Origin: Sulfurihydrogenibium sp.
GTDB taxonomy: Bacteria > Aquificota > Aquificia > Aquificales > Hydrogenothermaceae
Direction of reading: 5' to 3'
Length of the DNA: 64,000 nt
NCBI RefSeq assembly: GCF_028276765.1
Contig: NZ_JAPYVU010000001.1
Span: 1 to 64,000 of the forward strand
A model generated the notes under the pieces. It was not told the DNA's origin and did no database searches. It saw only the letters and a list, made by a program, of their open reading frames with translations. Both the position numbers and the translations under genes were made by a program. Below, in pieces: positions 1-64,000 of the stretch; the stretch's first letter is position 1, and each line of letters begins with the position of its first letter.

Positions 1-30
1 GCTTCAATTCCTCATAGGTAGGCTACAAAC
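1..30 (-). CRISPR. CRISPR repeat at the edge of an array that extends left of the window
   Basis: Read on the minus strand this 30-mer begins GTTTGTAGCCTACCTATGAG and ends GAATTGAAGC. That is the typical form of a 30-base thermophile CRISPR repeat (GTTT start, GGAATTGAAAC-type end). No second copy occurs to the right, so the array lies to the left of base 1. With this orientation bases 31 onward are on the leader side, and the array is transcribed on the minus strand. The terminal AGC instead of the more usual AAC may be the local consensus or a variant first repeat; one copy cannot tell. No cas gene is in the window. Confidence 0.75.
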
Positions 31-600
31 CCGTTAAATTTTAACTCAAAAATAAATTCGTAAAAACCTTATTCAATTGCCAAGTTGTAAAACATTATAC
101 CAAATTTTTAAAAAATCCGCAAGTTGAAGTTTTTTGCAGCAAACCTCGATATACAGAAAATATATTATTATATTTTATACTTCAACTTCCCATCACAAGT
201 CAACCGCTGAAAGCCACAAACTCAGAAGCCCGCTGCAAATACCACTCCTTAACTTCCCGATCTTAAAAAATTTTAAAACAAAAAATTCTAAATCTTTAAA
301 AATTTAAACACCAAAAAATCCAAAGTCAAAAAGTTTAATTCATCAAATACTTACAACTGCTCTTAAAAAAATTTCTTTCAAACCATCACTACACAAGCTT
401 AAATCAAACATCAAAAAATAAAATCACTTTATCAATACTTTAGCTTCACTAACTGCTAAATCATCTCACCAATTCACCGAGCAATCAATCAAAAATCACT
501 AAACTATTGATAAACCAATCTCCAACGTCTCACGTTTTACGTTTTCACGTAAAATAAGCTTGTGCAGGCTAACCTATTCAATTGTCAATGCACAGTTAAA
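31..600 (-). promoter_or_regulatory. Probable CRISPR leader with a sigma-70-like promoter
   Basis: This is about 570 bases of very A/T-rich DNA with no credible gene, next to the repeat. On the minus strand TTGCGG (122-117), a 17-base spacer and TATAAT (99-94) form a good sigma-70-type promoter. A transcript would start near base 87 and enter the repeat at base 30, which fits a pre-crRNA promoter. A short motif, TATTCAATTG followed by C/T and CA, occurs near 71 and again near 578. Leader identity is inferred from position and promoter direction. Confidence 0.55.
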
Positions 601-662
601 TTAAAAAATTAAAAATGTGGTAATATACAAAAAATTTTTCTACCTGTCAAGCAGATGTATAG

Positions 663-769
663 GGTGTGTTCCAAAATTCTCGTTAGCTTGCCTTCCTGTC
701 ATCCCAAGGCCGAAGGATCTCCTCTTTTTAAATTCTATAAAAACCGCTAATTTCTCACCCCCAAGGTAT
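663..769. repeat. Intergenic repeat, hybrid copy (type-2 left end, type-1 right end)
   Basis: Starts with the type-2 end GTGTGTTCCAAAATTCTCG. It continues through a hairpin core (ATCCC 701-705 against AGGAT 715-719) and finishes with the type-1 end AATTTCTCACCCCCAAGGTA (749-768). The reading frame that crosses it (617-820) has no protein-like composition and is not a gene. Confidence 0.7.
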
Positions 770-816
770 TTATATAAACTATTTTTGATGACAGTAAGGA
801 CAGTTATCAAAATTAC

Positions 817-843
817 ATAAAAATGGAGACCTAAATGGTCCCC
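817..843 (-). terminator. Rho-independent terminator of ppsA
   Basis: On the minus strand, just past the ppsA stop, the RNA reads GGGGACC-AUUUA-GGUCUCC and then AUUUUUAU. This is a seven-pair stem (one G-U) with a five-base loop and a U-rich tail. It sits about 15 bases after the stop codon. Confidence 0.75.
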
Positions 844-857
844 ATATCATTTATCAA

Positions 858-3287
858 TTAATTTAAACCGAGTTTTTTCTCTATTTCGTAGATTGCTTTC
901 GTTGTTTTGATGATAGAGTCAGGGTTAATTGAAATTGTATCTATTCCTTGTTCTACTAAGAATTGTGCAAAGTCTGGGAAGTCAGAAGGACCTTGACCAC
1001 AGATTCCGATTTTCTTTCCTTTTTCTTTTGCTACTTTAATTACTTGAGAAATCATTCTTTTTACAGCTTCGTTTCTTTCGTCGTATAAGTGCGCAACAAG
1101 TGCAGAGTCTCTATCTAATCCAAGTGTGAGTTGTGTTAAGTCGTTTGAACCGATAGAAAATCCATCAAAGTATTCAGCAAATTGGTCAGCCAAGATTACG
1201 TTTGATGGTAATTCACACATTACATAAACTTGTAATCCGTTTTCACCCTTTTTAAGTCCGTACTCTTCCATAACTTCTAAAACTTTCTTAGCTTCTTCCG
1301 GTGTTCTGCAGAATGGAACCATTACGATGACGTTTTTAAGACCCATTTTGTTTCTTACTCTTAAAATTGCTTTACATTCAAGCCCAAATGCTGGTTTGAA
1401 AAATTCAGAATAATATCTTGATGCTCCTCTAAATCCAATCATTGGGTTTTCTTCTTCTGGCTCAAAGTATTTTCCACCTATAAGGTTTGCATATTCGTTT
1501 GATTTAAAGTCAGAGAATCTAACAATAACCGGCTTAGGATAGAAAGCGGCAGCAATTTTAGCTATACCATAGGAAAGTTTTTTAATATAGTACTCTTCTT
1601 TGTTTTCATATCCAAATGTTTTATCTTCAATAATTTCAGCTAATTCTGGGTCTTTCTGCTTGATTTCATCAAATCTTATTAAAGCTAATGGATGGATTGA
1701 GATATAGTTATTGATAATAAACTCTTCTCTTGCAAGACCAACGCCTGCGTTTGGTAGGAATGAGAAGTCAAATGCTCCTTCTGGTGATGCAACGTTCATC
1801 ATTATTGGAGTTTTAGTTTTTGGTAAATCTTTTAAGTCAAACTCTTCTACTTCAAACTCTATTTTTCCTTCGTATACATAGCCCCTTTCACCTTCCGCAC
1901 AAGAAACGGTAACTTCTCTTCCGTTTTCAAGTACTTCTGTTGCATTTCCTGCTCCAACCACTGCCGGAACGCCAAGCTCTCTCGCTACAATTGCTGCGTG
2001 GCAAGTTCTTCCACCTTTATTTGTTACTATTGCAGCCGCTTTTTTCATGATTGGTTCCCAGTCCGGGTCTGTCATATCTGTAACAAGAACCTCTCCTGCT
2101 TGAAACTCTTTTGCATCTTCTAAATCGTGTAGTATCCTTACTTTTCCAAAGGCTACTTTATCACCTACCGCTATACCTTCTAAGATTCTTTTCTTAATTC
2201 TTTCCTCGTAGGGTTCTGTTATTTTGTATGTGATTATCTTAGAATGGTCTTTTCTTGAATGGATTGTTTCTGGTCTTGCCTGAACTACAAACAACTCATT
2301 TAACTCTCCATCTTTTGCCCATTCTACGTCCATAGGTGTCCATTTTCCGTACTTGTTTGTATAGTACTCTTCTATTGCCATTACCCATCTTGCAAGCTTT
2401 AAAACTTCATGGTCTTCAAGACAGAATTTAGCCTGTTCTTCTTTAGAAACTGCTACAATTTTTGTTCTTTCATCCGGGTCTGTTCCGTAAACCATTTTAT
2501 GTGTCTTTCTTCCAAGTTTTTTCTCTATAATTGCTTCATATCCTTCTTTTAGGGTTGGCTTAAATACTAAGAATTCATCCGGAGTAACTGCACCTTGAAC
2601 TACCATCTCACCAAGCCCGTAAGATGCATTTATTAAAACTACATCTTTAAATCCACTGTCAGAGTCTATGGAGAATGAAACACCGGATGCTGCAAGGTCA
2701 GACCTAACCATCTTTTGTACACCTACAGCAAGCCCTATTGCGAAGTGGTCAAATTTAAATGCCTCTCTGTAAGAAATAGCTCTATCTGTAAATAAAGATG
2801 CAAAACAGCTTCTTATAGCTGATAGTAATGTCTCATCACCTTTGATATTTAAGTATGTGTCTTGCTGACCTGCAAAGGACGCGTTTGGCAAGTCTTCAGC
2901 AGTAGAAGAAGACCTTACAGCAACGTCAACTCTAAACTGACCATACATTTTGCTTAATTCTTCATATGCTTTTAGTATCTCATTTTTTAAATCCTCCGGA
3001 AACTGTCCACCTTTAATTAGTTCTCTTACTGTTAAACCTCTTCTTGATAAATCTTCAATGTTATTTGGGTCTAAACCTGCTAAAATTTCACGAATTTTGT
3101 CTCTTAGATTGTTGTAATCAATAAAGTAATGATAAGCTTTAGATGTTACAACAAAACCCATTGGAATTTTTACACCGATAGATGAAAGTCCTTTGATCAT
3201 CTCACCAAGAGATGCGTTTTTACCACCTACTAACTCTACGTCCTCCATACTCACTTCGTTAAGCCACATTACAAGCTTTTTAGCCAT
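858..3287 (-). CDS. ppsA: Phosphoenolpyruvate synthase
   Basis: Converts pyruvate, ATP and water to PEP, AMP and phosphate in the cytosol. In an autotroph using the reductive TCA cycle this is the entry to gluconeogenesis. The 809 residues match the family length. The N-terminal ATP-grasp half carries VGGKNASLGEM near residue 20 and the arginine-rich SSSTAEDLPNASFAGQQ segment. The swivelling phosphohistidine domain has GGRTCHAAI with His430. The C-terminal TIM barrel has GSNDLTQLTLGLDRD and GICGQG with Cys763. A GGAGG site lies 9 bases before the ATG. It is last in a glyQ-glyS-ppsA run, 5 bases after glyS, and is followed by a strong terminator. Confidence 0.96.
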   Translation of the reverse strand: MAKKLVMWLNEVSMEDVELVGGKNASLGEMIKGLSSIGVKIPMGFVVTSKAYHYFIDYNNLRDKIREILAGLDPNNIEDLSRRGLTVRELIKGGQFPEDLKNEILKAYEELSKMYGQFRVDVAVRSSSTAEDLPNASFAGQQDTYLNIKGDETLLSAIRSCFASLFTDRAISYREAFKFDHFAIGLAVGVQKMVRSDLAASGVSFSIDSDSGFKDVVLINASYGLGEMVVQGAVTPDEFLVFKPTLKEGYEAIIEKKLGRKTHKMVYGTDPDERTKIVAVSKEEQAKFCLEDHEVLKLARWVMAIEEYYTNKYGKWTPMDVEWAKDGELNELFVVQARPETIHSRKDHSKIITYKITEPYEERIKKRILEGIAVGDKVAFGKVRILHDLEDAKEFQAGEVLVTDMTDPDWEPIMKKAAAIVTNKGGRTCHAAIVARELGVPAVVGAGNATEVLENGREVTVSCAEGERGYVYEGKIEFEVEEFDLKDLPKTKTPIMMNVASPEGAFDFSFLPNAGVGLAREEFIINNYISIHPLALIRFDEIKQKDPELAEIIEDKTFGYENKEEYYIKKLSYGIAKIAAAFYPKPVIVRFSDFKSNEYANLIGGKYFEPEEENPMIGFRGASRYYSEFFKPAFGLECKAILRVRNKMGLKNVIVMVPFCRTPEEAKKVLEVMEEYGLKKGENGLQVYVMCELPSNVILADQFAEYFDGFSIGSNDLTQLTLGLDRDSALVAHLYDERNEAVKRMISQVIKVAKEKGKKIGICGQGPSDFPDFAQFLVEQGIDTISINPDSIIKTTKAIYEIEKKLGLN

Positions 3288-3292
3288 TTTGG

Positions 3293-5329
3293 TTAACCTC
3301 CAATTAATTTTGTAAAATCTGCTATATTTCTAAATAAATCGTTGATTTCTTTCAACAGGCTTAGTCTGTTATTTTTAAGTTTTTCATCTTCTACCATTAT
3401 CATAACATTGTCAAAAAATCTGTCTATGTATGGCTTTAATTCAAGCATTAATCCTAAGGCTTTATCGTAATCTTTGTTTTCAATAAACTGTTTAAATTTA
3501 TCTTTTATTCCTATAAATTTTTTGTAAAGCTCTTTCTCTGGTTCTGATACTAATAAATTTACATCAGCGTTTGAAAATTTAAAATCTTCTGGAATGATAT
3601 TTCCAACTCTTTTAAATACCATTATCACGTTTTCATAGTCTGGCAGGTTTCTTAGTTGTGATAATGCCTTTACTTTTAGATAATTTCTGTATATATTTCC
3701 ATCTTTTAAAGATAATACAGCATTTATAATGTCAGTCTTGTAGCCTTTTGATTGTAGATAGCTTTCTAATCTTGAAAGTATAAAATCTAAAATACTTTCA
3801 TCATCTATGATTTTTCTTAAATCTAAATCTATCTCTTTCTCAACTAAAAGCCTTACTATTCCTATTGCGTTTCTTCTTATTCCAAATGGGTCGGCTGATG
3901 GTTTTGGAAGCTCTCCAATTTTTATGAAAGAAATTACAGTATCAAGTTTATCTGCCAGTGCAAGAAGCGTTCCAAGGTTTGTTTCTGGAATGTTGTCTTC
4001 TGCTGTTTTTGGAAGGTAATGCTCATAGATTGCTTTTGATATTTCTTCCTCTTCTCCTTGCTTTTGGCTATAATACATTCCCATTATGCCTTGTAGCTCG
4101 TCAAACTCTTTTACCATTTCTGTAAGTAAATCAGCCTTAGATAGCATAACAGCTCTTTTTATTTTTTCAGTATCTTTATATCCGATTAAATCGGCTAATT
4201 TTAAAGCCAATTTTAAGTTTCTCAATACTTTGTCATACATAGAGCCAAGCTTTTCATGAAACTGAATGCCTTTAAGCTTTTCTATATTATCATCAAGTTT
4301 TTTCTTTAAGTCTTCTTTATAGAAGAATAAAGCATCTTCTAATCTTGCTCTTAAAACTTTTTCATAGCCGTTTTTTACTATATCCCTATCTTTTACTGCA
4401 TTGTTTGAAAAAGCAAGAAATTTTGGAATTAACTTTCCATCTTTTTCAAAGTTTAGATATCTTTGATGATACTTACAAACAGTAATGATAACTTCTTTTG
4501 GAAGTATAAGATATTCTGGTGAAAAATCTCCTACTATGCCAACCGGGAACTCTGTTAAACATGTTATTTCATCAATAAGCTCATCGTCTTCTATAATGCT
4601 TGCGTTTAACTGTCTTGCAAAGCCTTCGTACTGGGTTTTAATTGAGTGTTTTCTGTCTTCAAAGTTTGCTATTATGTATCCAAGCTTTGTGATTTCTTCA
4701 TAGTCGTTTGCATGGTTTATATCTTTTCTTTCTCCTCTTCCAATCGGCTTTGTCATAAATCTGTGAAGATAGGTAAATCTATCTGCTTTAACTGATGCTA
4801 CTTCAAATTCTATAACTTTATCATCTAACAAAGAAATTATCCATCTTATTGGTCTTGGAAATCTGTAATCTGAGTTATTCCATTTCATAGATTTAAGCTG
4901 TGGAAATTGATTAAACAGCTGTGGGATTTTGTGTTTGATAAATGATTCTAAGCTTTCTCCTTCTTTTTCTATGGTAGCTCCTAAGTACTCGCCTTTTTCT
5001 GTTGTGATTTTTTCAAGCTTTTCAAGTGGTATACTGTTTTTTTCTGCAAAAGATAATGCTGCTTTTGTAAATCTACCTTCACTGTCAACGGCTACCTTGT
5101 ATGGAGGTCCAATTAGTGTAATTTTTTGATTATCTTGTTTTTCTTTAAGATTTTTTATTAAGACCGCCAATCTTCTTGGCGTTGCATATATTTTTATGTT
5201 TTCTGGAGACTCGTAAATAAAAAAGTCTTTAAATGCCTGATTTACATATTCTTTTAAAAATTCTTTGTACGTTAGTATAGCTTTTGGTGGAAGCTCTTCA
5301 CACCCTATTTCAAGCAGATAAGACTTCAT
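3293..5329 (-). CDS. glyS: Glycyl-tRNA synthetase beta subunit
   Basis: Beta chain of the bacterial alpha2beta2 glycyl-tRNA synthetase; it supplies tRNA recognition. It opens with [15 protein letters not shown], the family's near-invariant N-terminus. Inside are the APRRLAV and FPRPIRWI motifs and an HD-like central region. The length of 678 residues is normal. Two ATGs are adjacent (5332 and 5329); the second is chosen because AGGAG is then 5 bases away rather than 2. The 5' end overlaps the end of glyQ by about 20 bases, as expected for subunits made in equal amounts. The next gene is ppsA. Confidence 0.95.
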
Positions 5330-6203
5330 CATTTCTCCTTTTTATAAGTGGATATCCAAGCTCTTCTCTGTGTTTTACAAATGCTTTTGCACATTCTCTT
5401 GCAAGATTTCTAACTCTTGCAATATATCTTGCCCTCTCATTAACAGATAATGCACCTCTTGCATCAAGCAAGTTAAATGTATGCGAACATTTTAAAGCAT
5501 AATCATAAGCCGGGATAGGTAAGTTTAAAGATATAAGTTTGTATCCTTCCTGTTCATACATATCAAAGGTTTTGATAAGAAAATCTACATCTATAACTTC
5601 AAAGTTGTGAATAGACCATTGTCTTTCTGCTTCTTTATAGATATCTCCGTATGTTAAACCTTCTGCCCAAACTATGTCATAAACGCTATCTTTGCCTTGT
5701 AAATAGGTTGCTATTCTTTCAAGTCCGTAGGTGATTTCTACGCTGATTTCCGGTAAATCTAAGCTTCCTGCTTGTTGGAAGTATGTAAACTGGGTTATTT
5801 CCATACCGTCAAGCCAAACTTCCCAACCAAGCCCCCAAGCTCCAAGTGTCGGACTTTCCCAATCATCTTCAACAAATCTAATATCATGCTTTGTAAGGTC
5901 TATACCAAGAGCTTGTAAGCTTTCAAGGTATAACTCTTGCGGATTTTCCGGCGTTGGTTTTAGTATTACTTGAAATTGATAGTAATGTTGAAGCCTGTTT
6001 GGATTTTCTCCATATCTTCCATCTTTTGGTCTTCTTGATGGTTCAACGTAGCAAACATTCCAAGGTTCAGGTCCAAGAACTCTTAAAAAGGTTGCCGGAT
6101 TCATCGTTCCAGCACCAACTTCTATGTCATAAGGCTGCCATAGAATACAGCCCTTTTCTACCCAGAATTTTTGGAGAGTCATAATTATATCTTGAAATGT
6201 CAT
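5310..6203 (-). CDS. glyQ: Glycyl-tRNA synthetase alpha subunit
   Basis: Catalytic alpha chain of the alpha2beta2 glycyl-tRNA synthetase, a class II enzyme. The 297 residues include the family start ([19 protein letters not shown]), the [19 protein letters not shown] segment and [18 protein letters not shown]. These form the glycyl-adenylate site. It is the first gene of glyQ-glyS-ppsA and overlaps glyS. The upstream 50 bases are A/T-rich and then meet a type-1 intergenic repeat at 6257, so the promoter must lie in or next to that repeat. Confidence 0.96.
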
Positions 6204-6256
6204 TTAGTATCTCCATTTTGATATTTAAGGTTAAAATATTTTAACATAGTTTGATG

Positions 6257-6438
6257 ATACCTCGAGTGAGAAATTAGCGGTTTTTATAGAATTTAAAAAT
6301 GAGATCCTTCGGCCTTACGGCTTCAGGATGACGAAGAAAACTTGATAATCACATACTTGACTACGGGCAACCCATATTTGTCATTCTGCAGCCGGCGAAG
6401 AATCTCATGCTTTTATTGAATTTCTCACCCCGAGGTAT
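6257..6438. repeat. Complete type-1 intergenic repeat (MITE-like), best copy
   Basis: About 182 bases bounded by ATACCTCGAGTGAGAAATT (6257-6275) and its imperfect inverse AATTTCTCACCCCGAGGTAT (6419-6438). Inside each end is a hairpin core, facing inward: ATCCT/AGGAT at 6304-6329 and ATTCT/AGAAT at 6383-6403. The inverted similarity runs about 50 bases from each end. There is no reading frame inside. The structure resembles a non-autonomous transposable element; no clear target duplication is visible. Confidence 0.8.
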
Positions 6439-6454
6439 TAGTAATATTTAGGTA

Positions 6455-6493
6455 GAATTTTAAAATGGAGATCTTTCGGAAAGTCTTTAAGAT
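6455..6493. repeat. Truncated copy of the repeat core
   Basis: Contains AGAATTTTAAAATGGAG followed by a hairpin core with a third paired version of the stem, ATCTT (6471-6475) and AAGAT (6489-6493). It lies just after the recJ stop. On the minus strand it could act as a hairpin at the 3' end of recJ mRNA. Confidence 0.5.
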
Positions 6494-6509
6494 GGCACAA
6501 TACGAGAAA

Positions 6510-8237
6510 TCACTTAACAATCTTTAGGTCATCTATAACAAAATCTAAATTTTCAAAACCTTTGTAATAATTAATCTCGGGAGTATAGACGATGTCTATT
6601 ACCATACCAACGCTTAATTTATCCAATAATTCTTTGGCTTTCCAGCTTTTGGCATTAAAGATATTTTTATTCTCATCTTTTAAGTTTAAAATTAGCAAAT
6701 TCTTAGCCGGATTTGTAAAAAACTCAATCTTTAAATTTCTTGCCAAGAACTTCGGTATAGGGTTTTTCTCTCCAAATGGTTGTAAGGTATAAATTTCTTT
6801 AACTTTTTCAGTAGTCCAATAAGACATCGGAACTTCCATGTCTATCTCTTTAACTGCCCATGGTTTTTCTTCTGCAACCTCTTCAACTGCTTGGTTTAAT
6901 CTTTCTTTTAATTCAGGTATCAAATTTGTTTTTAAAGACATTCCAGCTGCCATTGAATGTCCACCGAATTTATCGAATAAATCTCTACATTTATCTAAGG
7001 CTTTGTATATATTTACTTTTGAAACGCTTCTTGCTGAACCTACTGCTTTTCCGTTGTTTACAGATAAAATCACAGAGGGTAATTTATACTTTTCTGTTAA
7101 TTTTCCTGCCGCTATTCCAACTACTCCGCTGTGCCAACCTTCCTTTCCTATTACTATCACGTTTTTTAGATCTTGCTTTTGCAACTCTTTTTCTGCTTCA
7201 GATATTACATTGTCTGTAAGTCTTTGTCTTTTTTTATTTAGATTTTCAAGTTCTATTGCCAATACATTTGCTCTTGATTGGTCTCTCGTGATTAAAAGCT
7301 TTACAGAATTTCTAGCATCTGCTAATCTTCCCGATGCATTAATCCTTGGTCCTATTATAAAGCCTATATCCTGAGATGTTAACTCTTTTTTTACCCGTGC
7401 AACGTTTAAAAGCTCTTTAATTCCAGCTCTTTTTTGCTTATTTAACTCTTCAAGACCGATCTTTACCATAACTCTATTTATAAAAGACATAGGAACAACG
7501 TCTGCTACAGTTCCTATTGCCACAATATCTAAATAATCTCTAAGCTTTATATCAATGTTTAAAAGTCTTCTTATAATCGCTATCAAGTAAAACGCTATTC
7601 CTACCGTTGCTAAATGTTTAAAAAGTGGATTTATCAGCTTGTCTGAATAAAATTTTGGATTTATGATATTTATTTTTTCACTTAAAAATGGTGGTGTGTA
7701 GTTTTGCCAAAGATGGGAAGGTTCGTGATGGTCCAAAACAAACACTTCAAATCCTAAGCTTTTTGCATAGAATAGCTCATCAAAAGCATTGGTTCCGCTA
7801 TCACATACGATTAATACTTTGCCATGCTGAGATAGTTTTTTAATTGCTTCTTTATTTAGCCCATAACCTTCTGAAAATCTGCTTGGAATGTAATATTTTG
7901 CATTTACGCCCAAATCTCTGAAAAAGTTTATAAGTAATGATGTGCTTGTGATACCGTCTGCATCGTAATCTCCATATACAACGATTGGGGTTTTTCTTTT
8001 GATATGCTCTGCAAGTTTTAAAGCTATCTCTTCAAGACTGTAAAAGTAAGAAGGATTTACAAGATTTTTTAATTCTGGAAGGATGTAATCTTGAGAAAAA
8101 TCTTTATCAAATAGGTCTCTTCTATTGTATAAAACCTGTGCAAATATTTTTCCGTACTTTTTTACTAAAAAGTCCGGTGCTGGGTTTGTTTTTGATAAAT
8201 CTATCCACTGATAGCCTGAAATTCCTACTTCCATCAA
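6510..8237 (-). CDS. recJ: Single-stranded-DNA-specific exonuclease RecJ
   Basis: A 5'-3' single-strand exonuclease of the DHH family, used in recombination and base-excision repair with Mn2+ or Mg2+. The 575 residues carry the motifs in order: VYGDYDADGITST (motif I), a cluster with VCDSGTNAFDE, VLDHHEPS (the DHH motif, near residue 168), GTVADVVPM, and GPRINASGRLADA. The DHHA1 part has GWHSGVVGIAAGKL and GGHSMAAGMSL. The start has no strong Shine-Dalgarno and overlaps the preceding gene by 4 bases (ATGA type), so it is probably translated by coupling. Confidence 0.95.
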   Translation of the reverse strand: MMEVGISGYQWIDLSKTNPAPDFLVKKYGKIFAQVLYNRRDLFDKDFSQDYILPELKNLVNPSYFYSLEEIALKLAEHIKRKTPIVVYGDYDADGITSTSLLINFFRDLGVNAKYYIPSRFSEGYGLNKEAIKKLSQHGKVLIVCDSGTNAFDELFYAKSLGFEVFVLDHHEPSHLWQNYTPPFLSEKINIINPKFYSDKLINPLFKHLATVGIAFYLIAIIRRLLNIDIKLRDYLDIVAIGTVADVVPMSFINRVMVKIGLEELNKQKRAGIKELLNVARVKKELTSQDIGFIIGPRINASGRLADARNSVKLLITRDQSRANVLAIELENLNKKRQRLTDNVISEAEKELQKQDLKNVIVIGKEGWHSGVVGIAAGKLTEKYKLPSVILSVNNGKAVGSARSVSKVNIYKALDKCRDLFDKFGGHSMAAGMSLKTNLIPELKERLNQAVEEVAEEKPWAVKEIDMEVPMSYWTTEKVKEIYTLQPFGEKNPIPKFLARNLKIEFFTNPAKNLLILNLKDENKNIFNAKSWKAKELLDKLSVGMVIDIVYTPEINYYKGFENLDFVIDDLKIVK

Positions 8238-8482
8238 TTATCTCTCTTCTTTGTAAATTTTAAAAGCTCACCATTGTTTGCGTCAATAGTTACGTATCCT
8301 TTATCTCCATAAACTTTAAAATAACACTCACCTTTTCTTGATTTGCTTAACTTTACAGAATGTATAGTTCCAACGTATGGACCTGCAATATCTTCAACCT
8401 TAGATACACTTAGATTCGGCTTACATTCTTCTGCATTTACAGAAAAAGCTAAAATTAGTACTGCAAGAATTTTTTTAATCAT
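8234..8482 (-). CDS. Small secreted protein with PepSY-like C-terminus
   Basis: An 82-residue protein. The first 17 residues (MIKKILAVLILAFSVNA) look like a signal peptide, giving a mature periplasmic protein of about 65 residues. The end, GYVTIDANNGELLKFTKK, resembles the PepSY pattern of a beta hairpin with DxxTGE-like turn, seen in small inhibitor or heme-handling proteins. The open frame extends 24 codons further up, but this ATG has GAGAGG at a good distance and begins the signal peptide. It is joined to recJ by a 4-base overlap, an unlikely functional partner. The specific role is unknown. Confidence 0.7.
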   Translation of the reverse strand: MIKKILAVLILAFSVNAEECKPNLSVSKVEDIAGPYVGTIHSVKLSKSRKGECYFKVYGDKGYVTIDANNGELLKFTKKRDN

Positions 8483-8624
8483 GATATAATACCTCTCAAG
8501 GATTTTACGTAATATAAATAGAATATCATATTTTTGAGATAAACTTTTCAGCAAGCTTGTAAGGTTTTAGTTTTAAACTTCTATTTTAAGATGTAAGAAT
8601 GAAAGTATTAAATATAATATCCTC

Positions 8625-8803
8625 GATACGTCGCGTGAGAAATTTAACAAAAACATGAGATTCTTCGCTTACGCTCAGAATGACAATTTTGGTTTTTTTG
8701 AATCAGTCTCATAGAAAAGCATAAAAGAGTATCAAATCAGAGACTAGTTCTTAAACCTATCTGGCTATTTATTTGTTATCTGAGGCTGTAAGCCGAAGGA
8801 TCT
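8625..8803. repeat. Type-1 repeat interrupted by an IS end fragment
   Basis: Begins with the type-1 end GATACGTCGCGTGAGAAATTT, then a hairpin core ATTCT/AGAAT (8660-8681). After an IS200/IS605-type end fragment (8715-8749) a second core follows, with a strong inner stem GGCT-GTA-AGCC (8784-8796) ahead of AGGAT. The right terminal repeat is missing. It fills most of the gap between the small secreted gene and the zinc-ribbon gene. Confidence 0.6.
8715..8749 (-). mobile_element. Solo left-end remnant of the TnpB element found at 48286
   Basis: The reverse complement starts AACTAGTCTCTGATTTGATA and continues ACTCTTTTATG. It matches the left end of the element in nfo (48287-48321) over about 35 bases with two or three differences. 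No transposase sequence accompanies it, so this is a remnant end. It sits between two cores of an intergenic repeat. Confidence 0.65.
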
Positions 8804-8852
8804 TCTCTTTAAATGTCATATATCCGCCTTCACACGTCACGCTATTTATTTC

Positions 8853-9035
8853 TTAACCATCATCCGGTAAAGATTCGTCATATCCCCATTTTTCATTTAT
8901 TTCCGTCCTTTCTCTTTCTTCCCAGCAGTTAGCACAAAAAAACAAACCTTCTATATTAGGGTCTTCTTTTAGATTTTTCTTTGAACCGCACTTGAAGCAT
9001 TCTTTTTCTTCGAAAAATTTCTTTTCTTCTTGCAT
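8853..9035 (-). CDS. Small zinc-ribbon protein
   Basis: A 60-residue acidic protein. It has a CxxC pair (ECFKCGS) and a second CxxC (FFCANCWEE) 17 residues later, the spacing of a treble-clef or zinc-ribbon knuckle. The chosen ATG (MQEEKKFF) has AGGTGA 5 bases upstream; a longer frame begins 10 codons earlier with an unlikely sequence. It is divergent from the globin sensor gene at 9093, with only 57 bases between the two starts, so they may share a control region. Function not recognised. Confidence 0.6.
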   Translation of the reverse strand: MQEEKKFFEEKECFKCGSKKNLKEDPNIEGLFFCANCWEERERTEINEKWGYDESLPDDG

Positions 9036-9092
9036 AATTTCACCTGCAAGATATATAATTACCACAAATTAATCCTACCGAGGAATTTTGTA

Positions 9093-10007
9093 ATGATAGA
9101 AAACATAGAACAGATAAAAAAAGATTTTGATTTTAACCACGAAGACGTAGAAAGAATAAAAAAGCTAAAGTCAATTTTAGAAAAGTACTTGGATGAATTT
9201 ATAAGTAGGTTCTATTTTTTTATCTCCAGATTTCCTGATTACAATCAATTTTTAAAAAATGAAGACATGATTATGAGACATAAATTAGAGTTAAAAAATT
9301 GGTTTCTGGACCTGTTTAGTGGAAACTATGATGAGAGCTACTTTTCAAAGCTATATAAAATTGGAGAAGTTCACGTAAAAATAGGGCTTCCAACCCATTA
9401 TGTTAATGCTGCATTTAATTTTGTAAGAAGGTTTATCATAGAAAAAATAGATGTAGAAATTCAAGATAGAAATGAAAGAAATCTTTATGTTGCATCTATT
9501 GGAAAGCTACTTGATATAAATCTTGATGTCTTGACGTTGGCTTATAGAGAGGAAGAGTTAATTAGGTATGGAGCTTTGTCTAAATATGCGAAAATTTTAT
9601 TTGTTTTCGCAAAAAGATTTTCTGAAATAATTGATTTTGCTATACTTGGTGCATTGGTTATTGTTGCTTTGTTTGTATTTGTTTTGTTTGGGTATGATAT
9701 CTACAAAGTTTTATTTAATATTATTCCTTTTGAAGAAGGGATAGTTGCTTTACTTGGTAGCTTACTTATGCTTTGGGCTGTAGCGGAGTTAATGAACGAA
9801 GAAATAAAACACTTTAAAGGTGCAGGATTTGCAATAACGGTTTTTGTGAGTATTGCTTTAGCTGCAATGATTAGAAAACTTTTAATTGCTTCTTTGTCAG
9901 AAAGCGGAGAAAAGAAAGCGATGGAGCTTGCAGCTTACAGCTTTGTTATTTTGGTTCTTGGTATAGTCTATTGGCTTATAAAGAAAAATAAACAGCAAGA
10001 AGTTTAG
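9093..10007 (+). CDS. Protoglobin-type heme sensor fused to a PsiE-like membrane domain
   Basis: A 304-residue protein. Residues 1-160 look like a globin-coupled sensor domain: HVKIGLP with His94 as the likely proximal heme ligand, followed by YVNAAF, as in protoglobins. Residues 180-297 contain four hydrophobic segments (about 183-203, 217-233, 245-263, 278-297) resembling the PsiE family of phosphate-starvation-inducible inner-membrane proteins. An O2, CO or NO signal from the globin may be passed directly to the membrane domain, since there is no kinase, cyclase or methyl-accepting module. The start is set by AGGAA 7 bases before the ATG. The protein family assignment is by eye. Confidence 0.75.
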   Translation: MIENIEQIKKDFDFNHEDVERIKKLKSILEKYLDEFISRFYFFISRFPDYNQFLKNEDMIMRHKLELKNWFLDLFSGNYDESYFSKLYKIGEVHVKIGLPTHYVNAAFNFVRRFIIEKIDVEIQDRNERNLYVASIGKLLDINLDVLTLAYREEELIRYGALSKYAKILFVFAKRFSEIIDFAILGALVIVALFVFVLFGYDIYKVLFNIIPFEEGIVALLGSLLMLWAVAELMNEEIKHFKGAGFAITVFVSIALAAMIRKLLIASLSESGEKKAMELAAYSFVILVLGIVYWLIKKNKQQEV

Positions 10008-10047
10008 ATATGCTAAAATTTTATAAACATCTTACACGGAGTAAACC

Positions 10048-11511
10048 ATGAGTCTAAAGATATACAACACACTAACCGGAAAAAAGGAAGATTTTGCACC
10101 TATAAAGCCAGGGGAAGTTAAAATTTACACCTGTGGTGTGACGGTTTATGATTATAACCATGTAGGTCATGGTAGAAGTTTAATTGTTTTTGATATGATT
10201 AGAAGATATTTAAGATATCTTGGATACAATGTTATTTTTGTAAGAAACTTTACCGATGTGGATGACAAAATCATCAACAGAGCAAAAAATGAGTGTTTAC
10301 CATTCAATGTTATTGCAGATAAATTTATAAAAGAATACTTTGATGATGCAGAAAAATTTAGAATAGAACCAGCCGACATAGAGCCAAGAGTTACAACACA
10401 CATTCCTGATATTATAAATTTCATTCAAAAGCTTGTTGATGCTGGTTATGCATATGAAGCTGATGGAGATGTATATTTTTCTGTAAGAAAGTTTAAAGAG
10501 TATGGAAAGCTTTCTAAAAGAAGTATAGATGAGCTTTTAGCTGGTGCAAGAATTGAGCCGGGAGAAAAAAAGAAAGACCCGCTTGATTTTGCATTATGGA
10601 AGTCAGCAAAAGCAGGAGAGCCTTACTGGGAATCTCCATGGGGTAAAGGAAGGCCTGGTTGGCATACAGAATGCTGTGCAATGATATTTAAACATCTTGG
10701 AGAAACGATTGATATACACGGTGGTGGTTTAGATTTAACTTTTCCACACCATGAAAACGAGATAGCACAAGCAGAAGCTTTAACAGGAAAACCATTTGCA
10801 AGATACTGGATTCATAACGGCTTAGTCACTGTAAACGGACAAAAAATGTCAAAATCTCTTGGAAATTACATAACACTTAAAGAGATTTATTCTAAATACG
10901 AACCAGACATTTTAAGGTTATTAGTTTTATCTGTTCATTATAGAAGTCCATTAGATTTTTCTTGGGACAAAATGGAAGAGACTAAAAAAGCTTATGAAAG
11001 GCTTAAAAATGCAATTGAGGAGGCAGAAGTTTTAAATAAACTTCCAATAGAAGAAAACTTTGAAGGAGATTTATATAATGCCATCCAAAAAGCACAATCT
11101 GGTTTTTACTCAGCAATGAGTGATGACTTTAACACACCGGAGGCCCTTGCATCTTTATTTGGTCTTGTAAGAGAAATGAATATTTTAAGAGATAAAGCTA
11201 TTAAACATGGTGGAATCTCTAAGAAAGCATTAGAATCTTACAAAGAAGCAGCGAAAACACTTCACGATATAGGAAGAGATATATTCGGACTGTTTGACAG
11301 TCTGCAACCATGCGTAAAACAAGAAGAAATTAAATCTAAAGAAAAAGAAGAGAGTATAAACGAAGACTTAATTCAAGTGCTGATAGAAGTAAGAGAAAAA
11401 GCAAGGAAGGAGAAACAGTTTACAATTGCAGACTTAATAAGAGATAAGCTGGCTGAAAAAGGAATAATCTTAGAAGATACACCATTTGGAACAAAATGGA
11501 AAAAGGCGTAA
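10048..11511 (+). CDS. cysS: Cysteinyl-tRNA synthetase
   Basis: Class I synthetase charging tRNA-Cys. The 487 residues are the usual length. Cys29 in YTCGVTVYD begins the zinc site, HVGH (38-41) is the HIGH signature and KMSKSLGN (near 268) the KMSKS loop. [17 protein letters not shown] provides further zinc ligands. A Shine-Dalgarno-like ACGGAG lies 8 bases before the ATG. Its 3' end overlaps the following methyltransferase by 16 bases. Confidence 0.97.
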
Positions 11512-12170
11512 CAGAAAGGATATTTGATAGCGTTTACAAGTCTTACGACAGTTTTTTAAATTTTGCTACATTTGGACTGATTAATAAATGGCAAAACCAA
11601 TTAATTTCAGCTACAGATTTAAAAGGGTATGTTTTAGATATTGGAACAGGAACGGGAGAGATAGTTAGAAAGCTTAGGGAAAAAGATAAGGAATGTTTTA
11701 TCTACGCAGTTGATTTGTCTTTTAATATGCTAAAAACTGCTAAAAATAAAGTCTTTGACGAAAAAATAATTTACATTAGGGCTAATGCGTTAAAACTTCC
11801 GTTTAAAAACTCGTCTTTAGATAACATCTTCTTTTCTCTTGTATTTAGACATTTACCAAGAGAAGAGATTACCAAAGAACTTAGAAGAGTTTTAAGACAG
11901 TACGGTACAGTCTCTATTCTTGAAATCGGGAAACCAGAAAATAATATTTTTTATAAATTCATCCATTTTTTTGCAGATAGATTGTTTAGACCAATAGGAA
12001 GGCTTATCTTTTCAAAAGAAGAGTGGGATTATTTTGTAGAATCCATAGAAAATACTATGAAAATATCTGAAATAAAACCTTTTTTTAATAAACATGGATT
12101 TAATGTTAAGTTTTTAGAAAAGAGATTTTTTGGATTAATTCATTTGATAGTTTTGGAAAAAATAGAGTGA
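11496..12170 (+). CDS. UbiE/MenG-like SAM-dependent methyltransferase
   Basis: A 224-residue class I methyltransferase. [12 protein letters not shown] (about 46-57) is the SAM-binding motif I, followed by [10 protein letters not shown] and [14 protein letters not shown] (motifs II and post-II). It resembles the quinone C-methyltransferases of the UbiE family, which in this lineage would act on demethylmenaquinone. The diagnostic UbiE signatures are weak, so the substrate is uncertain. It overlaps cysS, implying co-transcription. Confidence 0.7.
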
Positions 12171-12183
12171 AAAATTATTGACT

Positions 12184-12206
12184 TTCTTGAAATCAAGAAG
12201 TAATTT
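12184..12206 (+). terminator. Weak terminator-like hairpin
   Basis: TTCTTG-AAAT-CAAGAA, a six-pair stem, followed by GTAATTTTA. It lies 13 bases after the methyltransferase stop, between convergent genes. The short stem and imperfect T run make it a modest candidate. Confidence 0.35.
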
Positions 12207-12231
12207 TATACAGATATCTTATACAAAAGGT

Positions 12232-12259
12232 AAGTTTACGAGAATTTTGGAACACTTTT
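12232..12259. repeat. Solo type-2 repeat end
   Basis: AAGTTTACGAGAATTTTGGAACACTTT matches the right-hand type-2 end at 26198-26224, 37745-37775 and 46389-46414. No partner end or core is nearby, so it is a fragment. Confidence 0.5.
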
Positions 12260-12272
12260 AATTGATGTAATC

Positions 12273-13394
12273 CTATAGCTTTCTATAAATTTTAAAAAGC
12301 CTGTCAAAATTCTTATTTAAATCAAACTCATTTCTTATAAAATTTTTCATTAAATTTCTATCAAGACTGTTTAAGTTATTGCTTAACTTTAAAGCCTTAG
12401 ATACAAAGTCCAAAGCATCCGTCGCAAGATACTCTTTATAAAACACTATCTCCGGAAAAGAAGTATTGTTGTAAGCTAAAACCGGGAGTCCGCAGGCTTG
12501 GGCTTCAATCAAAGATAGTCCAAAAGTATCGGTTTTAGATGCTGTAATAAAAATATCTGACATTTTGAGCATTTTAACTAAATATTCCCTATCGCTAATA
12601 TAATCAAGAATTAAAGAATTACTATTTAAACTACTTAAAGCATAATCTTTTAATGGTCCGGCTCCTATGAGTAAAAAGAAAAATCTATTTGATTGGATCT
12701 GTAAAAGCAATTTTATAATTTTTATCAGCTCATCAAAATTTTTGTCTTCCGAAAACCTTCCCACATAAATAAAAACTATTTTGTCATCAGGGATATTGAA
12801 TTTTTGTCTAAGGTCTTCTTCCGGCTGAATTTTATCAAAAAAATCAACATTTATACCATGATAGATAACTTCAACATTTTGCACGCCAATATCTAAAAGA
12901 TAGTTTTTAACATAGTAAGATGGAGCAATAACAAGGTCTAATTTTGAATAAGTTCTATATGTATAGGACCTTGCAATTTTCTTAACTATAATTTTTCCTT
13001 TAATTTTGTTTATATTTTCAACAACACTTTCTAAGTTTGAATGAAAAAAGCCTACAGTTTTATATTTTAGACTTTCTTTTTTTGAATTTACAACTGTTGG
13101 AATTAGAAAAGGAGAGCCTATTTCTACTATATCCGGTTTTTCTTGCTCTAATATGTTTGAAAGTTTAACAGGATTCATCAAAAGTCTATAGTGGTTATTG
13201 AATGGGAAATAGGGGGATTTGATTTTAATTATTTTGGTTCTTTTTAAAAAAAGTTCCCCATCCTCCTCCCCTGGAATTATTAGTGTGTGCTGAATATCCT
13301 CTTTATCTTTTAGGTATTCTATTTTGTTTTGGATGTATGTTTTAATCCCTCCCCCTTTTTCAGAGTAGAAATGTGTTATATCTAACAGTCTCAT
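12273..13394 (-). CDS. Glycosyltransferase, GT4 family
   Basis: A 373-residue GT-B fold enzyme, probably cytosolic or membrane-associated. The N-terminus has the glycine-rich acceptor-side loop SEKGGGIKTYIQ, and the C-terminal half has IYVGRFSEDKNF and the nucleotide-sugar motif DTFGLSLIEAQACGLPVLAY, whose two acidic residues fit the EX7E pattern of GT4 retaining enzymes. It is the last gene of the seven-gene lipid/glycan operon and overlaps the preceding 78-codon gene by 4 bases. The donor and acceptor are unknown. Confidence 0.85.
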   Translation of the reverse strand: MRLLDITHFYSEKGGGIKTYIQNKIEYLKDKEDIQHTLIIPGEEDGELFLKRTKIIKIKSPYFPFNNHYRLLMNPVKLSNILEQEKPDIVEIGSPFLIPTVVNSKKESLKYKTVGFFHSNLESVVENINKIKGKIIVKKIARSYTYRTYSKLDLVIAPSYYVKNYLLDIGVQNVEVIYHGINVDFFDKIQPEEDLRQKFNIPDDKIVFIYVGRFSEDKNFDELIKIIKLLLQIQSNRFFFLLIGAGPLKDYALSSLNSNSLILDYISDREYLVKMLKMSDIFITASKTDTFGLSLIEAQACGLPVLAYNNTSFPEIVFYKEYLATDALDFVSKALKLSNNLNSLDRNLMKNFIRNEFDLNKNFDRLFKIYRKL

Positions 13395-13627
13395 AATTCA
13401 TTAATAATTAAATCAACAAGTTTTTTGTGATACAGTTTAAATCCAAAGCTTGTTTTTTTACTAAGATTATACTTATTGGCTACTCTTCCGATGTACACAA
13501 GGCTTACATATTTATTTTTTCTCTTTATAATCTCACTTTGGATATCTTTAGCTATCCACCAGTCATTGTCTCTCATTTTGACTGTTGGAGTTATGTCTAT
13601 TGGGTAGTAGGATTTTCTCGACCTCAT
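13391..13627 (-). CDS. Unknown small basic protein inside the glycan operon
   Basis: A 78-residue protein rich in Lys, Arg and aromatic residues, including a WW pair (DNDWWIAKDI). It has no signal peptide or membrane segment. Its 4-base overlaps with both the PHP-glycosyltransferase upstream and the GT4 gene downstream argue strongly that it is translated. A compact helical or winged-helix fold is possible, but no family was recognised. Confidence 0.6.
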   Translation of the reverse strand: MRSRKSYYPIDITPTVKMRDNDWWIAKDIQSEIIKRKNKYVSLVYIGRVANKYNLSKKTSFGFKLYHKKLVDLIINEL

Positions 13628-15939
13628 ACATAAACCTCCTCAAGTTGTTTCTTTGAAAGATAGCCTAAGCTAAATTTTTCAACCATCTTAAGCAATAGGC
13701 TTCTTTCATCAAGATTTGAGACTAATTTTAAAATGTTATTTCTTATTTTTTGTGATAAAACTGGATTTTCTATTAATCTTTCAAGGATTAATTTGTATTC
13801 TCTTGGGTCGTTATTGGAAATAACAAACCCTGTAATATCTTCAACAATATTTTCTTTAGAGGCTCCTTTGTCTGATACAAGAGGGATTAAACCGCTTGCC
13901 ATAGCTTCAAGCACTACATTTCCAAATGTTTCCGTTGTGCTTGGAAATAGGAAAAAGTCAGCTGATGCAAAGGCTTTAGATAACTCCTCTCCTTCAAGAA
14001 ATCCTGTGAACATTATCTTTCCTTCGTAAGTTTGTTTTAACTCTTTTAAATACGGACCATCTCCTACGATTGCAAACTTGACCTTTGGATTGTTTTCCAT
14101 CAGTTCATAAACTTCTATAAAAACATCTAAATCCTTCTCTTTTGCAACTCTTCCAACGTATAATACAACTTGTTCAAAATTGTACTTAGGGTCGTATTTT
14201 TTCCAAAAGTTTTTATCCCTAAACGATGGATTGAATTTTTCTTGATTTACTCCTCTTCTAAAAACTTCCATCTTTTCAGGCTTAACACCTATTTCAGCAA
14301 GCTTTTGAAAGTAGTATCTTGATGGAACTAATACTTTCTCGCTATTGTTGTAGATAAATTTCAATCCTTGGGCTACAAATTCTTTTAATGCTGGTTCATT
14401 TGTGTATCTGTATACATACTCTGGAAAGTCTGTGTGGAATGTAGTAACAAATGGTATGCCAAGGATTTTGGATATGGCAAATCCCATCAAGCCAACAGGT
14501 CCCGGAGTTGGGGCGTAGATTACGTCAAAGTTGTTTTGCTCTATGTAATCTAAAAGTTCTAAAAAGTTTGGAATGTTTATAGGGATTTCTTCATACTCAG
14601 GAAGGTTGAACGTAAACATTGGCTTAAAGTTTATTAGATGTTCATCTTCTTCTATTCTTTTGTCGTATGAAATGATGAATTTAATGTTTAAATTTTCTTC
14701 TTTTGCTAAGTTTAGTAGTTTTTGAGTTGTTCTTGATACTCCGTTAATCTCGAAAAATGTATCTGTAAGATATGCTATTTTTCCTTCCACGTGACCATTA
14801 TCGAAAAATTCTTTATGTATTTTTTTAGAAAAATTCTTTTCATCTGCCCTTTGTTTGTAAACTGAAACGTAAAATAAGTAAGAAGACGAGAATATAAGGA
14901 TTTTCCCTAAGTACATACTTAATTTGTCAAAATCTAAATTTTTTTGATTTCTTATATTTGAGATGTAGTAGGGTATTAGATTTATAAAAAATCTGTGTAT
15001 ATTCTCATGATTGTCTTGTGAAACTTCTCCTTTGTGCTTGATTACTGTTTCAATAAAGTTTAAAATGCTATTTCTACCAAGGATTTGGTCTAAAATGTAG
15101 GTTGATTGTTGCTTTGGTTCAAAAAGGTAATCTAAAAGCACTCCAAAATTTCCAAGGTTGTACTGTCTTTTTAAGCCTTCTTTTGCGATATTCATGACCA
15201 TATGGGTCAATCTTTTTGGATTTCCGTGCATTCCATCGTACTGAGTTTTTCCTTCATTGATTGCATTTTTTAAATCTTCAACTGTTTCTCCTTCGGCAAT
15301 TGTGTGACCTGTGCCTAAATCAAGTCCTCCATGGTCATCAGAACCACCTGTAAAGGATATAAAGTCTCTTCTTCTTTTGTTAAAACCATACTTATTTGCC
15401 AATCTTTCAATCACATCTTTTTGACTAAAATAATTTGCAATTTTTTCTGTAATCTGAGAAGAAGTCTTAGACCTTGTGCCGTTTAAAATTTCCCAATTGT
15501 CAAATAAAAGTCCTAACTTTTCAATGTGTGATTTTGTAAGCTTTCCATCCATGTTGTACAGAGGATGGGAAAGTATATGAGTGATATTATTTTTTTGTAA
15601 GTAATCAACAAGCTCGTATATATTTCCTCTAACTTTTTGAATATCTTGATGAATTTTTTCGTTTATATCTATGGCTATTACGTGGATTTTTGCTCTATCT
15701 TCCGGAAAGTAGGTTGTGATCTCTTCTGATATAAATACATTTGGCAAGTGTGCGATTTCTAAACAACCATCTATTGTGTCGTGGTCGGTAATTGTAAATA
15801 AGGTCATTCCTCTTTCTTTTAATTTTTCATAAACTTTTTTGGGCTTGACATAGCTTTCACTTATTTTAAGTTTATTAGAAAGATAACCACCAGGCTTGTT
15901 TGAAGCTTCTGAGTGTAAATGTAGGTCAACTTTAATCAT
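13624..15939 (-). CDS. PHP-domain metal hydrolase fused to a GT4 glycosyltransferase
   Basis: A 771-residue two-domain protein. Residues 1-250 form a PHP phosphoesterase domain with DLHLHSEAS (5-13), TITDHDTIDG (49-58), an internal SHPLYN and TGGSDDHGG, all typical metal ligands. A helical linker follows. From about residue 383 it is a GT-B enzyme with DTFFEINGVSRT, TFHTDFPEYVY, VLYVGRVAKEKD and TETFGNVVLEAMASGL. The combination suggests transfer of a sugar plus a hydrolytic step on the product or a phosphorylated intermediate. The GT half resembles mannosyl- or sulfoquinovosyl-type lipid glycosyltransferases. The fusion looks genuine, with no frameshift. Confidence 0.85.
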   Translation of the reverse strand: MIKVDLHLHSEASNKPGGYLSNKLKISESYVKPKKVYEKLKERGMTLFTITDHDTIDGCLEIAHLPNVFISEEITTYFPEDRAKIHVIAIDINEKIHQDIQKVRGNIYELVDYLQKNNITHILSHPLYNMDGKLTKSHIEKLGLLFDNWEILNGTRSKTSSQITEKIANYFSQKDVIERLANKYGFNKRRRDFISFTGGSDDHGGLDLGTGHTIAEGETVEDLKNAINEGKTQYDGMHGNPKRLTHMVMNIAKEGLKRQYNLGNFGVLLDYLFEPKQQSTYILDQILGRNSILNFIETVIKHKGEVSQDNHENIHRFFINLIPYYISNIRNQKNLDFDKLSMYLGKILIFSSSYLFYVSVYKQRADEKNFSKKIHKEFFDNGHVEGKIAYLTDTFFEINGVSRTTQKLLNLAKEENLNIKFIISYDKRIEEDEHLINFKPMFTFNLPEYEEIPINIPNFLELLDYIEQNNFDVIYAPTPGPVGLMGFAISKILGIPFVTTFHTDFPEYVYRYTNEPALKEFVAQGLKFIYNNSEKVLVPSRYYFQKLAEIGVKPEKMEVFRRGVNQEKFNPSFRDKNFWKKYDPKYNFEQVVLYVGRVAKEKDLDVFIEVYELMENNPKVKFAIVGDGPYLKELKQTYEGKIMFTGFLEGEELSKAFASADFFLFPSTTETFGNVVLEAMASGLIPLVSDKGASKENIVEDITGFVISNNDPREYKLILERLIENPVLSQKIRNNILKLVSNLDERSLLLKMVEKFSLGYLSKKQLEEVYV

Positions 15940-16006
15940 TTTTGCCTCCTTATCAGAGATTGATTAAAGGATACATTAAAAGTGTTAGAGAATTATTAAG
16001 GTTTTG

Positions 16007-16381
16007 TTAAATTTTGATAATTTGACCTAAGAACCTTTCTAAGATTATATTATCTTGAATTTTCTTCCTTTCCTTTAAACATTCTAAAGCTTCATCTGTT
16101 CCAATATTCTGCAGTGCTTTGGCTATCTCTATAAGCTCATAAGTATCCCTCTTATCAAAAAGCATTTTACAAAGCTTAGGAACAGCTTTTTTGGTTTTTC
16201 TTTTGCCAAGGATTTCTATAGCAACCATTCTATTTTGTGTTATTGGATTATTAAGTGCAAGAATAAGTTTATCATCGTAGTCTAATTGAGTAAAAAAGCT
16301 TACATCTGCTTTACAATAAGGACAGATTTTGTCATTTTCTTGAATTTCCTTCCAGCAGTAAGGACAAAACCAATGTATCAT
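16007..16381 (-). CDS. Zinc-ribbon plus HEAT-repeat protein
   Basis: 124 residues. The first 30 hold a double-CxxC zinc ribbon (FCPYCWKE and ICPYCKAD). The rest is helical with HEAT-like pairs such as NRMVAIEILGKRKTKKAVPKL and the following ALQNIGTDEALECL. Such proteins are usually scaffolds or binding modules; no enzymatic motif is seen. It lies between the deacetylase and the PHP-glycosyltransferase with 36- and 67-base gaps in the same direction. Confidence 0.7.
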   Translation of the reverse strand: MIHWFCPYCWKEIQENDKICPYCKADVSFFTQLDYDDKLILALNNPITQNRMVAIEILGKRKTKKAVPKLCKMLFDKRDTYELIEIAKALQNIGTDEALECLKERKKIQDNIILERFLGQIIKI

Positions 16382-16417
16382 TTAGAAAGTGAGCGGTGGG
16401 ATGTTTTTTCTTTTATT

Positions 16418-17104
16418 TTATCTCAAATCTTGAAGATGTATGTATTCAAAATCTTTGCCTTTTAATGTCTTGACGATTAATTTTATTTTGTCTTCATCTA
16501 TGGCATCTATCGGATGTAGAGCAATTCTTATGACGTTTATTTTGGAAAGTCTAAGTGTATAAAAATAAGCTTTAAAAGATAATTTAGATACAACCTCAAC
16601 TATCCCTCTACTGCCAAAGCTTAAAACCGGTGATAAGATTCTTCTATCTTTTTGTAAGTCATAAATATACAATCGGTCTTCTGTAAATCTAAATCCATAC
16701 TGTTTTAGTAGTTTAAAGTCTTCTTTTCTCATCAACCATGCAGGTGGTATAAAGCCTTTTGGGTGTATGTTAAGCTTATTTAAAATCTCTAAGCCTTTTT
16801 TAAGTCTGTCTTCCAAATCTTGGTAGTATAAAAACTCGCCTTCACAGTTTGTAAATAAACTTTTCAGCCCTTTAAAACAGCCGGATTTGTGGCTATAACC
16901 ATGTAATACAAACTCTCCATTAACTTTAAAGTTTTCTAAGTCTTCTTTTATCTCTAACAGATTTTCTTTTTCATGATAGTATGGTATTAATAGATACGTG
17001 ATCTTACTAACACCTAAGTCTTCTAAGATATCTTTAAGATAGTAAACTTTTTCAAGGTTTGATTTTGTAACGTCGTGTATAGAGATGTTTAACTTTTGTA
17101 GCAT
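16418..17104 (-). CDS. Polysaccharide deacetylase-like protein (DUF2334 type)
   Basis: A 228-residue NodB-like fold protein. It starts with LNISIHDVT, the metal-binding Asp motif of the DUF2334/YdjC-related deacetylases, and has FVLHGYSHKSG as the HxxxH-type zinc motif. IRIALHPIDA near the end gives the last His motif. No signal peptide is seen, so it is cytosolic unlike many cell-wall deacetylases, and a lipid-linked or sugar-nucleotide substrate is likely. It overlaps the acyltransferase gene by 16 bases. Confidence 0.75.
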   Translation of the reverse strand: MLQKLNISIHDVTKSNLEKVYYLKDILEDLGVSKITYLLIPYYHEKENLLEIKEDLENFKVNGEFVLHGYSHKSGCFKGLKSLFTNCEGEFLYYQDLEDRLKKGLEILNKLNIHPKGFIPPAWLMRKEDFKLLKQYGFRFTEDRLYIYDLQKDRRILSPVLSFGSRGIVEVVSKLSFKAYFYTLRLSKINVIRIALHPIDAIDEDKIKLIVKTLKGKDFEYIHLQDLR

Positions 17105-17865
17105 TCTTCTATTTTTGAATGTAAGTATTTTGAAAGCTCTTTTCTATCTTTAAAATTTTTTGGGTCTTCTGGCTTTAAAAACTTAACTTCTATAAACACG
17201 CTTTTTACATTCTTTAAAAAAGTGAAAAAATGGCTGAAAAATTCCATATCACCGTAGTAGTAAAGTAAATCTCTGTTTTTCTCATTTACAGGCCCATCAT
17301 TAACTTTTGTATATTTTATACAGCATGGAGCTATAAGAGTATCAACCAAGAAAGCAAGTTCTAAAAATGTAGATTTAAAGGGTAAAACACATTCGCCATT
17401 GGATGTAGTTCCTTCCGGAAAGATAACAACGTTAAAACCATTATGCAATAAATCTTTAATCATCTCTATCTCTTCTTTTATACCGTTTTTATTTTTTCTG
17501 TCTATAAAAACACTTCCTCCATACTGTGCAAGCTTTCCAATCAAAAAAGAGTCTCTAACTTCCACAGTTGAAACAAAAACATTTTTATTGTTATACATCA
17601 AAGCTATAATGTCTAAGTAGGAAAGATGGTTTGAAATAATAAGATAGTTTTTATCCAATTTATGAATTGAAGCGTTGTCTATCAAGACATTTATTTTGTA
17701 AAGCCTGCAGGCTATATCTCTAAAAATTCCGGCATTTTTTAAAAACAATCTCCTTTTTTTGTGCTGGTTTTTTACAGTCAAATCTATCGATAAAGAAATC
17801 AGTAAAAATAAAATCAGTAAAACAATAAAAATGTTAAGCCTGTAAAAGAGTCTTAGATAGCTCAT
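17089..17865 (-). CDS. Lysophospholipid/lyso-ornithine-lipid acyltransferase (PlsC/OlsA type)
   Basis: 258 residues. A hydrophobic N-terminal segment (about 10-29) anchors it in the membrane. NHLSYLDIIAL is the NHX4D catalytic motif and FPEGTTSNG the glycerol-phosphate binding motif of the PlsC superfamily. Its start overlaps the OlsB-like gene by 4 bases. OlsB-OlsA pairs make ornithine lipids: OlsB adds the 3-hydroxyacyl group and OlsA esterifies it. That context suggests OlsA, but a general phosphatidic-acid-forming role cannot be excluded. Confidence 0.8.
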   Translation of the reverse strand: MSYLRLFYRLNIFIVLLILFLLISLSIDLTVKNQHKKRRLFLKNAGIFRDIACRLYKINVLIDNASIHKLDKNYLIISNHLSYLDIIALMYNNKNVFVSTVEVRDSFLIGKLAQYGGSVFIDRKNKNGIKEEIEMIKDLLHNGFNVVIFPEGTTSNGECVLPFKSTFLELAFLVDTLIAPCCIKYTKVNDGPVNEKNRDLLYYYGDMEFFSHFFTFLKNVKSVFIEVKFLKPEDPKNFKDRKELSKYLHSKIEECYKS

Positions 17866-18704
17866 TCCTTCTTGTATTTCTTTTCAAATGTTTTAGTTAA
17901 ATTTTCTGTGTCTAAGATTGTTACAAAGTCAACACATCTAAATTTTTTATCCAATGCTGGCTCACTACAAACCTTTGCACCCGCTTTTAAATATCCTTCA
18001 AGGAGTGGTGGAATGTAATTTGATGCTTTTTCGTAGTTTGGTTCTATGTATTCTAAAAATTCTGTGTACTTTTTTAAGCTCAAAATTTTGTAGTTAAACT
18101 TTGGGTAAGCTTCTAACTCTGGCAGGTAGTATTTTGATTTTAGATACATGTAAATAAATGCCACTTTTTCTATATCTGTTTCAAAAATACTTGAACATCC
18201 AAAGAGATACTTATATCCACCTGTGTAAACATACTGGCTGATACCTCTCCAAAGCAGTGACAATGCTATTCCATTTCTGTGATTGCTATCTATGCATGCC
18301 CTTCCCATTTCAAGTATTGGGTCTTTTATGCTTTTAATCTTATCAATAAAAAATTCAGATTCTGTGTAAAACTCCTTAGAGAAATTTGACCCAATCAAAC
18401 GATATGTTCCAACCACTTCTTTTGAGTTTTTATCTATTAGCAATAGATGGTCTGCTATCATATCGAATTTATCAGTGTCTAATTTGACTAATTTTTTTGT
18501 CTTTTCAAAAAATACTTTATGCCTTAATTTTAAAGCTTTTATAAGCTCTGTATGAGATTCTGCTGTTTTAACAATGTATTTACCTGTTTCAAATTGTAAT
18601 TTTATTTTAGGTCTAAAGTTTTTGAGCTTGTACTTGTAAATGTCTGTTGGATTTACAGGAATTTTAAAAGATTTAAAGTTTTTTAACTTTTCTACGCCTA
18701 TCAT
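17862..18704 (-). CDS. olsB: OlsB-like ornithine N-acyltransferase (GNAT, hemolysin-like)
   Basis: A 280-residue GNAT-fold protein of the OlsB/putative hemolysin family. Characteristic parts are the LRHKVFFE segment after an N-terminal extension, DHLLLID, VVGTYRLI, EMGRACIDSNHRNG (the acyl-ACP binding signature) and LFGCSSI. The family transfers a 3-hydroxyacyl chain from ACP to the alpha-amino group of ornithine. It is the first gene of the seven-gene operon and is followed with a 4-base overlap by the PlsC/OlsA gene. The C-terminal ILDTENLTKTFEKKYKKE is lineage-specific. Confidence 0.8.
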   Translation of the reverse strand: MIGVEKLKNFKSFKIPVNPTDIYKYKLKNFRPKIKLQFETGKYIVKTAESHTELIKALKLRHKVFFEKTKKLVKLDTDKFDMIADHLLLIDKNSKEVVGTYRLIGSNFSKEFYTESEFFIDKIKSIKDPILEMGRACIDSNHRNGIALSLLWRGISQYVYTGGYKYLFGCSSIFETDIEKVAFIYMYLKSKYYLPELEAYPKFNYKILSLKKYTEFLEYIEPNYEKASNYIPPLLEGYLKAGAKVCSEPALDKKFRCVDFVTILDTENLTKTFEKKYKKE

Positions 18705-18829
18705 AACAATCCTCCAAAATTGGATTTATGAGATTATAGAGGTTTATTTTTAAATTTTGATTAAGATTTGATTATGTTATTTTAAGAAAATTTATGAGTA
18801 TATTAAGAAAGTTTAAACAATTTTGGCTA

Positions 18830-18976
18830 AGAATTTAGTGATTTTCATAGAATTTGAAAAGAAGATTCTTTGGATTAAGGTTTTGAGTATGACATGAAAA
18901 AATTAAATGATAAGCACTAAGTAAAGAGTGACTTTATTTCGCCACTTTGCAGTCAGAGAAGGAATCTCAGCCTTTT
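18830..18976. repeat. Degenerate intergenic repeat copy
   Basis: Contains TTTTCATAGAATTTGAAAAGAAGATTCTT, matching the left half of type-1 elements, then AAATGATAAGCAC and a decayed right half ending AATCTCAGCCTTTTTATC. The order of pieces is the same as in the intact copy at 58200-58376. The outer ends are no longer clear. The 725-base gap between olsB and ubiX holds this and the next copy, and no gene. Confidence 0.45.
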
Positions 18977-18997
18977 TATCTATCATATATTTACTGT

Positions 18998-19284
18998 ATA
19001 CCTTGGGTGAGAAATTACCTCCATAGCTTACTTTTTCTAAAAAATCTATAACAAATAGCAAATGCATATAGATAAGCAATGAAAGTTTTAATCTTTCTCC
19101 ATCTACTTATAGAGACTGTTTCAAAAATCCAAATCGTCATTCTGAGCGAAGCTAAGAATCTCTTCCTTTCTTTTTAAAAGGATGACAGAGAAAGCGAAAG
19201 TATGTTAACGATTGCCTTATTTGTCATTCTGCAGCCGGCGAAGAATCTCATGATTTTAATGAATTTCTCACCCCCGATGTATAT
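18998..19284. repeat. Composite intergenic repeat (type-1 ends, type-2 end inside)
   Basis: Bounded by ATACCTTGGGTGAGAAATT (18998-19016) and AATTTCTCACCCCCGATGTAT (19262-19282). It is longer than the 182-base form because it holds an internal type-2 end (GAGACTGTTTCAAAAATCC at 19122) and two hairpin cores, ATTCT/AGAAT at 19139-19159 and 19226-19246. This is good evidence that the two repeat types insert into or recombine with one another. Confidence 0.65.
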
Positions 19285-19429
19285 AAACATATTAGTTCAG
19301 GAAAAATTTTTAAAATAAAAATCTATGAGTTCCTTTCTTACCTACAGACATTCATGAATTATTCAAACATTCATTATCTTCTACCTATGATTTATACATA
19401 TCTTACATCAGTTATGATAAAATCAGATT

Positions 19430-19999
19430 ATGAAAAAATTTATAGTTGGAATAACCGGAGCAAGTGGGTTTATATACGGGAAAAGATTAGTAGAAGAACT
19501 TGCTAAGGAAAATTATGTTTATTTGGTAGTTTCTGAATCTGCTTTCATAGTCATGGAAAAGGAAGAGGGAATGACTAAATCAGATTTTATAAAGAAACTT
19601 CCAAAAAATGTTGAAATTTTTGATAATAAAAATATTGCGGCACCAATATCGAGCGGTTCTCAACTTGTAAAAACAGAAGGTGTTATAATAGCCCCATGTT
19701 CTATGGATACGTTGGCAGCAGTGGCAAATGGTATTAGTGTAAATCTTATTCAAAGGGTCTGTGATGTTGCTTTAAAAGAAAGAAAAAAGCTTTATTTACT
19801 TGTAAGAGAAATGCCATTTTCTTTAATTCACGTTGAAAATATGAAAAAAGTAATGTTAGCCGGTGGAGTTGTTGCTTCAGCATCTCCGGGATTTTATCAT
19901 AAGCCAAAAACCTTGGATGACATGATTAACTTTGTGGTTGGTAAAATATTAGATAGTTTTGATGTAAAACACAATCTTTTTAAAAGGTGGACTGAATGA
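19430..19999 (+). CDS. ubiX: Flavin prenyltransferase UbiX
   Basis: Makes prenylated FMN, the cofactor of UbiD-type decarboxylases, from FMN and dimethylallyl phosphate. 189 residues with GITGASGFIYGKRL (8-21) as the flavin phosphate loop, IAPCSMDTLAAVANGIS, and REMPFSLIHVENM. These are hallmark segments of the family. The 3' end overlaps the recombinase gene by 4 bases. No ubiD is in the window. Confidence 0.93.
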   Translation: MKKFIVGITGASGFIYGKRLVEELAKENYVYLVVSESAFIVMEKEEGMTKSDFIKKLPKNVEIFDNKNIAAPISSGSQLVKTEGVIIAPCSMDTLAAVANGISVNLIQRVCDVALKERKKLYLLVREMPFSLIHVENMKKVMLAGGVVASASPGFYHKPKTLDDMINFVVGKILDSFDVKHNLFKRWTE

Positions 20000-20889
20000 A
20001 GGTCTCTGAATGTTGTGATTTATTTTTATCTTACATGGCAGACAAATCACCAAATACTGTAAAAAATTACAGAGTAGATTTTAATCAATTTATTAAAATA
20101 GTTGGAGATAAAAATATAAATGAAATCACAAAAGCAGATATTGCTAAATTTAGAATGACTTTACAGATGCAAAATAAAAAATCTTCAACCATAGCAAGAA
20201 AACTTGCTTCTGTTAATTCATTATTTCAATATTTAATGGATTTAGAATTGGTTAGCTCTTCGCCTATAACCAAATCCCACAGACCAAAAGTTTCTCAAAA
20301 AATTCCGTCTGCTTTGTCAAACGAAGAAGTAAAAAAATTAATAGATGCTTTAGACAGTATCCAAGATAAGGCTATCGTAGTTTTATTTTTGACTACAGGT
20401 TTAAGGTCTTCTGAACTTTTAAGCATTAAAAAATCTAACATTGTCGTTGAAAGGAACGGTCAAACATTTTCTATTGATAGACTAATTGAAGGTGAAGTCA
20501 AAGAAGGTGATATTGCATACATAAGAGTGGTTGGTAAAGGAGATAAAGAGAGAGAAGTTCCTATAACCGGCAAAACTTTGGAAATTTTAGTCCAATATTT
20601 AAAAAGTATCAATGAATTTTTAGATGACAACGAATATATTTTCCCGATTTCTTACCATCTTCTTTGGAGAAAAATTAAAAATATAGGTAAAAAATTAGCT
20701 ATTACATTACATCCACACAAACTAAGGCATACAGCTGCAACGATGGCATTATCATCCGGAGCAGAACTTAGAGTTATACAAGAACTTTTAGGTCATGCTT
20801 CACCTGTAACAACTGCAAGATATGCAAAAGTTGGTCAGAAGCAGCTTTTAAAAGCAACCAAAGCCTTATCAGAAAATATAGATTTGTGA
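19996..20889 (+). CDS. XerC/XerD-type tyrosine recombinase
   Basis: A 297-residue integrase-fold recombinase of the size of the chromosome-dimer resolvases. The SAM-like N-terminal domain (KSPNTVKNYRVDFNQF) is followed by the catalytic domain with Arg in TTGLRSSELL, Lys in VVGKGDKEREVPI, HKLRHTAATMA (HxxR), LLGHASPVTTARY (His and the nucleophilic Tyr). No phage or integron genes surround it and there is no att-like duplication, so a housekeeping Xer role is more likely than an element integrase. It is coupled to ubiX by ATGA overlap. Confidence 0.85.
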   Translation: MKVSECCDLFLSYMADKSPNTVKNYRVDFNQFIKIVGDKNINEITKADIAKFRMTLQMQNKKSSTIARKLASVNSLFQYLMDLELVSSSPITKSHRPKVSQKIPSALSNEEVKKLIDALDSIQDKAIVVLFLTTGLRSSELLSIKKSNIVVERNGQTFSIDRLIEGEVKEGDIAYIRVVGKGDKEREVPITGKTLEILVQYLKSINEFLDDNEYIFPISYHLLWRKIKNIGKKLAITLHPHKLRHTAATMALSSGAELRVIQELLGHASPVTTARYAKVGQKQLLKATKALSENIDL

Positions 20890-20898
20890 GGTCTAAAA

Positions 20899-21138
20899 AT
20901 GGAAAAATTCTTTTTAAAACTTTTAGCTGAAGAAAAAAATCCGTTAGATATCTCAGATTTAAAACAGTGCGACCCATACTCATCTTTTGGTGTATTTTGT
21001 AATACTAACTCAATCGTTGAAGGATTAATAGTCATTGTTGGTGTTATTCTTATGACTGCCGGAGCTTTATGGTTTGTTAAGAAAAATCAAGAACAAGTTC
21101 AAAGAGAAAAAGAAGGCTTTAAAGAAAATAATGAATGA
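20899..21138 (+). CDS. Small single-pass membrane protein, unknown
   Basis: 79 residues: a short polar N-terminal part with two cysteines (QCDPYSSFGVFCN), one membrane segment (about 39-60, IVEGLIVIVGVILMTAGALWF) and a charged lysine/glutamate tail. The stop overlaps the folK start by 8 bases and the start follows the recombinase by 9 bases, so it is part of that transcription unit. Function not recognised. Confidence 0.65.
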   Translation: MEKFFLKLLAEEKNPLDISDLKQCDPYSSFGVFCNTNSIVEGLIVIVGVILMTAGALWFVKKNQEQVQREKEGFKENNE

Positions 21139-21604
21139 AGTTTATTTAGGACTTGGAAGCAATGTAGGAGATAGGCTGCTAAATTTAAACAAAGCTATAG
21201 AATTATTATCTGAAAAAATTCAAATCTTAAAAAAATCTAAAATTTACGTATCGAAAGCTGTAGGCTATACAGACCAGCCTGATTTTTATAATATGGTTTT
21301 GTATGGAAGAACCAATTTAAGCCCGGAAGAATTATTTAATTTTATAAAAGATGTTGAGAAAAACGCAGGAAGAGTATACAGATTCCATTGGGGTCCAAGA
21401 GAAATTGATATAGATATACTTTTTTATAACAATTTAGTCTATAAAAGCGATAAGTTAAACATACCCCATCCAAGACTTCATGAAAGAGATTTTGTTTTAT
21501 TACCATTGATAGAATTAAATCCAAAACTTTTTCATCCTGTTTTAAATAAGAGAGTTTCTGATTTAAAAGAGTTTATGGAAAATTCTGTAATTGGAGTTTT
21601 ATAA
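21131..21604 (+). CDS. folK: 6-hydroxymethyl-7,8-dihydropterin pyrophosphokinase
   Basis: Transfers pyrophosphate from ATP to 6-hydroxymethyl-dihydropterin in folate synthesis. 157 residues with GLGSNVGDR at the start, HWGPREIDIDILFYN (the HPPK signature with metal-binding Asp residues) and IPHPRLHERDFVLLPL. The ATG at 21131 is preferred over an earlier in-frame start because the family begins right at this point (NEVYLGLGSN) and the extension is only lysine-rich filler. The stop lies 5 bases before the 3' end of the opposite-strand tRNA-Phe. Confidence 0.93.
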   Translation: MNEVYLGLGSNVGDRLLNLNKAIELLSEKIQILKKSKIYVSKAVGYTDQPDFYNMVLYGRTNLSPEELFNFIKDVEKNAGRVYRFHWGPREIDIDILFYNNLVYKSDKLNIPHPRLHERDFVLLPLIELNPKLFHPVLNKRVSDLKEFMENSVIGVL

Positions 21605-21609
21605 AGAAG

Positions 21610-21682
21610 TGGCCAAGGGCGGAATCGAACCGCCGACACTGCGGTTTTCAGCCGCATGCTCTACCGACTGAGCTACCTGGCC
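21610..21682 (-). tRNA. tRNA-Phe (anticodon GAA)
   Basis: On the minus strand the sequence folds as a complete cloverleaf: acceptor GGCCAGG with CTTGGCC (one G-T pair), D arm AGCTCAGTCGGTAGAGC, anticodon stem TGCGG/CCGCA around CTGAAAA, and T arm GGCGGTTCGATTCCGCC. The anticodon is GAA. The 3' CCA is not encoded. Confidence 0.97.
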
Positions 21683-21698
21683 AACTCAGAGATAAAAA

Positions 21699-22345
21699 TT
21701 ATATACCAATTTTAAATTTTTTGCAAGAGGGTGTATAGGTTATACCGGTTTGGGAAAATTCCGATTTTCTTGAATTCATAATATCACAAAAGTATTGTAA
21801 AGGTGATTTTTTGTTTAAACTATGATGAGGTCTTTCTGTGTTATACCATAACATATATTGCAGCATCTTTTTATTAAACTCATGAATATCTTCTAATTCG
21901 TAATCTTCGTAGTACATGATAAATTCATCCTGTAATGTCCTATTCATTCTCTCTACATATGCTTGTCCTTTTGGATATCTTGGATAGTTAAAATAATGTT
22001 TTATATCTTTTTTCTTTAATGCTTTGGTAAACTCACCTAAGAATTCACTTCCGTTATCTGTCTGTATTCCGCTGTTGCGTTAATTGTGATTCTTTGCCTG
22101 GCATACTCATGATTTAATTTCTTTTCATCTTTAAGCATTATTTATTATATTTCCTACGAAACTTACAGATATTGTAGGAATATTGTGCTGTTTACAAAGC
22201 TCATCAAGTAAAACTTTTATTTTTTCTTTTCCAAGCTTAGGATGTTTTTCCTGATTTCTAAAACTAACTGTTTTTGTTTTTCTGTTATTTTTTGTAATTT
22301 TTCTAATTTTACTCCTTTTTTTGATGCATAACGATTTTTAAGAGA
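21699..22345 (-). pseudogene. Decayed DDE transposase (rve type)
   Basis: Minus-strand remnants of one transposase in two frames. The distal part encodes a helix-turn-helix region (KKGVKLEKLQKITEKQKQ, then RKNHPKLGKEKIKVLLDE), followed by a stop. After a gap comes the C-terminal catalytic part with QTDNGSEFLGEF and YVERMNRTLQDEF (second Asp and Glu of the DDE triad) and YNTERPHHSLNKKSPLQY, ending at 21699. The segment with the first Asp is missing and an in-frame TAA lies just before the catalytic part. It is similar to the IS481/IS3 supergroup. No terminal repeats were identified. Confidence 0.8.
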
Positions 22346-22391
22346 CCCAGAATTGATATTAACTTATACAATCAAAAATCTTCTCATCCTG

Positions 22392-22420
22392 TTGAATTTT
22401 TCATTTAAAATATCTATGAT
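22392..22420 (+). promoter_or_regulatory. Sigma-70-like promoter for the purC-rbfA operon
   Basis: TTGAAT (22392-22397), a 17-base spacer and TATGAT (22415-22420) lie 36 bases before the first gene of the run. The TTGAATTTTTCA part resembles the inner end of the type-1 intergenic repeats (TTGAATTTCTCAC). Confidence 0.5.
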
Positions 22421-22455
22421 ACAATATATAGCAAAAATCACATAGAAGGAAGTCT

Positions 22456-23088
22456 ATGGAAAAAGAAAAACTGCCAATAGAAAAAGATGTAGATTTAGAA
22501 TTTGAATATAAAGTTTATAGAATCTATGACTTCTTAAAAAAACATTTTAAATTTGTTTTAGCATTTCTCCTGCTATTAATTGTAATAAGTGGGGGTTTAT
22601 ATTACAAAAATCAGATAGACAAACAAAACAAAGAAAAAGCATCTTTATATATATCTAAAATTGCTGACTTATTGTCAGAAGACAAATTAGAAGATGCAAA
22701 AAAAGAGCTTGAAAGCTTTAAAAAGCAGTATAGAGATACAGAGTTTTATAAAGTAGCACTTGCTTACGAAATATTGATAAACAAAGAAGAAAATAAAGAA
22801 AATAAAGAACCTGCAGAAAAGTTAAAGAATGAACTTAAAACCGACCTATCTTCAGGCGTTAATGAATATCTTGCATACCTAAAAAATAAAGAAGGTAATT
22901 CTAAAGAAGCAAAAGAAATATTAAAATCCATAGATTCAAAAAAGTATAACTACATATCAGCACAAACTCTTTATGCTTTAATTTTAAAGAAAGAAGGTAA
23001 TTTCCAAGAAGCTCAAAAAATCTTTGAAACTATAAAAAATGATCAAAATTATAGATACTTTTCTTTATTAGTAAGAGAAAATTTATAG
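22456..23088 (+). CDS. Membrane-anchored TPR-like protein (YfgM-like)
   Basis: 210 residues. A cytosolic N-terminal stretch of about 33 residues precedes one membrane segment (FVLAFLLLLIVISGGLYY, about 34-51). The rest is lysine/glutamate-rich and helical, with tetratricopeptide-like units such as KLEDAKKELESF and NFQEAQKIFETI. The layout resembles YfgM, a partner of the Sec translocon and periplasmic chaperones. The similarity is of architecture rather than clear sequence motifs. First gene of a six-gene operon. Confidence 0.6.
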   Translation: MEKEKLPIEKDVDLEFEYKVYRIYDFLKKHFKFVLAFLLLLIVISGGLYYKNQIDKQNKEKASLYISKIADLLSEDKLEDAKKELESFKKQYRDTEFYKVALAYEILINKEENKENKEPAEKLKNELKTDLSSGVNEYLAYLKNKEGNSKEAKEILKSIDSKKYNYISAQTLYALILKKEGNFQEAQKIFETIKNDQNYRYFSLLVRENL

Positions 23089-23097
23089 GAGTTCTTC

Positions 23098-23796
23098 ATG
23101 GAAAAATTGTATGAAGGAAAAGCAAAAATAGTATATCAAGCTGAAAATCCAAATCATGTTATCATCTACTTTAAAGATGAAGCAACAGCTTTTAACGCTC
23201 AAAAGAAAGATGTAATTGAAGGAAAAGGGATTTTAAATAATAAAATATCATCAATCTTTTTTACGCTTTTAAATCAAGCAGGAGTTAGGACACATTTTAT
23301 AAAACAGATTTCAGACAGAGAGATGCTTGCATATAAAACAAAAATCATTCCAATAGAAGTGGTGGTCAGAAACTTAGCAACGGGAAGCATTGTTAAAAGG
23401 CTTGGAATTCCGGAAAAGACAGAATTTAATCCACCGTTGATAGAGTTTTACTATAAAAACGATGCACTTGGAGACCCAATCATATGCTATGAACATATTT
23501 TAGTTATGAAACTTGCAACAGAAGAAGATGTTAAAACTATCAAAGAAATGGCATTAAAAGTTAATCAAATATTAAGAGATTTTCTTATAAAGCATGACAT
23601 TATTCTGGTTGATTTTAAGTTAGAGTTTGGAAAGTTAGACGATGAAACAATCGTTGTAGCAGATGAGATATCTCCGGACACATGCAGATTTTGGGATGCA
23701 AAAACCGGTGAAAGAATGGACAAAGATAGATTTAGACTTAATTTAGGGGATTTAGCTAAATATTATCAAGAAGTTTTAAGGAGGGTGGAAAAATGA
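23098..23796 (+). CDS. purC: Phosphoribosylaminoimidazole-succinocarboxamide synthase
   Basis: Joins CAIR and aspartate with ATP to make SAICAR in purine synthesis. 232 residues, with LYEGKAKIVY at the N-terminus, FKDEATAFNAQK, the RNLATGSIVKRLG signature and DEISPDTCRFWD. The start follows a GGAG site. The 3' end overlaps galU by 4 bases. The purQ and purS genes lie elsewhere in the window, so the pathway genes are dispersed. Confidence 0.96.
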   Translation: MEKLYEGKAKIVYQAENPNHVIIYFKDEATAFNAQKKDVIEGKGILNNKISSIFFTLLNQAGVRTHFIKQISDREMLAYKTKIIPIEVVVRNLATGSIVKRLGIPEKTEFNPPLIEFYYKNDALGDPIICYEHILVMKLATEEDVKTIKEMALKVNQILRDFLIKHDIILVDFKLEFGKLDDETIVVADEISPDTCRFWDAKTGERMDKDRFRLNLGDLAKYYQEVLRRVEK

Positions 23797-24692
23797 AAAA
23801 AATCAGAAAAGCTGTAATACCGGTTGCAGGCTTTGGAACAAGATTTTTACCGGCTACAAAATCCACACCAAAAGAGATGATGCCACTGATAGATAAGCCA
23901 ATTATTCATTACATTGTAGAAGAGGCTGTAAAATCTGGAATAGAAACTATAATTTTTGTTACGGGTAGACATAAAAGAGCAATAGAAGATTACTTTGATT
24001 ACTATCCAGAGTTAGAACAGGTTTTAAGTAAAAGCGGAAAAGAAAAAGAAATCCAGATGCTTAGACAAATAAGTAATATGGCAGAATTTGTATACATCAG
24101 ACAAAAACAACAGCTTGGACTTGGACATGCGGTACTGACTGCAGCAAATTTAGTTGGAGATGAACCATTTGCAGTTTTACTTGGAGATGAGATTATCAAA
24201 AATGATGAAAAGCCAGGAATTAAACAGCTTATAGATGTTTACTATCAGTTTGGAAAATCAGTAATAGGTACGATGGAAGTACCAAAAGAAGATGTAAGTA
24301 AGTATGGAATAGTAGCAGGAAAAGAAGTTATGAATGGAATAAAGCTTGTTGAATCATTGATTGAAAAACCTTCGATAGAAGAGGCACCATCAACTACCGC
24401 AATAATAGGAAGATATGTACTAACGCCAGACGTATTTGATGCATTAAGAGAAACACCGGTGGGAAGAGGTGGAGAAATTCAATTAACAGACGGGCTATCA
24501 AAGCTTAGAGAGAAAGAAGTAATCTATGCAAAAGATATAGAAGGAATAAGGCACGACACAGGTAATAAGCTTGGATATATAGAAGCAATCATAGACTTTG
24601 CACTTGACAGAAAAGATTTGAGAGATGAAGTCTTTAAAATGGTAAAAGAAAAATGCAAGGAGATGGAAAAGGATTCAGTTGAACAAAATTAA
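23793..24692 (+). CDS. galU: UTP-glucose-1-phosphate uridylyltransferase
   Basis: Makes UDP-glucose for surface polysaccharides and glycolipids. 299 residues with AVIPVAGFGTRFLPATKS and PKEMMPLIDKP (nucleotide-binding region with the catalytic Lys), FVTGRHKRAIEDYFD, and GRYVLTPDVFDALR. These are family signatures. It overlaps purC upstream and rsmA downstream. Confidence 0.95.
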   Translation: MKKIRKAVIPVAGFGTRFLPATKSTPKEMMPLIDKPIIHYIVEEAVKSGIETIIFVTGRHKRAIEDYFDYYPELEQVLSKSGKEKEIQMLRQISNMAEFVYIRQKQQLGLGHAVLTAANLVGDEPFAVLLGDEIIKNDEKPGIKQLIDVYYQFGKSVIGTMEVPKEDVSKYGIVAGKEVMNGIKLVESLIEKPSIEEAPSTTAIIGRYVLTPDVFDALRETPVGRGGEIQLTDGLSKLREKEVIYAKDIEGIRHDTGNKLGYIEAIIDFALDRKDLRDEVFKMVKEKCKEMEKDSVEQN

Positions 24693-25455
24693 ACCAAAAA
24701 AACATTTAGGACAGCATTTTTTAATTTCAAAAAATGTTATAGAAAAAATTGTAGATGAAATAAATATTTCTCAGGAAGATATTATTGTTGAAATAGGACC
24801 GGGTACGGGTGCTTTGACCGAGGAAATCTTATTAAGAAATCCGAAGATTTTGTATGCCATTGAAATTGACACGACAGTTTATCCGGTTTTAGAAGAAAAG
24901 TTTAGTAAACATTCAAATTTCAAGCTTATAAAATCGGATTTTTTTGATGTGAATCTTTATGAATTAATTTCTGATGAAGAAAAAATAAAGCTTGTAGGAA
25001 ATTTGCCGTATAATGTTGCATCTTTAATGATAATAGACTGTGGGTTTAAACTTGATATTTTAGATTTTTGTGTTTTTATGATTCAAAAAGAAGTGGCAGA
25101 AAAGTTGATAGCAAAACCAAAGACAAAAGATTATACATTTTTATCAGTATTTATTCAGACATTCTTTAATGTAAAATATATAATGAGCGTTCCGGCAAGG
25201 TTTTTTAACCCGCCGCCAAAAGTAACATCCGCAGTAGTAAAACTCACACCTAAACAAAACATAACAATTAAAAATGTAAAAAAATATAAAAATTTTGTAT
25301 CTCATCTGTTTCAAAACAGAAGAAAAATGATAAAATCTAAGATTGAAGAAGAAATATTGAATAAAGTAGGAATTAGCCCAAATTTAAGAGCAGAAGAGCT
25401 ATCGGTGGAAGATTTTATAAGAATCTTTGAGGTAGTAGAAAATGATGATAGGTAG
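24679..25455 (+). CDS. rsmA: 16S rRNA adenine dimethyltransferase A (KsgA)
   Basis: Dimethylates two adjacent adenines in the 3'-terminal loop of 16S rRNA (A1518 and A1519 in E. coli numbering). 258 residues with KKHLGQHFL at the start, VEIGPGTGALTEEIL for SAM, the NLPYNVAS catalytic motif and FFNPPPKVTSAVV. The start is TTG at 24679, supported by AAGGA 5 bases upstream and by the family N-terminus. It overlaps galU by 14 bases and the next gene by 14. Confidence 0.95.
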   Translation: MNKIKPKKHLGQHFLISKNVIEKIVDEINISQEDIIVEIGPGTGALTEEILLRNPKILYAIEIDTTVYPVLEEKFSKHSNFKLIKSDFFDVNLYELISDEEKIKLVGNLPYNVASLMIIDCGFKLDILDFCVFMIQKEVAEKLIAKPKTKDYTFLSVFIQTFFNVKYIMSVPARFFNPPPKVTSAVVKLTPKQNITIKNVKKYKNFVSHLFQNRRKMIKSKIEEEILNKVGISPNLRAEELSVEDFIRIFEVVENDDR

Positions 25456-25723
25456 CTTAGTTTTAGAAATTCATATACCCGACTCATCAAATCTCAAAGA
25501 AAAAAGAATGGTTGTAAGGTCTATAAAAGAAAAACTAAGAAGTAAATTTAATGTTGCCGTTTCTGAAGTAGATAAACAAGATTTATGGCAATCTGCAGTG
25601 ATTGCTGTTGTAACTGTAGCACCTGATAAACTTCAATTAGAAAAGGTTTTAGGTTCTATCGTTGGTTTTATAGATGCAAACTTTCCACATTTGCATATAA
25701 ATATACACAAGGAAATAATTTAA
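25442..25723 (+). CDS. YlxP-like DUF503 protein
   Basis: A 93-residue protein of the DUF503/YlxP family (GSLVLEIHIPDSSNLKEKR, FNVAVSEVDKQDLWQ). In many bacteria ylxP sits immediately upstream of rbfA in the nusA-infB operon, as it does here with a 13-base gap. It is presumed to help ribosome assembly; no activity is established. The two leading Met codons leave the exact start open by one residue. Confidence 0.88.
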   Translation: MMIGSLVLEIHIPDSSNLKEKRMVVRSIKEKLRSKFNVAVSEVDKQDLWQSAVIAVVTVAPDKLQLEKVLGSIVGFIDANFPHLHINIHKEII

Positions 25724-25736
25724 AAGGTGAGTTAAA

Positions 25737-26045
25737 ATGAAAGAAAAGTCCCACAGAATGGAAAAGGTAAATTCTATGTTGAAAAAAGAGTTATCTGAAA
25801 TTATATCTGAAGAGATAGCATTGCCAAAGGATAATTTTATAACAGTGAGTTTTGTAGATACTACAGCAGACTTAAGCGAAGCTCAAGTTTTTATTTCTGC
25901 TTTAAAAGACGAGGAAGAAATTTTAGAGGTTTTAAATAAACAAAGTGGACATATAAGATACGTTCTTGGTAAAAGAATCAGAATGAAGAAAACACCAAAG
26001 CTATTGTTTAAAAAAGATATTTTTGAATTGAATATATCTTTGTAA
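25737..26045 (+). CDS. rbfA: Ribosome-binding factor A
   Basis: Small KH-like protein needed for late 30S maturation and cold growth. 102 residues, with RMEKVNSMLKKELSEII and FVDTTADLSEAQVFIS, and an ending that matches the family's RKTPKLLF (here MKKTPKLLFKKD). AAGGTGAG lies 6 bases before the ATG. Last gene of the operon; a type-1 repeat follows within 10 bases. Confidence 0.93.
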   Translation: MKEKSHRMEKVNSMLKKELSEIISEEIALPKDNFITVSFVDTTADLSEAQVFISALKDEEEILEVLNKQSGHIRYVLGKRIRMKKTPKLLFKKDIFELNISL

Positions 26046-26052
26046 ATGATGC

Positions 26053-26307
26053 TATATCTTGAGTGATAAATCAGAGATTTTTATAAAATTTTAAAAAAGA
26101 GATCCTTCGGCCTTACAGCCTCAGGATTATTATAAAACTTATTCTCTTAAAGTTTAAAAATTTTTGGTATACTTAATATACGATGACAGGAAAAGGTCAA
26201 CTTACAAAAATTTTGGAACAGTCTCACTCACTTCAGTCTTTGACTATTTACATTCTGCAGCCGGCAAAAACCTCCCTAATCTTATTGAATCTCTCATACG
26301 ACGTATC
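26053..26307. repeat. Composite intergenic repeat
   Basis: Left type-1 end ATATCTTGAGTGATAAATC, then core ATCCT/AGGAT (26102-26127). A type-2 end (CTTACAAAAATTTTGGAACAGTCTC) follows at about 26199-26225. A decayed right half (ATTCTGCAGCCGGCAAAAAC) and type-1 end CTCTCATACGACGTAT close it. It occupies most of the 470-base gap between rbfA and nuoA. The rest of that gap is A/T-rich and holds the nuo promoter. Confidence 0.6.
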
Positions 26308-26454
26308 TTTTAATTAATATAGAAAAGAAGTTTCTTAGGAGAATATTTATTCTTTTCAATCAATTTTCAATATCTGTTTCATTAAATTAAAATCAATTTT
26401 TCAATTTCTTAACAAGGTTTCGTCACAAAAAATTCAAACTGTGTTATAAAACTC

Positions 26455-26483
26455 TTGCAAACTTTTTTATTTTGAGTTATCCT
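26455..26483 (+). promoter_or_regulatory. Probable promoter of nuoA-B-CD
   Basis: TTGCAA (26455-26460), a 17-base spacer and TATCCT (26478-26483), 33 bases before the nuoA ATG. A strong GAGGAGAG ribosome site (26501-26508) follows. Confidence 0.45.
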
Positions 26484-26515
26484 AATTTAAGAAATTTTAT
26501 AGAGGAGAGCCGATA

Positions 26516-26887
26516 ATGACCACAGGTTATTTAGGACTGACGATTTTCTTTATACTGGCTACCGCAATTGGAGTAGTTCTTTTAGTTGTAAACAGACTTC
26601 TTGCACCAAAAACACCGGAACCTTATGAAGGCTATCCTTACGAATGTGGTGTTCCTCTTTACGATAAAACAACATGGACAACAATAGACCAAAAATATTA
26701 TCTTCTTGGATTGCTTCTTGTACTTTTTGACCTTGAATCAGCTTTTGTATTTCCTTGGGCGGTTATTTTTAGAGAGGTTGCACAGGTTGCACCTGGTTTT
26801 ATACTTACTGAAATGTTTTTCTTCTTAGGTATATTAATTCTTGGTTACATCTATGCTTGGAAAAAAGGAGCGTTAAAATGGCAATGA
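26516..26887 (+). CDS. nuoA: NADH-quinone oxidoreductase subunit A
   Basis: Small membrane subunit at the junction of the peripheral and membrane arms of complex I. 123 residues with three hydrophobic segments, [11 protein letters not shown] with the switching-loop Cys, and [12 protein letters not shown]. The length is normal. Its stop overlaps nuoB by 10 bases. It begins the first of two nuo clusters. Confidence 0.95.
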
Positions 26888-27393
26888 CAAATAGTGGAAT
26901 AATTTTAACAACAGTTGAAGAAGTTTTAAGCTGGGCAAGAAGAAATTCTTTATGGCCTGTATCTGTTGGTTTAGCATGCTGTGCTATTGAGATGATGCAT
27001 ACAGCTGCTTCAAGATTTGATACAGACAGGCTTGGAATCATATTCAGAGGTTCTCCAAGACAATCAGATGTTTTAATCGTAGCTGGAACAGTAGTAAATA
27101 AAGTTGCTCCTATGCTTAGGCTTATATATGAGCAAATGCCGGACCCAAAATGGGTTATAGCTATGGGCGGTTGTGCATCTGCCGGAGGTCCTTTCCCTAC
27201 ATATGCAACTTTACAGGGAGTAGATAGAATAATTCCTGTAGATGTTTATATTCCGGGCTGTCCGCCAACACCACAGGCTTTACTTTGGGGAATATTAGAG
27301 CTTCAGAAAAAGATAAAAGCAAAAAAAGAAGGAAAAGAGTTTACAGAGATTCCTATAAAAGTTCCTCAAGAATCAAAGCCTATCTCTAAATAG
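26878..27393 (+). CDS. nuoB: NADH-quinone oxidoreductase subunit B
   Basis: Carries iron-sulfur cluster N2, the last electron carrier before quinone. 171 residues with [11 protein letters not shown] (two adjacent Cys), [24 protein letters not shown] and [14 protein letters not shown], giving all four cluster ligands. The ATG at 26878 has GGAG 7 bases upstream; it starts inside nuoA, indicating coupled translation. Confidence 0.96.
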
Positions 27394-27405
27394 CAGGGAA
27401 TTATT

Positions 27406-29148
27406 TTGACATGGATAACCTTAGATAAAGCTAAAAGGATAAATTCTGTTTTTGATGTTAAAATTGAAAGTTATAAAGACAATGTCTGGGTAGAAGTAGA
27501 AAAAGATAATTTAATCGATCTTTTAAAATTTCTAAAAGAAGACCCGGACTTTTCCTTTAAAATGTTTATCGACTTTACAGTCGTAGATTATCCATATCAC
27601 AACCCAAGATTTCAAGCGGTTTACATTCTTTACTCTCCAGAATACAACGAAAGAATCATAGTCAAAACTTGGACTGATGATACTCTGCCATCTTTAATAA
27701 ATCTTTGGAAAGGTGCCAAATGGGCTGAAAGAGAAGCCTATGATATGTTTGGTATAAAGTTTGATGGTCATGACAATTTGGTAAGAATGTTTTTGTGGGA
27801 AACTTATCCTTACTATCCACTTAGAAAAGATTTTCCAAAAGAAGGATTTAAAGATACATTTCTGCCATCTTTAAATGAAGGAAAAAATATTCCCAGTCAT
27901 GATTATGACCCATACCATACCGCTATACCAACACTTGAAGACTTAGAAATAACAGAAAGGAAAAGAATCAGTAAAAAAAATCAAATAGTTTTAAACTGGG
28001 GACCACTTCATCCCGGAACGCACGGAACAATTTGGTTTTTATTTGATTTAGAAGGTGAGACAATAAGAGAATGTGATATCATTCTTGGACAACTTCACAG
28101 AGGAATTGAAAAACTTTCAGAAGACCTTACATACACGCAGATAATCCCATATACGGACAGAATGGACTATATTTCGGCTTTATGTTCAAATATAGCCTAT
28201 GTTAATGCAGTTGAAAAACTTCTTGGAGTTCAACCACCGGAGAAAGCTAAATGGATTAGAACCATGCTGGCTGAACTTCAAAGAATAAATAGCCATCTAC
28301 TTTGGCTTGGCACAACCGCCCTTGACCTTGGCGCCTTGACAATGTTTTTATATACATTTAGAGAAAGAGAAAAATTAATGGATATTATAGAAGGAATAGC
28401 AGGCATAAGACTAAACTCCTCCTTTTTAAGGATAGGTGGCGTTAGATATGACCTACCAGAGGGTGCATTAGATGTAATCAAGCATTTTATTAAAGACTTT
28501 CCATCAAGAATTAAAGATTATGAAGACCTTTTAACTAAAAATAGAATTTGGATAAGAAGGAATAAAGATGTAGGAATAGTAAGCAAAGAGGATGTTTATC
28601 AGTATGGACTTACTGGTGTAATGGCAAGAAGTGCCGGCGTTCCTTACGATATTAGGTATATTCAACCAACAGACGCATACGCTGATGTTGATTTTGAAAT
28701 TCCTCTTGGAACAGTAGGTGATGCTTATGATAGATATTTAATCAGAATGGAAGAGATGAAGCAAAGTTTAAGAATAGTTCAGCAGTGTGTAGAGAAGTTA
28801 GAAAAACTAAAGGATGATAAATATCTAGCAACAGAGAATCCTTATGTACTTCCAACGTTGAATGAGGTTTATCAGTCCATAGAGTCTATGGTTAAAGATT
28901 TTACATTAAGAATTTATGGAGAAAAAGCACCGGCTGGAGAGGTTTATGTTTCTGGAGAAAATCCAAGAGGTGAGCTTGGTTTTTATATTGTAAGCAAAGG
29001 TGAAGGCAAGCCTTACAGATTAAGAATAAGGTCGGGAGCATTTTATAATCTTCAAATCTTTCCAGAGCTGATAAAAGGAAGAACGGTAGCTGACGCAGTC
29101 GCTCTCCTTGGAAGTATAGACCCAGTTGTTGGTGAAACAGATAGGTAA
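27406..29148 (+). CDS. nuoCD: NADH-quinone oxidoreductase fused subunits C and D
   Basis: 580 residues combining the 30 kDa (NuoC) and 49 kDa (NuoD) subunits, which together shape the quinone site. The C part holds EREAYDMFGIKFDGH and YPLRKDFPKEG. The D part starts near residue 190 with LNWGPLHPGTHGT and has LGQLHRGIEKL, YTDRMDYIS and the C-terminal arginine that ends the chain (VVGETDR). The start appears to be TTG with GGGA upstream. C-D fusion occurs in several phyla. The gene is followed by 450 bases of repeat DNA, where many bacteria have nuoE, F and G. Confidence 0.94.
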   Translation: MTWITLDKAKRINSVFDVKIESYKDNVWVEVEKDNLIDLLKFLKEDPDFSFKMFIDFTVVDYPYHNPRFQAVYILYSPEYNERIIVKTWTDDTLPSLINLWKGAKWAEREAYDMFGIKFDGHDNLVRMFLWETYPYYPLRKDFPKEGFKDTFLPSLNEGKNIPSHDYDPYHTAIPTLEDLEITERKRISKKNQIVLNWGPLHPGTHGTIWFLFDLEGETIRECDIILGQLHRGIEKLSEDLTYTQIIPYTDRMDYISALCSNIAYVNAVEKLLGVQPPEKAKWIRTMLAELQRINSHLLWLGTTALDLGALTMFLYTFREREKLMDIIEGIAGIRLNSSFLRIGGVRYDLPEGALDVIKHFIKDFPSRIKDYEDLLTKNRIWIRRNKDVGIVSKEDVYQYGLTGVMARSAGVPYDIRYIQPTDAYADVDFEIPLGTVGDAYDRYLIRMEEMKQSLRIVQQCVEKLEKLKDDKYLATENPYVLPTLNEVYQSIESMVKDFTLRIYGEKAPAGEVYVSGENPRGELGFYIVSKGEGKPYRLRIRSGAFYNLQIFPELIKGRTVADAVALLGSIDPVVGETDR

Positions 29149-29177
29149 TAGCATAAAAATCTTTTCTAAGGTTAAAA

Positions 29178-29430
29178 CATGTCGAGCGAGAAATGAAGCT
29201 GTTTCAAAAAAACCAACATCGTCATTCTGAGCAAAGCGAAGAATCTCCTAATCTTTTTTCAAGTCAAAAAAATCAAAAGAGAAGCTCCTTCGGACTTATA
29301 TCCTCTAAATAACGAATTTGATTTTTTACCACAAATGTAAATAAAGCATGGAATTTATAAAAATCATACTCTGAATGAGAAATTGGTGGTTTTTATAAAC
29401 CTTAAACAAACGAAGTCCTTAAGGTTGAAT
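29178..29430. repeat. Two broken intergenic repeats between nuoCD and nuoH
   Basis: A type-1 end (ACATGTCGAGCGAGAAATGA) runs directly into a type-2 end (AGCTGTTTCAAAAAAACC) and core ATTCT/AGAAT (29224-29244). A decayed CTCCTTCGGACTT core follows. A second type-1 left end, CATACTCTGAATGAGAAATT, is at 29365-29384. The remaining gap to nuoH is A/T-rich with a TATAAT at 29566-29571 that could be a promoter. No gene is present between 29149 and 29602. Confidence 0.6.
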
Positions 29431-29602
29431 GAAAAGCTTTAGAAAACAGATTAACTAAAAAATTCAACATTTTAGCAAAGATTAAAAGTTATTTATCAAG
29501 ACCTTAAATAAATTTTTGACTTTTTAAAATAAAACAGTGTTTAATTTTATGTAGTAATGTGTTAATATAATTTAACAAAATTGCAAGGATGAGGTTTTGC
29601 AT

Positions 29603-30613
29603 ATGGAGATGCTTGGAACGATAATAGGCCTAACGATTAAATCTCTTGTCTTTGTTGTTGGAATGTTTTTAGCAGCAGCATATTTAACTCTTATTGAAAG
29701 AAAATTTGCAGGTCATGTTCAGCAAAGACCGGGACCTCTCCATGTAGGATTTCATGGGCTTCTTCAGCCAATAGCAGATGCTCTTAAAGTTTTAACAAAA
29801 GAAGATTTAGTTCCAAATAATGTTGATAAAGTTTTATTTTACCTTGCTTCACTTATGGCATTCGTTCCGGCTATCATGATACTTGCGGTTATTCCATTTG
29901 GCAAGCCTATACAGATCTTTGGATTTGAAATAAAGCCATATATTACAGACCTAAACATCGGATTAATCCTTGCCCTTGCATTTGGTAGTATAAGCATTTA
30001 TGGAGTCATCTTTGCCGGCTGGGCTTCAAATAGTAAATATCCAATGATAGGTGGTCTTAGAAAGGCTGCTGTATTGATAGGTTATGAAGTTGCTCTTGGA
30101 TTTGCTATGGTTGGACCAATTATGATGGCTGGCTCTTTTTCTCTTAAAGAGATAGTATACGCTCAAGATGGATTTTTTGGTGCGTTTATCTGGTATCAGC
30201 CAATTGCGTTTATTGTTATTCTTTTTGCCATATTGGCGGAGACAGGAAGAACGCCGTTTGACGTTCAAGAAGCAGAAGCAGAGCTAGTATCAGGATACAA
30301 CACAGAATATTCAGGAATGAAGTTCGGTCTATTTCCATTGGCGGAATGGTATATAGGTACTTTTGTACTTAGTGCCATAGCTGTAATTCTCTTCTTTGGT
30401 GGCTGGAAAGGTCCTGAAATCTTTGGACCAATATCACCATTTATATGGTTCTTCTTAAAAGTATTTATGATGTTTATGTTCTTCCTATGGGTGCATTGGA
30501 CGCTTCCAAGATACAGAGTAGACCAAATTACTGAAATTGCTTGGAAAGTAATGCTTCCATTGTCATTATTAAATATTTTTATCACTGCGATAATAATTTT
30601 AATCAAGGGCTAA
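29603..30613 (+). CDS. nuoH: NADH-quinone oxidoreductase subunit H
   Basis: Membrane subunit of complex I that forms much of the quinone chamber. 336 residues and eight or so membrane segments; ERKFAGHVQQRPGP is the diagnostic loop and ETGRTPFDVQEAEAELVSGY the conserved acidic loop. The ATG at 29603 has AAGGATGAGG 8 bases upstream; a TTG two codons earlier is less likely. First gene of the second nuo cluster. Confidence 0.95.
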   Translation: MEMLGTIIGLTIKSLVFVVGMFLAAAYLTLIERKFAGHVQQRPGPLHVGFHGLLQPIADALKVLTKEDLVPNNVDKVLFYLASLMAFVPAIMILAVIPFGKPIQIFGFEIKPYITDLNIGLILALAFGSISIYGVIFAGWASNSKYPMIGGLRKAAVLIGYEVALGFAMVGPIMMAGSFSLKEIVYAQDGFFGAFIWYQPIAFIVILFAILAETGRTPFDVQEAEAELVSGYNTEYSGMKFGLFPLAEWYIGTFVLSAIAVILFFGGWKGPEIFGPISPFIWFFLKVFMMFMFFLWVHWTLPRYRVDQITEIAWKVMLPLSLLNIFITAIIILIKG

Positions 30614-30614
30614 A

Positions 30615-31217
30615 ATGGTTAAAATAAAGTATTTAGAAAGACCAAGCTTAAGCATATGGGAAAAAATATTTTTCATCGATTTTATTAAAGGTTTAAAAGT
30701 AACTTTTAAAAACTTATTGCAAAAAACAATTACAACTAAATATCCTTTTGAGAAATTGACTCCTCCAAAAAGATTTAGAGGTGTACATGCTCATAGAGTA
30801 AAAGATGGAAATGAACCGCCATCTTTTAGCGTATTAGAAAAATTTATGGATATTGAAACAGGTGAAAGCAGATGTGTTGCCTGTTATATGTGTCAGCAAG
30901 CATGCCCAATGCCTTCATTGTTTGTTATAGAAGCAGAGCAACTTCCAAACGGAAAGAAAAAGGTTAAAAAATTTGAAATGAACTTATTAAACTGTCTATA
31001 CTGTGGATTGTGCGTTGATGCATGTCCGGTAGACTGTTTAATTATGACAGATATATACGAAATGGCACAGTATCAAAGAAAAAATTGCGTAATTCATATG
31101 GAAGATATGAGCGAAAGAGGAAAAGATTTTGATAGAAGAAGATTGAAAGAACCGGATAGAATATGGATTGATGACTCAGAAAGAATTAAGTTATGGGGGC
31201 AAGTCAAATGGAGTTAA
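30615..31217 (+). CDS. nuoI: NADH-quinone oxidoreductase subunit I
   Basis: Ferredoxin-like subunit holding clusters N6a and N6b. 200 residues with two complete 4Fe-4S motifs, CVACYMCQQACP and CLYCGLCVDACP, preceded by the amphipathic membrane-lying N-terminus and the RFRGVHAHR segment. Starts one base after nuoH stops. Confidence 0.96.
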   Translation: MVKIKYLERPSLSIWEKIFFIDFIKGLKVTFKNLLQKTITTKYPFEKLTPPKRFRGVHAHRVKDGNEPPSFSVLEKFMDIETGESRCVACYMCQQACPMPSLFVIEAEQLPNGKKKVKKFEMNLLNCLYCGLCVDACPVDCLIMTDIYEMAQYQRKNCVIHMEDMSERGKDFDRRRLKEPDRIWIDDSERIKLWGQVKWS

Positions 31218-31738
31218 GTGCAGTGGCTTTTTGGGTTTTATCTACAATAGCAGTTATATCAGCCATAGGTGTTGTTTTCTTTAGAAATATTGTTTACGCT
31301 GTACTGTCATTAATCTCGACATTAATAGCAATTTCAGGGCTATTTTTTAACCTTGGAGCAGAGCTTGTAGGAGCACTCCAGATCTTAATCTACGCGGTAG
31401 CAATAGTTGTTTTCTATGTTCTTGTGATATCAACAGTACCGCAGTATAAAGGTCAAGCTATAGACCCAAAATATACTTTACTTTCTCTTCCATTTGGATT
31501 TATTCTATTCTTAGAGCTTGCCTATGTATCTGTTTATGGTTTATGGACATCTAATAAAGGCATATTCTCTCCGGATATTTTTACAAAAATATCCAATGCA
31601 AAAGCTGTGGCATCCCTTTTATTTACTAAATATCTCTTTCCATTTGAAGTTGCCTCTTTAATTCTTCTTGTTGCGATGATTGGTGCTATATTACTTGGAA
31701 GAAAAGATATAGTTGAAGATGAAGAAGGAGGGCAGTAA
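31208..31738 (+). CDS. nuoJ: NADH-quinone oxidoreductase subunit J
   Basis: Membrane subunit with five predicted helices, 176 residues. The third helix has the pi-bulge-type region ALQILIYAVAIVVFYVLVI typical of NuoJ. MELSAVAF is chosen as the start; an ATG five codons earlier is possible. It overlaps the nuoI end by 10 bases and its stop overlaps the nuoK start by one base. Confidence 0.92.
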   Translation: MELSAVAFWVLSTIAVISAIGVVFFRNIVYAVLSLISTLIAISGLFFNLGAELVGALQILIYAVAIVVFYVLVISTVPQYKGQAIDPKYTLLSLPFGFILFLELAYVSVYGLWTSNKGIFSPDIFTKISNAKAVASLLFTKYLFPFEVASLILLVAMIGAILLGRKDIVEDEEGGQ

Positions 31739-32040
31739 TGGTACCATTTGAATACTACGTAGCTTTAAGCGGACTTCTTATGGTTCTTGGTTTTATTGGT
31801 GTAATAGTTAGAAAAAATATTATTGCGATGCTATTATCAACAGAGCTTATGCTAAACGCAGTAAATATAGCATTTGTTGCCTTTGACATGAAACTTCACG
31901 AAGTGGTAGGTCAAGTATTTGTATTTTTTATTTTGACTATAGCAGCTGCTGAAGCGGCGATAGGTCTTGGCTTAATAATGGCAATCTACAGAATGAAAAA
32001 AGACGTTGATGTAGAAAAACTAACAGAGTTAAAGGGGTAG
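31738..32040 (+). CDS. nuoK: NADH-quinone oxidoreductase subunit K
   Basis: 100-residue, three-helix membrane subunit. It retains the two membrane glutamates of the family, in LSTELMLNAVNIAF and TIAAAEAAIGLG. Overlaps nuoJ by one base (TAATG) after a GGAGGG site. Confidence 0.95.
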   Translation: MVPFEYYVALSGLLMVLGFIGVIVRKNIIAMLLSTELMLNAVNIAFVAFDMKLHEVVGQVFVFFILTIAAAEAAIGLGLIMAIYRMKKDVDVEKLTELKG

Positions 32041-32044
32041 TAGC

Positions 32045-33991
32045 ATGGAGTACTTATGGATTATACCGTTTTCACCTCTTATAGCATTTATAATCATAGG
32101 ACTTTTTGGTTATAAGTTTTTAAAAGAACCATTATCCGGAATCGTTGCTGTTATAGCAGTTGCCATCTCAGCGATAGCATCAGTAAAAGGTTTTATTGAT
32201 GTTGCCGGATCTGGAAAGTATTATGATTTAAAGCTTTTTAACTGGCTTACTATCGGTGACTACTCAATATCTGTTAGTATATTTTGGGACCCACTTTCGG
32301 CTTTAATGACCTGTGTCGTTACATGTGTATCAACCTTTATTTTTATATTCGCAACCGGTTATATGAAAGGTGACGAATCTTATCCAAGATTCTTTGCATA
32401 TTTATCATTATTCGTATTTATGATGCTTATGCTTACACTTTCTGACAATTTGGTTCAGTTATTCTTCGGATGGGAAGGTGTTGGTTTAGCATCATACTTA
32501 TTAATTGGTTTTTGGCATTATAAAAAATCTGCGGCGAACGCTGCTATGGAATCGTTTGTTGTTAACAGGGTTGGTGACTGGCTATTCTTACTTGGAATAT
32601 TGCTTGCATTTACAACATTTGGAACCTTAGACTATTTGCAAATTTTTAATAAATTACATGGAGCGGACTATATAATCGTCACTGCTATAGCGTTGTTATT
32701 ATTTGGTGGTGCTGTTGGTAAATCTGCACAGATTCCATTGCATATATGGCTTCCAAATGCGATGGAAGGTCCAACTCCAGTTTCTGCATTAATTCACGCT
32801 GCTACGATGGTTGCAGCCGGTGTTTACATGGTTGCAAGACTAATGCCAGTCTTTGCATCTTCAGAAATTGCATTAGATACAGTTTTATTCATAGGTACGA
32901 TGTCTGCATTCCTTGCAGCTACTATGGGACTTGTTCAAAATGATATTAAAAGAATCATTGCATACTCAACATTATCACAGCTTGGTTATATGTTTGCTGC
33001 TGAAGGTTTAGGTTTATTCAGTGAAGGTATGTTTCATCTTACATCCCACGCGGTATTCAAAGCATTACTTTTCTTAGGTTCAGGTAGCGTTTTAATAGCT
33101 CTTCACCACCTGCTAGACGTTCAAAAAATGGGTCAAATTGGAAGATTGATGCCTATCACAATGGGAACATTTTTAATTGGTTCTCTTGCATTAGCAGGTA
33201 TACCTCCATTTGTGGGATTTTTCAGTAAAGACCCAATCATTGAAGGTGCTTACGAAATTAATACTTTTGCGTTTACGTTCTTGTGGCTTGGAGCTTTCTT
33301 GACTGCATTCTACATATTTAGATTGTTCTTCCTTACTTTCTTTGACGGAGACAGATTAGACCCTCATATTAGAGAGCATGTTCATGAATCACCGCCAAAT
33401 ATGACAATTCCATTGATCGTGTTAGCAACTGCAACAGTTATTCTTGGTTTCTTTAGAGAGTTCTTTATAAACTTCCTAAAACCATCATTAGACCCTGCAC
33501 ATATGCCTTTCTTATCTCCAGAGGTGAAAGCATTGGTTAATGAAGGATTGAGCAGGTCTCACCATGTCCATATAGAGGCAAATGCTTTTGAATTTTTAGG
33601 ACACTCCTTAACATCTTTCTTAGGAATACTATTGTTGGCAACTGCTTTAGCCGGCATATTTACTGCATATATAATCTATCAAATTAGAAAAATTGACCCA
33701 GTTAAAATTGGAGAAATGTTTAAGCCTTTATACATTCTTTTCTACAACAGATGGTTCTTTGACAAGATTTACTACGCAATCTTTGTATATGGTTATTATA
33801 AACTTTCTAAGGTGATGTGGTTTATTGGTGATAAAATTATCATTGACGGAATTGTTGATGGTTCTGGAAAAACTTCACTTTTTGCAAGTGATATATTTAG
33901 AAAAACACAGATGGGAAGAATTAGTGGATACGTAATTCAGATGTTAATAGGCGTAGTAATCTTTTTATCCCTATTCTTGTTTTTGAAGTAG
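32045..33991 (+). CDS. nuoL: NADH-quinone oxidoreductase subunit L
   Basis: Antiporter-like proton-pumping subunit at the far end of the membrane arm. 648 residues, about 15-16 helices, with GWEGVGLASYLLIGFW (the key Glu), KSAQIPLHIWLPNAMEGPTPVSALIHAATMV and HLTSHAVFKALLFL. The long C-terminal lateral helix region (about 540-630) is present. Confidence 0.96.
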   Translation: MEYLWIIPFSPLIAFIIIGLFGYKFLKEPLSGIVAVIAVAISAIASVKGFIDVAGSGKYYDLKLFNWLTIGDYSISVSIFWDPLSALMTCVVTCVSTFIFIFATGYMKGDESYPRFFAYLSLFVFMMLMLTLSDNLVQLFFGWEGVGLASYLLIGFWHYKKSAANAAMESFVVNRVGDWLFLLGILLAFTTFGTLDYLQIFNKLHGADYIIVTAIALLLFGGAVGKSAQIPLHIWLPNAMEGPTPVSALIHAATMVAAGVYMVARLMPVFASSEIALDTVLFIGTMSAFLAATMGLVQNDIKRIIAYSTLSQLGYMFAAEGLGLFSEGMFHLTSHAVFKALLFLGSGSVLIALHHLLDVQKMGQIGRLMPITMGTFLIGSLALAGIPPFVGFFSKDPIIEGAYEINTFAFTFLWLGAFLTAFYIFRLFFLTFFDGDRLDPHIREHVHESPPNMTIPLIVLATATVILGFFREFFINFLKPSLDPAHMPFLSPEVKALVNEGLSRSHHVHIEANAFEFLGHSLTSFLGILLLATALAGIFTAYIIYQIRKIDPVKIGEMFKPLYILFYNRWFFDKIYYAIFVYGYYKLSKVMWFIGDKIIIDGIVDGSGKTSLFASDIFRKTQMGRISGYVIQMLIGVVIFLSLFLFLK

Positions 33992-34004
33992 GAGGAGGTA
34001 GAAA

Positions 34005-35513
34005 ATGACAGTAGAGTTTGTAAGGGCTGACATTCCACTAATAAGCATCAGCATAATCATTCCAATTTTAGCCTCATTTATAGTATTTTTTGCAAACGAA
34101 AAACTTGCTAAGCCGATTAGTATTATAACGTCAATAATAGTTTTTATAATATCTTCTTATATGCTTTTAACATACGACCCGACAGGTTATAAAATTCAAT
34201 TTTATGAAAAGTATGCATGGATTCCACAGTTTGGAATAAGCTACGAAGTTGGAGTTGATGCTCTAAGTTTAACTCTTGTTTGGCTAACAGCTCTATCTTT
34301 TGTTGCTGCTTTTGTATGGAGCACAAATATAGAGAAAAGAATAAAAGAGTACTTTATAGCATTTTTAATTCTTGAAGCAGCTTGTATTGGTGTATTTGTT
34401 GCATTTGACCTTGTTGCGTTTTATGTTTTTTGGGAAGTTATGCTAATTCCGATGTTTTTAATCATTGGTGTTTGGGGTTATGCTGAGAGAATTTATGCAG
34501 CAACTAAATTCTTTATATACACATTCTTTGGCTCTCTTTTTCTTCTTATTGGCGTAATTGGAATGTATATTTACAACTACATGGAAAACAATATACTTTC
34601 TACAAGCTATTTTGATTTATTAAAATTACACTTGCCTTTTAACCTTGAATTAATCTTTTTCTTACTTCTTGCTCTTGGTTTTGCTATCAAAGTTCCTATG
34701 TGGCCATTCCATACATGGCTTCCGGCTGCACACGTTCAAGCTCCAACAGCAGGCTCTGTAATACTTGCAGCAGTTTTGTTAAAAATGGGTACTTATGGGT
34801 TTGTAAGATTTAGTCTTCCATGGTTCCCCGAAGCATCTAAATATTTTATGCCGGTAATCTTTGCTTTAAGTGTAATAGCTATTATTTATACTGCAATGAT
34901 GGCAATAGCTCAAACACATATAAAAAGGCTTATTGCATACTCTTCTGTATCACACATGGGTTTTGTAACAATGGGTACATTTGCATTAAATCCTGAGGGT
35001 GTAAACGGTGCCATAATCACTATGATTTCTCACGGTTTAACATCAGGAGCGCTATTCTTGGCAGCAGGATTTATTTATGAAAGACTTCATAGCTATGAAA
35101 TGAAAGACCTCGGCGGAATGGCAAAATTTGTTCCGGTTTTTGCAACGTTATTTATGATATCAGCAATGGCTTCGGCAGGACTACCAGGATTATCTGGGTT
35201 TGTAGGTGAGTTTTTATCACTGCTTGGAACATTCAAAGTTAGCATCTTAACCGCTGTTTTAGCTGGTCTTAGCTTAGTAGTAGGTGCTGCATACACATTA
35301 TGGTTATACAAGAAAACAATGTTTGAAGAGGAGTTGCTTTCTGAAGAAAAAATAAGAGAGTACTCAAAGCTAAAAGATTTAAACACAGCAGAACTTTGGT
35401 CTTTCTTACCATTTGTGGTATTTATGTTCGTAATTGGTATATACCCTAATTGGTGGATTAATCTAATTAATAACACTACCCAATTTATTTTACACAAGAT
35501 AGTAGGAGGGTAA
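34005..35513 (+). CDS. nuoM: NADH-quinone oxidoreductase subunit M
   Basis: Second antiporter-like subunit, 502 residues. [17 protein letters not shown] has the pumping Glu; [20 protein letters not shown] and [13 protein letters not shown] are standard NuoM motifs. A GGAGGAGG site precedes the ATG by 6 bases. Confidence 0.96.
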
Positions 35514-35518
35514 TCGAA

Positions 35519-36988
35519 ATGACTATTGTTCAGCAAATCGCGTCAGGTTTTGGAGTTCCAAATTTTAATGTTTTGCTTCCAGAAATAATTGTTTTAGCAA
35601 CTGCTATATTAGTTTTTGTTTTAGAATTATTTACAAAAAATAGAAATATTCTTCTTATAACTTCAGTATTAGGTCTTTCCTTAGCTACTTTATCTACACT
35701 GACTATTACAGAAGGTGCAGTCACTCTTTATGGATTATATATTGTAGATAGTTTTTCCTTAGTATTTAAATTTTTCTTACTAATCTCAACTATTTTGATC
35801 ATCATTAACTTGCAGTCGTATGTCGATAGTAAGAAAACATCTTACGGTGAATACTATTACCTAATTCTATTTTCACTACTTGGAATGATGATAATGGTTT
35901 CTTCTCCAAACCTTGTAAGCTTCTATATTGGCTTAGAGCTAATGTCTGTCTCTATATACATTTTAGTTGGTCTTTGGAGGAAGGATTATAAATCTAAGGA
36001 AGGTGCATTTAAATATTTAATCATTGGTGGTGCAGGTACTGCTGTAATTAGTTATGCAATTGCACTTTTATATGGAAAAACCGGAAGTTTTGATTTTGCA
36101 AGAATTTTTAATGAAGTTCAGGATAAAGCTGATATAGGTTTAACAGCTGGTTTAGTACTTTTAATTTTAGGTCTTGCATTAAAAGCATCTGCTGTACCAC
36201 TTCATTTCTGGACGCCCGACGCTTACGAAGCTGCACCAACGCCAATTACTGCATTTCTTGCAAGTATTTCAAAAGTTGCAACGTATGCATTAATTTTAAG
36301 AGTTATGGTGGAAGCTTTTCCACTTGTTAATAGTATATGGTCTTATGCTTGGGCAATTTTAGCAGCAGCGTCAATGATCGTTGGGAATATCATCGCTTTA
36401 AGACAGAAAAATGTTAAAAGAATGCTTGCATATTCTTCCATTGCACATACAGGGTATATCTTAGCTGCCTTAGCTTCCCCAAATGGAATGGGCTTTACAG
36501 CCTTAATATTTTATTCTTTAGTGTATATGTTTATGGCAATTGGTGGATTTATATTTTTATCAGCTTTTGAAAAAGACAGCAGATGGACTAATGACATTGA
36601 TAACTTTAAAGGTCTTGCAAAAAAACATCCAATAATGGCGTTATTCATGTTGATTTATATGTTTTCTATGCTTGGAATTCCACCAACAGTTGGTTTTATG
36701 GGTAAATTTGGTGTATTTATGGCTTTAATATCATCAAATGTTTGGTGGCTTGCGGTAGTTCTTGTTATTACAAGTGTGATATCAGCTGGATACTACTTGA
36801 AAGTTGTTGCTTATATGTATATGTATGAACCTGTAATAGAAGGAAAATTTAATTTAACTGTTTCTGAGAAGTTTACTATTGGATTTCTTGCAATAGTTGT
36901 TTTAATACTTGGAATATACCCAACCTTATTTTGGGACATTTCTAATATTTTAACATCAATACTTATTATGAGCGTGGGAGTTAGATGA
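35519..36988 (+). CDS. nuoN: NADH-quinone oxidoreductase subunit N
   Basis: Third antiporter-like subunit, 489 residues. Shows [38 protein letters not shown] and [17 protein letters not shown]. It overlaps the guanylate kinase gene by 4 bases, so gmk is co-expressed with complex I. Confidence 0.95.
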
Positions 36989-37602
36989 TAAGGGGTGAGC
37001 TTTTTATCATCTCGTCTCCTGCCGGAGCCGGAAAAACCACTTTGACAAATCTTTTGCTTGAAGAAGATGAAAAGTTAAAGAGAGTTATTACTTATACAAC
37101 AAGGAAGAAAAGAAAAAATGAAATAGATGGTGTTGATTATGTCTTTGTTACTAAAGAAGTTTTTGAATTAATGATCAAAGAGAATGTTTTTTTAGAATAT
37201 GCAATCGTTCATGGAAATTATTACGGCACACCCAAAAAAGAGACGTTTGAGCTTCTAAATCAAGGTTTTGATGTAATTTTAGTGATAGATGTTCAAGGAA
37301 TGAAGCAGATAAAATCAGTCATTCCCGAGGCTGTTTCAGTATTTATTCTTCCTCCATCTTTAAAAGAGCTTGAAAGTAGAATGAGAATAAGGGGAGAGAG
37401 TGAAGAAGAAATACAAAAAAGATTAGAAACAGCAAAAAGAGAAATTCCTCACTGGAAAGAGTATGACTACGTAATAATAAATGAGAACTTACTTGAATCT
37501 AAAGAAAATTTGAGCCATATTATTAAATCTCAAAGATTTAAAAGACAACGATTTGATTTGTCTTTAATAAAAGATGATGAGCTAAGGTCTCTTATGTTAT
37601 AG
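36985..37602 (+). CDS. gmk: Guanylate kinase
   Basis: Phosphorylates GMP to GDP. 205 residues: P-loop [11 protein letters not shown] near residue 9, [17 protein letters not shown] (GMP-binding), and [15 protein letters not shown]. Last gene of the nuoH-N transcription unit through a 4-base overlap, which is metabolically unrelated. Confidence 0.95.
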
Positions 37603-37616
37603 CTGCTGATATTTTT

Positions 37617-37777
37617 CTCTGAGGTTGTTCTAAAACTCAACGTTGTCATTTGCAGCTGTGCGGAGAATCTCCTATTTTTCTTTTTAAGTCAAAAAAATCA
37701 AAAAAGAGATCCTTGGGTCTTTGGCTTCAGGATAACGGGCAAAGGCAAATTTACAAAAATTTTGGAACAGACTCTAA
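37617..37777. repeat. Complete type-2 intergenic repeat
   Basis: Begins TCTGAGGTTGTTCTAAAACTC and ends AAAAATTTTGGAACAGACTCT, imperfect inverted ends about 20 bases long. Inside are one decayed half (CATTTGCAGCTGTGCGGAGAATCT) and one clear core ATCCT/AGGAT (37709-37733). About 160 bases, no reading frame. It fills the gap between the convergent gmk and hemD genes. Confidence 0.7.
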
Positions 37778-37843
37778 AAGATAGAGATTTTTTGCCGACT
37801 ACAGGGATGATGTTGATTTTTACAAGCAATTTCATTACTTAAA

Positions 37844-38557
37844 TCAATCCTTACCCATCACTTTTAACTTCTTTACAATCTCTTCAAATGTAAATTTGTC
37901 AGGCACTACATCAACTTTAAATCCTTGACTTTCTATAAAATTTTTTGTAGTTTTTCCAATAGCAACAGTTAGCATTTTGTCTAAAAGTTTTTTTGATTCT
38001 TCTTTAAAAATATTTAAAAAACCTTTAAAAGTTGAGGGACTTGAAAATGCTATTGCATAAATCTTTTCATCCTCTATTAACGACTTTATGTTGTCAACAT
38101 TTTCAGGAACGTTTAGCTTCGTTTCATACACTGGAATAAGGTCTATCTTAAAATTGCTGTTTAAAAGCGTGTCCATTCCTTCTGATGCTCTTATTAAAGC
38201 CATTTTTTTATCTTTAAATGTATCTATGTTTTTTTCAAAATATACTTTAAGTCCTTCTGCACTGTAGACTTCTGGAACGATTATATCTTTATATCCAAGA
38301 TTTTCCAAGTATTTTGCTGTTTTTTCTCCAACAGCTATGATTTTTTTATCAATCTTTGGAATTTGAGAAAAGAAATACCTGACTGCATTTTTACTTGTAA
38401 AGATTAAATATTCGTAATCTTCAAGATTAAAATTTTTAATTTCTACCGGCTCAAATCTGATTAATGGAAAAGATATAGGATTAAATCCTGCATTTATGAA
38501 TAAATCTTTTACCTCTTCAAAACCTGACGCTTCTCTAGTGATGATTATGTTTTTCAT
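37844..38557 (-). CDS. hemD: Uroporphyrinogen-III synthase
   Basis: Cyclises hydroxymethylbilane with inversion of ring D for heme, siroheme and other tetrapyrroles. 237 residues. The family is poorly conserved, but the two-domain layout and motifs LIFTSKNAVRYFF, AVGEKTAKYLENLGY, and AFSSPSTFKGFLNIF with AIGKTTKNFIESQGF are characteristic. It overlaps the potassium channel gene by 4 bases. Confidence 0.88.
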   Translation of the reverse strand: MKNIIITREASGFEEVKDLFINAGFNPISFPLIRFEPVEIKNFNLEDYEYLIFTSKNAVRYFFSQIPKIDKKIIAVGEKTAKYLENLGYKDIIVPEVYSAEGLKVYFEKNIDTFKDKKMALIRASEGMDTLLNSNFKIDLIPVYETKLNVPENVDNIKSLIEDEKIYAIAFSSPSTFKGFLNIFKEESKKLLDKMLTVAIGKTTKNFIESQGFKVDVVPDKFTFEEIVKKLKVMGKD

Positions 38558-40098
38558 TGAGATTCGCCTTTTGGTATTAAAAATATTGCATCGTTTTCTT
38601 GAATTTCAAAATCATCTTCCGGATTTAAAATTATTTTTTTACTTCTTTCTACTGCAATCGGTAAATAGCCATCTTTTCTAACAATTTTTATAATCTCTCC
38701 GAAAGTTTTATAACTTCCAAGTTCTCTAACTTTTACTTTTTGAATTCCTGTCTCTACATCTAATAACGTTTCTATCAAGCTTGTTGCACCCGGATTTAGT
38801 AAACTTGAAAACATTATCTTTCCTACTATCTGACCATGAATCAAAACTTCCCTTGCTCCAACTCGTTTTTTAAAAATTTCTGCGTCTTCATCTAAAAGAA
38901 CTTCTATATAAAGTTTTACTGTTGGATTAAGCGTTCTAATAAGCATACCTGCTAAAGCTGTTCTTGCATCTATGTCTCTCTCAGATAGATTTGGTAGCTT
39001 TTCACCGACGATGATTACATCTGAAGCATTTTCTATTCCAACATCTAAAAGATTTTTTTCTAAGATAAAATCTCCTTTTTTATAAAGGATATACTTTGAT
39101 AGGTCAATTCCCAAGTCTTTTTTATCATAGTTTGTTAAAAGCACAACAGGTTTTTCTTTATCTATATCACTTTCCATTATTTTTTCAAGGATTTCTTCAG
39201 ATGTTTCATTGTATCCACAAATAACTATGTGGTCTTTTAAATCTCTCATGACTATCTCCCCTTCCTTCAACTCTAAAAGTTTATTTATAAATGAAACAGA
39301 AAAACCAGCTGTTAAAACTGATACTAAAATAACATTAATAATTACCATTAAAGATGCTGCAATCTTTCCTACATCAGAAATAGGAACTATATCTCCATAT
39401 CCAACTGTAAAGGATGTTATGATGCCCCAGTAAATGGCTCCCCAGATGCTGTCAAAATTTTCATTTCCTGCGTTATGTTCATAGATGTATGTTAAAAAAG
39501 AGAAGAAAATGATATTTACAAATAAACTTGAAAAAGTAAATGTAAAGACAAAGCTGTTTTCTTTAAACGCAAAAAAGAAATTTCTAAATACAGAAGAGTA
39601 TCTTAAAAGTTTTAGTAGTCTAATTAGCTGGAATATCCTAAGCATTCTTAAAGGTCTTATGATTGGCAGTATTGCGAGTAGGTCTATGATTGAATAAGGC
39701 TTTATCATCCACTTAAGCTTTGGCTTTAAGGCATATAAAAAGGCATCAAAATATACTTTTAAATTTCTTTGTTTATGTTCAGTTAAATAATCTTTAAAAT
39801 CTTCTGTAAAATCAGAAACAACCCACCATCTAAGTATGTATTCAAACAAAAAGAAAAATAAAGCAAACTCGTCAAAGTCTATAAGAAAAGTATGTAAATC
39901 ATGAGGAAGTCTTTCACTTTTTGGAGATATTAATAGAAAAACCGTGATTGAGGATGTTAAAACTAAAAAAATTGCAAAGATAGAATAGATATGATTTAGA
40001 GAATTTCTATCATTTTCTAAAAGATTGTATAAAAACAGTTTGAATCTTTTTACAAATGTTTTATGATTTAATCTTTTTCTTTTTAACTTAAGCATCAC
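38554..40098 (-). CDS. Voltage-sensor-type potassium channel with RCK (TrkA-N) domain
   Basis: 514 residues. Six-helix channel: the S4-like helix IIRPLRMLRIFQLIRLLKLLR (about 143-163) has regularly spaced arginines, and TSFTVGYGDIVP (about 230) is the K+ selectivity filter. After S6 comes a cytosolic RCK domain starting DHIVICGYNETSEEIL, a Rossmann nucleotide-binding fold with TrkA-C-like end. A short coiled Lys/Arg-rich N-terminus precedes S1. It should pass K+ with gating by voltage and by a ligand bound to RCK. First gene before hemD. Confidence 0.9.
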   Translation of the reverse strand: MMLKLKRKRLNHKTFVKRFKLFLYNLLENDRNSLNHIYSIFAIFLVLTSSITVFLLISPKSERLPHDLHTFLIDFDEFALFFFLFEYILRWWVVSDFTEDFKDYLTEHKQRNLKVYFDAFLYALKPKLKWMIKPYSIIDLLAILPIIRPLRMLRIFQLIRLLKLLRYSSVFRNFFFAFKENSFVFTFTFSSLFVNIIFFSFLTYIYEHNAGNENFDSIWGAIYWGIITSFTVGYGDIVPISDVGKIAASLMVIINVILVSVLTAGFSVSFINKLLELKEGEIVMRDLKDHIVICGYNETSEEILEKIMESDIDKEKPVVLLTNYDKKDLGIDLSKYILYKKGDFILEKNLLDVGIENASDVIIVGEKLPNLSERDIDARTALAGMLIRTLNPTVKLYIEVLLDEDAEIFKKRVGAREVLIHGQIVGKIMFSSLLNPGATSLIETLLDVETGIQKVKVRELGSYKTFGEIIKIVRKDGYLPIAVERSKKIILNPEDDFEIQENDAIFLIPKGESQ

Positions 40099-40159
40099 AT
40101 TTCCTTATAAAGGTGAGATATAAAAAGCATTGTAAAGTGGAATGTGATATATAAAAAAA

Positions 40160-40213
40160 TGTAAAGTTCTCTGCCGGCTTCAGAATGATAAAAAATGATT
40201 TTTCATTTTCTCA
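40160..40213. repeat. Decayed intergenic repeat fragment
   Basis: CTCTGCCGGCTTCAGAATGAT and then TTTTCATTTTCTCACCTAAT match the right-hand half of type-1 repeats in reduced form. The stem no longer pairs well. Confidence 0.35.
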
Positions 40214-40222
40214 CCTAATCAC

Positions 40223-41002
40223 TTACCTTCCACCCCTAACTAAAGATAATCCACCGTCAACTACTATTGTTTGACCTTGTATCCATCTTGCATCCGGAGT
40301 GCATAAAAATCCAACTACACCGGCTATATCCTCCGGCTGCCCCATTCTACCAAGTGGCGTTAGCTTGATTGTTCCCTCTTTAACTTCCTCATAGTTTGGA
40401 AAAAGCTGGATTGCTTCTGTATCTATTGGTCCACCGGATACACAGTTTACATTAATTCCCATTGGACCAACTTCTACTGCTAAGTATCTAACAAGTGTTT
40501 CTAATGCTGCCTTTGCTGAACCGTGTATTGCATAATTTGGCATATAGTCTCTTGTCCCGGTTGATGAAATAGCTATAATCTTTCCTTCTCTTCCTTCCAT
40601 AAGCTTAACGGCTCTTTGAGAAGACCATATAAAACCAAAGGTTGTTATGTTGTATATTCTCAAAGTGCCTTTTTCTTTGAGTCTTAAAAATGGTGCAAAA
40701 CCACCGATTACTTCTCTTCCTGATGCTACTGCGTTGCTTACAAAAATATCTAAGTAGCCAAATTTTTCTGTGATTTCATCAAATACTCTGTCAATCTCTT
40801 CCTTAACTCCAAAATCTCCTTGAACTATATAAGACTTTCTTCCAAGCTTTTCTATCTCTTGTTTGACTTCTTCAGCCTTTTCTTTGTTTTTATAGTAATT
40901 AATAATTACATCTGCTCCCATAGAAGCCAATTTTAAAGCTATTGCTCTTCCAATTCCTCTGCTTGCTCCTGTTACAAATGCTAACTTTCCTTCTAAAACC
41001 AT
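40223..41002 (-). CDS. fabL: Enoyl-ACP reductase III (FabL-type short-chain dehydrogenase)
   Basis: 259 residues. TGASRGIGRAIA (11-22) binds NADPH. The catalytic pair is Tyr157 and Lys164 with six residues between, the YX6K spacing that separates FabL-like enoyl reductases from ordinary YX3K short-chain reductases. The end, INVNCVSGGPIDTEAIQLFPN and GQTIVVDGGLSL, is also close to FabL. It would perform the last reduction of fatty acid elongation. The upstream gene trpD is 12 bases away, but the pairing has no clear metabolic meaning. Confidence 0.85.
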   Translation of the reverse strand: MVLEGKLAFVTGASRGIGRAIALKLASMGADVIINYYKNKEKAEEVKQEIEKLGRKSYIVQGDFGVKEEIDRVFDEITEKFGYLDIFVSNAVASGREVIGGFAPFLRLKEKGTLRIYNITTFGFIWSSQRAVKLMEGREGKIIAISSTGTRDYMPNYAIHGSAKAALETLVRYLAVEVGPMGINVNCVSGGPIDTEAIQLFPNYEEVKEGTIKLTPLGRMGQPEDIAGVVGFLCTPDARWIQGQTIVVDGGLSLVRGGR

Positions 41003-41014
41003 ATCAATCCCCCT

Positions 41015-42025
41015 TTATGAGAAATTTCTTAATTTTTCAAGAACTTCATAGCCTTTTTTATTATATATAGTCTCTTTTGCCAAATCTATTCCATCTTTTA
41101 TAGAATCTACAAGACCTATAACTTTTAAAGCAAATGCTGAATTTAAAGCCACAAAATCTGTTTTTGAAGAATAATCTTTGCCTTGTAAAATACTTAAAGC
41201 AATCTCTTTATTACACTCTACATCTCCACCTTGAATTTCAAAAATTTCAGCTCTTTTTAATCCAAAATCTTCCGGTTTTACTGTATAAAAGTTTATATCA
41301 GATTCATTAATTTCTCCAACATAAGTTTCTGCTGTGATGGACACTTCATCTAACCCATCTAATCCATGGACGATGTAAGCTTTTTTTACTCCAAGGTTTT
41401 GTAAGACTTTTGTTAGCGGTTCAACTAAGGATTTATCATATACACCCATCACTTGATAATTTGCATCAGCCGGATTTGAAAGTGGTCCAAGAATGTTAAA
41501 AATTGTCCTAACGCCTATCTCTCTTCTTTGTTTTATTACATTTTTCATTGATGGATGGAACAACGGAGCAAACATAAAACCAAGACCTATCTCTTCAATC
41601 TGTCTTGAAACTTCTTCCGCAGTAAGCTCTATTTTTATTCCCAAAGCTTCCATTATATCTGCACTTCCGCATTTTGAAGAGATAGACCTGTTGCCATGCT
41701 TTGCAACTTTACCACCTGCTGCTGCCACAACGAACGCCGATATTGTAGACACGTTAAAAGTGTTTAATCTATCTCCACCTGTTCCGCATGTATCAACAAG
41801 TTTACTTTTATCTTTAACCACAACTTTAACAGCTTTTTCCTTCATAATTCTTGCCGCTGTTTCTATTTCAATAACAGATTCTCCTTTCATCTTCAAGCCG
41901 ATTAAAACAGCTCCAATCTGTGCATCGGTTAGATTACCTTCCATTAAATTATCAAAAAGATAGGTCATCTCTTCTTTTGTTAAGTCTTGTCTTTCTGTAA
42001 GTTTTTTTATAATATCTTTAATCAT
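41015..42025 (-). CDS. trpD: Anthranilate phosphoribosyltransferase
   Basis: Second step of tryptophan synthesis: joins anthranilate to PRPP. About 336 residues with [38 protein letters not shown] and [14 protein letters not shown]. The ATG at 42025 is 6 bases from GGAG; an ATG just before it and an upstream TTG are alternatives. It overlaps the end of rnhB. No other trp gene is in the window. Confidence 0.95.
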
Positions 42026-42611
42026 CATTAACTCCAAGATTAAAGCTTCTTCTATGGATTGGAGTAATGCCGAATTTCTTTATCTCTTGGTAATGTTGTT
42101 TGGTTGCATAACCTTTATGTTTATCAAAAGAGAAGTTAGGATATTTTTCTTTATACTCAATCATTATTCTATCTCTAACTACTTTTGCGATGATGCTTGC
42201 TGCCGCTATTGTATGAGATATTTCATCTCCTTTGATTAAAGGTAGATGATTTATACTTTCATCTAATTTTACAAAATCAACTAAAGCTATATCCCATTTT
42301 GATTTTAAAGATTTTAGATTGTTTTCCATGTATATTTTTGCAGCATTTGATATGCCAAGCTTATCTATTTCTGTATTTTCTACGATGGTAATATTTATTT
42401 CTTCAGCGTAATCGTGAATTTTTTCAAAGAGATACTCTCTTTCTTTTTCTGAAAGACTTTTTGAATCATTATGTATGAATGGTTTTTGATGCTTAGGAAA
42501 AATGACTGATGCAATAACAAGAGGACCGGCTAACGGTCCCCTTCCTGCTTCATCTATACCGACAATTTTTTCATAACCTTGACTAAAAAGCTCTTTTTCA
42601 ACATTATCCAT
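42018..42611 (-). CDS. rnhB: Ribonuclease HII
   Basis: Cuts RNA in RNA-DNA hybrids and single ribonucleotides in DNA. 197 residues with [19 protein letters not shown] (DEAGRG catalytic acid pair), [14 protein letters not shown] and [15 protein letters not shown]. Overlaps rplS by 8 bases, a common rplS-rnhB pairing. Confidence 0.95.
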
Positions 42612-43005
42612 TATTTTCTTTAGAAGCTTGAGATTCTGCTTGTCTTTTCTTGATTTCCCATTCTTTAAGCTCTTTAATTTTAGCAGCTTTACCTTTGAGA
42701 TTTCTGATGTAGTAGAGTTTAGCTCTTCTAACTTTACCGCGTTTAACCACTTCTATTTTTTGAATAGATGGACATGCTATTGGAAAAATTCTTTCCATTC
42801 CAACGCCGTAAGAAACTTTTCTAACTGTAAAAGTTTTCCCCGTTCCGCTACCTCTAACTCTTATTACTAAACCTTCAAAAATCTGTGTTCTTTCTTTTTC
42901 ACCTTCTTTAACTTTTAGGTGAAGTCTTACAGTATCTCCTACTTTAAATTCAGGAATGTCTTGTGGTAAATATCTTTGTTCAATTTCTCTAATTAATTGG
43001 TGCAT
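42604..43005 (-). CDS. rplS: 50S ribosomal protein L19
   Basis: 133 residues, with [51 protein letters not shown] and the [17 protein letters not shown] end. The C-terminal tail [17 protein letters not shown] is a lineage extension. It lies at the 30S-50S interface. First gene of rplS-rnhB-trpD-fabL. Confidence 0.96.
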
Positions 43006-43084
43006 AATTCTTCCTCCGCTGAAAAATTTTAAAAAAATATTATAGCATAAGAAATGTGAAATGTGAGAAAGTATTTCAAATCCT

Positions 43085-43165
43085 CGTCATCCTGAACGTA
43101 GTGAAGGATCTCATTTTTTAATGTTTTTTTGAAAAATAGGAGATTCTTCGCCGGCTGCAGAATGA
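43085..43165. repeat. Pair of inverted repeat cores
   Basis: Two cores face each other: ATCCT-gaacgtagtga-AGGAT (43089-43109) and ATTCT/AGAAT (43143-43163). This is the inner part of a type-1 or type-2 element without clear ends. It lies in the 217-base gap upstream of rplS; nothing else is seen there. Confidence 0.6.
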
Positions 43166-43222
43166 CACCGTTGGGTCGTTCCTTGTCATCTTATATATCA
43201 CTTATCATTTCGTCTTTTCTCT

Positions 43223-46096
43223 TTAACTGTATTTCTCCATAATTAACTTAATAGCTTCTTCTTCTGGCATTGGTTTTGCAAAGTAAAATCCTTGTAGATA
43301 ATCAGCTCCAAGTAAAGATAAGAGTTTTACCTGCTCCTCTGTTTCTACACCTTCAGCTATTGTTTTTAATCCAAGATCTTTAGCTAATCCAATTATGAAT
43401 TTTACTAATGATAAGTCTTGTTTACTTCTTGCAATATTCCTTACAAAAGACATGTCTATTTTTAGTATATCAATAGCTAAATCTCTTAAATATGTTAAAG
43501 ATGAGTATCCCGTTCCAAAGTCATCTATCGCTATTTTTATGTTTTTGTTTAAATCTTTAATGTCTTTAAATATCTTCTTAGATTTTTCTATATCTTTTAT
43601 GACATTTCTTTCTGTGATTTCTATTACTAAGTTATTCTGAACCTCAACCGGCAGAGATTTTAACCTTTCAATAAAGCTTTTATCTGATAGTTCATCTGAT
43701 GTTAAGTTTAATGAGTATTCAAGCAGTCCTTTTGGTGATAGGTTTAGGGATATTGTTATATCTTTTTTATCATTCAAAGAGTTAAATTTTTTTATCTTTT
43801 GAGAAACTTCTTCTAAAGCCCATTCTTCAAATTTTGTGATATATTTACTGTTTTCAAGATAATCTATAAACTTTATAGGTGGATAAACAGTTCCATCTTC
43901 ATCCACTATCCTGATTAACGATTCAAATCCTGCTAATGAAAAGTCTTCTAATTTAAAGTATGGCTGGAAGTAAAATTTAAATAATTTCTTCTCAAATGCT
44001 TTTTCTATAATCTTTTCAGCTTCCAAATATTCTTCTAAATATTCTTCTAATTTTTTATTTAACTGCGGTTCATAGAATTTTATTACATTTTCTCCTTCTT
44101 CTTTAGCTGTGTTTAAATTAAGAACGGCATTATTATAAAGCTCTTCAAATGTTTGACCATCCTCATTGTACAAGACAATTGAAGCGTTGTAGGAAATATG
44201 AATTTTGCCTTTGGAAGTATCTAAATCTCTATCTAAAGCATCTCTAATCTTATAAATAAGCATTGACTCGTTTTTTATATTTGGAATAAGTATTGCAAAC
44301 TCATCATTTCCAATTCTGGCTATATATCCATCTGGAAATTCTTTTTTTAGATTTTTTGCTACTTCTTTTAAAATTTCATTACCTGTTTCCAATCCATAAG
44401 AAGCATTAATTACAGACATGTTATAAATATCTATCAATATTAATCCAAATTTTTTGTATAGTTTGTTTTTAATCATTTCTGAAGCTTGAATTTTAAATGA
44501 TATAAAATTTGGAAGCCCGGTTAAGCTATCACAGTATTTATATTTTTCTATTTCTTCTGAAAGCATCTTCTCTTGTGTTATATCTTTTCCAACGGAAACA
44601 AATTTAAGTGCTCCATCTTTTAACTTAATTGGATAGATAGTTTGGTCTATATGAATTAGTCTTCCGTCTTTTGTTTTATTTATAAATACTGCTGAAAATG
44701 GTTTGCCCGACAATATGGTATCCCATAATTCTTTGTAAAACTTCGCATCCTGCATTTCAGATTTAAATATTCTTGGATTTTTGCCAATTATTTCTTCTTT
44801 TGTGTATCCTGTCAAATCTACAACATATTGATTTACATACTCTATTGTTCCATCCGAATCAGTAGTTACAAGCCACATTTTTGAATTATCTATAGCCTTT
44901 CTTAAAAGTATGTTTTCTTTATCTTTTTCTATTTTATTTAAAGCAAAAGATATGTCTTTTCTAATTTCTTCAAATAAAGGTAGAAATTCTTTGTTGAATA
45001 TAAATGGCTTTGTTGAATAGATAGTAATTACACAATAAACTTCTCCATTTTTTTCTACTGGAATTGTCAATGATGAATATATATCTCTTTTTAGAAGCTC
45101 ATTTTTCCATGGAGTCATAAATTCTGACGTTAGTGTATTTTCATTTATAATAATTCTATTTTCTCTGTAAGCTCTTCCCGTTGGACATCTTCCTTCTGGC
45201 AGGTCTTCTCTAACACTTACAGCTAAATTATCTACATATCCATCGTCTTCACCATACTTACATACTGGCTTAATAAAGTCTCCTTCTCTCTTTCCGACCC
45301 AGGCAAACTTAAAATGATTTTTTTCTACAAGGCTTTCACATGTTCTTTTAAATAATTCTTCTTCTGTTTCTACAGATATAATTAGCTGATTAACATCTTT
45401 TAAGCTTTCTACAAGAATCCTTTGTATTATTAAATCCCTAGCTATTTTTCCAAGCTCATGATATTCTTTAAGTTTATCAATTTTGTCTTGAGAAATCTCT
45501 TGTAAATCTAACTCTTGGATAAATGTAATTATATTAAAGGAACTCTTTTCATAAAATTCTTCTGATACCAAAAAGTAATGGCTTATATCCAAATCTATTT
45601 CTTCTATGATTTTCAGCTTATCTTTAATTTCTTGACTTAATTCATCGCAATATTCCTTAAGTATTACTCCAGCATCAGTTTTTCCGTTTAATAAAGAATT
45701 TATGACTTCATCAAGAGATTCATATAAAATAACCTCTTTAGTATAAAGACCTGTTTTGTTTAAAACACAATAAGAACTAAGTTTATCAACTATTGCTATA
45801 TTTTGGAAATCCTTTTGATTATTTAAACTAACTAAAAGAAATTTATCGTAATGACCTTTAAATCTTCCTATAAGTTTGTAATTTTTTTGTAAAAGAATTA
45901 AAGCAACATCAAAGCTTGCATAATATATATCTGGTTTAAAATTATCTATTAATATTAATGCTTCTTCTTCGTAGAAGTTTTTATAAGGTTTAAAATCTAC
46001 TTCTTGGTTAAAAATTTGCTTTATTTTATCTGAGATTTTAAACCACTTTTTTAATCCTTCTTTTGTATCATGCGGACAAACTCTAAAAGTAATCAC
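43223..46096 (-). CDS. Multi-domain c-di-GMP protein: solute-binding-like, GAF, PAS, GGDEF, EAL
   Basis: 957 residues, no signal peptide and no membrane segment. Residues 1-210 resemble a periplasmic solute-binding protein of the PhnD/NMT1 type (MITFRVCPHDTKEGLKKWF, YYASFDVALILLQKN), here kept in the cytosol. About 235-395 is a GAF domain, 400-515 a PAS domain (VTTDSDGTIEYVNQYVVDLTG). 525-685 is GGDEF with the degenerate RIGNDEFAI. 700-955 is EAL with FESLIRI, NLVIEITERN, IDDFGTGYSSL and EGVETEEQ. The GGDEF signature is altered, while EAL acidic residues are kept, so phosphodiesterase activity is the better guess. It stands alone between repeats. Confidence 0.85.
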   Translation of the reverse strand: MITFRVCPHDTKEGLKKWFKISDKIKQIFNQEVDFKPYKNFYEEEALILIDNFKPDIYYASFDVALILLQKNYKLIGRFKGHYDKFLLVSLNNQKDFQNIAIVDKLSSYCVLNKTGLYTKEVILYESLDEVINSLLNGKTDAGVILKEYCDELSQEIKDKLKIIEEIDLDISHYFLVSEEFYEKSSFNIITFIQELDLQEISQDKIDKLKEYHELGKIARDLIIQRILVESLKDVNQLIISVETEEELFKRTCESLVEKNHFKFAWVGKREGDFIKPVCKYGEDDGYVDNLAVSVREDLPEGRCPTGRAYRENRIIINENTLTSEFMTPWKNELLKRDIYSSLTIPVEKNGEVYCVITIYSTKPFIFNKEFLPLFEEIRKDISFALNKIEKDKENILLRKAIDNSKMWLVTTDSDGTIEYVNQYVVDLTGYTKEEIIGKNPRIFKSEMQDAKFYKELWDTILSGKPFSAVFINKTKDGRLIHIDQTIYPIKLKDGALKFVSVGKDITQEKMLSEEIEKYKYCDSLTGLPNFISFKIQASEMIKNKLYKKFGLILIDIYNMSVINASYGLETGNEILKEVAKNLKKEFPDGYIARIGNDEFAILIPNIKNESMLIYKIRDALDRDLDTSKGKIHISYNASIVLYNEDGQTFEELYNNAVLNLNTAKEEGENVIKFYEPQLNKKLEEYLEEYLEAEKIIEKAFEKKLFKFYFQPYFKLEDFSLAGFESLIRIVDEDGTVYPPIKFIDYLENSKYITKFEEWALEEVSQKIKKFNSLNDKKDITISLNLSPKGLLEYSLNLTSDELSDKSFIERLKSLPVEVQNNLVIEITERNVIKDIEKSKKIFKDIKDLNKNIKIAIDDFGTGYSSLTYLRDLAIDILKIDMSFVRNIARSKQDLSLVKFIIGLAKDLGLKTIAEGVETEEQVKLLSLLGADYLQGFYFAKPMPEEEAIKLIMEKYS

Positions 46097-46135
46097 GAAT
46101 TTCTCCTTTTAGAATTCCTTTAATACAATTTTATA

Positions 46136-46415
46136 CATATCGAGCGAGAAATTCAATAAAAGATTGAGATTCTTCGCCGGCTGCAGAATGACAATATTGA
46201 TTTTTGGAACAGTCTCATAAGTAGGGCAAGAAATTCAATAAAAGCATGGAGGGTGTTCTAAAATTCCATTAAGTTGTATAATATATGCGTAAAATAGGTT
46301 TGTTTTTAATTTTTAATTAAAAAAGAGCGCAAAAGAAAGAGTAGTAAAAAGGAGATTCTTTGCTTTGCTCAGATGACAAGAAAAATAAGCTTACAAAAAT
46401 TATGGAACACTCTTT
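46136..46415. repeat. Nested type-1 and type-2 repeats
   Basis: A type-1 left end (ATATCGAGCGAGAAATTC) and core ATTCT/AGAAT (46169-46189) are followed by a type-2 end (GGAACAGTCTC). A second type-1 left end (GGGCAAGAAATTCAATAAAA) is broken by a type-2 element whose ends are GGAGGGTGTTCTAAAATTCC (about 46248) and AAAAATTATGGAACACTCTT (46395-46414). The whole 390-base gap between the EAL gene and the DUF29 pair is repeat DNA. Confidence 0.65.
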
Positions 46416-46490
46416 AATTTAATGTTGATTTTTTAAAATCTATGCCAAATTTTAATTACATAGTGCAAAAATTAAGTGAGGTGTTTATCT

Positions 46491-47015
46491 ATGCTAACAC
46501 AAGTAATTAACAAAGAAGAATTAAAAAAGCTTTACGATAAAGACTTTGTATTATGGGTAGAAGAAAATCTTAAGCTTTTGAAAGATAAGCAGTTTGATTT
46601 GGTAGACTGGGAGCATCTCTTAGAGGAGATTGAGGATATGGGTAATAGACATTTGGACAGCGTAGTTAGCTTTATGGCTGTTATCTTGGAACATCTTTAC
46701 AAGTGGGAAAATTTTAGAGAAAATGAAAAGATGGGAAACGGCTGGATAAAAAGCATAATAAACTCAAGAACTGGCATATACAAGCTGTTTAGAAAATATC
46801 CATCTTTAAAAGTGAAAGCGCAATTTGAATTAGAAAACGCATGGAATGATGCAATTTTAGAGCTTATCTCTTGGTTCAAAGACCCTGAAAATATTCATTT
46901 AGCTAAAAAATACTTTGGCAGAATACCAACAGAAAAAGACTTCCCGGGAAAATGTCCTTACACATTTGAGCAGATTTTAGATTACGAGCCATGGCTAAAA
47001 GACCTGGAGGAGTAA
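46491..47015 (+). CDS. DUF29 family protein, copy 1
   Basis: 174 residues. The DUF29 pattern is clear: LYDKDFVLWVEENLKLL, DLVDWEHLLEEIEDMG, VVSFMAVILEHLYKW and the WF-DPENI to ECPYTFEQILD-like end (KCPYTFEQILDYEPW). DUF29 proteins are helical, common in cyanobacteria and Aquificota, and of unknown role. The ATG at 46491 aligns with copy 2 and has GTGAGG upstream; an in-frame GTG five codons earlier is less likely. Copy 2 starts 3 bases after the stop. Confidence 0.85.
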   Translation: MLTQVINKEELKKLYDKDFVLWVEENLKLLKDKQFDLVDWEHLLEEIEDMGNRHLDSVVSFMAVILEHLYKWENFRENEKMGNGWIKSIINSRTGIYKLFRKYPSLKVKAQFELENAWNDAILELISWFKDPENIHLAKKYFGRIPTEKDFPGKCPYTFEQILDYEPWLKDLEE

Positions 47016-47017
47016 AA

Positions 47018-47548
47018 ATGATTACTCAAATTAACAAAGAAGAATTAAAAAAGCTTTACGATAAAGACTTTGTATTATGGGTAGAAGAAAATCTTAAGCT
47101 TTTGAAAGATAAGCAGTTTGATTTGGTAGACTGGGAGCATCTCTTAGAGGAGATTGAGGATATGGGCAATAGACATTTGGACAGCGTAGTTAGCTTTATG
47201 GCTGTTATCTTGGAACATCTTTACAAGTGGGAAAATTTTAGAGAAAATGAAAAGATGGGTGTAAGTTGGATTAGAAGTATAAACAATGGAAGAATTGAAA
47301 TACTAAGACTTTTTGATAGATATCCATCATTAAGAGTTAAATCTTACAATGAAATAGAGTATGCATGGAAAGATGCTGTAAGAAGATTAATTAAATGGTT
47401 CGAAGACCCTGAAAATATTCGATTAGCAAAAAAGTATTTTGACAGATTACCAACAGAAAAAGACTTCCCGGGAAAATGTCCTTACACATTTGAGCAGATT
47501 TTAGATTACGAACCATGGCTAAAAGGTTTGGAAGATTATGAAGGTTGA
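47018..47548 (+). CDS. DUF29 family protein, copy 2
   Basis: 176 residues, tandem duplicate of copy 1. The first 230 bases after the start region (47030-47259) differ from copy 1 (46506-46735) at one position only, and 78 bases near the end (47448-47525 against 46924-47001) differ at one. The middle part is much less alike (SWIRSINNGRIEILRLFDR against GWIKSIINSRTGIYKLFRK). The ATG has GGAGG 7 bases upstream, placed inside the last codons of copy 1. It overlaps the metallo-hydrolase gene by 11 bases. Confidence 0.85.
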   Translation: MITQINKEELKKLYDKDFVLWVEENLKLLKDKQFDLVDWEHLLEEIEDMGNRHLDSVVSFMAVILEHLYKWENFRENEKMGVSWIRSINNGRIEILRLFDRYPSLRVKSYNEIEYAWKDAVRRLIKWFEDPENIRLAKKYFDRLPTEKDFPGKCPYTFEQILDYEPWLKGLEDYEG

Positions 47549-48176
47549 AACTCTAACAGTAGGACCGTTGGCTGAAAATTGTTTTATCGTTTTTGAAGAA
47601 AACTCAAAAGATGCGGTGGTTATTGACCCGGGAGCTGATGGGGATTTAATTTTAGATGAACTAAAAGATTTAGATGTAAAGGCAATCCTCGCAACTCACG
47701 GACATTTGGACCATGTAGGTCAAGTTGGATATTTAAAAGAAAAATTAAATATTCCTTTCTACATGAATAAAAAAGATGAATTCTTGATTAACAATGAAAT
47801 TTTTCCTAACTTTGCCTACATTATAAAAGCTGTAAAATGCCCATCTCCTGATTTTGATGTAAAAGATGGTGATGTATTGAAATTTGGTAATTTGGAGTTT
47901 CAGGTTATAGAAACACCCGGACATACACCGGGCAGTGTGTGTTTTTTTAACAAAAAAGAAAAAATTATATTTGTTGGAGATACGCTTTTTAAAGGAAGCG
48001 TTGGAAGGACTGACTTACCCGGTGGAAATGGAAAGATGTTAGAACAGTCTTTAAGAAAACTGATGGAGCTTCCGGAAGATACAGTCGTATACAGCGGCCA
48101 CGGACCTAAAACAACCATTGGTATAGAAAAAAGGACAAATCCTTTTATTACAGGAGTATTTAGATTAAAATGGTAA
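47538..48176 (+). CDS. Metallo-beta-lactamase-fold hydrolase (glyoxalase II-like)
   Basis: 212 residues with THGHLDHVGQ (metal site), ETPGHTPGSVCFF, FVGDTLFKGSVGRTDLPGG and YSGHGPKTTIG. This is the YcbL-like, single-domain branch of the glyoxalase II family. It would hydrolyse a thioester such as S-lactoylglutathione or a related thiol ester; the thiol in this organism is unknown. It overlaps the broken nfo gene by 7 bases. Confidence 0.85.
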   Translation: MKVETLTVGPLAENCFIVFEENSKDAVVIDPGADGDLILDELKDLDVKAILATHGHLDHVGQVGYLKEKLNIPFYMNKKDEFLINNEIFPNFAYIIKAVKCPSPDFDVKDGDVLKFGNLEFQVIETPGHTPGSVCFFNKKEKIIFVGDTLFKGSVGRTDLPGGNGKMLEQSLRKLMELPEDTVVYSGHGPKTTIGIEKRTNPFITGVFRLKW

Positions 48177-48388
48177 ACATTGGAACCCATGTATCATCTT
48201 CAAAATCCTTAGACCTTGTTTTTGAAAGGGGAAAAGAAGTAGAAGCTTCATCAATTCAGTTTTTTATAAGGTCTCCAAGGTCTTGTAACTAGTCTCTGAT
48301 TTAATACTCTTTTATGTTTTCCTATTGATAAATTTATACTTTTGTTTTATAGTATTACCATGAAACTATCGTAATAGACAAAGAAAGA

Positions 48389-49903
48389 ATGAGTAGTAAA
48401 GTGAAAGAAAAAACATCGGAAGATAGAATATTTGGCTCTTATCTATTTGTAAATTATGCAAACAAAAGTAAAATAGAGAAAGTCAAAAACACTCTCAAAG
48501 AATACAGAAAAACTGCTAAGGATATATCTAATTATCTGTGGTATATTTTCTTTCGCACAGGCAAGCTTCTTCATAGAAAGAAAATAAACGTCAAGCACAT
48601 TCCAAGTTATCTATCAGAGCTTTATAAGTATGTATGTTTATGGCAAACTTACGATGTTTTAAGCGGCTATATAGCAAATATTCAATATCAGTTTGCTAAT
48701 ATCGTGTTTAATTCAAGCTTAAATAAAGAAGATAAGTTAATACTACTTGCACTAAACAATGTCAAAGGTTGGCTTGTTTATGATAAAGATGAGATAGAGA
48801 TATATGAGAGAAAAGGTAAAGATGTAGAAAAAAGAACGGTTAAAGTTTTAGAGTTTCACAAGAAGTTGGCAAGAAAAATATTTAAGCATCTGCTTAGCAA
48901 AAACAGAAAACCAAGATTTAATAATATCTCAATGCATTTAGACGGTAAAGTAATAGATATAAACAAGAAAAAAGAAAACGGTGCTAAGAGTTTTGATTAT
49001 TGGTTAAAAATAGCTACATTAGAGAAAGGAAAGCCAATATACATACCACTTAAAGCAAATGTATATGCAGAAAAGTTAGAAGGAGAGTTTTTAAATTATT
49101 GTCAGGTAGTTGAAAATGACGGAAAGATAGAATTTAGAATAATAAAGCAGTTGAAAAAGAAAGAATACATACCTGCTATTGATGAGATAGCAATTGATTT
49201 AGGACTAAGCCCATTATTTGCAACAGATAAGGGAGATCTGTTTGGTAGAAATTTCTTTGATATTTTGAAAGCTTTTGATAGGAAAATAACAAAAAGAATG
49301 GCAAGTCTACAGAAGAGAAACATAAAGCCAAGAGATGATAAGAAGTATAGGAAGTATGTGGATAATTTAAGAGATTGTTTGAAAAATGAGATAAACAGAT
49401 TGATAAACGTTATTGTAGAAATATACAAACCAAAAAGAATTATTGTAGAGAGATTAGATTTTAGATCTCCTGAGCTTTCTAAAAGATTGAATAGGTTATT
49501 GCAGAATTTTGGAAAGAGATATATAAAGCAAAAACTACAAAGACTGCAAGAATTATACGGCATAGAAGTAATAGAAATCAACCCAGCTTATACAAGCCAA
49601 GAATGTAGTAGCTGCGGATATATAGATAAGAAAAATAGAAAAGATACTCAAGAATTTGAATGTAAAGCATGCAAAAAACAAATAAACGCACAAGTAAACG
49701 GAGCTAAGAATATTCTCAAGAGAAGTTCTCTTGGGAATTCGTATCTGACAAAAAAGCAAGTCCTCAAGATGCTGGTAGAAAGGTATCTTGAGAGACTGAA
49801 AGGGTGCAAGAGTCCTCCCTTGAATATTATAAAAGATAATCCATACTTTAAGGATTATCTTGAGAGTATTCTAAACCCTTGTCAGAGCCTGACGCCAAGT
49901 TAG
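48389..49903 (+). CDS. tnpB: TnpB (IS605 OrfB) RNA-guided nuclease homologue with altered RuvC-III
   Basis: 504 residues. N-terminal helical recognition region (1-260), then the RuvC domain: IDEIAIDLGLSPLFATDKG with Asp270, RIIVERLDFRSPEL with Glu354, a zinc finger with Cys406, Cys409, Cys425 and Cys428. The RuvC-III motif reads NAQVNGAKNIL, so the usual Asp is Gln435 (codon CAA at 49691-49693). Known active TnpB proteins need all three acids. This copy may be nuclease-dead or use a shifted acid. A long C-terminal extension (about 445-504) overlaps the region that would encode the guide RNA scaffold. Confidence 0.85.
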   Translation: MSSKVKEKTSEDRIFGSYLFVNYANKSKIEKVKNTLKEYRKTAKDISNYLWYIFFRTGKLLHRKKINVKHIPSYLSELYKYVCLWQTYDVLSGYIANIQYQFANIVFNSSLNKEDKLILLALNNVKGWLVYDKDEIEIYERKGKDVEKRTVKVLEFHKKLARKIFKHLLSKNRKPRFNNISMHLDGKVIDINKKKENGAKSFDYWLKIATLEKGKPIYIPLKANVYAEKLEGEFLNYCQVVENDGKIEFRIIKQLKKKEYIPAIDEIAIDLGLSPLFATDKGDLFGRNFFDILKAFDRKITKRMASLQKRNIKPRDDKKYRKYVDNLRDCLKNEINRLINVIVEIYKPKRIIVERLDFRSPELSKRLNRLLQNFGKRYIKQKLQRLQELYGIEVIEINPAYTSQECSSCGYIDKKNRKDTQEFECKACKKQINAQVNGAKNILKRSSLGNSYLTKKQVLKMLVERYLERLKGCKSPPLNIIKDNPYFKDYLESILNPCQSLTPS

Positions 49904-49965
49904 GTATGTATAGACAAATATTTTTCCATACATGGAATATTTGTCTATGCAAAGGGGAACTCTTG
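49880..49965 (+). ncRNA. Possible reRNA/omega-RNA 3' region and right-end hairpin
   Basis: TAGACAAATATT (49911-49922) pairs perfectly with AATATTTGTCTA (49936-49947), a 12-base stem with a 13-base loop that itself contains CCAT-AC-ATGG. Right-end hairpins of this kind are recognised by TnpA. In TnpB systems the same end encodes the scaffold of the guide RNA, with the guide read from the flanking host DNA (here nfo from about 49966). The RNA role is inferred from family knowledge. Confidence 0.5.
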
Positions 49966-50690
49966 GGCTTGGATAGAAAGAACTGATGAAGAAAAAGAAA
50001 GATTTTTACAAAAGAAAAATGAATATAAAATTCATCCGTTAGTAGTACATGCTTCGTATCTTTTTAATTTAGCATCCTTCGAAGAAGAATTATACAAAAA
50101 ATCCATAGAAAGCGTAATACAGGAACTGGAACTTTGTGAAGAGTTAAAAATTGATTATTACGTGATTCATGCAGGAAAGTCAAAAGGAAATTCAAAAAAG
50201 CAGGCAATAGATAGAATCTTAGGAGCTTTTGAAGAGATATTTAGCAGGTTAAATCTAAAAAATACAACATTTTTAGTTGAAACGTTAGCAGGCCAATCCG
50301 GAGAAGTTGGAGCAACATTAGAAGAAGTTTATACACTAATTAAGCCTTTTGAAGATGAAAAAATAGGCGTTTGTCTTGACACTTGCCATATATTTGCATC
50401 CGGGTATAAGATAAACACCGACGAAGGATTTAATAGCTTTAAAAAAGAGCTTATAGATTATAATCTTTTAGAAAAGATAAAAGTTATACATTGTAATGAT
50501 TCTAAAGCTCCTTTTAACTCTAAAAAAGATAGACATGAACATATTGGAAAAGGCTTTATTGGCTTAGAGGGTTTCAGAATATTTTTAAATGATGAAGATT
50601 TTAGTAAACTTCCTTTTATCTTAGAAACACCAAAAGAGGGAGATATGGACAGAGTAAATATTAATTTGTTAAAATCTTTAATAAAGTGAT

Positions 50691-50764
50691 GCGCCTGTAG
50701 CTTAGCTGGATAGAGCATCGGCTTCCGATGCCGAAGGTCGCAGGTTCAAATCCTGCCAGGCGCG
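50691..50764 (+). tRNA. tRNA-Arg (anticodon CCG)
   Basis: Cloverleaf: acceptor GCGCCTG with CAGGCGC and discriminator G, D arm AGCTTAGCTGGATAGAGC, anticodon stem TCGGC/GCCGA around TTCCGAT, variable AAGGTC, T arm GCAGGTTCAAATCCTGC. Anticodon CCG reads CGG. CCA is not encoded. It begins one base after the nfo stop codon. Confidence 0.97.
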
Positions 50765-51201
50765 CTTTGGACTTTCTTTAAAGCCTCTTTTAAATACTTT
50801 CTAAAATTTTCTTCTGTTAAAGCACCATATATTGTAATTAACTTTTTACCGTTTGGAGTTATTATGTAAGTCGTAGGTGTTCCTAAGATTGGAAACCTTA
50901 CCTGATTCTCCGGATGATTTGCATAGATTGGAAATTCTGGATCTTTGAAATCGTTTTGTTTTCCATCTATTGCAAAAGCAATCACAACAAAATTATTTTT
51001 AAATTCCGGTTCTCTTAATACTTTTTTAATGGTTGGAATTTCAGCCATACAATGACCACAGCTGTAAGCCATAAAATTAAGCACAATTAACTTATTTTCT
51101 GGAAGCTTTACAGGATTGCCAAACTTATCTTTTAGTATATCCTTAGCAAAAGATTTAGAGGCTAAAATAAGAACAACCAAAACGATTATTTTTCTTATCA
51201 T
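50746..51201 (-). CDS. TlpA/ResA-like secreted thioredoxin
   Basis: 151 residues. Signal peptide MIRKIIVLVVLILASKSFA (1-19), then a thioredoxin fold with YSCGHCMAEIP (active-site CGHC), VVIAFAIDGKQ and GTPTTYIITPNGK, including the cis-proline. Probably an extracytoplasmic thiol reductant for cytochrome c maturation or similar. Its last six codons and stop (50746-50764) lie antisense to the T arm and acceptor of tRNA-Arg. It starts 5 bases after the previous gene's stop. Confidence 0.88.
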   Translation of the reverse strand: MIRKIIVLVVLILASKSFAKDILKDKFGNPVKLPENKLIVLNFMAYSCGHCMAEIPTIKKVLREPEFKNNFVVIAFAIDGKQNDFKDPEFPIYANHPENQVRFPILGTPTTYIITPNGKKLITIYGALTEENFRKYLKEALKKVQSAPGRI

Positions 51202-51205
51202 TTCT

Positions 51206-51589
51206 CTACACCTTGTTTTGAACTCTTAATACTTTACCAAGCAAATTCAGCTCTGTAAGATTTTCTTCTTTTACTTTTGTTTTTCTTAAACCTTTACCAT
51301 CTGTTAAGATAAGCATGCTATCTTTTTTTTCTAAGATTTTAAATAGTCCCCACTTTCCTTTTTCTTTGAACAAGATTACATCATTGGATTCTATTGTAAG
51401 CGGTGGAATTTTTCCGACCAAAACCCATAGATTTCTAATCTTATACCAAAAAACATTTTCTTTGTAATTTGGGATGTTTTCAACAAGAATTAAAGGAGTT
51501 AAAATATCTTCAAGATACTTTATCTCTCCGTTATCTAAAACTTCAAAACCTTTGATGTTTACTTTTAGCTCGGTATTCTCTTTAAGCAA
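51206..51589 (-). CDS. Unknown protein, possibly an S24/S26-like beta fold without nucleophile
   Basis: 127 residues, no signal peptide. The part LTIESNDVILFKEKGKWGLF followed by LILTDGKGLRKTKVKEENL and LLGKVLRVQ has the rhythm of the LexA/signal-peptidase beta fold (GDxVxxK, then TKGD-like turn, then GKV). The serine normally before this segment is not seen. That likeness is weak. The start seems to be TTG inside the last codons of the upstream 82-codon gene. The gene follows purS-purQ in one direction. Confidence 0.5.
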   Translation of the reverse strand: MLKENTELKVNIKGFEVLDNGEIKYLEDILTPLILVENIPNYKENVFWYKIRNLWVLVGKIPPLTIESNDVILFKEKGKWGLFKILEKKDSMLILTDGKGLRKTKVKEENLTELNLLGKVLRVQNKV

Positions 51590-51830
51590 TTTTTTTGGTT
51601 GAAGTTATTGTATTTCTTGTTTGATCTTTCAAAATATTAATTGATTGAGCAACCATAAAAAATGCATGTTCCAAGTTTATAAGTGCTGCTTCAAAGTCTT
51701 TATCTTTTGTTTCAAATCTAAGTTGTCTTACTTCTCTAAAAAGTTCATCAACGTTTGTCCCAAGTTCATATGCTAACGTAAAAACTTTTGCAACCAACTC
51801 TTCTAATTTCTTTCTTTCTATATCTGTCAT
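51582..51830 (-). CDS. Unknown small helical protein
   Basis: 82 residues, highly charged and almost entirely helical (IERKKLEELVAKVFTLAYEL, LRFETKDKDFEAALINLEHA). No signal peptide or metal motif. GGAGAAG precedes the ATG by 4 bases and the purQ stop lies 9 bases upstream. Its stop overlaps the next gene by 8 bases. A coiled-coil adaptor is plausible; no family recognised. Confidence 0.6.
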   Translation of the reverse strand: MTDIERKKLEELVAKVFTLAYELGTNVDELFREVRQLRFETKDKDFEAALINLEHAFFMVAQSINILKDQTRNTITSTKKIA

Positions 51831-51839
51831 TATCTTCTC

Positions 51840-52520
51840 CTAATTTATTAATGATGTTAACAATAGCAATCCATCTGCTGTGCCAAGGATTGACTCGCAG
51901 GCTCTTTCTGGGTGTGGCATAAGTCCAAATACATTTTTTTCTTTATTGCAAACACCCGCTATATTTTCAATTGAGCCATTTGGATTTGTAGACTCATCTA
52001 CTATACCATTTTCATCACAATATCTTAAAATTATCTGTCCGTTTTTCTCCATTTCTGTTAAAGTCTCTGGGTCAACGAAGTAGTTTCCATCGTGATGTGC
52101 GATAGGAAGCTTTATAACCTGATTTTTGCTTAAATTTTTTGTAAACGGAGTTTCATTATTTTCTACTTTTAAGTATTGATGCTTACACACAAATTTTCCA
52201 TGATTGTTTGGCAGTAGTGCACCTGGTAGCAAATGGGCTTCTGTAAGGATTTGAAAGCCATTGCATATTCCAATTACAAACTTTCCTTTTGATGCAAAAT
52301 CTTTTAATGCTTGAGTTAGTGGAGTGTGGGATGCTATTGCTCCAGGTCTTAAATAGTCTCCGAAAGAAAATCCGCCGGGAACTATAACGCAATCGTATTT
52401 AGATAAATCTGTTTCTCTATAATCAATAAATTCAACTTCCTTTTTTAGAATATCTCTAATTACGTAATAAGTGTCATAATCACAGTTAGAACCTGGATAT
52501 ACAGCAACTCCAAATCTCAT
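51840..52520 (-). CDS. purQ: FGAM synthase glutaminase subunit
   Basis: Supplies ammonia for the fourth step of purine synthesis. 226 residues, class I glutamine amidotransferase: VPGGFSFGDYLRPGAIA, GICNGFQILTEA with the nucleophilic Cys, and LMPHPERACE with the His and Glu of the triad. Starts 3 bases after purS. The large purL subunit is not in the window. Confidence 0.95.
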   Translation of the reverse strand: MRFGVAVYPGSNCDYDTYYVIRDILKKEVEFIDYRETDLSKYDCVIVPGGFSFGDYLRPGAIASHTPLTQALKDFASKGKFVIGICNGFQILTEAHLLPGALLPNNHGKFVCKHQYLKVENNETPFTKNLSKNQVIKLPIAHHDGNYFVDPETLTEMEKNGQIILRYCDENGIVDESTNPNGSIENIAGVCNKEKNVFGLMPHPERACESILGTADGLLLLTSLIN

Positions 52521-52523
52521 TTT

Positions 52524-52766
52524 TTACTCCACCACTTGTATTTCATAGTCTTCTATAAGGTCGTTGACGATTGCTTTTTTTGCCATCTCTTTAGCTTCTT
52601 CTATGGCTTTTTCTTTGTCTGTACTGTCTACGTAAACTTCTATATATTTTCCTACTTTAACATCTTTTACATTATTAAATCCTAAGGATTTTAAACTTTC
52701 TGCAACTGCTCTACCTTGTGGGTCAAGAACACCTTTTCTTGGCTTGATAAAAAACTTTATTAGCAT
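52524..52766 (-). CDS. purS: FGAM synthase subunit PurS
   Basis: 80 residues; links PurQ and PurL in the small-type FGAM synthase. KFFIKPRKGVLDPQGRAVAE and KYIEVYVDSTDKEKAI are typical. GAGGA lies 8 bases before the ATG. First gene of purS-purQ and two or three unknowns. Confidence 0.93.
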   Translation of the reverse strand: MLIKFFIKPRKGVLDPQGRAVAESLKSLGFNNVKDVKVGKYIEVYVDSTDKEKAIEEAKEMAKKAIVNDLIEDYEIQVVE

Positions 52767-52837
52767 TACTTGTCCTCATATGGATTTTTTAGTTATTATA
52801 TCATAAGTTAAGCTTGGCTTGAATGTATTTAGCAAAG

Positions 52838-53075
52838 CAGGAGATTCTTCTTTGGCTGTGGAATGAATGTAGATAAAACAATAAAATCTAATACTCCACA
52901 TAGAACATCCTGAGGCCTTAAGGCCGAAGGATCTCATTTTTAAATTCTATAAAAACCGCTAATTTCTCACCCAAGGTATATTTAAATATATCAGGTTAGA
53001 AATTCATAAAAGTAGGAGATTTTTGCCAGCTACAGAATGACAATTTTGATTTTTAGAATAGTCTCACCCATTTCT
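52838..53075. repeat. Two partial intergenic repeats
   Basis: An eroded copy (GGAGATTCTTCTTTGGCTGTGGAATGA, about 52840) is followed by a clear half with core ATCCT/AGGAT (52907-52932). Its inner stem is the perfect palindrome GGCCTTAAGGCC, and it ends AATTTCTCACCCAAGGTATA (52961-52980). A third fragment ends with a type-2-like TTTTTAGAATAGTCTCAC. The whole 387-base gap between divergent purS and lysC is repeat DNA plus a TATAAT at 53113-53118 ahead of lysC. Confidence 0.65.
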
Positions 53076-53153
53076 CATCATTTATAATTAAGCAAAAAAA
53101 TAATGCTTTTGTTATAATAAACTAAATATTTTTATGTATGGAGGTCTCTTTAA

Positions 53154-54381
53154 TTGCCTTTAATAGTTCAAAAGTATGGCGGAACATCTGTTGGAAATAT
53201 AGAAAGAATTAAAAATGTTGCAAAAAAAATAAAAAAGGCAGTAGATGCCGGGAATAAAGTCGTAGTTGTTTCTTCTGCTATGAGTGGTGAGACAGATAGA
53301 CTGCTTGGTTTAACAAGAGAGTTATCATCAAGACCTGACCCAAGAGAGCAAGACATGGTAGTCTCTACAGGTGAGCAGGTGGCAATAGGATTGGTAGCTA
53401 TTGCATTAAAAGAGCTTGGAATAGATGCTATAAGTTTAACGGGTTGGCAAGTTCCAATTATTACTGATGATGTACATACAAAGGCGAGAATTAAAAAAAT
53501 AGATACACATAGAATCAGAAAACATTTGGATGAAGGAAAGGTTGTTATAGTTGCAGGATTTCAAGGTGTTACAGAAGGGGGAGATATTACAACTCTGGGT
53601 AGAGGTGGTTCTGATACTTCTGCCGTTGCTTTAGCTGCAGCTTTAAAAGCTGATGTATGCGAGATTTATACAGATGTACCGGGTGTTTTTACAGCAGACC
53701 CAAGAATTGTTGAAAATGCAAGAAAAATACCGGTTATATCATATGAAGAGATGATGGAGATGGCATCTCTTGGTTCAAAAGTTATGCAAATTAGGTCTGT
53801 AGAATTTGGAGCAAAGTATGGTGTTAAAATACACGTAAGGTCATCTTTTAACGACGAAGAAGGAACTTGGATAGTGGAGGAGAATGAAGAAATGGAAAAA
53901 ATGATTGTCAGAGGAATATCTCACGAATTAAAAGAGTCAAGAATTACTGTAGTAAGGGTACCAGATAAGCCAGGCGTTGCAGCTAAGTTATTCAGAGCTC
54001 TTGGAGATAGAAACATCGTTGTTGATATGATAGTTCAAAACGTTTCACACAAAGGTTTTACTGATATATCATTTACAGTTAACAAGACAGATGCAGATGT
54101 AGCAGAAGAAATAGCAAAAGAAGTAGCACAAGAAATAGGAGCTGAAGAAGTTGAAAGAAATGATAAAATCGCAAAAGTTTCTATCGTTGGTCTTGGTATG
54201 AAAACCCATGCAGGAACAGCAGCAAAAATGTTTGAAGTTTTATCAAGAGAAGGTATAAATATATATGCAATCTCAACGTCAGAGATAAAAATATCAGTTT
54301 TAATAGATGAAAAGTATGCAGAGCTTGCAGTAAGGTCTTTACATGAAGCATTTATAGAAAACATGGAAGGTGATATTCAGT

Positions 54382-54389
<8 letters not shown>
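53154..54389 (+). CDS. lysC: Aspartate kinase
   Basis: First step to lysine, threonine and methionine. 411 residues: [11 protein letters not shown] at the start, [31 protein letters not shown] and [17 protein letters not shown] in the kinase domain, then two ACT domains (about 265-400) for feedback control. The start is TTG, with GGAGGT 8 bases upstream and the family N-terminus exactly there. It overlaps the biotin carboxylase gene by 8 bases. Confidence 0.95.
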
Positions 54390-57560
<3,171 letters not shown>

Positions 57561-57564
<4 letters not shown>

Positions 57565-58196
57565 AACATTTAGAGTTATACATTTTTGACCTTGATGGGA
57601 CACTTCTCGATTCAGGAAAAGATATAGCCTTAGCGGCAAACTACGCATTTGAAAAGTTAAATCTTAAAACATTTTCAGAGGAAGAGATAATCTCAAAGGT
57701 TGGGTACGGAGCAAAAAAGCTTATTGAGGACTTAATTCCCGAATATCCACAAGAAATTAAAGATAAAGCATTAGAATATTTTAAAGAATTTTACTATTCA
57801 AATCCTGTAATACATTCAAGACTTTATGAAGGAGCTGAAGAGACATTAAAAAAATTGAAAGAGCTTTCAAAAAAAGTTGCAGTTGTAACAAACAAATATG
57901 AAGTTTTATCTGTTGAAATCTTAAAAAAATTAAATGTTATTGATTATATTGATTTAGTAGTAGGTGCTGATACAACATCAGAAAAAAAGCCTCATCCATT
58001 GCCGGTTTTTTACACATTGGAAAAGCTAAAATCCGATAAAGATAAAAGCATAATCATAGGTGATAGTGAAACTGATGTTTTAACAGGAAAAAATGCAGGA
58101 ATAAAAACGGCGTTAGTTTTACAAGGCTATGGAAATAAAGAGTTTGCATTATCTTTAAATCCGGATTATGTATTAGATAGCTTAAAGTTTATATAA
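57561..58196 (+). CDS. gph: Phosphoglycolate phosphatase-like HAD hydrolase
   Basis: 211 residues with FDLDGTLLDSGKDIA (nucleophile Asp), VAVVTNKYEVLS (motif II), KKPHPLPVF (motif III Lys) and IIGDSETDVLTGKNAG (motif IV). It resembles Gph, which removes 2-phosphoglycolate formed by oxygen damage or repair. Substrate range in this family is broad. It overlaps the FtsB-like gene by 4 bases. Confidence 0.82.
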
Positions 58197-58199
58197 CAA

Positions 58200-58376
58200 C
58201 TTTGGCAGTAAATTGGCATTTTTTGTAGAATATAAAGAGGAGATCCTTCGGACTTACGTCCTCAGGATGACAGAGAAAGGTTAAATGATAAGCATCAGAA
58301 AAGGAATAACCTTATTCCGTCATTCTGAGCGAAGCGAAGAATCTCATGTTTTTATTGAATTTCTCACTCAACATAT
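58200..58376. repeat. Near-complete type-1 intergenic repeat
   Basis: Left half: GTAGAATATAAAGAGGAGATC with core ATCCT/AGGAT (58243-58268). Right half: core ATTCT/AGAAT (58322-58342, the GAGCGAAGCGA version), then ATTGAATTTCTCACTCAACATATG. Length and order equal the copy at 6257-6438; the left terminal sequence is eroded. The central AAATGATAAGCATCAGAAAAGG is shared with the eroded copy at 18830. Confidence 0.7.
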
Positions 58377-58423
58377 GACTATAATTTATACAAACAAAGA
58401 CAAAAGTCAAAAAGGAGCTAACC

Positions 58424-59191
58424 ATGGCTAAAAAATGGCAAACTAAAATTACATTAAACACAAAAGAAGAGACATATATCAGAGGCTATCCGTTAACTCA
58501 GATGATTGGAAAGCTTACATTTTCAGAAAGCATTTATCTTTTGTTAAAAGGAGAACTTCCAACAGAAAACGAAAGAAGAATGTTTGATGCAATCTTTACA
58601 TCTGTAATAGACCATGGAGTTGCACCACCATCTGTTGTAGCACTTAGAAATGTAATCTCCGGTGGAAATCAACTTCACGTTGGCGTTGCAGCGGGTGTTT
58701 TAGCTTTTGGAGAATATCATGGTGGAGCTTTAGAAGATGCAATGAAATTCTTTCAAGAATACGCAAAAGATGAAGAGGATATTTATAGACTTGCAGAAAG
58801 AATAGCTAAAAAAGCCGTAGAAGAAAAATGGAGAATCTCCGGCTATGGACATAAGTATTACAAAGATTTTGACCCAAGAAGCAAAAAATTGTTAGATTTG
58901 GCAAAAGAGCTTGGATTTTATGGTAAATATTGTGAGTTTGCTGTAGCCTTAGAAGATGCAATAGAAAAAATAAAAGGAAAAAAGCTTGTTTTAAACGTAG
59001 ATGGGGCAATTGCAGCCATTACATCAGATATGGGTTTTGATTACAGACTTGGAAAAGGGTTTTTTATAATCGGAAGAATACCCGGTTTAGTTGCACACGC
59101 ATTTGAAGAGCTAACAGAAGGAGTTATTTTTAGAAGGCTTGATGAAGAAACAGAAATAGAATACTTAGGAAACCCACCAAGAGAGCTTTGA
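58424..59191 (+). CDS. ccl: Citryl-CoA lyase
   Basis: Splits citryl-CoA into acetyl-CoA and oxaloacetate in the two-enzyme form of the reductive TCA cycle. 255 residues, too short for citrate synthase but the right size for the lyase of Hydrogenobacter, which matches the C-terminal part of ATP-citrate lyase. Motifs: LLLKGELPTENE, DHGVAPPSVVALR with the first His, GYGHKYYKDFDPRS with His and Asp, and IGRIPGLVAHAFEEL. Citryl-CoA synthetase genes are not in the window. AAGGAG lies 8 bases upstream of the ATG. Confidence 0.85.
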   Translation: MAKKWQTKITLNTKEETYIRGYPLTQMIGKLTFSESIYLLLKGELPTENERRMFDAIFTSVIDHGVAPPSVVALRNVISGGNQLHVGVAAGVLAFGEYHGGALEDAMKFFQEYAKDEEDIYRLAERIAKKAVEEKWRISGYGHKYYKDFDPRSKKLLDLAKELGFYGKYCEFAVALEDAIEKIKGKKLVLNVDGAIAAITSDMGFDYRLGKGFFIIGRIPGLVAHAFEELTEGVIFRRLDEETEIEYLGNPPREL

Positions 59192-61155
59192 CTGAAAGAG
59201 AAAATCTAAAAAGAAATTTAATAATATTTTCAGCTTCTTTATTTCTTTTTATAGCAGGCAATTACTATATTTTTGGAAAGCTTGAAAAGGTCAAAGATGT
59301 TTTAAATCCATATGTATTTCTTTTTATACTGAATCTTGACCTAATCTTTTTTATCATCATTTTTGCGTATACCCTAAGATATCTTATAAAAATACTGTTT
59401 GAAGAGGGGATTAAAGGAAAGTTAAAAATAAAACTTACACTGATTTTAATCTCCTTTGTTGTTATACCTTCATTAATACTTTTCACAGTTTCAGTATCAA
59501 TAATTTCAAATGCAACAAATTTATGGTTTGCCGGAAAAGTTGGCAATGCCCTTGGGAAGTTGGATGAGATATTAAGTCAAAACATTCAATCTAATCAAGA
59601 TTGGCTTTACAGAGTTTATAGACTAATTGATGAAAATAAAATAGACCCAAAAGATGCAGTTGATATTTTTAATCTAAGAACATTGACAATCTATGACATT
59701 GACGGAAGATTGATACAATTTTATGGCAAGCCTTATGACAAAGAAGTTTTTGATGCATTGTACAAAGAAGGTTTTAGCGTTTATGAAAATAAAATAGTTT
59801 TCAATGGTAAACTAAAAACAAATCAGAAAATAATCCTTGTTTACGAATTTCCAAAAGAGCTTTTATTATCAAAAGAAGACACAGCTTTAATTTTGCAAAT
59901 TTATAATGACCTAAAAAACTACAAAACACCAATAAGAATAAGCTACATTTTAATTTTACTTACGATTACAATGGCTGTAATTTTTGCCACTGTTTGGTTT
60001 AGTAGGTTTATTGTCAATAACATCACAAAACCTGTTGAAGCACTGGTAGAAGGAGCAAAAAGATTATCAGAAGGAGATTTAAACGTAAAAATAAATCTTA
60101 AGTCCCAAGATGAGTTTGACATTTTGATTGAAGAATTCAACAGAATGGTTGAAAGATTAAATTTACTGTATAAAAAACTTGAAGAAAGGAACACTATCTT
60201 AAGAAAGAATAAAGAATACTTAGAAACAATTTTAAACAACATTAGCACCGGTGTGATATACTCATCGGAAGATGGCAATATCGAAAATATAAACAATGCA
60301 GCAACCATTATTTTAGGTCAAGATGTTTTAAATTTTAGAAAAAGCGATATTCAAGAATTTGCAAAATTTTTAAATGTAAATCTTGATAGTAAAAAAGAGC
60401 AGATAATAGAAAAAGGCGGTAGAACGCTTATAGTTAAGGTCAGCAACATAAGAGATAAAGGTTATGTTATAGTTTTTGATGACATTACAGATATAATAGC
60501 AGCACAAAAACTAAGTATGTGGAAAGATGTGGCACAAAGAATAGCCCATGAAATAAAAAATCCATTAACCCCAATAAAGCTATCGGCAGAAAGAATTCTA
60601 AGAAGCTGGAAAAAACAAAATCCAAACTTTGATGAAATCGTTGAAAATTCAGTAAGAATAATCACTCAAGAAACGGACTATTTAGCAAATCTTGTAAGAG
60701 AGTTTAATCAGTTTGGAAATTCTTTGTATGGATTAAATCTTCAAGAAATTGATTTATGCAACCTTCTAAGAGAGATCACAGAAAGCTATAAAGATGAAAA
60801 ATTTAGTATATCTATTGAATGTGAGGGTGATTTTAAGATAAAAGGAGATTTAAAGCTTTTAAAACAAGCATTTATAAATATCGTCCAAAATAGTTATGAA
60901 GAGGCAAGCAGTTTAAAAATCTCTGTTTATAAAGAAGACAGCAAGATTAAAATTATCTTTAAAGACAATGGAAAAGGTATTAGCAAAGAAGATGCTGACA
61001 AAATATTCTTACCTTACTACTCTAAAAAACCAAAAGGAAGCGGGCTTGGATTATCAATAGCAAAAGAAGTTGTAGAAAAACACAAAGGTAAAATATATGC
61101 AGTACCATCTTCTGAAGGTGGTATATTTGTAATAGAGTTAAACATGGAGGCATAA
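59188..61155 (+). CDS. NtrY-like membrane sensor histidine kinase
   Basis: 655 residues. Four hydrophobic segments (about 9-25, 41-64, 84-108, 252-274), a periplasmic region between the last two, HAMP (RFIVNNITKPVEALVEGAKR), a PAS-like part (about 350-430), then HisKA with AQRIAHEIKNPLTPIKLS and a C-terminal ATPase with FINIVQNSYEEA, DNGKGI and GSGLGLSIAKEV. The layout is that of NtrY. The usual NtrX-type response regulator is not next to it. The start is TTG, overlapping ccl by 4 bases (TTGA). Confidence 0.9.
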   Translation: MTERENLKRNLIIFSASLFLFIAGNYYIFGKLEKVKDVLNPYVFLFILNLDLIFFIIIFAYTLRYLIKILFEEGIKGKLKIKLTLILISFVVIPSLILFTVSVSIISNATNLWFAGKVGNALGKLDEILSQNIQSNQDWLYRVYRLIDENKIDPKDAVDIFNLRTLTIYDIDGRLIQFYGKPYDKEVFDALYKEGFSVYENKIVFNGKLKTNQKIILVYEFPKELLLSKEDTALILQIYNDLKNYKTPIRISYILILLTITMAVIFATVWFSRFIVNNITKPVEALVEGAKRLSEGDLNVKINLKSQDEFDILIEEFNRMVERLNLLYKKLEERNTILRKNKEYLETILNNISTGVIYSSEDGNIENINNAATIILGQDVLNFRKSDIQEFAKFLNVNLDSKKEQIIEKGGRTLIVKVSNIRDKGYVIVFDDITDIIAAQKLSMWKDVAQRIAHEIKNPLTPIKLSAERILRSWKKQNPNFDEIVENSVRIITQETDYLANLVREFNQFGNSLYGLNLQEIDLCNLLREITESYKDEKFSISIECEGDFKIKGDLKLLKQAFINIVQNSYEEASSLKISVYKEDSKIKIIFKDNGKGISKEDADKIFLPYYSKKPKGSGLGLSIAKEVVEKHKGKIYAVPSSEGGIFVIELNMEA

Positions 61156-61184
61156 ATTGAGAATGTTTGTAAAAATCAACGTTG

Positions 61185-61272
61185 TTGTTAAGACTGCTTG
61201 TAAAAATCCACATCGTCATTCTGAAGCCGGCGAAGAATCTCATACTTTTATTGAATTTCTCACCCGACGTAT
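61185..61272. repeat. Half repeat (type-2 left end, type-1 right end)
   Basis: GTTAAGACTGCTTGTAAAAATC resembles a type-2 end; core ATTCT/AGAAT is at 61218-61238 and the type-1 end AATTTCTCACCCGACGTATA at 61253-61272. The same hybrid order is seen at 663-769. The remaining gap to 61402 is A/T-rich without further structure. Confidence 0.65.
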
Positions 61273-61402
61273 ATCAATGAATATTTCTACAATTTCTTTT
61301 TCATTACGAATGTAAGTTAAGAATTCAATAATTTTCAATTTCTCACATAAGGGTATGGTATATAATATTAAAGAAATATAAAACTTTACAGGAGCTTGAA
61401 AA

Positions 61403-62785
61403 TTGTTTGATAAGATTTCTCAATCTAAATGGAAGAATATTGTTTTATTTACAACAGTGTTTGCATTTGTAGCAACGTCTATAGTAGCTATAATTGTTTA
61501 CAAATTAAGTGGTGAAATTAATGGTGTCGCAGAAGTAAATGGCAAAGAAATTCCATTTTATGAGTTTAATTACGCATACGAAATGACAGCAAGAAATATG
61601 CAAATGCAAAATCTTGATATTTCTAATCTAAAAGACCAAATAAAAAAAGAAGTTGTAAACGATTTAATAGAAAAAGAACTTTTATATCAAGAAGCAGAAA
61701 AGGAAGGAATAACAGCAACTTCAGAGCAGGTAAAAAATGAGATTTTAAAAATTTCTGCATTTCAAGTCAATGGAAAATTTGATAAACAAACATACTTACA
61801 AATTATAAACTCTTTTGGATTAACTCCCGATGCCTTTGAAAATATTTTAAGAAAAGAACTATCGATCAATAACTTGAAAACAATTCTGCTATCTACAATC
61901 TATGTTAGTGATGAAGAGATAGAAACTTTTACCAAAAAACAACTTACAAGAGTGAGCGGTGAAGCTACTATAATAAAACCGAATGTTCCAGAAATTACAG
62001 AAGATATGATAAAAAAGTTTTACGAAGAGCATAAAAAAGATTATTCAGCACAAACAGGAAAAAATATAACAGTTTATAAAATAAATATTCAAAAATTAGG
62101 TGATGATAAAGCACAGCAGTTAGCAAAACAGCTATTTACGCAAGCAAAAAGTGGAAATTTACAATCTGTCCCAACAGAAGTTGAGAAAGTTTTTGAAGGA
62201 GATGTTTTTTCTAACCAAGAAATTCAAAACTTACCAAAAGAAATTCAAGAAGATGTAAATTCCTTAAATAAAGATAAAAAAGTTTCATTCACTAAAACAC
62301 AAAATGGGTATTACATTTCATTATTTAATGGAGAATCTTTAAAATCAATACCTTATGAGCAGGTTAGAAATGAAATTAAACAAAAATTAGAAAGAGAGTT
62401 ATCACAAAAAGCTTTAAAAAATATGCAAAAAACCACTGATATAACACAGCTATTAAAGCAAAATAAAACAGAAAAACAAACTATTTCTGATAACACAATT
62501 CAAGAATTGGTTGTCAAATTTGGAATAAAAAGAGAGGATTTAAATAAACTTGCTAACTTAAAAGTTGGAGAGACATCCAAACCAATCTCGACAGAAAATG
62601 GAATTTTAATATTCAAGCTAACTGAAATAAAAGAACCGGATAAATCTCAGGTTGATGAAACGAAAAAAACAATTCTTCCTTTCGTAAAATCTCAAAAATT
62701 CAACGATGTATATCAAATGTATGTTGATAGCTTAAAGAAAAAAGCAAAAATAAAAATTAATAAAAGAGTATTAGAAAATGGATAA
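61403..62785 (+). CDS. PpiD/SurA-like periplasmic chaperone
   Basis: 460 residues. A single N-terminal anchor (about 12-34, IVLFTTVFAFVATSIVAIIVY) and a long periplasmic part with the SurA_N-type segment EVNGKEIPFYEFNYAYE, KKEVVNDLIEKELLYQEAEKEGI and a parvulin-like region around 205-340. The parvulin active-site pattern is not obvious, as in E. coli PpiD, so a chaperone without strong isomerase activity is likely. TTG start with AGGAG 8 bases upstream. The next gene overlaps by 8 bases. Confidence 0.75.
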   Translation: MFDKISQSKWKNIVLFTTVFAFVATSIVAIIVYKLSGEINGVAEVNGKEIPFYEFNYAYEMTARNMQMQNLDISNLKDQIKKEVVNDLIEKELLYQEAEKEGITATSEQVKNEILKISAFQVNGKFDKQTYLQIINSFGLTPDAFENILRKELSINNLKTILLSTIYVSDEEIETFTKKQLTRVSGEATIIKPNVPEITEDMIKKFYEEHKKDYSAQTGKNITVYKINIQKLGDDKAQQLAKQLFTQAKSGNLQSVPTEVEKVFEGDVFSNQEIQNLPKEIQEDVNSLNKDKKVSFTKTQNGYYISLFNGESLKSIPYEQVRNEIKQKLERELSQKALKNMQKTTDITQLLKQNKTEKQTISDNTIQELVVKFGIKREDLNKLANLKVGETSKPISTENGILIFKLTEIKEPDKSQVDETKKTILPFVKSQKFNDVYQMYVDSLKKKAKIKINKRVLENG

Positions 62786-63242
62786 AAGTCCGTATGCATT
62801 GGATTTTTTACTTCACCAGTTAGAGCTGATAAAAAGTAATATTAGAAAACCCAAATACAAAGAATTGATAAAAGAAATATTTGAAAACAATGAACTTTAT
62901 GAAAAGTTTTTAATAGCCAAAGATAAAAAATCAAGAAATTATAAACATGGAGTTCTTGAAAGAGTTGCATCTACAGGTTCATTGGCACTTTGTATTTACG
63001 ATAATTATCCGACAATAGATATTGATCTATTATTAACTGCTATAATTCTATCCGGATTTAGAGATGCGGTAGGAAGACCATTTTTTTACAAAAATGTTAA
63101 AGATTATCCAGAAATAGCAGAAATTCTTTATAAAAAAAATCGACAAAAGCCAAAAATAGAACACTTTTTGTTTGATGAAATAATAAAAATTGATGAAAGA
63201 GTTAAAGTAAGGGAAAGTAAAGAAATTAGTAATTTTACGTAA
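62778..63242 (+). CDS. HD-domain-like protein, probably degenerate
   Basis: 154 residues. YKHGVLERVASTGSLALCIYD followed by IDIDLLLTAIILSGFRDAVG has the spacing of HD hydrolases of the YhaM/RecJ-associated kind (H...LL..H.v...a...L...HDIG), but the HD pair is replaced by FRD. Metal-dependent activity is therefore doubtful. It overlaps the chaperone gene by 8 bases and is followed by repeat remnants. Confidence 0.5.
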   Translation: MDKSPYALDFLLHQLELIKSNIRKPKYKELIKEIFENNELYEKFLIAKDKKSRNYKHGVLERVASTGSLALCIYDNYPTIDIDLLLTAIILSGFRDAVGRPFFYKNVKDYPEIAEILYKKNRQKPKIEHFLFDEIIKIDERVKVRESKEISNFT

Positions 63243-63252
63243 AATTATAAAA

Positions 63253-63395
63253 TTTTAAAAAAAGAAACCCTTATAACTTACGTCCTCAGAAGACAAAGAA
63301 CAATCTGATGGTATTATCCTGAATTTAATGATGCTATTCTGTAGCCGGCAAAAATCTTCCGCTTTCTATTTTTATAAAATTTTCTGACCCAACAT
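63253..63395. repeat. Heavily decayed intergenic repeat
   Basis: AAATTTTAAAAAAAGAAACCC, CTTACGTCCTCAGAAGAC and ATTCTGTAGCCGGCAAAAATC, in this order and at this spacing, match the left core, its loop and the right core of type-1 elements. The stems no longer pair. TTTTCTGACCCAACATTA is the eroded right end. It fills most of the 230-base gap before the secretin gene. Confidence 0.45.
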
Positions 63396-63473
63396 TAAAA
63401 CTTTTTAAACTTTTAATTATATTTTGACGAAATGATAGATAGTTATTAAGGTAGTTTGTTTCAGGAGTATAGA

Positions 63474-64000
63474 ATGAGAAATGGAAAAAAGCTAATTGTA
63501 GCATCAATAGCAGGTTTAACTTTAAGCGTTGATATAAGCTATGCAGAAAAATTATCTGCGGAATTTACAAACGCTAAATTGTCAACAGTTGTTGATGCTA
63601 TATCTCAAATTTCTAATTTTAATGTTATCTGGGATAAAGATGCTATTGGACAAAAAGACAAATTAGTATCTATTGCTATAAGAAAGCCTATAGAATCTGA
63701 AAGTCTTTTTAATTTAGTTTTGCTTGAAAATGGTCTTATTCCTGTTAAAGAGGGAGGGGTTTATAAAATTAAAGTTGCTGATGAGTATTTTGTATCAGTA
63801 CCACCAGAAATAATAAAAGCCTTTGGAAAAGATATGTTTAACAGTCTTGTTTCTCAAGTTAAAAAGTATGCATCGCCGGCTGCGTCTATAAAAGTTGATA
63901 ATTTAAGTTATTCCATTTTAGTTAAGGATGATAAAGATAATATAAATAGATTAAAGAATGTTATCACTTCTTATTTAGACTCTATTAAAAAACAGTCTGA
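63474..64000 (+). CDS. Secretin N-terminal part (PilQ/GspD-like), cut by the window end
   Basis: The first 175 codons of a longer gene. A signal peptide (MRNGKKLIVASIAGLTLSVD to SYA, about 1-24) is followed by an N0/STN-like domain (AEFTNAKLSTVVDAISQIS, then FNVIWDKDAIG, VSIAIRKPIES, LFNLVLLENGLIPVKEGG). This is the pattern that opens secretins of type IV pili and type II secretion. TCAGGAG lies 9 bases before the ATG. The ring-forming part is beyond base 64000, so the exact type is undecided. Confidence 0.7.
   Translation, partial: MRNGKKLIVASIAGLTLSVDISYAEKLSAEFTNAKLSTVVDAISQISNFNVIWDKDAIGQKDKLVSIAIRKPIESESLFNLVLLENGLIPVKEGGVYKIKVADEYFVSVPPEIIKAFGKDMFNSLVSQVKKYASPAASIKVDNLSYSILVKDDKDNINRLKNVITSYLDSIKKQS

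Follow-up and report, generated by a model that had tools for sequence, protein, structure and literature searches.

The DNA analysed here, a stretch of 64,000 nucleotides from Sulfurihydrogenibium sp. (referred to as the window), starts within a CRISPR repeat (positions 1-30; Rfam CRISPR-DR2, 38.9 bits) and holds about 20 copies of a short hairpin core. A sequence-only reading of the window had listed 16 core intervals, all of which were bounded by the complementary 5-mers ascribed to them, with exact coordinates. Searching the window with a covariance model derived from 30 copies (filters off) gave 22 matches, several of them degenerate and 16 with E < 0.002, and no Rfam family matched above its gathering score at the cores. 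Orienting the cores by their tag (GTCAT...) puts those at 6304-6329, 6471-6493, 8660-8681, 26102-26127, 37709-37733, 43143-43163, 46169-46189 and 58243-58268 on the minus strand. The simple hairpin plan proposed earlier, five outer bases on either side of a variable interior, was present in a unit that turned out to be longer than described, with an unpaired (T/C)GTC tag before the stem and ATCT(C) closing it. In full, the core fold consists of the unpaired tag, five Watson-Crick pairs, a conserved tandem GA/GA mismatch and two further pairs (range 2-4), capped by a GNA or GNNA loop. Three paired versions of the outer stem had been proposed; ATTCT and ATCCT were common, while ATCTT/AAGAT was represented by one degenerate copy (6468-6496, minus strand; 18.3 bits, E 0.075), situated within a decayed MITE-II-like left half. 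Over the whole genome (1.75 Mb) a degenerate motif gave 99 matches, relative to 10 for the reversed pattern, and at least 158 matches to the model were obtained with 150 of 1161 candidates scored. In 453 kb of this genome (G000), 166 cores were found at no more than one mismatch, none of them (0 of 166) within an ORF, and extrapolation from these 453 kb suggests several hundred cores per genome. A very loose pattern search for cores was set aside, as it returned mostly chance matches.

Two types of composite element were recognised by lining up core pairs with their flanks. MITE-I (about 154 bp) is made up of GAGNGTGTTCCAAAA, an ATTCT core, a spacer, an inverted ATCCT core and TTTTGGAACANNCTC, and MITE-II (about 181 bp) of ATACCTTGGGTGAGAAATT, an inverted ATCCT core, a 46-base linker, an ATTCT core and AATTTCTCACCCGACGTAT. 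A TIR-I or TIR-II end adjoined most of the cores in the window. The complete MITE-II at 6257-6438 comprises TIR-II (6257-6275), an ATCCT core on the minus strand (6301-6332), the linker, an ATTCT core on the plus strand (6380-6406) and a right end in ...AATTTCTCACCCCGAGGTAT; another MITE-II of about 180 bp (58197-58376) has a decayed left end, followed by an ATCCT core (58240-58271, minus), the linker, an ATTCT core (58319-58345, plus) and TIR-II (58358-58376). A 154-bp MITE-I (37621-37774) holds, between its TIR-I ends, a core on the plus strand (37645-37671), the spacer and an ATCCT core on the minus strand (37706-37736). Some elements were hybrids joined at a core, for example that at 8626-8710 (minus strand), where a TIR-II end (8626-8644) and a TIR-I-like end (8696-8710) enclose an ATTCT core (8657-8684). 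A mosaic at 26054-26306 consists of a TIR-II left half with an ATCCT core (26099-26130, minus), a TIR-I end (26211-26225) and a TIR-II right half. At 43086-43166 an ATCCT core (43086-43112, plus) and an ATTCT core (43140-43166, minus) form a head-to-head heterodimer, with a DNA fold of -11.1 kcal/mol (z -2.6).

Further cores were located beside TIR ends by the covariance model together with TIR matches. On the plus strand these were a TIR-I end (662-676) with a degenerate core (698-721); a TIR-I end (19112-19126) followed by an ATTCT core (19136-19162); an ATTCT core (19223-19249) followed by a TIR-II end (19262-19280); an ATCCT core (52904-52935) followed by a MITE-II arm ending in TIR-II (52961-52979); and an ATTCT core (61215-61241) followed by TIR-II (61254-61272). 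On the minus strand were an ATTCT core (46166-46192) with a TIR-I end (46202-46216) adjoining a TIR-II-like end (46217-46235), and two degenerate cores (46352-46377 and 53016-53041), each with a TIR-I end (46400-46414 and 53051-53065, respectively). A further TIR-I end (29195-29209, plus strand) precedes an ATTCT core (29221-29247), and the related genome G004 has cores at the same gene junction.

Both composites have the TIRs and target duplications of MITEs. For MITE-I there were 30 complete elements, and its 15-mer TIR-I end occurred 195 times in G000, relative to 3 times for reversed controls; TIR-II gave 224 matches in the same genome. Exact flanking repeats of 10-11 bp were present in 13 of the 30 MITE-I copies, compared with 0.2% of shuffled flank pairs, and flanking repeats of 19-32 bp in 8 of 20 MITE-II copies; the remaining 17 and 12 copies, respectively, had no long flanking repeat, which we assume to reflect decay or mosaicism. 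One locus in G000 was the empty site for two adjacent MITE-I copies (with TATAATCAT repeated) and one MITE-II (with ATATCAAAAT repeated) in G004. Core pairs in G000 were oriented head-to-head (HH) in 63 cases, tail-to-tail (TT) in 48 and HT in 18, the frequency of TT pairs being a consequence of MITE-II itself having this arrangement, whereas HH predominated in a sample of GTDB copies. Among the sampled stretches no autonomous relative of MITE-II was found, the long elements flanked by TIR-II being neighbouring MITEs only. In G000, contigs C5, C20, C28, C33 and C38 have a TIR-II end roughly 107 bases from their start, which places breaks of the assembly inside copies of MITE-II.

In G004, an insertion sequence with the ends of MITE-I was located at L380:17228-18219, with its own TAAAACCTAT duplication and two ORFs; it carries no cores. 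The second ORF matched DDE_Tnp_1 (E 2.4e-9), and both ORF fragments matched the NCBIfam IS5 model below its curated cut-off, for which reason the cautious designation is 'IS5-like'. At this locus the transposase is divided between two ORFs, and the matches listed for G000 are partial. A strict core pattern occurred in 71-91 copies in each of three of the seven genomes of the genus (G000, G004 and G005) and not at all in G001, G002, G003 and G006, and it was missing from nearly all other relatives. The C-terminal part of the transposase was likewise found in G000, G004 and G005, and the same C-terminal query had no match in the four core-free congeners; since the three core-bearing species form one clade (97-98% identity for one protein, versus 87-88% to the others), this 3/3 versus 0/4 distribution amounts to a single evolutionary contrast. 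The composites resemble known MITEs and IS5-family insertion sequences in having TIRs, target duplications, no coding capacity and a matching insertion sequence, and differ from them in holding two CGTC-like hairpins as internal cargo and in a duplication of 10-11 bp. The IS5-like transposase has another copy (94% identical) at G004:C1:827685-828119, within a 1879-codon open frame, perhaps as an insertion within a long gene.

The paired stem changes seen in the window had been taken as a sign of selection for a folded structure. Across many phyla such changes were genuine: in cross-phylum copies for which both stem arms were left free and only tag, interior and tail were fixed, 97.4% of cells were paired and six of the seven stem pairs showed two-sided change (54 distinct sequences). 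The covariation score of these copies was 0.470, compared with 0.205 (sd 0.016) for shuffles that keep relatedness, and none of 500 shuffles scored as well. Compensated pairs were found at all five outer stem positions in bacteria outside the genus, the first two stem pairs being A-T and T-A in nearly all copies. Of 124 G000 copies, 118 had T-A or C-G at pair 3 when each stem pair was freed in turn; at pair 4, single-sided changes outnumbered compensated ones within that genome. Two Mucilaginibacter species differed in the second hairpin of an orthologous intergenic site: one species had ATTCT/AGAAT together with GAGCGAAGCGA, the other ATGCT/AGCAT together with GAACGGAGTGA, a difference for which gene conversion could be an alternative source.

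The contrast between ATTCT and ATCCT inside the window had mainly a different origin. Rather than independent changes, these versions were mostly the two fixed, ancestral arms of the composites, which comes close to the outcome that the sequence-only reading had itself named as telling against it. Head-to-head pairs in G000 were hetero in 48 cases and homo in 2, an excess with a probability of about 1e-13 under random pairing if common descent is ignored. The general GTDB sample showed no hetero rule (25 hetero versus 28 homo HH pairs), and scorable Mucilaginibacter units were 15 hetero and 2 homo, in a set of 20 units found by similarity to a heterodimer. Pairing almost exclusively between ATTCT and ATCCT arms within the genus is what would be expected if the stem versions were just two or three ancestral repeat families, none with covariation of its own. 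This explanation is highly improbable given the inner-stem compensation inside the ATCCT family itself (pair 3 being C-G in 9 and A-T in 8 copies in G000, and A-T in 23, C-G in 10 and G-C in 2 in G004), the compensated outer pairs in other phyla and the change from ATTCT to ATGCT at the orthologous Mucilaginibacter site. By sequence comparison, genuine covariation is best seen outside the window, in the cross-phylum copies.

Two-sided changes would also result from template-switch correction of imperfect palindromes during replication, a process established for quasi-palindromes. We consider it unlikely that such correction, with no selection on structure, produced the paired changes: single-sided changes are common in the decayed copies of this genome, as it would allow, yet copies collected without regard to the GA/GA mismatch mostly retained it instead of having it corrected to pairs (57 of 78 in GTDB, 60 of 91 in IMG/VR and 39 of 43 in Mucilaginibacter), which speaks against simple palindrome correction, and G and A were kept at the loop ends as well.

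That similar motifs occur in unrelated phyla had been stated in the sequence-only reading, and correctly so. Scanning one genome per GTDB species placed the motif in at least 119 stretches (selected by the pattern), in taxa including Acidobacteria, Nitrospinota, Omnitrophota, Chloroflexi, Lachnospiraceae, Bacteroidales, Planctomycetes, Patescibacteria and Alphaproteobacteria. Of the 141 GTDB copies listed, 117 had T and 19 had C before GTC, and the tail was CT followed mostly by C or T. Conservation across phyla beyond the unit was limited to the T (or C) just before it and, to a weak degree, a C just after it; since nothing further out is conserved, the conserved entity is a unit of about 27 bases. 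Among 232 loci, the only gene families recurring beside cores were phage structural genes, and no transposase family recurred there. The motif was also present in 113 viral stretches from IMG/VR (L179-L291; for example L198, L180, L226 and L267), several of which had it beside portal, tail sheath or terminase genes, and phages may carry the core between hosts. The repeat dRS3 of Neisseria is said to be a target for phages and insertion sequences, and these viral occurrences would fit a core that serves chiefly as a common insertion or attachment target of this kind. The cores, however, are placed inside mobile units that have their own ends and not at junctions, and such a role seems hardly probable at all.

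In other bacteria, of which Mucilaginibacter is an example, the repeated unit was the head-to-head core pair itself; the Mucilaginibacter pairs had sharp ends and no flanking duplication. At two loci in this genus (L421:2066 and L425:1222) the paired hairpins, also head-to-head, had a different stem, TGTCATTGCGAGCGAAGCGTGGCAATCGC, closer to the published CGTC REPs. In another Mucilaginibacter (L416, near 2049-2170), the site corresponding by orthology to that of the L104 pair has a different short palindrome, TGTCACCCTGAGCTTGTCGAAGGGT, which looks like a further common repeat.

The CGTC REPs described by Di Nocera, De Gregorio and Rocco in 2013, which include Neisseria dRS3 and Rickettsia RPE-4 and RPE-6, are of all described groups the closest to the core. 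According to that report (PMC3733652), families 1-4 have a CGTC (or TGTC/CCTC) tag, a stem of 8-9 bp with at most one mismatch, a loop of 4-5 bases, A-T and T-A as first pairs and a three-base unpaired tail that is mostly CCA, head-to-head dimers being predominant and tail-to-tail dimers rare; repeats with more than one stem mismatch were discarded unless they were partners of dimers. The two kinds of repeat share the CGTC/TGTC tag at the 5' foot, a stem starting with A-T and T-A, a mostly intergenic location, head-to-head dimers that are often hetero, a patchy distribution across phyla and no adjoining Y1 transposase. The core differs in a stem broken by the two-base GA/GA mismatch, which departs from 8-9 bp with at most one mismatch, in a GNA/GNNA loop of 3-4 bases in place of 4-5, in a CTC rather than CCA tail, and in being carried here inside MITEs. 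Because tag, first pairs and intergenic pairing agree while stem, loop and tail do not, we regard the core as related to, and working like, the CGTC REPs and as set apart from all four families.

GTAG REPs, BIMEs and REPINs, which are associated with RAYT/TnpAREP, also consist of a tag and an imperfect hairpin with a conserved stem mismatch and occur in inverted pairs as units; the core has a different tag, no Y1 gene in its host, and target duplications. TnpAREP of E. coli needs both the tag and the conserved stem mismatches (PMC8266576), by which comparison the core would work like such a substrate, with no Y1 enzyme associated. A RAYT-type Y1 (HUH) tyrosine transposase that recognises tag and hairpin as single-stranded DNA and moves cores or pairs, as in the REPIN model, would be in keeping with this architecture of a tetranucleotide 5' of the hairpin foot plus conserved stem mismatches, with the sharply bounded Mucilaginibacter pairs, and with the presence of some Y1 gene in 34 of 49 motif-bearing genomes. 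In this genome it is nevertheless very unlikely to be the agent: neither G000 nor G005 gave a PF01797 match, such a core was absent within about 1.5 kb of all 30 Y1 loci from genomes with the motif, and the Sulfurihydrogenibium copies make target duplications, unlike Y1 insertion. The RAYT association was consequently rejected for the host and for the 30 loci, and Di Nocera et al. likewise report no transposase adjoining CGTC repeats (PMC3733652). The only Y1_Tnp gene in the genus was at G004:C1:1433445-1433807 (E 1.6e-44).

Whether the selected fold is RNA or single-stranded DNA had been left as an alternative in the sequence-only reading; the covariation proved genuine, and the loops point to DNA. 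In DNA, a tandem GA with a pyrimidine on its 5' side and a purine on its 3' side makes a stable motif, a context that each strand of the core matches. Loops were mostly three or four bases in length, and 81 of 110 loops of three bases and 42 of 45 loops of four had G..A at their ends; the 42 GNNA loops comprised 26 GNYA and 16 GNRA, the GNYA loops being outside the GNRA rule of RNA. GNA and GNNA loops on two G-C pairs are those of the ultra-stable DNA mini-hairpins described by Hirao and co-workers, and GCGAAGC has a Tm of 78 C (PMC4686876). The inner stem and loop of the core correspond to this structure (GC-GNA-GC or GC-GNNA-GC), with the difference that d(GCGAAGC), as presented there, is an in vitro structure and the core is embedded in a natural repeat. 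The interior GCAGCCGGCGA, common in this genome, is without a GNA loop, and single cores folded barely better than shuffles under standard energies. From the GNA/GNNA loops and the tandem GA, a folded single-stranded DNA target is the best inference, and by analogy with the mini-hairpins it appears likelier than RNA.

An RNA element retained for gene regulation (an mRNA stabiliser, processing site or terminator) would account for the almost wholly intergenic position of the cores, for their being commoner in convergent than in divergent gene gaps (61% versus 38%), and for the good RNA fold of the longer ATCCT version (-13.6 kcal/mol, z -3.3). Against this, no strand preference was seen between co-directional genes in G000 (39 same, 40 opposite; 47 versus 35 in G004), the copy sets are missing from four congeners, the GNYA loops break the RNA rule, the cores have no Rfam match, and no T-tract was conserved across phyla in the aligned GTDB copies, so that a regulatory RNA is quite unlikely. 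The terminator reading in particular was dropped, a scan of one region having given neither an excess nor a site at cores.

The most probable interpretation, to which we assign a probability of roughly 0.7, is that the cores are CGTC-REP-like hairpins, most likely acting as folded single-stranded DNA, that have multiplied in this Sulfurihydrogenibium genome as cargo carried inside two families of MITE, of which MITE-I is inserted in trans by the IS5-like transposase. MITE-I, in which 15-bp inverted repeats enclose an ATTCT and an ATCCT core with outward-facing tags, would be recognised at these repeats by the DDE transposase of the insertion sequence with matching ends, giving the 10-11 bp target duplication. 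MITE-II, with the same two arms and tags inward, would make its longer duplications through another enzyme. The core itself may be bound by some shared cellular or mobile-element enzyme. More specifically, and tentatively, it could be the recognition hairpin of an enzyme acting on single-stranded DNA and common to many phyla, with the GNA/GNNA mini-hairpin and tandem GA as a DNA-specific fold under selection; MITEs of unrelated kinds, paired units and phages would each have captured it as a ready-made module for copying or for the replication fork.

CGTC-type repeats are reported to be without a dedicated transposase (PMC3733652), and a close relative is now tied, in one genus, to a DDE transposase. 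The shared ends, the target duplications and the co-occurrence with this transposase make movement of the hairpins testable, and a hairpin nearly unchanged across many phyla, with a fold unusually stable in DNA chemistry, makes its recogniser a well-posed experimental question. In the literature searched, nothing relevant on the motif or its encoded peptides was found. Translated in frame 1, the core GTCATTCTGAGCGAAGCGAAGAATCTC gives VILSEAKNL and its ATCCT counterpart VILSEAKDL, and spurious predicted peptides can arise from short ORFs that overlap a core (for example L288).
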